From NCBI GenBank assembly GCA_018697675.1, contig JABINC010000020.1:1-36506 (forward strand): DNA of 36,506 bases. The letters are read 5' to 3'. The notes below the pieces were generated by a model. That model did not search any database. It saw only the letters and a program-made list of their open reading frames with translations, and was not told where the DNA came from. The position numbers were made by a program, and so were the translations under genes. Source of the stretch: Candidatus Peregrinibacteria bacterium. Lineage in GTDB: Bacteria; Patescibacteriota; Gracilibacteria; UBA1369; JABINC01. Numbering within the stretch: position 1 is the first letter of the stretch; each line of letters starts with the position of its first letter. Below are positions 1 to 36,506 of the stretch, one piece after another.

Positions 1-15
1 AACATCGGACACATC

Positions 16-145
16 GTACAACAGGCACTATACGAGTCGCATCACTTGCAGTTCGCTCCACCAAATTACTTCCCTCATTTACGTGGGTATGTTAATTTTC
101 CCACGACATTCGGTCATAACTTCGTATAGTACCTGACCGTTGTGT
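16..145 (+). repeat. attC-like structured repeat, copy A
   Basis: Left arm GTACAAC AGG C ACTATACGA (16-35), right arm TCGTATAGT A CCT GACC GTTGTGT (122-145). The arms are inverted repeats with an unpaired 4-nt GACC on the right side. Inner hairpin CGTGGG(82-87)/CCCACG(100-105). Shares exact 17-mer acaacaggcactatacg and 16-mer cttcgtatagtacctg with copy B. Confidence 0.7.
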
Positions 146-177
146 GAAAGAAATGGCCCATTTTCAATTCAAAATAG

Positions 178-205
178 TTGACAGGAGTGTGGCTTTCGGT
201 ATAAT
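178..205 (+). promoter_or_regulatory. Sigma70-type promoter inside cassette 1
   Basis: TTGACA (178-183), 16 bp spacer, TATAAT (200-205); both hexamers perfect consensus, upstream of ORF 232-591. Confidence 0.8.
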
Positions 206-231
206 GCCACCTTATTATATAAGTTTTTTTT

Positions 232-591
232 ATGACACATCTCACAAATGTAGAGGCGCTCCTAGCAAACTTAAGTGAAATTGACCAAGATTTTGCAGAA
301 AATGCCGAACTGGATAGATTTTTAACAGTAAGAGATTCAATTGGAGATTGCGATAGGCTCCGAGCTGAAGATAATTGTATTCCTACTGATGTAGCAGACA
401 AGGTAATTCAAAGTACAAGACGATTGTTAGAATCACAAAGGCGCCCAGTAAGAGCATTACTGAAGTACTTGCGATTAAAATACATAGGCAAAAGAGCTAG
501 TGCAGCAGACGTAGGAAATAAACTAGCGCTTATAGGTGAGATAAGAAACTGTACGCCTTGCCCTAACGACGATTGTGCAAAAAGAATTTAA
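232..591 (+). CDS. Hypothetical protein, 119 aa (putative cassette ORF)
   Basis: ORF track; downstream of consensus promoter; no family recognised. Confidence 0.7.
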   Translation: MTHLTNVEALLANLSEIDQDFAENAELDRFLTVRDSIGDCDRLRAEDNCIPTDVADKVIQSTRRLLESQRRPVRALLKYLRLKYIGKRASAADVGNKLALIGEIRNCTPCPNDDCAKRI

Positions 592-692
592 AAAAAACTT
601 ATAATCTCCTGTTTACAGGGCCATTTCCTCTTCGCCAGCCCTCCTAACGTCGGTACGTTGCACTCTGGCTCGGTCTTCGCTGACGCTCGACT

Positions 693-834
693 CACACAAC
701 AGGCACTATACGGTTCATTCGCCCGCACCTCATTCACCCAAAATAGCTTCCTCTCTTTGGTGGCCGTAGCACTTCGTGCTATTATTTTACCACCACGTTC
801 GTTGCTATCTTCGTATAGTACCTGGCCGTTGTCG
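693..834 (+). repeat. attC-like structured repeat, copy B
   Basis: Left CACACAAC AGG C ACTATACG (693-712), right CGTATAGTACCT GGCC GTTGTCG (812-834). Inner stem TGGTGG(758-763)/CCACCA(790-795) encloses a second hairpin TAGCAC-TTC-GTGCTA (767-781). Confidence 0.7.
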
Positions 835-1404
835 GAAATTTTGAAACCTAATAAATTGTAAATATGAGAAAACAATATCACTTTAGACCGTCAAACAATG
901 GTTTCTACGCATGGGACGTAGATAAACTAATTGAAAAGAGCAAAGATTTCCCTCAAATTTCAATCAAATTAAATGAAATCAAAGAACTCGATAAAAACTT
1001 TTGGTATCAAATGTCAGATTCAATTCCTACTTGTCGTTCAATCGCAGAACATTTGCACTATGCAAACGAAGCGGATTTAAAGTACCCAATAATACTATCC
1101 AAAGATGGTGGAGTTATGGATGGCATGCATAGAGTGGTCAAAGCTCTTGCTTTAGGTTTAGATGAAATTAAAGCAGTGAAATTTGAGGAAGATCTTGAGC
1201 CAGACTATGAAGATGTTCATGAAGATGATTTGCCATATTAAAACGGTTTCAAATCATCCGACAACAGCGCGTAGGCGGATCGGGATTTTCTCGAAGGCCG
1301 GCTTCGCACGTCCTAAAAACCCCTCTCCCAAATTGTTTCCCTCGTTTAGATGATCATGTATTGTATCATCACTCTCGGTCACAACTTCAGATAGAAACTG
1401 GCCG
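829..1404 (+). mobile_element. Putative integron-like gene cassette 2 (ORF 864-1241 plus copy C site)
   Basis: GTTGTCGGAAATTTTGAAACC (828-848) matches the reverse complement of 1245-1265 (GGTTTCAAATCATCCGACAAC) at 18 of 21 positions. Confidence 0.6.
864..1241 (+). CDS. Hypothetical protein, 125 aa, ParB/sulfiredoxin-like motif (putative cassette ORF)
   Basis: Motif PIILSKDGGVMDGMHRVVKALALGLDEIKAVKF resembles the ParB-like nuclease fold core (D/E-G-x-H-R). Confidence 0.7.
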   Translation: MRKQYHFRPSNNGFYAWDVDKLIEKSKDFPQISIKLNEIKELDKNFWYQMSDSIPTCRSIAEHLHYANEADLKYPIILSKDGGVMDGMHRVVKALALGLDEIKAVKFEEDLEPDYEDVHEDDLPY

Positions 1405-1410
1405 TTACAC
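1258..1410 (+). repeat. attC-like structured repeat, copy C (degenerate left arm)
   Basis: Left box CCGACAAC (1258-1265), right end CGGTCACAACTTCAGATAGAAACTGGCCGTTACAC aligned to copies A/B. Inner stem GATGAT(1349-1354)/ATCATC(1365-1370). Inner left/right arms pair poorly. Confidence 0.6.
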
Positions 1411-1431
1411 AAAATTTTAAAATCCAACACT

Positions 1432-1944
1432 ATGATAAGAAGACTAGGAGAATCTGAAACAGATCCCATAGAAGATGACATATGGGAAGAAATAAGTGCA
1501 GACTGGAAAGGGAATTATCCAAATATTGCTGAAGCGGGTAACGATATAATTGGTAGTTTTCTAAATAATTTCTTCTTAAAATTATTAGCTGTTACAAGTA
1601 CTGAAATGATGCGAGAGTCACAACCTTGGGTTTTTAGTGAGCCAGAAAGGACACCATTAGATGGTAAATCTGAATGGGTCGAGACCAATGAGGGCGAAGA
1701 TGCAAAGACGGCATTAATAAGATTAGGACATAGCGAAAAGTACCTCACGGAGACCAGCATTACACTTTGGCAAAATATTAAAATAGCAATTGATGAATCA
1801 GGAGTAGACGAAACATCACTCAAAAATTACTTAGAAAACTATCAACGCTCTTCGAGCAAGGAAGCGACCGAAAGACTTCTCTTCCCAGTCTACATTCAAT
1901 TAAGGAAAATGGGATATACTCATGAAGACTTGAGAACTGGATGA
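1432..1944 (+). CDS. Hypothetical protein, 170 aa
   Basis: ORF track; leader resembles that of ORF 864-1241; no family recognised. Confidence 0.7.
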   Translation: MIRRLGESETDPIEDDIWEEISADWKGNYPNIAEAGNDIIGSFLNNFFLKLLAVTSTEMMRESQPWVFSEPERTPLDGKSEWVETNEGEDAKTALIRLGHSEKYLTETSITLWQNIKIAIDESGVDETSLKNYLENYQRSSSKEATERLLFPVYIQLRKMGYTHEDLRTG

Positions 1945-1977
1945 ATAGTTTTAATGATTATTTAAATAACAGAAATC

Positions 1978-2310
1978 ATGATTATTAAAAAAGCAAAAGA
2001 TTGTCCATTGAAAGATGCTGATTTTGTTGATGGCAGCTTAATCGAGAATATCTCTTATAGAAAAATGGCTGCTGGGGAAAAAATGCTTTCAACTGTAACT
2101 TATTATAAAAAAGGAGCTGTTTTATCCATGCATAAGCATCGTCGCGAAGAGATTGGCTATATAGCTTCAGGAAAAATCAAACTTACCTCTAATAACGAAG
2201 AAGAAGTGCTAGAAAAAGGCGACACTTATGCAATTATTGAAAAGGTAGAACATGAGATTGAAGCCCTAGAGGATTCTGAAATAGTAACTTTTTTCGCTCC
2301 CGTAGAATAA
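1978..2310 (+). CDS. Cupin-domain protein
   Basis: Cupin-like segment MHKHRREEIGYIASGKIKLTSNNEEEVLEKGDTYAIIEKVEHEIEALEDSEIVTFFAP. Confidence 0.85.
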   Translation: MIIKKAKDCPLKDADFVDGSLIENISYRKMAAGEKMLSTVTYYKKGAVLSMHKHRREEIGYIASGKIKLTSNNEEEVLEKGDTYAIIEKVEHEIEALEDSEIVTFFAPVE

Positions 2311-2331
2311 AACCCTTAACCCTAATTAAAT

Positions 2332-2862
2332 ATGAAAGCCTTACTCAGAATGAATTCTTGGCAAATTTTCCTAATTCTTATTGGCCTGCCCATCTTACTG
2401 GAAATAGGAACTGTTCCCGTATTTCTTTCTCAACCAATTGGAATAGTGATAGCCTACATGATTGTATTTATCCTCGTTACTGTATTTTTGTTAGTAGGCT
2501 GGGCAATGACATTAGGGACAAATCTTCATAAAAAATTACCAAAAAATACCAAATTAAAAATAGGCCTATTTAAATTTAATATTGGTTATTTTATAGGTTA
2601 TCAACTCCTATTCGGAGCATTTATGGCTTACGTAATGACAACAATGCCCGAAAGCCCTTTATTTCTCTTAATATTTCCATTTCATCTATACGCAATGTTT
2701 TGCGGCCTTTATGCAATGTATTTTATTTCCAAAGCACTTGTATCAGTTGAAAAACAAGAAGATGTCGACTACAACCAGTTCGGCGGAGTGTTCCTCATGC
2801 TTTTATTTTTCCCAATAGGTATATGGTTCCTACAACCAAGAATCCAAAAAATATTTAAATAA
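2332..2862 (+). CDS. Integral membrane protein, unknown function
   Basis: Several hydrophobic segments; 8-nt convergent overlap with the ABC-F gene. Confidence 0.75.
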   Translation: MKALLRMNSWQIFLILIGLPILLEIGTVPVFLSQPIGIVIAYMIVFILVTVFLLVGWAMTLGTNLHKKLPKNTKLKIGLFKFNIGYFIGYQLLFGAFMAYVMTTMPESPLFLLIFPFHLYAMFCGLYAMYFISKALVSVEKQEDVDYNQFGGVFLMLLFFPIGIWFLQPRIQKIFK

Positions 2863-4627
2863 CCCCCTCCATCTTCTCGTCCATTTCTTCGTATTTAGAA
2901 TCGATGAGTTTTTCGAGTTTTTTCATTTCAACTCCATGATTGGCAATAGCCTCAACATCTTTTGCTAGGCAGGCTTTTTTCAACACTTCTCCAAGCTCTT
3001 TTTTCTGCTCTTCTAATTTTTCGATCTCCCTTTCCAGTTTTTCAATCTGTTTCTTGAGTAAACGCTGCTGTTTACGAGCTTCTTTATTATTTAAATTTGA
3101 ATCCCCAGATGTATCGGTAGTACCAGTACTTCCCATCAAACTCCCATCTTCTGACCAGCCACCTCCTGCCAAAAATTTATCATAACCATATTCAAGTACT
3201 TGAATTTTATTATTATCAAAAAGCACCAATTTTGTGGCGAGCCGAGATAACATATCCTCATTATGAGTAACGAAAATCACCGTACCTTCATATTTTTCAA
3301 TGGCCTCAGTCAGAGCTTCCACAGACTCCATATCCAAATGATTTGTGGGCTCATCAAGCATCAGGAGTTGAGATGGCCTAAGCAAGGTTTTCCCCAAACA
3401 AACCCTGCTTTTTTCTCCACCAGAAATCACATTGATAGGTTTTTTCGCGTCATCTCCACGGAAGAGCAGGGAGCCACATAAATTCCGAACCTCTTGTTCG
3501 GAAGCGTCAGAAGTTGCAACGAGCTCCTCCAAAATACTTCTTCTAGGGATAAGTTCTTGAATTGAATCTATTCCAAAATAACTAACTGCAAGGGTAGGGG
3601 GCATGCGCACTTTCCCACTATCTGGAGATAGCGTCTGATGAAGCAGTTTTAGAAGGGTCGATTTCCCCTTTCCATTTCGTCCAATAATAGCAATACGATC
3701 TCCAGGAAATGTAGTAAGTGAAAGATCCTGAATCAATGGCTGATCTGGTACATAGCCAAAGGTCAAATTGGTTGCATATATCACGGAATCACTCTTGCAA
3801 GGAATAGATCTGAAATGAAATTTGATAGTAGGAATATTATCCAACTTCAGTTTTATCTCTTGCTTGGCCAGGGATTTTATCCGAGATTGCACAAGCCCTG
3901 CACTTCTAGCACCAGATCTAAATTTACGGATAAATTCCTCCTCTTGAACCCTTTTCTTTTCTTGATTTTTACGAGTTTTATCATAAATTTCCTCATCTTT
4001 TTTTATATGCTGCATAAGTTTCATAGGACCTCCTGCCATTTTCCTCATATGTCCACGATGAATAGCGACCGTATGCGTAACCACCAAGTCCATAAAACGC
4101 TGATCATGTGTTATTAGGATAAATGCACCCTTCCAAGTTTTCAAAAAACGCTCAAGCCAACGCAAAGAAAGGATATCCAAATAGTTAGTAGGCTCATCCA
4201 AAAGAAGAAGATCCGACTCAGAAACCAGAGCTTCCGCCAAGCGTATTCGAACCTGAAAACCACTAGAAAATTCACTTGGAGCTCTGTCAAAATCTTTTTC
4301 TTCAAACCCAAGCCCCATCAAAATCGACTTAGCTTTCCAGCTTTCATTAGATGAATTTCCAGGTAAAGCTGAACAAATCTGATCCAAAATAGTTTTTTCT
4401 GAAAAGTTCAAATGTTGCTCAAGAGATCTGATTCGATAACCTTTAGGAATTTTAATCTCTCCTTCCAAGAAAAACTCTTCCCCAAGTAACATTTTCAGAA
4501 AAGTACTTTTCCCACTCCCATTTCTACCAATAAGCCCTATCCTCTCCTTGGGAGCTATATTCAAATCCACATCTTGAAAAAGAATTTGATCACCATAAGA
4601 TTTATTGAGCCCCGAAATTATTAGCAT
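2855..4627 (-). CDS. ABC-F family ATPase (two NBDs, Uup/YheS-like)
   Basis: Two Walker A (GRNGSGKST, GRNGKGKST), two LLLLDEPTN/LLMLDEPTN Walker B, second signature ISGGE, C-terminal coiled coil, no TM segments. Confidence 0.93.
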   Translation of the reverse strand: MLIISGLNKSYGDQILFQDVDLNIAPKERIGLIGRNGSGKSTFLKMLLGEEFFLEGEIKIPKGYRIRSLEQHLNFSEKTILDQICSALPGNSSNESWKAKSILMGLGFEEKDFDRAPSEFSSGFQVRIRLAEALVSESDLLLLDEPTNYLDILSLRWLERFLKTWKGAFILITHDQRFMDLVVTHTVAIHRGHMRKMAGGPMKLMQHIKKDEEIYDKTRKNQEKKRVQEEEFIRKFRSGARSAGLVQSRIKSLAKQEIKLKLDNIPTIKFHFRSIPCKSDSVIYATNLTFGYVPDQPLIQDLSLTTFPGDRIAIIGRNGKGKSTLLKLLHQTLSPDSGKVRMPPTLAVSYFGIDSIQELIPRRSILEELVATSDASEQEVRNLCGSLLFRGDDAKKPINVISGGEKSRVCLGKTLLRPSQLLMLDEPTNHLDMESVEALTEAIEKYEGTVIFVTHNEDMLSRLATKLVLFDNNKIQVLEYGYDKFLAGGGWSEDGSLMGSTGTTDTSGDSNLNNKEARKQQRLLKKQIEKLEREIEKLEEQKKELGEVLKKACLAKDVEAIANHGVEMKKLEKLIDSKYEEMDEKMEGVI

Positions 4628-4682
4628 TTCTATTTTATAAATACGATCAACAGTATAACGCCTAATTTCATATTTGAAATAC

Positions 4683-7103
4683 CTACTGACTCTTCACAAC
4701 CCGCCAGATAGCTTCAGCTACTTTGGCGCGGTCCATTGGTTCGGCTGGGTTGAATTTGTTATCGATTAGGTCGACAATGCCGTTTTCGATAAGGAATGAA
4801 ACATATAGATAGAACCAATCGCTAGGGCGAACATCTGAGCCGATAATTGACGAATCTGGCGCAACTTCTAGGTCGATATCTATATTTAATCCAAGGACGA
4901 GCATCTTCGCGAATTCGGCTTTGTTCACAGTTTGGGCTGGGCGGAACATTCCATCTGGATAACCCTTCACAACCCCTTGAGTAATCGCATGAGCAACATA
5001 CGGCGCATACCACTGATCAGGGAATAAGTCTTCTAACATAAACCGTAAAGTATCAGGATCTGGCACAACCGCCTCGAGCCCTGCAAATATAAGCTTAAGC
5101 GCTTCTACACGAGACACTCCTTTGTTTGGTTTGAATGTACCATCTGGATAACCAGAGATAACATCTCGCATCTTGAGTTTGTAAATTGCTTCGTAATTTT
5201 CATGATTTTCTGAGAGATCTGAGAAGAGTGGGGCACCCAGTTTCAGAGGGTCGCTTTGACCCTTGATAAATGAATGCTGAGCTTTGACTACAATGTTTTC
5301 TTCTGTAGTAGGTGTCACTTCGATATATGCAATTCCTTCTCCAAAGTCCGCCATAGTCAAAGTGGGCTTATCGAGCTCCGCATCTCCTTCAATAATTTCA
5401 ACTTTAACATCTCCAAGAATTGTAAATGCAGTCTGATCACCATTATCATCAATCGGCACAACAGTCAAAATCTCTGCTTCTTCCAGAGCGAAGTGCCCAT
5501 CATGCTTAATTTCAAATCCATGGATTTCTTTTACATCTTCACGAATAGTCACAGGATTTGATGCGTAAATCGTATCTCCAAATGGCAGCCGCAACTTGAA
5601 TTCTCCAGGTTCAACCGCTCGCACTTTCGCAACAGCAACTCCATTTTCAAAATCATCTCGACGAATAGTTTTGGTTTCTAATTCAATAATATTCGAATCA
5701 GTCGATGACAACATAATCGCATCAGAGAAGAATGCCTCTTCGGCAATATTCCCATCCATATCTTTTATAGTAAGTTCAAATTCCATCAAATTCCCAACGA
5801 GATAAACATCCTTATGATCAAATACTAATTGGTATTCTGGCTTAGTCGGGACTGCCTCCACATTTGGGATCTCTTCAATCAGAGGCGCGTCAGCGTCTCC
5901 TTCTTGAGAATCTTCTGTTTCTGTATCATCCTCTTCAGTTATCTCCTCTTCAATAATTACTTCTTCTTCCTCAGCTGGAGTTTCTTCAACTACTTCAGTT
6001 GATTCTTCAGGGGTCTCTTCCACATCTACGACAGTAGATGGCTCTTCTTGAGAATCTTCTATTTCTACATTTTCTGGCTCAGATATCTCTTCTTCAACTA
6101 CTGGCACTTCTTCAACAACTTCTCCTACTTCCTCAATTACTTCCTCCTCAACCACATTCGCACTAGTCAATTTAATAACAGCGCCCGTAACAAGATTAGA
6201 CTGAACAAAAGTCATAGGATTCATAGTATATTGAATAGCATTTTCCTGCCCAATTCCTTGGTTAATAGCATCAAAAAATGAAAGTCCCTGGGATGAATAA
6301 TCATTGTAAGTAAACGGCCAATATGGATGCCATGGAGCTGATTCTATATCTGGATCTGAATCCGAACCACCTCGGTCCAATTGGAAATGGAGATGGTCCA
6401 CAGTCGAAGTTCCAGTACTTCCCACGGTTCCAATTTGCTCACCTTTTTCAACGGTGTCTCCTTCTGCAATATCAATTCTCTCCATATGAGAATATGAAGA
6501 ATACAAAGTTTGAGTTTTTCCATCTTCAGTTGGCACATTTAAATGTTTCACAACCACGTGAAGCCCAAATCCATACGCTTGATCTGCGATTTTTGTGACG
6601 ATCCCATTTGCAATCGATAGAACTGGAGTGCCCGCCGGAGCCTTAATATCTACTGCAGGATGACTTCCTGCATATTCGACCCCATCTAGCTCATAATTCC
6701 CCAAATATGCCACAGAATACGTGATTTTAGCGTCACGAACCTCATTTTCCCCCTCCGAATACCCTAAATCCGTCAAAGAGGCCTGAAGCGTATTTGGATT
6801 ATATCTTGGCATATCACGCATTTTCCCCTGAGGAAGGTCGGAATAAGCCAATCTATATTCATCTGAAGTTAATTCATGCCATTTAGGAGTTTGATAAAGC
6901 GGATAAACCGTCCCATCAAAATCTTGAGGCATTTCCAAAGTAAGCACCGAACTCTGCAGATTCAACTGTGTATATTCAACTCCAACTACAGACATAGCTA
7001 ACATCGCAATGATCACAACCCAAGAAAGCGTGTGTTTCGAACTTCTAAAATCATGTACAAACTGTGATATATGCCTTTTTATAAAGTTTTTAAAACCTTT
7101 CAT
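4683..7103 (-). CDS. M23-family peptidase with C-terminal SLH repeats
   Basis: N-terminal TM; HPAVDIKAPAGTPV...YSSYSHME...GSTGTSTVDHLHFQL M23 motif; Glu/Val-rich linker; three SLH-like repeats (YPDGTFKPNKGVSRVEALKL, YPDGMFRPAQTVNKAEFAKM, NKFNPAEPMDRAKVAEAI). Confidence 0.9.
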   Translation of the reverse strand: MKGFKNFIKRHISQFVHDFRSSKHTLSWVVIIAMLAMSVVGVEYTQLNLQSSVLTLEMPQDFDGTVYPLYQTPKWHELTSDEYRLAYSDLPQGKMRDMPRYNPNTLQASLTDLGYSEGENEVRDAKITYSVAYLGNYELDGVEYAGSHPAVDIKAPAGTPVLSIANGIVTKIADQAYGFGLHVVVKHLNVPTEDGKTQTLYSSYSHMERIDIAEGDTVEKGEQIGTVGSTGTSTVDHLHFQLDRGGSDSDPDIESAPWHPYWPFTYNDYSSQGLSFFDAINQGIGQENAIQYTMNPMTFVQSNLVTGAVIKLTSANVVEEEVIEEVGEVVEEVPVVEEEISEPENVEIEDSQEEPSTVVDVEETPEESTEVVEETPAEEEEVIIEEEITEEDDTETEDSQEGDADAPLIEEIPNVEAVPTKPEYQLVFDHKDVYLVGNLMEFELTIKDMDGNIAEEAFFSDAIMLSSTDSNIIELETKTIRRDDFENGVAVAKVRAVEPGEFKLRLPFGDTIYASNPVTIREDVKEIHGFEIKHDGHFALEEAEILTVVPIDDNGDQTAFTILGDVKVEIIEGDAELDKPTLTMADFGEGIAYIEVTPTTEENIVVKAQHSFIKGQSDPLKLGAPLFSDLSENHENYEAIYKLKMRDVISGYPDGTFKPNKGVSRVEALKLIFAGLEAVVPDPDTLRFMLEDLFPDQWYAPYVAHAITQGVVKGYPDGMFRPAQTVNKAEFAKMLVLGLNIDIDLEVAPDSSIIGSDVRPSDWFYLYVSFLIENGIVDLIDNKFNPAEPMDRAKVAEAIWRVVKSQ

Positions 7104-7142
7104 TCAGTTGAATTTAAATCGTTTAATTATAACAAAAAAATA

Positions 7143-8699
7143 CTAAAACAACAATTCTCTAGTGCCGCTATCCAACATTCCTGCGATTTCATCATCTGCA
7201 TTAGAAATAAGTCCATTCTCCATCTGAAATTCAATAAGGGCACTTTGAGTTTTTTCTCCAAAATAAGTGGTCAAAAATCCAGAATTGAAATGTCCCATAT
7301 CTCGAAGTGCTCTCTGCAATTCTTTAACTTCTAGCCCTCGAGAACCATGAACCAAGGTTACTGGCTCTGGTTCCTGTTCTGACTCCACTTCCACGACAAT
7401 CTCTTTTTCAACTATCTCTTCTGTAATTTGTTCTTCAAGTTCTTCTTCAATCACCTCTTCCTCCGGAATCTCAACAACATCTTCAGTAGATGCCAAAAGT
7501 ATCGCTCCATCAACATCTCCTCCAGAAGGCAAAGCAACATCACGCTTCATAGCAATCATCCCCTTGGCTTCAATTCGTTTATCAAAAATTCCATTGAGCG
7601 CCGCTCTGGTCTGTGGGCCTACAACTCCAGCTCCGTGCGAACCCGCAGAGCTCACAACCCCCACCTTCATCTGGAATCTTTTCACGGCATTCTCCGTTAC
7701 TTCTCCATAATTCCCAGTCGCATCTGTTCGCAGATATCCCAGGGCAATCAGCTCCTGCTGCAATTCACGAACTGCATCATTGTTAACTCCGAGATAAAGC
7801 TCATCTGTAAACGCCATAAATTCTTCTTTCAAATCCTCATGAACCTGAATTTCTTCTAGGTAAGCTGTTTGGTTTACATATTCACCTTTTTCTAGAAGTT
7901 CTTTTGCTTTCTCAATAGTGACACGCGTATGCGGACCTAAGTGCCCAGCCCCGAGCTCTGACCAGTCATAAATTATATCATTGTCCCGTTGAAAATGGTA
8001 AATCGCCCGAGCCGTTGCATCATCATAATTGCCATCTACATTATCGATAAAATATCCTAAATCTGCCAATAATTGCTGCAACTCTTCAACCTTTTCAGAT
8101 TCTTCTCCAAACCACAGATCCCGAGGGAAAAGAGTAGCCACCATAGATCCAACATACTGAGGAGCATGCTCTTTCCAATATCGAACCAACTCAAGCTCAT
8201 CACCGTCCCAATCATCAAAAGAAGCAGTCAAGGCAAGCTCTGGCCGAACACCATATACAGTTGCCATAACAGTCCGCTTACCCCAAATTAAAGCCCTTCG
8301 AAGACCCGTCTCTCCCGCTCCAAACCAAACATCAAGTCTATCATGAGTATTCCCACGTTCGCCTTCTGAAACTATCGCTCCACCACGATCCTGTACTTCA
8401 GAGATTCCAACTCCAGGAATATCAATTTTAAACCCAAAAGGATATGACTTCGGCGCCGCAAGCATCCCAGGGAAAACCTCCGCCCCAGACGCCCCATTCG
8501 TCCCATTCCCATTTAATCGAGTATCTCCATAATACGACCCAGTCACATAATGCTCCTGATCGGGTAGGGGAGAATAATATCCTGTAGTTATAAATGTTTT
8601 TTTATAGGGCATAAAAGTATCAGCCGCCTGCGCCAAAGAAGGTACAAGTAAACCAAGTACCAATATGGAAACAAAAAGAGTGTTAAAAATCCTACGCAT
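7143..8699 (-). CDS. Secreted 3D-domain protein with three peptidoglycan-binding (PG_binding_1-like) repeats
   Basis: Signal peptide; 3D-like region ...VQDRGGAIVSEGERGNTHDRLDVWFG; repeats VEELQQLLADLGYF, VRELQQELIALGYL, VKELQRALRDMGHF. Confidence 0.85.
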   Translation of the reverse strand: MRRIFNTLFVSILVLGLLVPSLAQAADTFMPYKKTFITTGYYSPLPDQEHYVTGSYYGDTRLNGNGTNGASGAEVFPGMLAAPKSYPFGFKIDIPGVGISEVQDRGGAIVSEGERGNTHDRLDVWFGAGETGLRRALIWGKRTVMATVYGVRPELALTASFDDWDGDELELVRYWKEHAPQYVGSMVATLFPRDLWFGEESEKVEELQQLLADLGYFIDNVDGNYDDATARAIYHFQRDNDIIYDWSELGAGHLGPHTRVTIEKAKELLEKGEYVNQTAYLEEIQVHEDLKEEFMAFTDELYLGVNNDAVRELQQELIALGYLRTDATGNYGEVTENAVKRFQMKVGVVSSAGSHGAGVVGPQTRAALNGIFDKRIEAKGMIAMKRDVALPSGGDVDGAILLASTEDVVEIPEEEVIEEELEEQITEEIVEKEIVVEVESEQEPEPVTLVHGSRGLEVKELQRALRDMGHFNSGFLTTYFGEKTQSALIEFQMENGLISNADDEIAGMLDSGTRELLF

Positions 8700-8783
8700 A
8701 CTTCTAATATTTAAATCTAAGAAGTATACCAGAAAAGCACCTAATTGAGAAGGTACTGATAAGGACTTTCACTTGACGTTTAT

Positions 8784-11396
8784 CTACTTCCCTCCCTTCG
8801 CCTTCTCAACAGCAGCTTTAGCCTGTTCGTCCGGTGGCACGAGTCCGATTCGGCGGATAATTTGACGTGAAACAAAGTCGCGATCACGACCATATTTCAA
8901 ACGAGATAGTTGCTTGATAGCTTCTCCTGTTTCTGTATCACCCTCCACAAGGTATGGATTAGTTGGGATAATAGAAAAAGGCTTACTTGGCTGAGTATCG
9001 ATAGAAAGCTTCATCACGGATTTAAATTTATCCATATTTACAAGGTCCTGCTCAGAGAACACAGGAGCCATCTCTTTCGCCATATATTCGGCGTCAGTAG
9101 CACCAATTTTGTAACACATGATCGAACCAACATTACCAAATACGGCGTCTTTGATGTTGGCAGCAGAGCCTCCACGACGTCCGCCACCACCTGCATTTGG
9201 ATCAATCTGTGCGATATACTGATGGGCAAGATTTAGCCCCAGACGATACTTACGAGCCTCGGAAAGGATCGATTCGATACTGTCTGTTACATAGTTTTGG
9301 AACTCATCGATATATAGATAGAAAGCTCGACGCTGATCCTGAGGAATTTTCTGACGTTGCATCGCAGCCATCTGAATTTTCGAAGTAATTATAAGACCGA
9401 GAAGTTTCGAATTAATATCTCCGGTTTCACCTTTGGAAAGATTCATGAGGAGGATTTTCCCTTCCTGCATAACTTTCCCAAAATCAAATGAAGACTTGGT
9501 CTGACCAATGATGTTACGCATCATCGCATTCGTGATAAATTGACCGAATTTAGCAGCAAAATAAGGGATCATTTCGGCTTTCTCACGAGCCCCGGTCTTG
9601 GCCATCTGCTCAGTCCAGAACGACTTCACAATTGGGTTTGTAACGCGACGAACTTTGTAAGCTTGAAATGCATCATCTGTAAACAGGCGCACAATATCAG
9701 TCAGCGCACCGCCTTCTTTTTTATCTGCCATAAGAGTAAGACATCCATTACGGAAATAGTCTTGAATACGTGGCCCAAATACTTCTTCATCAAACATCTT
9801 AATCATAATATTCATAGCCTCCAAAGCTACAAGATCCATCTCGGCATCATTACCAGCTTCAAGTAGGTTCAAACCCATTGGACGCTCAAGATCAGAAGGG
9901 TTGAAGTAGATTACATCATCTGCACGCTCCCGTGGAACAAAAGGCAGAACACTTTCCACAAGATCACCATGAGGATCTATCACACAAATTCCATTTCCAT
10001 TCTTGAGATCTTGCCGAATCATCACCTGGAATATTGAGGATTTACCAGTACCAGTTTGCCCAATAACATAGAAATGACGAAACCTGTCCAAGTGCTTCAT
10101 ATAGATAGGTGTCCGCACACCACGATAGACATTCTCACCGAGCAGCAATCCTTCTTTTGGTACATTATTTGGAGCCGGAGCAAGCTTATAATTCATCCAA
10201 TTAACTACAGGGGAATTGTTATATCGAATATCGGGAACATGAAAAACACTTGCAATCTCATCTGGCGTTAAAATCATTTTCCGTAAAGTTATTCGCTCCC
10301 TCCAAGTACGCTTCATAGTCCTGTATATATAATTCATCACAAACCTCTTAGAAGAGAAATATTTGACCTTTGTGAGGCCATTGCAATTCGAAGCAGAGTA
10401 TTGCGAAAACGCCACATAAAGCCCGTTTAAAAGAATATTAGCTCTGCGTTTTGTTGAAGCTGAAGCGACTATACGAATAGCAGTCTGAAACCCAGGCTGA
10501 GCACATTTTTCCTCAATTGCCTTAACTTGTTCATCGGTCAGTGGAGTAGTTCTCTCTGATTGATCGGGGCTCTCTGCAAGCTCATTCGCCTTATCTCCAC
10601 GAATAAATATATTGAGAAGCACAGAAAACCAACGGAAAGGATTTAAATAATATACAAATCCCTTGCCACCTTTTTTCCCAGAAAATAATTCTTTAGCTTC
10701 ATCTTGTCCTTTTTCTTGCCATCTAGTTGAGATAATAGGCCTCATCATTATCTGAATTGCAGCCCCTTCATTTTCTTCAAATTTTGACATCACATTTATG
10801 ATGCTATTCAAGGAATCCGAATTCATTATTTTGTAAGTTCGAATCGGCCTCCAGGGTTTAGAAGGCGTATTGAATCTCATAGGACGTACCGCAATTTTCG
10901 AACCAGGATGAAATATATTGTAATCTTCGACTCGCTCAAGATAACAATCAGGGTAAAAACCAGTTATCTGTTTCTCGAGAATATCCGCTAATTCATTGGG
11001 GCAAACTATATAAAAATTTATGAGTTTATCTTGTACCGCATATTCAAAAGATAAAAATTCTTGACGTTTAGCCCGCTGACTGAGGTCTTCTGAGGAAATT
11101 CCAGATAGCTGCTCCAAAAAATGCGCCATAACACCTACAGCTTCTTTGAAATCATTTCCAGAAGAATACATCTCACGAGTTTTTTCGATATCCTCCTTTG
11201 AATCTTTACGAGGAATTCGAACGAGCAGAAAAACCATATCAAGACTTCTATTGAAATCCTGTTTTTGCCCATATAGAAAGATAATAAGCCAAGTAATGGC
11301 CGTCACCCCAATAATTCCTAGAAGCCAATATAAATAAATCATATGTTGATAAGTTGAAATCCACCGTATTTTAGCAGAGATAAATCTACGCAACAA
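8784..11396 (-). CDS. TraD/VirD4-type (DUF87/TraG-like) membrane ATPase
   Basis: N-terminal TM; Walker A VIGQTGTGKSS, ICVIDPHGDL, LYIDEFQNY Walker B, ARKYRLGLNLAHQYIAQI sensor region. Confidence 0.85.
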   Translation of the reverse strand: MLRRFISAKIRWISTYQHMIYLYWLLGIIGVTAITWLIIFLYGQKQDFNRSLDMVFLLVRIPRKDSKEDIEKTREMYSSGNDFKEAVGVMAHFLEQLSGISSEDLSQRAKRQEFLSFEYAVQDKLINFYIVCPNELADILEKQITGFYPDCYLERVEDYNIFHPGSKIAVRPMRFNTPSKPWRPIRTYKIMNSDSLNSIINVMSKFEENEGAAIQIMMRPIISTRWQEKGQDEAKELFSGKKGGKGFVYYLNPFRWFSVLLNIFIRGDKANELAESPDQSERTTPLTDEQVKAIEEKCAQPGFQTAIRIVASASTKRRANILLNGLYVAFSQYSASNCNGLTKVKYFSSKRFVMNYIYRTMKRTWRERITLRKMILTPDEIASVFHVPDIRYNNSPVVNWMNYKLAPAPNNVPKEGLLLGENVYRGVRTPIYMKHLDRFRHFYVIGQTGTGKSSIFQVMIRQDLKNGNGICVIDPHGDLVESVLPFVPRERADDVIYFNPSDLERPMGLNLLEAGNDAEMDLVALEAMNIMIKMFDEEVFGPRIQDYFRNGCLTLMADKKEGGALTDIVRLFTDDAFQAYKVRRVTNPIVKSFWTEQMAKTGAREKAEMIPYFAAKFGQFITNAMMRNIIGQTKSSFDFGKVMQEGKILLMNLSKGETGDINSKLLGLIITSKIQMAAMQRQKIPQDQRRAFYLYIDEFQNYVTDSIESILSEARKYRLGLNLAHQYIAQIDPNAGGGGRRGGSAANIKDAVFGNVGSIMCYKIGATDAEYMAKEMAPVFSEQDLVNMDKFKSVMKLSIDTQPSKPFSIIPTNPYLVEGDTETGEAIKQLSRLKYGRDRDFVSRQIIRRIGLVPPDEQAKAAVEKAKGGK

Positions 11397-11411
11397 TAGC
11401 TGACCTAAGCC

Positions 11412-11440
11412 TTGACATTCGATCCCGAAAAGGGTTTAAT
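11412..11440 (+). promoter_or_regulatory. Sigma70-type promoter for RND operon
   Basis: TTGACA (11412-11417), 17 bp spacer, TTTAAT (11435-11440), 24 bp before ATG. Confidence 0.75.
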
Positions 11441-11464
11441 AAGCGCCTTTATTTAAACAACAAA

Positions 11465-13324
11465 ATGAGAAAATTTATAGTTATTGCGGTCGTTATCCTG
11501 TTAAGCATTTTTGGTATTATTTTTCTAAATAACGAAGAGGTAGCAGAAGAAACCACCGATCAAATCAGAGAGGTGGTGATCAAAACCCCCAAAGATTATT
11601 CAAACGAGAGATCAGAATACACAGTAATAGGACAGGTTAAATCTGAAACACAGATTGACATTAAGGCAGAAAGCCAAGGCCAAGTGACGGCAATCCTTAT
11701 CAGTGAAGGACAAGATTTATCTGCAGGCAAGACAATTTTAGAATTAGAACATGATCGGGCGGATGCAGGAGTAAGACAAGCTCAGGGAGCTCTGGAGTCT
11801 GCAAAAGCAATGCTAGCAAAATTGAAGAATGGCGCTAGAACAGAGGATCTAGAAATTCTAAATCTACAACTGAGAGCAGCTAATCAACAAATGACACGAC
11901 TCAGGAAAGGGGCCAGAGATGAGGAGCTAAAAATTACTGAAATCCAAATAGAGAACACCACACAAAGCCTGGAAGATGCAAGAAAAATTCTTGCTCAAAC
12001 TAGACAAAAAGTCGCCCAAGATGAAATAACCACAAGGGAAAACAGCGTATATGCAATTCAAACAGCCAGTACAATAGCCGATAAAGTGATGAGTTTTTAT
12101 CTGCAAGATTTAGTAATCAGAGGGAATATTCCACCGGATTGTCGCTATAACTTTATGTCATCACACAGAGATGATTATGGCCATGAATGTTTAGCTGCTT
12201 TCGAAGCAATGGAAAGCTTGGAAATCGAAGCAATAGAAGCGGGCAGCTTCATGAGTGACATGGAATTAGAAGAAAGATTAACCATCTCAAAAATTCACCT
12301 GGAAACAATCTATAATTATCTCGAGCCAACGTTTTATGTGATCGATGGAGCTGTCGGACACCTAAATAATCAAACTTTGAAACCCGCTGAAAAAGCAAGC
12401 CTAAAAAGCAATATCTTGGCAGCACAAAGCGAGCTTGAGGCAACTATGAACCGCGTGAGTAATCAAATGCAAGCATTTCAAACACAACGCCTAGCCAGCA
12501 ACATAGAAGTGACGAATTTAGAGAACAGAGCAAGTGATTTAGAGGGTGCACTTCGAACCCTCAAGCAAGAATTAGAAATCAAAAACACAGGTGCCACCAA
12601 AGAAGAGCTCACAATTCAACAAGCCCAAATAGACCAAATCAAACTTCAATTACAGATGGCCGAGCAGGGAGCCAGGTTCGAAGATGTTTTATCTCAAGAG
12701 GGTATGGTAATGCAAGCTAGAGCCCAATTATCAGCAGCGTCGATAGAAAGAGAGAACGCTATTATAAGAACTCCATTTGATGGCAAAATATTAGATATTC
12801 CTGTGGAAATTGGAGATCTGGTGAGCCCAGGCCAAACGGTAGCCAGTTTTGCAGATCCAAACAATTTAGAAATAATAACTTATGTTTCAGAAACCGAACG
12901 GCAACTCATAAAAATCGGCGATGAAACGCTACTCACAGCTCCACATGGCTATGTAGAGGCCTACATAGGTGAAATAGCGCCACACCTGGACCCTCTTACC
13001 AAAAAAATCAAAGTAACTATCAGGCCCAAAGAACAAACTAAAAAATTAACTCTTGGATCTACAGTTCGAATTAAATTGAATATCACAGACGGAAATGGAT
13101 TTATGTTGCCACTTGCAGCTATCAAATTCAGCGGAGATCAGGCATTCGTTCTTACAATAGAAGAAAATACAACCCAAAGTCTCCCTGTAACATTGGGGAA
13201 TTCTATGGGAGGTATGATCTATGTATTAGATGGGATCACAGGCGACACGCCAGTTGTAGCAGATGCCAGAGGAATTCAAGAAGACGAAAAGATCGCCATC
13301 TCAGAATCAACAAAAACGGAATAA
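11465..13324 (+). CDS. RND efflux membrane-fusion (periplasmic adaptor) protein, HlyD-like
   Basis: N-terminal TM, split lipoyl motif (IDIKAESQGQVTAILISEGQDLSAG...IIRTPFDGKILDIPVEIGDLVSPGQTV), long coiled coil with GAR-x-E-D/E-L repeats. Confidence 0.9.
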   Translation: MRKFIVIAVVILLSIFGIIFLNNEEVAEETTDQIREVVIKTPKDYSNERSEYTVIGQVKSETQIDIKAESQGQVTAILISEGQDLSAGKTILELEHDRADAGVRQAQGALESAKAMLAKLKNGARTEDLEILNLQLRAANQQMTRLRKGARDEELKITEIQIENTTQSLEDARKILAQTRQKVAQDEITTRENSVYAIQTASTIADKVMSFYLQDLVIRGNIPPDCRYNFMSSHRDDYGHECLAAFEAMESLEIEAIEAGSFMSDMELEERLTISKIHLETIYNYLEPTFYVIDGAVGHLNNQTLKPAEKASLKSNILAAQSELEATMNRVSNQMQAFQTQRLASNIEVTNLENRASDLEGALRTLKQELEIKNTGATKEELTIQQAQIDQIKLQLQMAEQGARFEDVLSQEGMVMQARAQLSAASIERENAIIRTPFDGKILDIPVEIGDLVSPGQTVASFADPNNLEIITYVSETERQLIKIGDETLLTAPHGYVEAYIGEIAPHLDPLTKKIKVTIRPKEQTKKLTLGSTVRIKLNITDGNGFMLPLAAIKFSGDQAFVLTIEENTTQSLPVTLGNSMGGMIYVLDGITGDTPVVADARGIQEDEKIAISESTKTE

Positions 13325-13336
13325 AGTCAAAAACTC

Positions 13337-16300
13337 ATGTGGAATTTCTTTCTTAAAAACTACCGATTTACATACATCCTGATTCTTGCAACCCTTATAA
13401 TAGGGCTTATTTCAACGTTGAGTATCCCAAAAGAATCCACTCCAGAAGTGCAAATACCAGTGGGGATCGTTTCAACATTTCTAAATGGTGCAAACAGTGA
13501 AGACATCGAGCGATTGATCACAAACGAGATTGAAGAAAAAATAAGCACACTAGATGAGTTGGAAAAATACACCTCAGTTTCTGCCGAAAGCATTTCCATG
13601 ATAACTGTAGAATTCGATCCAAAAAGCGACCTAGATGATCGCATCAGAGCTTTGAAAGATGCTGTAGACGAAGCATATCCAGAGCTTCCAGGCGAAGTTG
13701 AGAAGCCATTCACAAAACAAATAAACTTTGATGATGAACCAATATTAATAATTTCTCTAGCGGCAAGCGTTCATGATATAGAGCTCAAAAACATTGCAGA
13801 GGAAGTGAAACGTAAACTCGAAAAAATCTCGGGGGTCTCGGAAGTAGACATTGTTGGAGCATATGATAGGGAAACTCAAGTTGTGGTAGATAAAGCCGCC
13901 TTAGAATTATATGACATAACAATTCAGCAGGTTCTACAGGCTATACAATTTCAAAATTCGACTCTTCCAGGAGGGACTTTGGAATACGATGGAATCCGGT
14001 ATCCTGTGCGATTCAAAGGGGATATTAAAAATCCAGTAGAACTTCCGTCGATACCAATAAGCGCATTAAATGGTTCGCCAATTTATCTAAAAGATATCGC
14101 AGAGATCACGGATAGCACCAAGAAGCCTTCCAGCATGGCCAGAGTAAGTGTGAACGGCTCAGCTTCAAATAATGCAGTATCTCTCCACATAAAAAAGAAA
14201 GTAGGCGGGGACATAGTCCGCACAAGCAAGAAGATCCGCTCTGAGCTTGCAGAGATGCAAAAAGGCATTCTAAAAGATGCCACACTCTTCATATCTTTTG
14301 ATATGGCAGAATACATAAATGAAGACCTAACTAGACTTATGAAAAGCGGTATGCAAACCGTAATTATTGTGACAATTCTCTTGATTCTAGTACTTGGAGT
14401 CAAAGCCGCAATTCTTGCAGGATTATCGATTCCTCTTTCATTCCTGATCACAATTGCTGGACTATCATTCATAGGCTCAACTATAAATTTCCTATCCCTT
14501 TTCTCATTAGTTTTAGCACTTGGAATACTTGTCGATTCAGCGATAGTTTTGACAGAAGGGGTCCACAAAAAAATAGAAGACGGCGAAGAACCATTTGAAG
14601 CAGCGGCAAACACAATCAAGCAGTTCAAATATCCAATTACATCTGGAGTGATGACTACAATTGCAGCAATGATTCCAATGTTATTTGCTTCCGGAATTAT
14701 AGGTGAATTTATCAAACATATACCAATCACAGTGACTTTAGTTTTGCTATCTTCATTGTTTGTAACCATGGCATTCTTACCAGCTTTAGCGGCCAAATTC
14801 TTGAAAAAATCTACAACTCAAGAGCCCATCTACATAGAAAATCATTCAAAAACCACCTGTAAACGCAAATTCTTTACACGATTCGGCGAAAAATACAGAG
14901 ACACCCTAGAACACTTTCTTGGAAACAAACGCCAGAAAAGAATCCTCACAACAGTACTTCTACTCGGATTTTTCGGAAGTTTAGCTCTTCCAATCACAGG
15001 AGTTCTAAAAGTATCAATGTTCCCACAGGGAGATAGTGAAATGCTGTTTTTTGACGTAGAAACTCCAATTAGCACGGCACTAGAAGAAACGGACAAAACA
15101 ATCAAGAAGATTGAAGAATTACTAGTGACAGATGCTCGGATAGAATCATTTACCTCAAATGTGGGGCGACCATTTAGCCAAGACACAATGTCCCCAAGCC
15201 TCGGAGAAACCCCAAACCTTGCACACATAATTGTTAATTTGAAGGATGAAAAACGTAGCTTAAAAATAGTGGATGAATATCAAAACAGTTTGAAAAACTT
15301 GAAAGGTGCAAAAATTCGTATTACACAAATGGATGACGGACCTCCAACTGGAGCGCCCATAGCTATGAAATTCAAAGGAGAAGATTTGGATGAACTAGAG
15401 CAGCTTACAAGAAGAGCAGAGAAACTTCTAAAATCTATAAATGGTGCAGAAAACATACGAAGCTCAGTACAAGACACAGAGCTGAATTTCGTCCTGAGAT
15501 TGGATCGCGCAAAAGCAATGGAACTTGGCATTACACCTATAGAAGTCGCGCAGCTCATAAGAGTTGCTATTCACGGTATAGAAGCCACCACAATCAAACA
15601 ATTAGAAGAAGATATCGACGTACTTGTAAAGCTAAATTTGAATGAAAATAATCATTTGAAAAATCCTCATTTAACTGCAAATGCAACTATTGATTCAATT
15701 AAATCTTTGAAAATAAATACAGCTCGAGGAACCATTCCTTTGACCTCAATTGTGAACATAACATTGGAAGGAGGGCAGGGGAGTGTCGTTCATGAAAACG
15801 GGAAAAGAGTCGCACAAACAACGGCATATACAGCGAAAGGAGTGCTCGCAGAAAATATAATCAAGGAAGTAAATAAGAGAGAATCTGAACTTCAAATCCC
15901 AGAAAACTACGACCTATCATTCGGAGGAGAGAGAGAAGATATAGAAGAATCTTTTGCAGACATGTTTAGAGCCCTTTTCATTGGAATAGCACTCATCGCA
16001 GGAATTCTCGTACTTCAATTCAATTCATTCAGACAACCAATTTTCGTTCTTATGACAGTTCCACTCGCAATCACCGGAATACTTCCGGGCCTCGCAATTC
16101 TCAGGTTACCACTCAGCTTCACCGCATTTGTCGGGATTGTCGCTCTTGCTGGAATCGTAGTGAACAACGCAATTCTACTAATCGACCGCATAAACGAAAA
16201 CCGCAGAAATTCATTTGAAAAACTGGAAGCAATCCTCGAAGCAGCCTCTTCTAGATTCCGCCCAATCCTACTTACCACAGTTACCACAATAGCTGGAATC

Positions 16301-16435
16301 ACCCCTCTAGCACTAAGCGACATAACCTGGGGCCCACTCGGAGCCAGCATAATATTCGGCCTCGCATTCTCCACAATCCTCACATTATTTGTCGTCCCTA
16401 TGCTCTACCTAAGATTCGCTGAAAAAGAACTATGA
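13337..16435 (+). CDS. RND-family efflux permease (AcrB/MdtC-like)
   Basis: ~1030 aa, two RND repeats; GILVDSAIVLTEGVHKKIEDG and GIVVNNAILLIDRINENR TM4/TM10-type motifs; starts 12 nt after the adaptor gene. Confidence 0.93.
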   Translation: MWNFFLKNYRFTYILILATLIIGLISTLSIPKESTPEVQIPVGIVSTFLNGANSEDIERLITNEIEEKISTLDELEKYTSVSAESISMITVEFDPKSDLDDRIRALKDAVDEAYPELPGEVEKPFTKQINFDDEPILIISLAASVHDIELKNIAEEVKRKLEKISGVSEVDIVGAYDRETQVVVDKAALELYDITIQQVLQAIQFQNSTLPGGTLEYDGIRYPVRFKGDIKNPVELPSIPISALNGSPIYLKDIAEITDSTKKPSSMARVSVNGSASNNAVSLHIKKKVGGDIVRTSKKIRSELAEMQKGILKDATLFISFDMAEYINEDLTRLMKSGMQTVIIVTILLILVLGVKAAILAGLSIPLSFLITIAGLSFIGSTINFLSLFSLVLALGILVDSAIVLTEGVHKKIEDGEEPFEAAANTIKQFKYPITSGVMTTIAAMIPMLFASGIIGEFIKHIPITVTLVLLSSLFVTMAFLPALAAKFLKKSTTQEPIYIENHSKTTCKRKFFTRFGEKYRDTLEHFLGNKRQKRILTTVLLLGFFGSLALPITGVLKVSMFPQGDSEMLFFDVETPISTALEETDKTIKKIEELLVTDARIESFTSNVGRPFSQDTMSPSLGETPNLAHIIVNLKDEKRSLKIVDEYQNSLKNLKGAKIRITQMDDGPPTGAPIAMKFKGEDLDELEQLTRRAEKLLKSINGAENIRSSVQDTELNFVLRLDRAKAMELGITPIEVAQLIRVAIHGIEATTIKQLEEDIDVLVKLNLNENNHLKNPHLTANATIDSIKSLKINTARGTIPLTSIVNITLEGGQGSVVHENGKRVAQTTAYTAKGVLAENIIKEVNKRESELQIPENYDLSFGGEREDIEESFADMFRALFIGIALIAGILVLQFNSFRQPIFVLMTVPLAITGILPGLAILRLPLSFTAFVGIVALAGIVVNNAILLIDRINENRRNSFEKLEAILEAASSRFRPILLTTVTTIAGITPLALSDITWGPLGASIIFGLAFSTILTLFVVPMLYLRFAEKEL

Positions 16436-16605
16436 ATAAAAGACTTCAGAAATTAAAAGAAAGACCTCTCAGTCCAATAGTTTCAACACTGGGGAAATTA
16501 ATCCCTGAAAAACCAATCATTATAAAAGGAAAAATCAAAGGAATAGCCTTCAAAATAAGGGTCGACTTGAGAGCGGTTAAAAACAGAACAATACAACGGG
16601 GTTGA
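16432..16605 (+). CDS. 57-aa basic micro-ORF overlapping the RND stop (ATGA)
   Basis: My translation MNKRLQKLKERPLSPIVSTLGKLIPEKPIIIKGKIKGIAFKIRVDLRAVKNRTIQRG*; ATG at 16432 overlaps TGA at 16433-16435; below the ORF-track length cutoff. Confidence 0.45.
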   Translation: MNKRLQKLKERPLSPIVSTLGKLIPEKPIIIKGKIKGIAFKIRVDLRAVKNRTIQRG

Positions 16606-16630
16606 CAAAACGCTACATGTGATTTATAGT
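16602..16630 (+). promoter_or_regulatory. Sigma70-type promoter
   Basis: TTGACA (16602-16607), 17 bp spacer, TATAGT (16625-16630), upstream of ORF 16660. Confidence 0.8.
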
Positions 16631-16659
16631 GCAATACTTAAATTATAAAAAAATATAAT

Positions 16660-17085
16660 ATGGCAACACAACAAAGAAGCAGAATGGCTGATGTGACAGC
16701 GTTTCGTCAAGGAGCTTCAGCAAGAAGTGCTGATAGAAAAGCTGCACAAGAAGCAAGCTCAATAAATGATGTGAGTTTCGACGAATTACAAGATTGGCTA
16801 GTAGAAGCACTTGACACAACCCGCGAGGCAATAACAGAGGCAATAGGTAGATTCATCAGCTCAAGAAAAATAGCCAAGCCAGCTAATCTCGAAGATAGAC
16901 AATGGTGGGGCGAGCTATTAGATGAAGGCTACGCAGAAATACAAACTTCAAAAGTTCATGGTTTACACTACTCTGTAGCAAAAGATACAGATGGCAATAT
17001 CGGTTGGAGCAGACAATTAAGAGAGCTGCCAGCAGGAAGAAGGCCAACCGCGGTTTACAACGACCCTAGAAAAAGCAGTGGTTAG
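16660..17085 (+). CDS. Hypothetical protein, 141 aa
   Basis: ORF with promoter; no family recognised. Confidence 0.75.
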   Translation: MATQQRSRMADVTAFRQGASARSADRKAAQEASSINDVSFDELQDWLVEALDTTREAITEAIGRFISSRKIAKPANLEDRQWWGELLDEGYAEIQTSKVHGLHYSVAKDTDGNIGWSRQLRELPAGRRPTAVYNDPRKSSG

Positions 17086-17094
17086 AGGCGTATA

Positions 17095-18858
17095 TTACTC
17101 CAAATTCACACACTTCACATTAGCCTCTTCAACTTGGGCGGCTGGCATTTCACTAGGAGCTCCTAACATCAAATCTCTAGCTTTTTGGTCTTTCGGGAAA
17201 GCCATTACTTCGCGGATGTTTGGTTCATCTGCAAACAGCATGACGAGGCGATCAAATCCCCATGCAATTCCTCCATGCGGAGGCGCACCGAATTTGAATG
17301 CTTCTATCATATGACCAAATCTACGCTCAGCATCTTCACCAGTTATTCCAAGTACTTCAAACACTCTTGATTGCACTTCTGGACTATGAATCCGAATACT
17401 TCCACCTGCAACCTCATTTCCATTCAAAACAAAATCATATGCATTTGCACGCACTTTCATAGGTTCATTTTCAAGCAATGGCAAATCCTCTTCAAGTAAA
17501 TTACAGAAAGGATGGTGCATAGCCTGCACAGAACCATCATCCAAAGCTTCAAACATTGGGAAATCAATTACCCAAAGGAATGCGAAGTCATCCTTATCAG
17601 CAAGTTCTAATTTAGAAGCAACTGAACATCGAACAGCCCCCAACGATTCACAAGCCACCTCCCAATTATCAGCAGTAAAAAAGACAAGGTCACCTTCTTC
17701 CAAAGACACAGCTTCAGAAATTCCTTTTATCTCATCTTCAGACAAGAATTTGACGATTCCACCCTTAATTCCTTCTTCTTTAGAATGCATGAAATAAGCG
17801 AGGCCTTTTGCCTTATGTTGCTTAGCCACTTCTGTGAGTGCATCAATGTCTTTTCTAGTAAATGAAGCTCCTCCAGACACTTTCATAGCCTTCACAACGC
17901 CACCATCTTTTATCGCCCCAGAGAATACTGAAAATTCACTCCCAGAAACAATTTCTGACACATCCGCGAATTCTAAATCATATCTAATATCCGGTTTATC
18001 CGAACCATACCGGTCCATAGCTTCTTCAAAAGTTAAAATGGGAACTTCCTCCCGAATTTTCTTATGAGGAGCTAGCTCCTTGGTCATACCAATAATCACA
18101 TCTTGATTAATTTTCATAACATCCTCTTTTTCAACAAAACTCATCTCCATATCAAGCTGAGTGAATTCAGGCTGACGATCTCCTCTTTGATCCTCATCTC
18201 GGAAACAACGAGCGATCTGAAAATACCTATCAAAACTCGCAACCATGAGAAGTTGCTTAAGCTGCTGCGGAGACTGCGGAAGTACATAAAAATTCCCAGG
18301 ATAAATCCTAGATGGCACCAAATATTCACGACTACCTTCTGGCGTTCCTTTGATCATAATTGGAGTTTCAACCTCGATAAAATCATTATCACAAAAGAAA
18401 TCCCGAGTATACTTCAACATCTTATGCCGAAGAATAATATTTTCCCTCATCCTATCTCGACGTAAATCCAAATATCTGTACTTCATGCGAAGCTCTTCAC
18501 CGACTTCTTTATCTTGATCCACCTCAAATGGCAGCACCTGACAAGTATTCAACACCTCAACTTCCTTCACAAGCACCTCGATTTCCCCAGTATCAATATT
18601 TTTATTAACAATCCCTTCAGGCCGTTTTCTAACAACCCCACTAATTTTGATAACATACTCACTTTTCAACATTTCTCCCACTCTATGAACTTCTCCTTCA
18701 TCCGGTGAAAACACAACCTGAGTAAATCCATATCTATCGCGGAGATCCACAAAAATAAGCCCTCCATGATCCCTCCTACGATAAACCCAACCCGAAAGAG
18801 TAACTTCCTTGCCTTCATCGGCCACCGTAAGCTCATTACAATTATGCGTTCTATACAT
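17095..18858 (-). CDS. aspS: Aspartyl-tRNA synthetase
   Basis: MYRTHNCNELTVADEGKEVTLSGWVYRRRDHGGLIFVDLRDRYG; class II motifs ...IARCFRDEDQRGDRQPEFTQLDMEMSF and GIAWGFDRLVMLF. Confidence 0.97.
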   Translation of the reverse strand: MYRTHNCNELTVADEGKEVTLSGWVYRRRDHGGLIFVDLRDRYGFTQVVFSPDEGEVHRVGEMLKSEYVIKISGVVRKRPEGIVNKNIDTGEIEVLVKEVEVLNTCQVLPFEVDQDKEVGEELRMKYRYLDLRRDRMRENIILRHKMLKYTRDFFCDNDFIEVETPIMIKGTPEGSREYLVPSRIYPGNFYVLPQSPQQLKQLLMVASFDRYFQIARCFRDEDQRGDRQPEFTQLDMEMSFVEKEDVMKINQDVIIGMTKELAPHKKIREEVPILTFEEAMDRYGSDKPDIRYDLEFADVSEIVSGSEFSVFSGAIKDGGVVKAMKVSGGASFTRKDIDALTEVAKQHKAKGLAYFMHSKEEGIKGGIVKFLSEDEIKGISEAVSLEEGDLVFFTADNWEVACESLGAVRCSVASKLELADKDDFAFLWVIDFPMFEALDDGSVQAMHHPFCNLLEEDLPLLENEPMKVRANAYDFVLNGNEVAGGSIRIHSPEVQSRVFEVLGITGEDAERRFGHMIEAFKFGAPPHGGIAWGFDRLVMLFADEPNIREVMAFPKDQKARDLMLGAPSEMPAAQVEEANVKCVNLE

Positions 18859-18976
18859 TTTTTTAAAATTTTTAACAAAAATACAATCAAGAGAGATTTT
18901 ATAGATTTAAGGAAGGGTTTACAATATGGAGTTACCTTTTCCCCTCAAAAACAAGACAGCTTAACGAGGCCCCGTA

Positions 18977-19005
18977 TTTACAAAATAATTGAAAATTGGT
19001 ATAAT
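18977..19005 (+). promoter_or_regulatory. Sigma70-type promoter
   Basis: TTTACA (18977-18982), 17 bp spacer, TATAAT (19000-19005), upstream of ORF 19038. Confidence 0.75.
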
Positions 19006-19037
19006 TATAGGATTTAAAATGTTTAACAAAAATAAAA

Positions 19038-19490
19038 ATGAGAAAAGGACCAGAACGTGCAAATTCAGATAAAACAAAAAATGAATCTGAAAAAGAAGGG
19101 GGCGGAATTGAAAAAATACTAAAAGATGAAATAATAGGGGCCACAGGAAGAACAGCGCAACAATACATGCAAGATCCTGAATCTGTAGACAGAAAATTCA
19201 TAATGCATGAAGTGTCGTATATTGCGGCAAGAATGTTGCAACAATATCTACGACAACCTACGGCGTATGACACATCCTCAACAAGTAATGTCAGCGTAGG
19301 ACCGGCAATAAGAAATATTGCTGGAATTGCTGAAACAAATCCAACCGAAGCAGAAGAAATGTTAAAAACCTTAATCTCTAAAAATAAACAGGTGAAAGAA
19401 CTTTTTACAAATGCCATGGAGAATTCTTCAGAGGAAGAAGAAAGACAAAGCCAACTATCTGATTTAGAGGATCAATTAGAGCAGTTGTAA
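19038..19490 (+). CDS. Hypothetical protein, 150 aa
   Basis: ORF with a good promoter; no family recognised. Confidence 0.75.
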   Translation: MRKGPERANSDKTKNESEKEGGGIEKILKDEIIGATGRTAQQYMQDPESVDRKFIMHEVSYIAARMLQQYLRQPTAYDTSSTSNVSVGPAIRNIAGIAETNPTEAEEMLKTLISKNKQVKELFTNAMENSSEEEERQSQLSDLEDQLEQL

Positions 19491-19494
19491 TGAC

Positions 19495-20652
19495 TTAACC
19501 TACCGTCTTGACCAATTGACAACCATAATTAGCCAAACACTTATCAATGTAGGCAATATTCTCTTCCAAGCTCTCCCTAACATCTATGCTAATCAATACA
19601 TCGGTTTTTTCAATCACACCCGAATCGTCCCGCTCTTTTTTGCGTTTATTTTCATCAAACAAACGTATATTAACTTCCCATCCACTCATCATCATAATAC
19701 TGTCAATACGTTGAGAGAGCCCACTCAATCGAGCGGCTACATCTTGCACGGTAACACCTGCTTCATAAAACCTTCTAAAATGTTCAGGATGAACCATGAA
19801 GCTCATCCCAATCTTTTTCCCTTCTGCGCATAAACCATCAAACAAAGTTTCCAACTCATCTCGAATGCCTTTAAGAGGTTCTGAATCAGCTATTACACGC
19901 TCCACTAATTCTCTACCATCACTCAGATCTAAACCATCCAACATGTCAGATCTGCCCAATCTCGATGAAGAAAGAAGCAACATTCCCCAATCATTATAAC
20001 AAGCCCTCTCCCCATCTCTCATTTGTAAATTACGCTCACTTTTAATATCAATAGCATCAGCAAAAATTATCGATCGTAATAAAAATTCTGAATCATCACC
20101 AAAAACCTGACGATCAAGCAAGTCATCAATAACCCAATCATAACCTAATGCAAGAAGCGCTCTAGTGGTAGCGCCATGGGATTCAACCGCATCATCAACC
20201 CCAGGAAAAGGGGACATCTCAGGGTTCTGAGGCAGAAGACTTTTTCTAGCAGCAATTTGCCTTGGTAAAATATTTTTCAAAGCAAGAGCATGTCTATCAT
20301 GCAATAACTTGTCCATCAAGTCTCTAGTCCACAAAACAACTCTATCTCTCCAATTCAAGGAGGTCGGTGTTTCAGCCAAATATCTTAGAAGATGAGGGTG
20401 TCGTTGTAACGCTTCAAGAAGAGTAGAGATTCCATCAAGCTGTAATTTATCAGTCTCTCTAATTAGATCGCCAAAATTACGATTTTGATTAGCATCATTC
20501 ACCAAACGAGATACTTCCAATTTATTCTCAATCGACAATCCATCAGGCCAATCTACAAAATCATCCAACTCAGCCATTCTTCGCATTTCCTCCGGAGTTA
20601 CGTCGGATTCTTCCCAAGGGGCTTCACCTGCCTGTAAAGTTTCATCAGTCAT
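19495..20652 (-). CDS. Hypothetical protein, 385 aa
   Basis: Long intact ORF; no domain recognised. Confidence 0.75.
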   Translation of the reverse strand: MTDETLQAGEAPWEESDVTPEEMRRMAELDDFVDWPDGLSIENKLEVSRLVNDANQNRNFGDLIRETDKLQLDGISTLLEALQRHPHLLRYLAETPTSLNWRDRVVLWTRDLMDKLLHDRHALALKNILPRQIAARKSLLPQNPEMSPFPGVDDAVESHGATTRALLALGYDWVIDDLLDRQVFGDDSEFLLRSIIFADAIDIKSERNLQMRDGERACYNDWGMLLLSSSRLGRSDMLDGLDLSDGRELVERVIADSEPLKGIRDELETLFDGLCAEGKKIGMSFMVHPEHFRRFYEAGVTVQDVAARLSGLSQRIDSIMMMSGWEVNIRLFDENKRKKERDDSGVIEKTDVLISIDVRESLEENIAYIDKCLANYGCQLVKTVG

Positions 20653-20721
20653 TAAATATAAATTAAAAGAGTCTACAGTTTAGATCAACTAAGAATTTTT
20701 GACAAGACCGAAACTCATGTG

Positions 20722-23700
20722 CTAACCCAGCAACCCCTTAATCTTCCCCTTCAACTCATCGTCTACATGGACTCCAAATGGGACTTTGATGATATCGGTC
20801 TTTTTGTGGGATTTTGGAATTGGGAGTTTGATTTCAACGGGCATGTCGCCTTTATGTTCTTTGAGCATAGCTTTCAAATCCTCTAAAATTTCCATCTTTG
20901 TACCTTTGGGGATTTCAATTGTGTAGGCTTTTATCTGTACATTTTCAGCTGCAACTTCTTCATCCTCATTCCCGGTTTCGACCTTCTTTTCCTTACTTTC
21001 TTCCTCAATAGGATCAGTAAATCTGACCTTGTCGTCGGCATTATAAAACCCCTGTTTCTTGGCAGCTTCAATCATTTTTTCAAGACTGATTTCCTTGCCA
21101 CTTTGGGCAATAAATTGGAATTTACCACGGTGCTCAAGCTTACCTTCGAATACGACAACTTTATCTTCTTCAACAATTTTTGAAAGATCTCCGTATGCTC
21201 CAGGAAACACCACGACCTCAAATCTACTGGTTGGATCTTCCAGTTTCACATACATCATGTATCGACCTGCTTTTGTCATGATTTTTCGAACATCGGTCAC
21301 AAGTCCGCCCACTTTGAAAAATTTACCTCTGAGTTTCATGTTGAATTTTTCGCCCAAAGTAACTTTTTTGCCAAAATATTTTTTGAGTCCATCGAGTGGA
21401 TGACGAGTTACATAAAGCCCCATGTATTCTTTTTCATATTTCAGTTTATCGAACTCACTGGCCGGTTCGACTTTTTTCAAATGAAAAGTCGGCTCCCATC
21501 CTGTATCAGCCGTCATCAATCCAAAAATATCAGTCTGCCCAGAGTCAGCTTGTTCCTCAACAGTCTTTGAGAATTTAGAAATTTCTTCAATAGTAGCAAC
21601 AATAGAATTTACCTCTCCAAAATCAATAAGCGCTCCTGCATAAGCTAGAGCTTCTAGTGATTTTTTATTTAATAATTTAGAAGGAACTCTTCTGGCAAAA
21701 TCCTCGATATCTTTAAAAGGCTCCTCTCCACGGACCTCAATAAATTCTCTAGCAGAAGCCTCTCCAAGCCCCTTGATCGCAGTCAAACCAAAACTAATTG
21801 TCTTCTCGTCAATAACGGTAAAATGCGCCAGCGAAGTATTAATATTTGGCGGCAACACCTTGATTCCCATGGCCTCACATTCATTGATTCCAATTACAAC
21901 TTTATCGGTATTATCAGGATCAGAACTGAGCAATGCAGCCATAAATTCAGCAGGGTAGTGGGCCTTCAAATAAGCTGTCTGATACGCAATCCATGAGTAA
22001 CAGGCCGCGTGAGATTTATTAAAACCATAACCCGCAAATGGCTCGATCACTTTTTCAAAAACATCATTTGCAAATCGCTCATCATGACCTTTCTTCATCG
22101 CACCCTCTGTAAATTGTTGCCTCATTTTCTTAACTATCGAACTTCTTTTCTTTCCAATACCTTTCAAAAGAATGTATGCGTCGCCAAGAGACATACCTGA
22201 GAAGCTCTGAGCCAACTGCATTATCTGTTCCTGGTACACGGCGACCCCATGCGTTTTCTTCAAAATAGGCTTCAAAGAATCATGTACATATTTAACAGAT
22301 GTCGGATCATGCTTCCCTTTAATAAACTGCGGGATATACTCCATAGGACCTGGCCGATAAAGCGAATTCATCGCAATCAAATCATCAATTTCTGTAGGCA
22401 CAAGTTCTTTCAAATACCTCTTCATCCCTGCGGACTCAAACTGGAAAATTCCGGTAGTTTTACCTTCCGCCATCAATTTATACGCTTTCGCATCATCAAT
22501 CGGAATATTTTCGAGATCGATTTCATCTCCCCTGGTGCGTTTAATAATTTCAACTGTAGTTTTCAAAATTGTAAGATTCCGAAGTCCAAGAAAGTCCATC
22601 TTCAGAAGCCCAATATCAGAAACAGCATTCATCTCATATTGAGTAATAACCCCTTCTTTATCACCCGTTGCACGTTGCAATGGAGCATAATTCGTAATTG
22701 GTTTATCTGAAATCACAACAGCACATGCATGCGTCGACATATGACGCACAGACCCCTCAAATTTTAAGGCAATATCAAGTATTTTTTTACTGTCCAGATT
22801 TTCTTTATACTCTTTCGACATCTCCGGATCATTATCTATGGATTCCTGTAATGGACGGTGCTTCCCAAGCACCGGCGCAGGAATTTTCTTAGACAATTTA
22901 TCTACATCTGCATAGCTGTATCCAAGCACGCGCCCCGCATCTCGAACCGCTGCTTTTGGCGCTAAAGTTCCAAAAGTAATGATCTGCGCTACATGATCTT
23001 CGCCATATTTTCCAACCACATATTCCAAAATCTCATCTCTTCTATTATCAGCAAAATCAATATCAATATCAGGCATAGCAGCCCTCTCTGGATTCAAAAA
23101 CCTCTCAAAAAGAAGCCCATAAGTAAGAGGCTCTATAGTTGTAATTCCAAGAGAATAAGAAATGATCGAGCCGGCTGCAGAACCACGCCCGGGCCCCACA
23201 GGTATGTCCCTTCTTCTAGCCTCTTGCACGAAATCATTAACAATCAAAAAATAGGTTGCAAATCCCATTTTCTTAAGTACTTCCAATTCATATTTAAGCC
23301 TTTCTTTAGCCTTTTTTATCTGTTCTGCAGAATATTTATCCTTTGGGTATTTCTCTTTCAAACCTTTTTCGCAAAGTTTTTTCAAATAATCATCTGGACT
23401 CTCTCCACCGGGAGTCCCAAAGGTTGGCAAATGATTCTTTCCAAAGGTCAGCTTCACATTACATTTCTCAGCCACTTCCAAAGTATTAGAAATTGCTTCA
23501 GGAATATCTTTAAATGCCTTTTTCATATAATCAGAACTGGTAATTGAAAAATTTCCATCATACTTAATTCGCCCCTCATCCTCGACAGTCTTATGCGACC
23601 CAATACAGATAAATGCATCATGTGCAATAGACTCATCCATAGTCGGATACCTACAAGAATTCGTAGCTACAATTTTCGCACCAGTTTCCTCTGCCAATTT

Positions 23701-24267
23701 AAGAATATTTTCCTTGATAACAGAATAATTCGAAACCTCAGGCCGATGCTGCAATTCAAGATAAAAATCCTCTTTCCCAAAAATTCCCTGGTATCTCTCA
23801 ACTGCCGCCTTGGCCCCTTCATAATCATGATTTAGAATTTTCACCGCAACTTCTCCCCACATATCCCCAGACAAAGCCAGAAGCCCCTCAGAATGCTCTA
23901 CAAGCAATTCATCATCGATCCGTGGACGATAATAAAAACCCTCCAAATGCCCCTTGCTCGCCAATTTCATCAAATTCTCATAACCTTTATTATCCTTCGC
24001 CAAAATCACCATCCTATATCTCTTATTATCCGGACTTTTATCAGTACGTCCCTTACTCGCAATATATGCATCCATCCCAATTATCGGCTTAATTCCCGCT
24101 TTTTCCATCTTCTGATAAAACTCCACAGCCCCATAAAGACCACCATGATCCGTGATAGCACAAGCTGGCATCTCATATTTTTTACACATCGCCGCATAAT
24201 CCTTTGGCTTCGCCAAAGCATCCAAAAAAGAATAATGTGTATGCGCATGTAGATGTACAAAACTCAT
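20722..24267 (-). CDS. dnaE: DNA polymerase III alpha subunit
   Basis: N-terminal PHP motif FVHLHAHTHYSFLDAL; PDIDIDFAD; VGPGRGSAAGS; GYGFNKSHAACYSWIAYQTAYLKAHYPAEFMAALL; OB-fold C-terminal region. Confidence 0.97.
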   Translation of the reverse strand: MSFVHLHAHTHYSFLDALAKPKDYAAMCKKYEMPACAITDHGGLYGAVEFYQKMEKAGIKPIIGMDAYIASKGRTDKSPDNKRYRMVILAKDNKGYENLMKLASKGHLEGFYYRPRIDDELLVEHSEGLLALSGDMWGEVAVKILNHDYEGAKAAVERYQGIFGKEDFYLELQHRPEVSNYSVIKENILKLAEETGAKIVATNSCRYPTMDESIAHDAFICIGSHKTVEDEGRIKYDGNFSITSSDYMKKAFKDIPEAISNTLEVAEKCNVKLTFGKNHLPTFGTPGGESPDDYLKKLCEKGLKEKYPKDKYSAEQIKKAKERLKYELEVLKKMGFATYFLIVNDFVQEARRRDIPVGPGRGSAAGSIISYSLGITTIEPLTYGLLFERFLNPERAAMPDIDIDFADNRRDEILEYVVGKYGEDHVAQIITFGTLAPKAAVRDAGRVLGYSYADVDKLSKKIPAPVLGKHRPLQESIDNDPEMSKEYKENLDSKKILDIALKFEGSVRHMSTHACAVVISDKPITNYAPLQRATGDKEGVITQYEMNAVSDIGLLKMDFLGLRNLTILKTTVEIIKRTRGDEIDLENIPIDDAKAYKLMAEGKTTGIFQFESAGMKRYLKELVPTEIDDLIAMNSLYRPGPMEYIPQFIKGKHDPTSVKYVHDSLKPILKKTHGVAVYQEQIMQLAQSFSGMSLGDAYILLKGIGKKRSSIVKKMRQQFTEGAMKKGHDERFANDVFEKVIEPFAGYGFNKSHAACYSWIAYQTAYLKAHYPAEFMAALLSSDPDNTDKVVIGINECEAMGIKVLPPNINTSLAHFTVIDEKTISFGLTAIKGLGEASAREFIEVRGEEPFKDIEDFARRVPSKLLNKKSLEALAYAGALIDFGEVNSIVATIEEISKFSKTVEEQADSGQTDIFGLMTADTGWEPTFHLKKVEPASEFDKLKYEKEYMGLYVTRHPLDGLKKYFGKKVTLGEKFNMKLRGKFFKVGGLVTDVRKIMTKAGRYMMYVKLEDPTSRFEVVVFPGAYGDLSKIVEEDKVVVFEGKLEHRGKFQFIAQSGKEISLEKMIEAAKKQGFYNADDKVRFTDPIEEESKEKKVETGNEDEEVAAENVQIKAYTIEIPKGTKMEILEDLKAMLKEHKGDMPVEIKLPIPKSHKKTDIIKVPFGVHVDDELKGKIKGLLG

Positions 24268-24364
24268 AGAGAGAGGGAGTTTTAACTAACAAAAAAGCCC
24301 CAATACTATACACACTCACAGTCACCTCTAAAAGCAAAAATTATCTCTGAAACACCTTCATAAA

Positions 24365-24715
24365 TTACCCTGGCATATTTCCACCGCCACCATTCAATCC
24401 ATTCTGAGTCTGCTCAATCAAAAATTGATACAACATAACAAAGAATTCTCCAATATATGGAATATCAGCAAGTAGTTTTGAGACTACCAAACCGGCAAGT
24501 GTCAAAACAAGCGAAACCCCGAGTATAAGCCCAAGTCCACGTGCTGTTCCCACCAAAAAATTAATAGCAAGAAGCTTCCACGGAGAAGCCATGTAATCCA
24601 TATAATCACGGATTCCAGCACGCTCAATCCGCTTCGCAGCTTTATTCAAAGCCTTCTCAGCTTTTTTTAGATCGCTTTCCACAGTCTTAGAAGATTTTTT
24701 AGCTCCCTTTGGCAT
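24365..24715 (-). CDS. Small membrane protein (DUF5665-like)
   Basis: 116 aa, one or two hydrophobic segments; family guess from YMASPWKLLAINFLVGTARGLGLILGVSLVLTLAG. Confidence 0.75.
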   Translation of the reverse strand: MPKGAKKSSKTVESDLKKAEKALNKAAKRIERAGIRDYMDYMASPWKLLAINFLVGTARGLGLILGVSLVLTLAGLVVSKLLADIPYIGEFFVMLYQFLIEQTQNGLNGGGGNMPG

Positions 24716-24827
24716 AATTTAATAACAAATAAAGTATATCTACCAGACACATTATAACACTCAACTTGAAAAACCCCCAACAAAAAACCTCAAACGAACC
24801 CAACAAAAAAAGCCCCTTTAAATATAA

Positions 24828-24912
24828 TGGTGCCCAGGAAGAGACTCGAACTCTTACGCCGTGAAGCACTGGTTCCTAAGACCAGCGTGTCTACCAATTC
24901 CACCACCTGGGC
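24828..24912 (-). tRNA. tRNA-Leu (anticodon UAG), CCA encoded
   Basis: Reverse complement GCCCAGGTGGTGGAATTGGTAGACACGCTGGTCTTAGGAACCAGTGCTTCACGGCGTAAGAGTTCGAGTCTCTTCCTGGGCACCA folds as a class II tRNA with a long variable arm; anticodon loop CTTAGGA. Confidence 0.96.
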
Positions 24913-25043
24913 AACATGTGAAAGAAACAAAACCTTAAATTTCGAGAACAACCTTAACTATCAAAGGCGAGGAGGATTGTAATAGAATACCCCCCAAAGA
25001 TGCAAGATAATTTTACCTCAACAATTTTATTTCAAAAACGCTC

Positions 25044-25072
25044 TTGACATATCGTCAACATAAGTATATTAT
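25044..25072 (+). promoter_or_regulatory. Sigma70-type promoter P1
   Basis: TTGACA (25044-25049), 17 bp spacer, TATTAT (25067-25072). Confidence 0.75.
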
Positions 25073-25172
25073 CCCCTCCAATCAGTCAGAAGGGCAGTCA
25101 GGAGACTTCCCGATTTTCCAGTTTTGAAATTACCTTTAAATTACAAAATTGCGCAAAAATCAAATTTCTGGC

Positions 25173-25202
25173 TTGACACAAGTTGTATAGATCAAATATC
25201 TT
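25173..25202 (+). promoter_or_regulatory. Sigma70-type promoter P2
   Basis: TTGACA (25173-25178), 18 bp spacer, TATCTT (25197-25202). Confidence 0.5.
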
Positions 25203-25242
25203 GAGACCGACAATAAATACATAAAACATTAATTAAAGCTCT

Positions 25243-26343
25243 ATGGACCTAGGAAGCACAACTGGAACTACCACCTCCAAAGACCAAGCGGGAGCGCAAG
25301 TTATCAACCTCAAGGAAATACTAGAGGATATTTTTTTAGTATTAACTGAAAAAGAAAAACACGTTATCGTAAAACGCTTTTGCCTGGACAACCAGCCACG
25401 ACAAACATTGGAAAAGATCGGAAGCTCTTTTTCTGTAACTCGTGAACGTATTAGACAGATTGAGAAGATCGCATTAAACAAGTTAAGACGAACGGTCGTA
25501 AACACAAAGCTTAATGTAATCAACGAAGTAGCTAGTGAAGTTATCGAGCAGAACGGTGGTGTAATGCTTGAAGAAGCACTTGTGCTTGAAACACTCAGAG
25601 CGGTTGTAAGTAAAGAGGGAGATGGGGACGAACATATCGTGCACCTAGCTCTAAATATCAACCAATTACTCGAGAAGGTAGACAAGAGCCAAACCAACCA
25701 CAAATTCTGGCATCAGAAAGAAATAAATGTAAAAGCTCTAAAGAATATCGCAAATACAAGCGTGAAAATTCTAAAGAGGTCTGGAGATATCGTTAGAAAA
25801 GAGAAATTCCTAGTAGACATTGAATCAACTATGAAAACTCAGGGAGTTGAAGTCAACGCCTTAACTATTGAATCAGTGCTAAAGACTGACACAAGAATGA
25901 AGGAAGTTGAAGAAGGATACGGACTAATGAGCTGGAGAAATGTTCATCCAAAAAGTATTCGAGACAAAGCTTACATCATCTTAAAGAAAGGGAATAAGCC
26001 ACTTCATTTCAAGGAAATCGCAGTACAAATTGCAGCCGCAGAATTCGATAAAAAGAGTGTCACAGAACAAGCGGTACACAACGAACTAATCCGTTACGAA
26101 CAATTCGTACTCGTGGGTCGTGGACTTTATGCTCTCAAAGAATGGGGATACAAAGAAGGTACAGTCGAGGATGTAATCCGAGGCCTACTTGCCAAGAAAA
26201 GCCCAATGAGCAAACAGGACATTATCGCAGGAGTTCTAAAACAACGCCAAGTTAAAAAAGGGACAATCTCTCTTAATCTTCAAAAATGCCCAGACTTCGT
26301 AAGGGTAGGGCGCGCAGTTTACTCACTTAAGGAGAAGAAGTAG
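25243..26343 (+). CDS. Sigma-70 region 4-like HTH fused to HARE-HTH domains (transcription regulator)
   Basis: VLTEKEKHVIVKRFCLDNQPRQTLEKIGSSFSVTRERIRQIEKIALNKLRR is a sigma region 4 motif; C-terminal half KAYIILKKGNKPLHFKEIAVQI...LVGRGLYALKEWGY is HARE-HTH-like. Confidence 0.85.
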   Translation: MDLGSTTGTTTSKDQAGAQVINLKEILEDIFLVLTEKEKHVIVKRFCLDNQPRQTLEKIGSSFSVTRERIRQIEKIALNKLRRTVVNTKLNVINEVASEVIEQNGGVMLEEALVLETLRAVVSKEGDGDEHIVHLALNINQLLEKVDKSQTNHKFWHQKEINVKALKNIANTSVKILKRSGDIVRKEKFLVDIESTMKTQGVEVNALTIESVLKTDTRMKEVEEGYGLMSWRNVHPKSIRDKAYIILKKGNKPLHFKEIAVQIAAAEFDKKSVTEQAVHNELIRYEQFVLVGRGLYALKEWGYKEGTVEDVIRGLLAKKSPMSKQDIIAGVLKQRQVKKGTISLNLQKCPDFVRVGRAVYSLKEKK

Positions 26344-26383
26344 AAGGGAAAAATAGATTTCCCAAGAAAACATATGTATATTA

Positions 26384-26413
26384 AAAGAGGTTACCATAAG
26401 TAGCCTCTTTTTA
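26384..26413 (+). terminator. Rho-independent terminator
   Basis: AAAGAGGTTAC-CATAA-GTAGCCTCTTT (11 bp with one G-U) followed by a T-rich tract. Confidence 0.85.
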
Positions 26414-26458
26414 TTATCTCCACACATTAAAGAATCTATTAATAAACCCTTAATAATC

Positions 26459-26776
26459 ATGGCAGACTGTATTTTTTGCAAAATAGACGCAGGTGAAATC
26501 CCTTCAGAGAAAGTTTATGAAGACGATCTCTGCTTTGCCATTAACGACATAAACCCAAAAGCACCAACTCACATGCTCATAATTCCACACGAGCACATTC
26601 CAACTATTTCAGACTTAGAAGAAGGCCAAGAAACTCTAGCTGGCCATATGATAAAAGTCGCCCGAGATCTAGCCCACAAAGCAGGTGTTGAGGGCTACCG
26701 CCTCCAATTCAACGTCCACGAAAAAGGAGGCCAAGAAGTCATGCATATCCATTTGCATTTGATGGGTTGGATGTAG
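26459..26776 (+). CDS. HIT-family protein (HINT-like)
   Basis: CIFCKIDAGEIPSEKVYEDD...; terminal HIT motif HIHLHLMGWM; 105 aa. Confidence 0.95.
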   Translation: MADCIFCKIDAGEIPSEKVYEDDLCFAINDINPKAPTHMLIIPHEHIPTISDLEEGQETLAGHMIKVARDLAHKAGVEGYRLQFNVHEKGGQEVMHIHLHLMGWM

Positions 26777-26818
26777 TTTAATACTCCTCCTATAAAGCAA
26801 TCCCTCTAAATAAAATCC

Positions 26819-27028
26819 ATGGCTCCAACACTTCATCCAAATGAACATCTTGTCGAAACTGACAGCCACGGCTCAATGCTTCTAAATGGAGTTTTTGCGA
26901 ACACTTTAAATTCACCAGCAATGGCAAAGGCTATGCCTTTTTTGACAGGTGAAATTGACGAAGAAGAAATGAAAAAAATACTTGGAAAAATAATCGAACT
27001 GCTAAGAACCCTCCATAGTGAGAATTAG
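26819..27028 (+). CDS. Hypothetical protein, 69 aa
   Basis: Short ORF in intergenic space; no family recognised. Confidence 0.5.
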   Translation: MAPTLHPNEHLVETDSHGSMLLNGVFANTLNSPAMAKAMPFLTGEIDEEEMKKILGKIIELLRTLHSEN

Positions 27029-27109
27029 CAAGAAAACGATTCCCCCTAAATGGTTGATTAGATATAGACTGCATTTGATAAAAGAAGCTTCCCGAGCAGA
27101 CTTCAGTGA

Positions 27110-27355
27110 TTAGAATTCAAACCTATGTACAATCTGTACACGCCCATTTACTATTTCTGCATGAAGAGTATAGGGAATATGACCTTTATCCGAATCTAAT
27201 ATCGCCATTCTCAAAAGTTCATTACTCCCAACCAAAGCCTCTTCCACAGCAGCTCTTATAACCACATCGAGATCCGCTACAGTATTCACTTTTTTCAATT
27301 GAGCTCTGAAATAAGTATACAAAGGCCCTCTATTTAATGTCATATCAACTTTCAT
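27110..27355 (-). CDS. Hypothetical protein, 81 aa
   Basis: Short ORF, same strand as nadC upstream; no family recognised. Confidence 0.55.
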   Translation of the reverse strand: MKVDMTLNRGPLYTYFRAQLKKVNTVADLDVVIRAAVEEALVGSNELLRMAILDSDKGHIPYTLHAEIVNGRVQIVHRFEF

Positions 27356-27415
27356 AAAACTAAATTAATACTAAAAATAAGACTGGATTATAACATAATG
27401 CGACCCTAAGTAAAC

Positions 27416-28378
27416 CTATTTCACCTTCATAGAAATATCCACGACTCCAGCAGAATGAGTGATTTCGCCGACTGACATGACATCAACGCCTTCAATATCG
27501 TAATCTTTGTAGTTCTGAGAGCTTATTCCGCCAGAAACCTCTACGAGGACATAATCATAGAGTCCGGCCTTCTGAAGAGATTTTACCGCCTTTTTCGCAT
27601 CTTTTGAAACAAAATTATCAAGCATGACAACGATCGGGACATTCAAATCTAGATTTTTGGCCATTTCTGCAGCCAAAAGGGCTTCTTTTTTATCAAGAAC
27701 TTCGATTTCTATAAAAGAGATTCCTTGATAAGACCTGTTTCTCAATGAATCCGCCAAAGCTTCAAAATCCCGCCCAAATTGATCAAAATGAGTGTCTTTT
27801 ATCATAATTGCATCAGACAAATTCACACGATGTGGCAATACGCTTCCATCAATAGCAGCACGTTTGTCGAGAAAGGGCAGGGGGGTCTTGCGTGTGACAG
27901 CTACTTTTGCATGGGCCGTTTCAAATTTCGCAGCAGCGGTCGCGATCCCGCACATCCTTTGCAGGATATTGAGGAAAGTCCGCTCAAGTTGCAAAACTTT
28001 CAAAGGAGAGCCTTTTACCGTAAAAAGCATATCTCCTTTTTCAAAAGACATTCCTGATTCAAATTTTTCACCATCTTTTTCACCACCCATTTTCTTCCCA
28101 ATCGACAAACTCACCCCTCCATGTTTCGCAATATATTTCATCTCTGGAATTCCAGACAAAACACCATCCTGTTTCGCAACAATCTTCCCCTCAACTTTCG
28201 CTGGCAAATGCTCATTCAAAAGAGCGGTTGTAATATCCCCATTTGAATGCAAATCAGCCTCAAGCGATGCTTCTAAATAAGCCTTGAAGAATTGGAAATA
28301 AGGCAAAGACGAGAGCATGAAAAACTCTCTTCTGTTATAGGCTTCTTCAAGCGTTTTTGATCGATCTTTAATCTTCAT
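27416..28378 (-). CDS. nadC: Nicotinate-nucleotide pyrophosphorylase (carboxylating)
   Basis: LERTFLNILQRMCGIATAA..., VTRKTPLPFLDKRAA, HRVNLSDAIMIKDTHF motifs. Confidence 0.95.
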   Translation of the reverse strand: MKIKDRSKTLEEAYNRREFFMLSSLPYFQFFKAYLEASLEADLHSNGDITTALLNEHLPAKVEGKIVAKQDGVLSGIPEMKYIAKHGGVSLSIGKKMGGEKDGEKFESGMSFEKGDMLFTVKGSPLKVLQLERTFLNILQRMCGIATAAAKFETAHAKVAVTRKTPLPFLDKRAAIDGSVLPHRVNLSDAIMIKDTHFDQFGRDFEALADSLRNRSYQGISFIEIEVLDKKEALLAAEMAKNLDLNVPIVVMLDNFVSKDAKKAVKSLQKAGLYDYVLVEVSGGISSQNYKDYDIEGVDVMSVGEITHSAGVVDISMKVK

Positions 28379-28387
28379 GAAATATGT

Positions 28388-29335
28388 TTACGAAACCTCC
28401 ATCATCCTATCTAACGCCTTGAGAGCTTTCAACCGAATATTTTCCGGCACCTCTACTACAAACTGTTCTTTTTCGAGAGCTTCTTTCACAACGCTAAGAT
28501 CAGTTTTTTGCATATCAAAGCATATATTGCAAACGGTATAAAACTTCTTGCCAGGAGCGCTTCTCATCAATCGGCCAGTCATTCCACATTCAGTAATTAT
28601 TATAAATTCACTTGCTTCAGACTCAGTTACAGCCTTTTCAACCATTCCCCCAGTACTACAAACCGTATCTGCTAAATCCAAAATTTCAGTCCTACATTCA
28701 GGATGTGCGATAACTTCAGCTTTCGGATGCATTTCTTTCGCTTTCAAAACATATTCAGCTGTAATTCGTTCATGAATAGGGCAATAGCCTTCCCAAGGGA
28801 TTATATTTTTAGCCCCCTGAATCTTTCTTTCAACATATCGAGCCAAATTCTTATCGGGCACAAATAAAATATTATCAGAATCCAATGATTCAACGACCTT
28901 CACCGCATTCGAAGAAGTGCAGCAAATATCTGATTCTGCCTTAACCTCAGCGGTAGTATTTACATAACACACAACTTGCAAATCCGGATAAATCTTTTTG
29001 AGCCGAGTTTTTTCAGCACGAAGAGCCTCGGCCGTGATCATATCACTCATCTGGCAACCCGCATCCAATGCAGGTAAAATCACTTTTTTATCTGGATTCA
29101 TAATTGCAGCACTTTCTGCCATGAACTGAACGCCGCAAAAAACGATTAAGTCCGCATCCGTCTTATTCGCCTCCACAGAAAGCTTCAAAGAATCCCCAAT
29201 AAAATCCGCCACCTCAAAAATCTCCGCCTTTTGATAATTATGGGCGAGAATTACTGCATTTTTAGATTTCTTCAATCGATTGATTTCATCAATCAATTCA
29301 AAATCTAAGCTACGTTGTGGACTATGTTTAACCAT
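28388..29335 (-). CDS. nadA: Quinolinate synthase
   Basis: NAVILAHNYQKAEIFEVADFIGDSLKLS; VIAHPECRTEILDLAD; conserved Cys residues. Confidence 0.96.
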   Translation of the reverse strand: MVKHSPQRSLDFELIDEINRLKKSKNAVILAHNYQKAEIFEVADFIGDSLKLSVEANKTDADLIVFCGVQFMAESAAIMNPDKKVILPALDAGCQMSDMITAEALRAEKTRLKKIYPDLQVVCYVNTTAEVKAESDICCTSSNAVKVVESLDSDNILFVPDKNLARYVERKIQGAKNIIPWEGYCPIHERITAEYVLKAKEMHPKAEVIAHPECRTEILDLADTVCSTGGMVEKAVTESEASEFIIITECGMTGRLMRSAPGKKFYTVCNICFDMQKTDLSVVKEALEKEQFVVEVPENIRLKALKALDRMMEVS

Positions 29336-29847
29336 GCGTTCTTTAATGCGTCATAAGTCGCATGAGCAAAATTAGAGAACATATCTCTAATTTGCCGGAA
29401 CCGTGCGACAATACCATTATACCGATGCCAATCTCCTTTACGAGCATATTTTTTCAAATCCTTACGAAGTGCTTTTTGCTCAGCTTTGAAATGCTTTCTG
29501 ATATCATTCAGCATTTTTTTCTTAGAAGGTTTCGAATTGATAAGTTTCTTTCGAAGCTCCTCTGCTTTTTTCGCCTCATCTTCATCATCACCTTTAGAAC
29601 CTTTCGCCGCCGCTCCACCTTTACGCTCTTTTCCCTCGCTAGATTTCTCAGAAACATGTCCCATGCTTTCCGCTCCATCCTCAGCCGACTCACCATCTTC
29701 ATTCAAAACATTAAAAGCCTCTCGAAGCGTACCACTTTCAACCGCCGCCGTAGCGGACTCAGCTTGCTTTTTGACTTCTGGAGAACCTTCTACGGGAGCC
29801 TCCTTAGATTCAAATGCCTCTTTGTTTTTTTTATCTACCATAGACAT
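29305..29847 (-). CDS. Hypothetical charged protein, 180 aa
   Basis: ORF overlapping nadA start by 31 nt; low-complexity charged N-terminus, basic C-terminal half. Confidence 0.65.
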   Translation of the reverse strand: MSMVDKKNKEAFESKEAPVEGSPEVKKQAESATAAVESGTLREAFNVLNEDGESAEDGAESMGHVSEKSSEGKERKGGAAAKGSKGDDEDEAKKAEELRKKLINSKPSKKKMLNDIRKHFKAEQKALRKDLKKYARKGDWHRYNGIVARFRQIRDMFSNFAHATYDALKNAWLNIVHNVA

Positions 29848-30010
29848 ATATGCCGTAAACTTGCTGCGGAATTATAGAGCAATCTCATACATGGTCAACC
29901 AAATTCGAAACGAATTTAGAAAATTCTTTTTTCCTTGTATTAGCTCTTTTTCACAGTTAAATTATACCCGATTTCACATATTTACGCGATAACAAATTAA
30001 AATAAAATTC

Positions 30011-32755
30011 ATGGAACTTGAAAAAAGCTATGACGCAAAAAAATTCGAAGATGATATTTATACTGCTTGGGAAGCGTCAGGAGCTTTTGCCCCCGAGGGC
30101 TGTCCATGCACAGATCCAGACAAAAAACCTTTCACAATTTCAATGCCGCCTCCAAATGCAACAGGGCAATTACACCTTGGGCACGCAACAATGCTCGCAA
30201 TAGAGGATATAATGATCCGATATCACAGAATGCAAGGACACCCAACTCTTTGGCTACCCGGGACCGACCACGCCGCAATCGCTACACAAAGTATGGTTGA
30301 GAGAAAACTACAAGTAGAAGGAATAGAAAAACCAAGAGAGGAACTAGGGCGTGAAAAACTCCTCGAAGAAATCCAAAAATTCATCGATATTTCCCAAAAC
30401 AACATCAAAACCCAGACTCGAAAGATGGGCTCTAGTTGTGATTGGACGCGTGAAAAATACACAATGGATCCGGACCTTGCCAATGCCGTTCACACAATGT
30501 TCCAAAACATGCTGGAAGACGGATTGATTTACCGCGGATACCGATCGATAAACTGGGATCCAAAAATGCAGACAACCGTTGCCGACGATGAAGTTGATCA
30601 CGTAACAAAAAATGCCACTTTTTATTATTTCCAATACGGACCATTCGTAATTGGAACAGCTCGCCCAGAGACCAAATTTGGCGACAAAATTGTAGTTGTT
30701 CACCCAGATGATGAACGCTACAAAGAATATCATGGGAAAAGCTTCGAAGTTGAATGGATCAATGGTCCAATTCAATGCACCGTAATCCCTGATGAAGTTG
30801 TGGATCCGGAATTCGGAACGGGTGTTATGACAATTACACCAGCGCATAGCCTAGTTGATTTCGAACTGGCACAGAAACATCCGGACAAGATAGAAATCAC
30901 CCAAATCATCGATTTCGAAGGAAAAATGCTGCCAATTGCAGGCGAATTTGAGGGAATGGACATTTTTGAATGCCGAAAAGCACTAGTTGAAAAAATGGAA
31001 AAGAAAGGACTACTGGTCCGCATAGACAAAGAATATGAGCATCAACTAGCCGTAAACTACCGAGGGAAAGGAGTGATAGAGCCGCAAGTCATGCGCCAAT
31101 GGTTCATAGATGTGAATAAAAAAGTAATCGACTGGAAAAACAAAAAGCAATCAATCAAAGAAGTTCTCCAAGATGTTATAAATTCAGAAATGATCGAAAT
31201 AATTCCTGATAGATTTAACAAAACTTATTTCCACTGGATCGACAATCTCCGAGATTGGTGTATTTCGAGACAAATTTGGTGGGGACATAGAATCCCAATG
31301 TGGTACAAGTTAACGAAAGAACAACACGATAAATACATAGCTTACCCAAACCAATCCAGCTACCTATTAGACGTCATAAAAGTCGAAGACCCAGGAACTT
31401 ACGGCTTAAAACCTCCAGCGGAAAACACGGATACAGAATTCTACATCCAAGATCCTGATACGCTCGACACCTGGTTTTCTTCAGCTCTTTGGACCTTCTC
31501 AACTCTTGGTTGGCCGAACCACACAGAAGATTTTAAAAAGTTCCATCCAACAACCGTAATGGAAACAGGATATGATATATTATTTTTCTGGATTGCACGC
31601 ATGATTTTGGCATCTACATACGCACTCCGACGCGACGGACTTCCTGAAGAAAAATGTATTCCATTTGAAAAAGTTTACCTACACGGAATGATCCGCGACA
31701 AGGATGGTAAAAAAATGAGTAAAGCTCGTCCAGAGACCTGTATTAACCCACTCGAAGTAATTGAAAAATACGGGACTGATGCAGTACGTCTAAGCCTAAT
31801 TATCGGAGCAACCCCAGGAAATGACATGAATCTTTATGAAGAAAAAATCGCCGGATACAGAAACTTCGTAAACAAGATCTGGAACTCCGCAAGGTTCGTT
31901 CTTATGAATGTAGAAAACATCAACGCACCTCTCGATCCATCCACATTTTCTACTGCCGACAAATGGGTTCTTTCAAAGACAAATGAAATAATCCGCGAAG
32001 CAACCAAAGAAATTCAAAACCACCAATTCTCTCCTGCAGGAAACAAAATTTACGAATTCCTCTGGGGAACATGCTGTGACTGGTACATCGAAATGTCAAA
32101 AGTCACCAAAAACGAAGCAGTCCTCATGCACGTTTTGAAAACCGTATTAAAACTCCTACATCCATTCACTCCATACGTTACAGAAGTACTCTGGGGACAA
32201 CTAAAAGAAGCCGGATGCACCGAAGCCAAAACAATGTTAATCACAACTCCTTGGCCAGAAGCAAATCCAGAGTATGACTTCTCAGATGAACAAGAAGATA
32301 TAGAAAAAGCCATCGAAGTAATCCGTGAAATCCGACACCTCAGGTCAGAAAACAAAGTTGACCCAGTTAAAAAAATCAAAGCAGTTTTATCAGGAGGACA
32401 CTTGATCGACATAATGAGAGAAAAAGAGGGTGTAATTCTCCAAATGGCAAACCTAAGCGAATTAGAAATCCATGACGAACCACAAAACATAGAAGACGCC
32501 ATCTCATCAGTCCTCCACGGCACATCGATCGACCTCCCACTGGCAGACATGATTGACCCCGAAAAAGAACTCTCCCGCCTCACAAAAGAGAAAGAAAATC
32601 TTGACAAATTCATCCAAACAATAGAAGGTAAGCTCTCAAATGAAGGCTTTGTCAATGGCGCACCTCCCAAGGTAATACAAAAACAACGTACTAACCTAGA
32701 AGAAGCCAAAGAAAAACTCCAAAAAATAACAAGCCTACTTGAGAAGATTAAATAG
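30011..32755 (+). CDS. valS: Valyl-tRNA synthetase
   Basis: PPPNATGQLHLGHATMLAIEDIMIRYHRMQGHPTLWLPGTDHAAIATQ; WCISRQIWWGHRIP; DTWFSSALWTFSTLGWP; KKMSKARPETCINP. Confidence 0.97.
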   Translation: MELEKSYDAKKFEDDIYTAWEASGAFAPEGCPCTDPDKKPFTISMPPPNATGQLHLGHATMLAIEDIMIRYHRMQGHPTLWLPGTDHAAIATQSMVERKLQVEGIEKPREELGREKLLEEIQKFIDISQNNIKTQTRKMGSSCDWTREKYTMDPDLANAVHTMFQNMLEDGLIYRGYRSINWDPKMQTTVADDEVDHVTKNATFYYFQYGPFVIGTARPETKFGDKIVVVHPDDERYKEYHGKSFEVEWINGPIQCTVIPDEVVDPEFGTGVMTITPAHSLVDFELAQKHPDKIEITQIIDFEGKMLPIAGEFEGMDIFECRKALVEKMEKKGLLVRIDKEYEHQLAVNYRGKGVIEPQVMRQWFIDVNKKVIDWKNKKQSIKEVLQDVINSEMIEIIPDRFNKTYFHWIDNLRDWCISRQIWWGHRIPMWYKLTKEQHDKYIAYPNQSSYLLDVIKVEDPGTYGLKPPAENTDTEFYIQDPDTLDTWFSSALWTFSTLGWPNHTEDFKKFHPTTVMETGYDILFFWIARMILASTYALRRDGLPEEKCIPFEKVYLHGMIRDKDGKKMSKARPETCINPLEVIEKYGTDAVRLSLIIGATPGNDMNLYEEKIAGYRNFVNKIWNSARFVLMNVENINAPLDPSTFSTADKWVLSKTNEIIREATKEIQNHQFSPAGNKIYEFLWGTCCDWYIEMSKVTKNEAVLMHVLKTVLKLLHPFTPYVTEVLWGQLKEAGCTEAKTMLITTPWPEANPEYDFSDEQEDIEKAIEVIREIRHLRSENKVDPVKKIKAVLSGGHLIDIMREKEGVILQMANLSELEIHDEPQNIEDAISSVLHGTSIDLPLADMIDPEKELSRLTKEKENLDKFIQTIEGKLSNEGFVNGAPPKVIQKQRTNLEEAKEKLQKITSLLEKIK

Positions 32756-32768
32756 TTAACTAATCAAT

Positions 32769-33263
32769 ATGGCATTAGAAGCATCTGAAGTTCGAAGTCC
32801 AGACCGTATTTCCCCTCAAAAAAGAAAAGAGCTTGAAGCCGATAGGGCTGCCGCCCAAGCCATGCACGAAGCAATGCTCGATAAAGTGTCTGCATTTCTG
32901 CATGAGATTTTTGGATCAGAATATTGTGGGGATGTAACACATTGTGCCAGGCATCAGATAGGAGAATTACTTCGATCAGAAGACGTTCCTAAAGTAACAG
33001 AGCTTGGCAAACATAAGACAACTCCAGAAACAGAAGAACTTAAGTTTTTCAAATTCCCGGAAGAGGCAAAATTGGACGAAGAAGGGAAAAAGAGAGATGT
33101 AATGAGAACCTATCCAGATGCCCTAAAACAGGGTGGCATTGCCCCTCAAGATCAAATGGTCGCTAGAAGATTTTTAGAAGCTATAAGAGAGGCAAATAAA
33201 GTAACGGAGCCACAATACATACATCGTTTAATGGCTAGATTAAGGGATATAGCTTTCCAATAA
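32769..33263 (+). CDS. Hypothetical protein, 164 aa
   Basis: ORF 13 nt after valS, same strand; no family recognised. Confidence 0.7.
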   Translation: MALEASEVRSPDRISPQKRKELEADRAAAQAMHEAMLDKVSAFLHEIFGSEYCGDVTHCARHQIGELLRSEDVPKVTELGKHKTTPETEELKFFKFPEEAKLDEEGKKRDVMRTYPDALKQGGIAPQDQMVARRFLEAIREANKVTEPQYIHRLMARLRDIAFQ

Positions 33264-33304
33264 ACTAGTCAAAAGCTAATTATCTACCTCCACCCCCTTT
33301 TTTC

Positions 33305-33313
33305 TGCTATAAT
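33305..33313 (+). promoter_or_regulatory. Extended -10 promoter
   Basis: TGC-TATAAT (TGn extended -10) at 33305-33313 upstream of ORF 33360. Confidence 0.55.
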
Positions 33314-33359
33314 ATAGGGAACTATTTGTGCGTACAGAGCGCAAAATAATGCTCTCCCT

Positions 33360-34292
33360 ATGGTTTACGTAGATGAAAATCAGCTCCTAGAGTTCTTACG
33401 GCAAGCGCGTGATAGTTTTGAGCTGGGCGACTACGAAACGGCTTACAGGTCCGCTCAAAGTGCACTAAACTTAGATGAGACAAACAGTTTTGCAAACCGC
33501 GTTATCAAGAAATCTGCAAAACAAATTCGACGTATAAGAAAACGAGAATTGAAGAAAAGAGAAAAAGCCCTGCGTCCACTCTGGAAATCAGCGGCCTACG
33601 AAAAACTTCTCAAAGAATACGAAGCTCTCAACAAATTTTATCCAAATTATCCGCCATTGCTCCTAAAAATCGCCAAATTAAAGAATTTAAATAAAAAGCA
33701 AAAAGAGCAAACTTCAACTGAATACAAAAAAGACATAAAAAGCAAAATAAAATCTCTCCACAAAGAGGGGAAATACATGGAGGCAATCAGCGGCATAGAA
33801 CAAATAAGGCCATATTTTGAAGGCGAATCCTGGCCAGAAAAATTAAATCAAAAAATAAAACATGACTACGTAGTAACACAACTCCGACTAAGAAAAGAAC
33901 TGCTCGAAAATCGACAGTATGAAGAGCTCTACAGATTCCTAACCAAACTCTACAAAATCTTCCCTGAACCACGTATTAAGCGCCATATGAACAGAGCAGA
34001 AAACTTAATCTGGGAAAATAGAAAATACGAAAATAGAGTATTTATCGAAGACTCCCTCGATCTCATAAACTCACTTTACGCCGATGGAAAGTACGAAGAA
34101 AGCATGCAGGTCTGCGAAGAACTTTTTGAAATAACCGGCCGCTCAAATTTCAAAGCCAGAACATTCTACGCACGATCACACGGAGCAAATGAAAAAGAGA
34201 TGAGTAAAATGATAAAATCAATGATGCTCGAAAAAAACGATGCATTACAAAAGGCTTACAAGAAAAATCCTGAAGAGTTTGTGAAGATTTAG
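33360..34292 (+). CDS. TPR-like repeat protein, 310 aa
   Basis: Helical-repeat pattern ARDSFELGDYETAYRSAQSALNLDETNSFANRVI. Confidence 0.75.
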   Translation: MVYVDENQLLEFLRQARDSFELGDYETAYRSAQSALNLDETNSFANRVIKKSAKQIRRIRKRELKKREKALRPLWKSAAYEKLLKEYEALNKFYPNYPPLLLKIAKLKNLNKKQKEQTSTEYKKDIKSKIKSLHKEGKYMEAISGIEQIRPYFEGESWPEKLNQKIKHDYVVTQLRLRKELLENRQYEELYRFLTKLYKIFPEPRIKRHMNRAENLIWENRKYENRVFIEDSLDLINSLYADGKYEESMQVCEELFEITGRSNFKARTFYARSHGANEKEMSKMIKSMMLEKNDALQKAYKKNPEEFVKI

Positions 34293-35560
34293 ATTGAAAT
34301 CATCTGAGACCTCTTCGGCCCAACTCCGATGTAGCTCACCGGAACTCCGAGGCGCTCTTCGATGAAATTAACATAAGCCTGCGCAGCTTCTGGCAATTCT
34401 TCAAAAGTCCCCACGGTAGTTATATCCTCTTCCCAACCAGGAAGTTCTTCATAGATTGGCTCAACATTATCAAGGTCTTCGAGGCGGGTAGGGTAGTGAT
34501 CAACTTCCACTCCGTTAACTTTATAACCAATACATACTTTCAAAGTAGAAAGCCCAGTCAAAACATCCAATTTCGTTAAATTAATAGATGACAACCCATT
34601 CACACGAGCTGAGTATGCCATCTGCACCAAATCCAACCATCCACAACGCCTAGGACGTCCAGTAGTTGACCCAAATTCACCTCCAGCATCGCGGATTTGA
34701 TCTCCGAGAGAATCCAAAAGCTCAGTAGCAAAAGGCCCAGCTCCAACTCTAGTTGTGTACGCCTTCACAATACCAATTACCTCCGAGATTTTACTTGGCG
34801 GCAACCCCAGCCCCGTACAAATCCCTCCGATCGAAGCATTCGACGAAGTTACAAAAGGGTAGGTACCATGGTCGATATCAAGCATAAATCCATTTGCCCC
34901 CTCGATCAGCACATTTTTACCTAAATCCACGGCCGCATTCATCTCAAAAGACACTTTTTTCAGCATACTCGCAATCTTCGCCCCCATCTCAAGATGCCAA
35001 GCCAATTCCTCATCCGCACCCTCATGTTTAAATCCGTACATTTCCTCAGCCCGCGCCACACATTCACGATACTTTTTCTCAAAAAGTTCCAAATCCTCAA
35101 AGTCACACATCCTCATCGCATGCCGAGAGATTTTCTCAGCATAACAAGGTCCAATCCCACGTTTCGTCGTCCCCACTTTTTTATCCCCTTTTTTCTCTTC
35201 CTGAAGCCCATCAATAACCTTATGATAATCAAAAAGCACAGTCGCCCGATCTGACAAAAACAGTCGTCCATCCCACGGAATTCCACCTGCCAACAACTTT
35301 TCAAGCTCCTGAAACATGGTCGAAAGATGCACAACTACACCATTTCCAATCATACATTTGGTACCCTCATTCAAAAGACCAGATGGCAACAGATGAAACA
35401 CATGCTTGTTATCACCTACAACCACAGTATGCCCCGCATTCGCACCACCAGTCGCACGCCCAATAATTGGATAATCCTTCGCCAAAATATCCACCAATTT
35501 ACCCTTACCTTCATCTCCCCACTGAGCTCCAAGCACCACAGTAACTTTACCTTGATCCAT
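34289..35560 (-). CDS. purA: Adenylosuccinate synthetase
   Basis: VVLGAQWGDEGKGKLVDILA; GGANAGHTV; GTTKRGIGPCYAEKISR; GPFATEL; TTGRPRRCGWLDLV. Confidence 0.97.
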   Translation of the reverse strand: MDQGKVTVVLGAQWGDEGKGKLVDILAKDYPIIGRATGGANAGHTVVVGDNKHVFHLLPSGLLNEGTKCMIGNGVVVHLSTMFQELEKLLAGGIPWDGRLFLSDRATVLFDYHKVIDGLQEEKKGDKKVGTTKRGIGPCYAEKISRHAMRMCDFEDLELFEKKYRECVARAEEMYGFKHEGADEELAWHLEMGAKIASMLKKVSFEMNAAVDLGKNVLIEGANGFMLDIDHGTYPFVTSSNASIGGICTGLGLPPSKISEVIGIVKAYTTRVGAGPFATELLDSLGDQIRDAGGEFGSTTGRPRRCGWLDLVQMAYSARVNGLSSINLTKLDVLTGLSTLKVCIGYKVNGVEVDHYPTRLEDLDNVEPIYEELPGWEEDITTVGTFEELPEAAQAYVNFIEERLGVPVSYIGVGPKRSQMISI

Positions 35561-35692
35561 TTTTATAAAAATTAAAGTTTAAAAATTTTCAAATCACATC
35601 TCAAAAATCACACTCGAAAATTTAAATGAATTAAACCCAAAATAAAAGAGGAAAAATAACACCAAAAGAACTTGACTTCCCACGAAAATATG

Positions 35693-35722
35693 TTGACGCA
35701 ACGCCCTCCAAAATGGTATACA
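35693..35722 (+). promoter_or_regulatory. Sigma70-type promoter
   Basis: TTGACG (35693-35698), 18 bp spacer, TATACA (35717-35722), 25 bp before ATG at 35748. Confidence 0.55.
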
Positions 35723-35747
35723 TACACCTTGTAATTTAATTTTTCCA

Positions 35748-36506
35748 ATGCTTGATTTCACAGACACAGATGAAATAAACGTTGATCCGCAAATGAACGG
35801 TCCTAGGGTAGAAGAAGGCCCTACGAATTCGACTTTAACTCCAAAAGCTCCAAAAGCAAGGAGAGAGTTGCTTGGAGTAAGACGACATCTAAAATCAACT
35901 TTTCTCAAACCTTTACTGGATAGAGCAAGAGCCGTAAGGGAAAAAGTTGGTACTCATTTAGAAGGATTTAAACAGCATGATTTAACATTGCCGCCGATAG
36001 AAGTACCTCCAGTAGAATCCACCAAACCAGAAATAACTGAGGCAGAAACAATTTCACGAAACATAGAAGAAAAAGAGGCAGAACCTATACTTGCTAAAGC
36101 CCCCAAATTTATAAAAGAATTTTGGATACAATCAAAAAAGAAAAAAACATGGAGCATGAAAGATCTAAAAGAATCTGGTCCCAAAGGAGAAGAAACGTAT
36201 CTAGCACTAACAACATCTACTCTTGCAACAGAAGAGTTTTGGATGCAAACCTTCAATTATTTCGGCTACAACATGATGGCATATTTTGAACATGATCCAG
36301 AAACTGACAATGGAAAATGGCATGAATTATTTGAAGCATGGTGTGACCAAATTCCAGGAAAAACAGAGCTCGCTGAAACCGCAGTAAAAGAGAATGAAGG
36401 ATTAGTAAAAGGAATAACATACAGAGCAATAAATCAACGAAATTTATGGGGAAGAAGAGATAAAATTAATTTTGACCTAGAAGAAATATTACAAGAAGGA
36501 CGAGCC
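35748..36506 (+). CDS. Hypothetical protein, partial (253 codons, runs off right edge)
   Basis: My translation MLDFTDTDEINVDPQMNGPRVEEGPTNSTLTPKAPKARRELLGVRRHLKSTFLKP... is open to the window end; absent from the ORF track because no stop is reached. Confidence 0.75.
   Translation, partial: MLDFTDTDEINVDPQMNGPRVEEGPTNSTLTPKAPKARRELLGVRRHLKSTFLKPLLDRARAVREKVGTHLEGFKQHDLTLPPIEVPPVESTKPEITEAETISRNIEEKEAEPILAKAPKFIKEFWIQSKKKKTWSMKDLKESGPKGEETYLALTTSTLATEEFWMQTFNYFGYNMMAYFEHDPETDNGKWHELFEAWCDQIPGKTELAETAVKENEGLVKGITYRAINQRNLWGRRDKINFDLEEILQEGRA

Follow-up and report, generated by a model that had tools for sequence, protein, structure and literature searches.

We have identified in a member of Candidatus Peregrinibacteria an array of gene cassettes, attC-like sites, and a matching tyrosine recombinase that we regard, with high confidence, as belonging to an integron variant that occurs across the CPR (Patescibacteria) and is served by a recombinase clade that is separate from IntI and mostly devoid of the IntI additional domain. 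The window, i.e. the whole stretch of 36,506 nucleotides that was analyzed, is contig C42 of a genome bin of 1.46 Mb in 76 contigs, and we infer that a chromosomal, integron-like array of gene cassettes has its distal end there. The original prediction had described an integron-like array that continues to the left of the window and lacks an integrase within it. No recombinase was indeed found inside the window, and the leftward continuation was confirmed. The integron-like reading itself gained support from the sites, from the recombinase, and from complementarity between cassette ends, a feature that the prediction did not contain.

All elements of the array lie on the forward strand. The window opens with the tail of a preceding cassette (positions 1-10), which is cut by the contig end and is identical in contig C45. 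It is followed by the attC-like site A (11-150), which scored 62.5 bits (E 5e-13) with a covariance model that included it in its training set. Site A consists of an R'' box, ACATCGTACAAC (11-22), an L'' arm (23-34), a variable terminal part, an L' arm (approximately 123-134), and an R' box, GTTGTGTGAAAG (139-150). Cassette 1 (140-828) begins with the TT of site A, ends with the G of site B, and harbors an ORF for 119 aa (232-591) without any Pfam or NCBIfam match. Site B (689-839) has the AAC of its R'' box at 698-700 and its R' box, GTTGTCGGAAAT, from position 828. Cassette 2 reaches from site B to site C (829-1404), and its ORF for 125 aa (864-1241) also matched no family. Behind site C (1254-1415), a terminal gene unit (1405-1944) with an ORF for 170 aa (1432-1944) is not followed by an attC and is inferred to form the distal end of the array. 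The three ORFs had been predicted at exactly these positions. The repeats and the exact block that they were said to share are likewise present, the limits of the former being refined here; the 17-mer ACAACAGGCACTATACG is found both at 18-34 and at 696-712, and the inverted-repeat stem leaves four nucleotides unpaired on one side only, as claimed.

The R' box of site A, GTTGTGTGA (from 139), is complementary to the R'' box of site B, TCACACAAC, and the R' box of site B, GTTGTCGGA (from 828), is exactly complementary to the R'' box of site C. This is the relation that exists between both ends of one integron cassette. Cassette 1 shows terminal complementarity of GTGTGA and TCACAC, and the ends of cassette 2 form a 24-nt inverted repeat (83%). 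When folds were computed for site B, the reconstituted circular form was better (z -4.05) than the form present in the array (z -2.66).

The view that the window holds three related sites stood only in part. Sites A and B share both arms, but site C shares the right arm alone; compared with the 55-nt right arm of the first copy (95-149), identity is 82% for the arm at 784-838 and 67% for that at 1360-1414. Site C is chimeric. Its right 87 nt matched the attC of contig C73 at 98%, whereas its left 72 nt matched a different attC type at 79%. Its arms are unpaired, and its fold was no better than that of shuffled sequence. Although the covariance model, for which site C was not used in training, still recognized it with 35 bits (E 1e-5), all eight remaining sites in the genome scored between 61 and 79 bits. 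GTGTAAC, the R'' partner of the GTTACAC of site C, does not occur downstream in the window, and there was no further covariance-model match on C42 past site C. We infer that site C is a dead, degenerate chimera that marks the worn-out distal end of the array.

Outside the window, the original prediction had pointed to further site copies, a tyrosine recombinase, and gain or loss of cassettes as informative, and the outcome was favorable to it on every count. A covariance model search found nine sites on four contigs of the genome. On C73, a tyrosine recombinase of 324 aa is encoded at 1339-2313. Upstream of it and divergent from it lie an attI-like junction, a first cassette with a gene of the PD-DExK/DUF6602 type, and then an attC. 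Contig C45 carries four sites; its cassettes encode a triosephosphate-isomerase-like protein, an acetyltransferase, and a NUDIX protein, and a further small gene is located behind its last site. C42 and C45 share exactly their first 141 bases and part directly after the GTT at 139-141, the predicted crossover triplet, differing from position 142 onward. One preceding cassette at the same site is followed by two different cassettes in the two contigs, and the variation looked for is present precisely where crossover was predicted. C42 and C45 may stem from two subpopulations or from a duplicated cassette, and we infer that either would imply recombination at the GTT. Only a single such event, in a single assembly, underlies this inference.

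On contig C17, a cassette and a single attC follow a second attI-like junction (approximately 735-760); no recombinase was found in the neighboring sequence that was read. An inverted copy of the attI-like motif lies approximately 90 bp away on the same contig. Extra copies of the motif flanking attI, TTTTTAGRCGCAATAT, were seen at 2469-2484 and 2612-2627 of C73, near the recombinase gene, and at C54:1891-1906, all on the plus strand. For neither C73 nor C17 did the bin contain a branch partner of the left end. At the right end of C45, a repeat of approximately 118 bases (3052-3169) is 99-100% common with the ends of C13, C64, and C37 and is probably a separate mobile or repeated element.

Could the repeats be non-mobile intergenic palindromes of the REP or MITE kind, or RNA elements, spread by some other process? 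Their look is common to palindromic intergenic repeats generally, and the poor fold of site C would be in keeping with this. However, an Rfam scan of the window placed no RNA family in the repeats and matched only a tRNA. The sites occur once per gene unit, in one orientation, and adjoin one recombinase, and neither the terminal complementarity nor the attI motif at the recombinase side is explained. We consider this explanation almost inconceivable and retain the integron variant.

The recombinase of C73 matched the integron integrase profile TIGR02249 with an E value of 7.5e-69 and 231 bits, i.e. below the cut-off of 265. The catalytic R, K, HxLR, GH, and Y were invariant in 18 aligned relatives. 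Sixteen of these 18 CPR enzymes have no insertion at the position of the IntI additional domain (near patch III); the exceptions are the enzyme of genome G142, with 7 extra residues, and the C73 enzyme, with an insert of 39 residues unlike the IntI sequence. Sequence and tree both ruled out that the latter is an IntI domain. In a tree of 73 proteins, the CPR enzymes formed one clade (100/99) and six classical IntI proteins another (100/99). A constraint joining the C73 enzyme with IntI as one clade was rejected (AU p 0.0017). A constraint making all CPR enzymes and IntI sisters was not rejected (p 0.068), and therefore a sister relation of the two is not excluded. For a structure model of a named relative from the CPR clade, the best fold match was IntI4 (2a3v), followed by XerA (5hxy). 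Thus, a tyrosine recombinase does adjoin the array on C73, but it is not a classical IntI and does not carry an IntI-type domain. A phage origin of the recombinase was also considered and discarded, with no relative above 38% identity among the IMG/VR matches listed. Elsewhere in the genome, the 3.4-kb contig C72 holds a transposase-like gene, judged by eye only, next to a tyrosine recombinase of 303 aa that scored only 191 bits, well short of the CPR clade. Genome G223, from the same order, encodes a CPR-clade recombinase (C55) in addition to a classical IntI (C21:2403-3335) that possesses the additional domain.

The recombinase served as the query in a search of the class, and the upstream sequence of the relatives found was then read; arrays were recovered in many genomes. 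The layout of 59 sites comprised ACATCnnnnAAC, L'', GGTTC, a CCCAAATT-like box, AAC(A/T)TC, L', approximately 4 bases, and GTTRnnnGAAAT. The departure of the R' boxes from GTTRRRY that had been pointed out in the window is real: GTTR is kept and the next bases are free. Pairing in the L helix amounted to 94.6%, and 262 cells were changed on both sides versus 94 in shuffles; the sites were chosen partly on their stem, and this covariation is inflated. Complementarity of at least 4 nt beyond GTT/AAC was present in 28 of 43 adjacent site pairs versus 26 of 346 non-adjacent pairs, and in 71 of 108 versus 60 of 856 when more loci, including two duplicated genomes, were counted. An attI-like motif resembling TTCGTATAGAAACGA-GTT, albeit variable, lies beside the recombinase in eleven genomes, with its R' complementary to the R'' of the first cassette. 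Two genomes of the order have arrays identical to those of the Candidatus Peregrinibacteria records JACPMA010000006 and JAHFJU010000010. Some genomes of the class read through TGA. From these observations we infer that the host is a CPR bacterium of the Peregrinibacteria type.

The covariance model detected sites in 64 of the 89 genomes of the order and, with a stricter cut, in 66 of 380 genomes of a sample of the phylum. Long arrays were also seen in genomes not used for model building (22 sites in G175, 14 in G114). Within the order, sites were present in 45 of 47 genomes with a recombinase of the clade versus 19 of 42 without one (Fisher p 6e-8). Near 27 named CPR recombinase loci spanning Peregrinibacteria, Gracilibacteria, Dojkabacteria, Magasanikbacteria, Wolfebacteria, and Paceibacterota, all 39 model matches were located upstream on the opposite strand, i.e. 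divergently. Cassette ORFs were on the array strand in 55 of 60 cases, and sampled cassette genes included those for restriction, AriA-like, GmrSD, HNH, methyltransferase, NUDIX, acetyltransferase, and phosphotransferase proteins. Outside two duplicate genome pairs, no whole cassettes common to different genomes were seen, similarity being almost confined to the site. At four loci (L060, L203, L200, and L016), defense-type cassette proteins were noted, comprising a type III restriction enzyme, an AriA-like ATPase, and a type II methyltransferase as well as GmrSD, HNH nucleases, and NucC-like/DUF6602 proteins. Cassette-like arrays with terminal complementarity, located beside recombinases without the IntI domain, were also observed at L103, L111, L116, and L117, whose hosts are a Spirochaetes MAG, Flavobacterium, Rhodonellum, and Fusibacter sp. 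3D3.

The presence of sites in 19 genomes without a detected recombinase of the clade may reflect incomplete bins, CALIN-like remnants, or another recombinase. It is compatible with the idea that the array is a CALIN left by a canonical IntI that was lost or acts in trans, the C73 enzyme being an ordinary Xer-like protein adjacent by chance. The window alone would at best be scored as such an attC cluster without integrase, and the IntI of G223 proves that a classical enzyme exists in the order. However, another contig of this genome carries the recombinase together with an attI-like site, and a profile search of the genome gave no second strong match to an integron integrase. At most two genomes of the order have a match as strong as the IntI of G223, compared with 64 that have sites, and it is the clade recombinase that is found upstream of and divergent from the array, beside the attI-like motif. 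The site model matched nothing near classical IntI loci, where only short flanks were available; this was the sole specificity test outside the CPR. A CALIN is accordingly judged very unlikely, and an array served by the clade recombinase is preferred.

The CPR recombinases are of the same fold family as XerA, XerC, and XerD, have a similar, XerA-like length, and lack the additional domain, which leaves the possibility that they act on double-stranded dif-like sites in the manner of Xer, e.g. pdif, with the hairpins being incidental, for instance terminators. As in pdif/Xer modules, genes are flanked by recombinase sites. A dif-like site measures 28 bp and is composed of two 11-bp arms and a 6-bp center. 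The CPR repeats, in contrast, are hairpins of 90-200 nt with a covarying stem. Their AAC/GTT flanks vary between sites, and the complementarity of these flanks is mainly restricted to a single cassette, which a double-stranded site would not need; the better fold of the reconstituted circular site also speaks against this explanation. The CPR enzymes further differ from the Xer proteins in being array-adjacent, upstream-divergent, and located by an attI-like motif, and in the ranking of IntI4 ahead of XerA as fold match. We deem double-stranded dif-like sites very unlikely and adhere to folded, attC-like ones.

The system resembles IntI integrons, including those of archaea (PMC9668308), in its divergent recombinase, adjoining attI, and tandem single-gene cassettes. 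It also shares folded, imperfectly palindromic attC sites, in which paired R'', L'', L', and R' boxes occur with an unpaired spacer and a variable terminal part, as well as the GTT triplet and complementary cassette termini. It differs in its separate recombinase clade (mostly without the additional domain), in an R' box of GTTRnnn plus GAAAT that does not meet the GTTRRRY/RYYYAAC core, in complementarity that often runs past the R box, and in a conserved internal CCCAAATT-like box. In canonical attC sites, an extrahelical G in L'' sets the strand choice, whereas the unpaired bases of the CPR sites are on the L'-R' arm. Surveys define the integron by the IntI domain together with attC (PMC9668308, PMC9024848), with the additional domain as the defining feature (PMC9668308, PMC9024848, PMC9229058). 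The system fails this domain test and is therefore not a classical integron by that definition; it nevertheless behaves as an integron on nearly every anatomical test made. No report of a CPR integron was found in the open-access literature; most subscription papers and preprints were outside the search, and novelty is not proven.

We propose that the C73 recombinase would insert circular single-gene cassettes at the attI-like junction. For insertion, the attC of the cassette, folded into a single-stranded hairpin, would recombine with the double-stranded attI at the GTT, as adopted from the integron model (PMC8946536, PMC2727003). Excision and reshuffling would proceed by attC × attC exchange, and an array of small genes on the same strand would result. 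The anatomy of the sites, the terminal complementarity, the attI-like motif, the intact catalytic residues, the co-occurrence, and the split of C42 and C45 at GTT were observed. Recombination of these sites by the C73 enzyme, a single-stranded substrate, and circulation of cassettes are inferred, no recombination having been observed. C73 and C42 are linked by a shared site type (the right half of site C) and not by continuous sequence because the bin is split into 76 contigs. Because the additional domain is held to be necessary for IntI activity and is absent here, recombination of folded sites by this clade rests on inference.

According to one proposal (PMC4792948), it was through the innovation of the additional domain that an Xer-like ancestor became able to use folded single strands; a system without the domain makes this proposal directly testable. 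We lean toward the interpretation that capture of cassettes through folded sites without the additional domain either originated separately in an Xer-like lineage of the CPR or preserves a stage that preceded the domain. If this is true, the integron has more than one molecular solution. Since integron searches use the IntI domain (PMC9668308, PMC9024848), a lineage without it would escape detection or be recorded merely as orphan attC clusters. CPR bacteria, with their small genomes, would gain a platform for gene capture from such a system.
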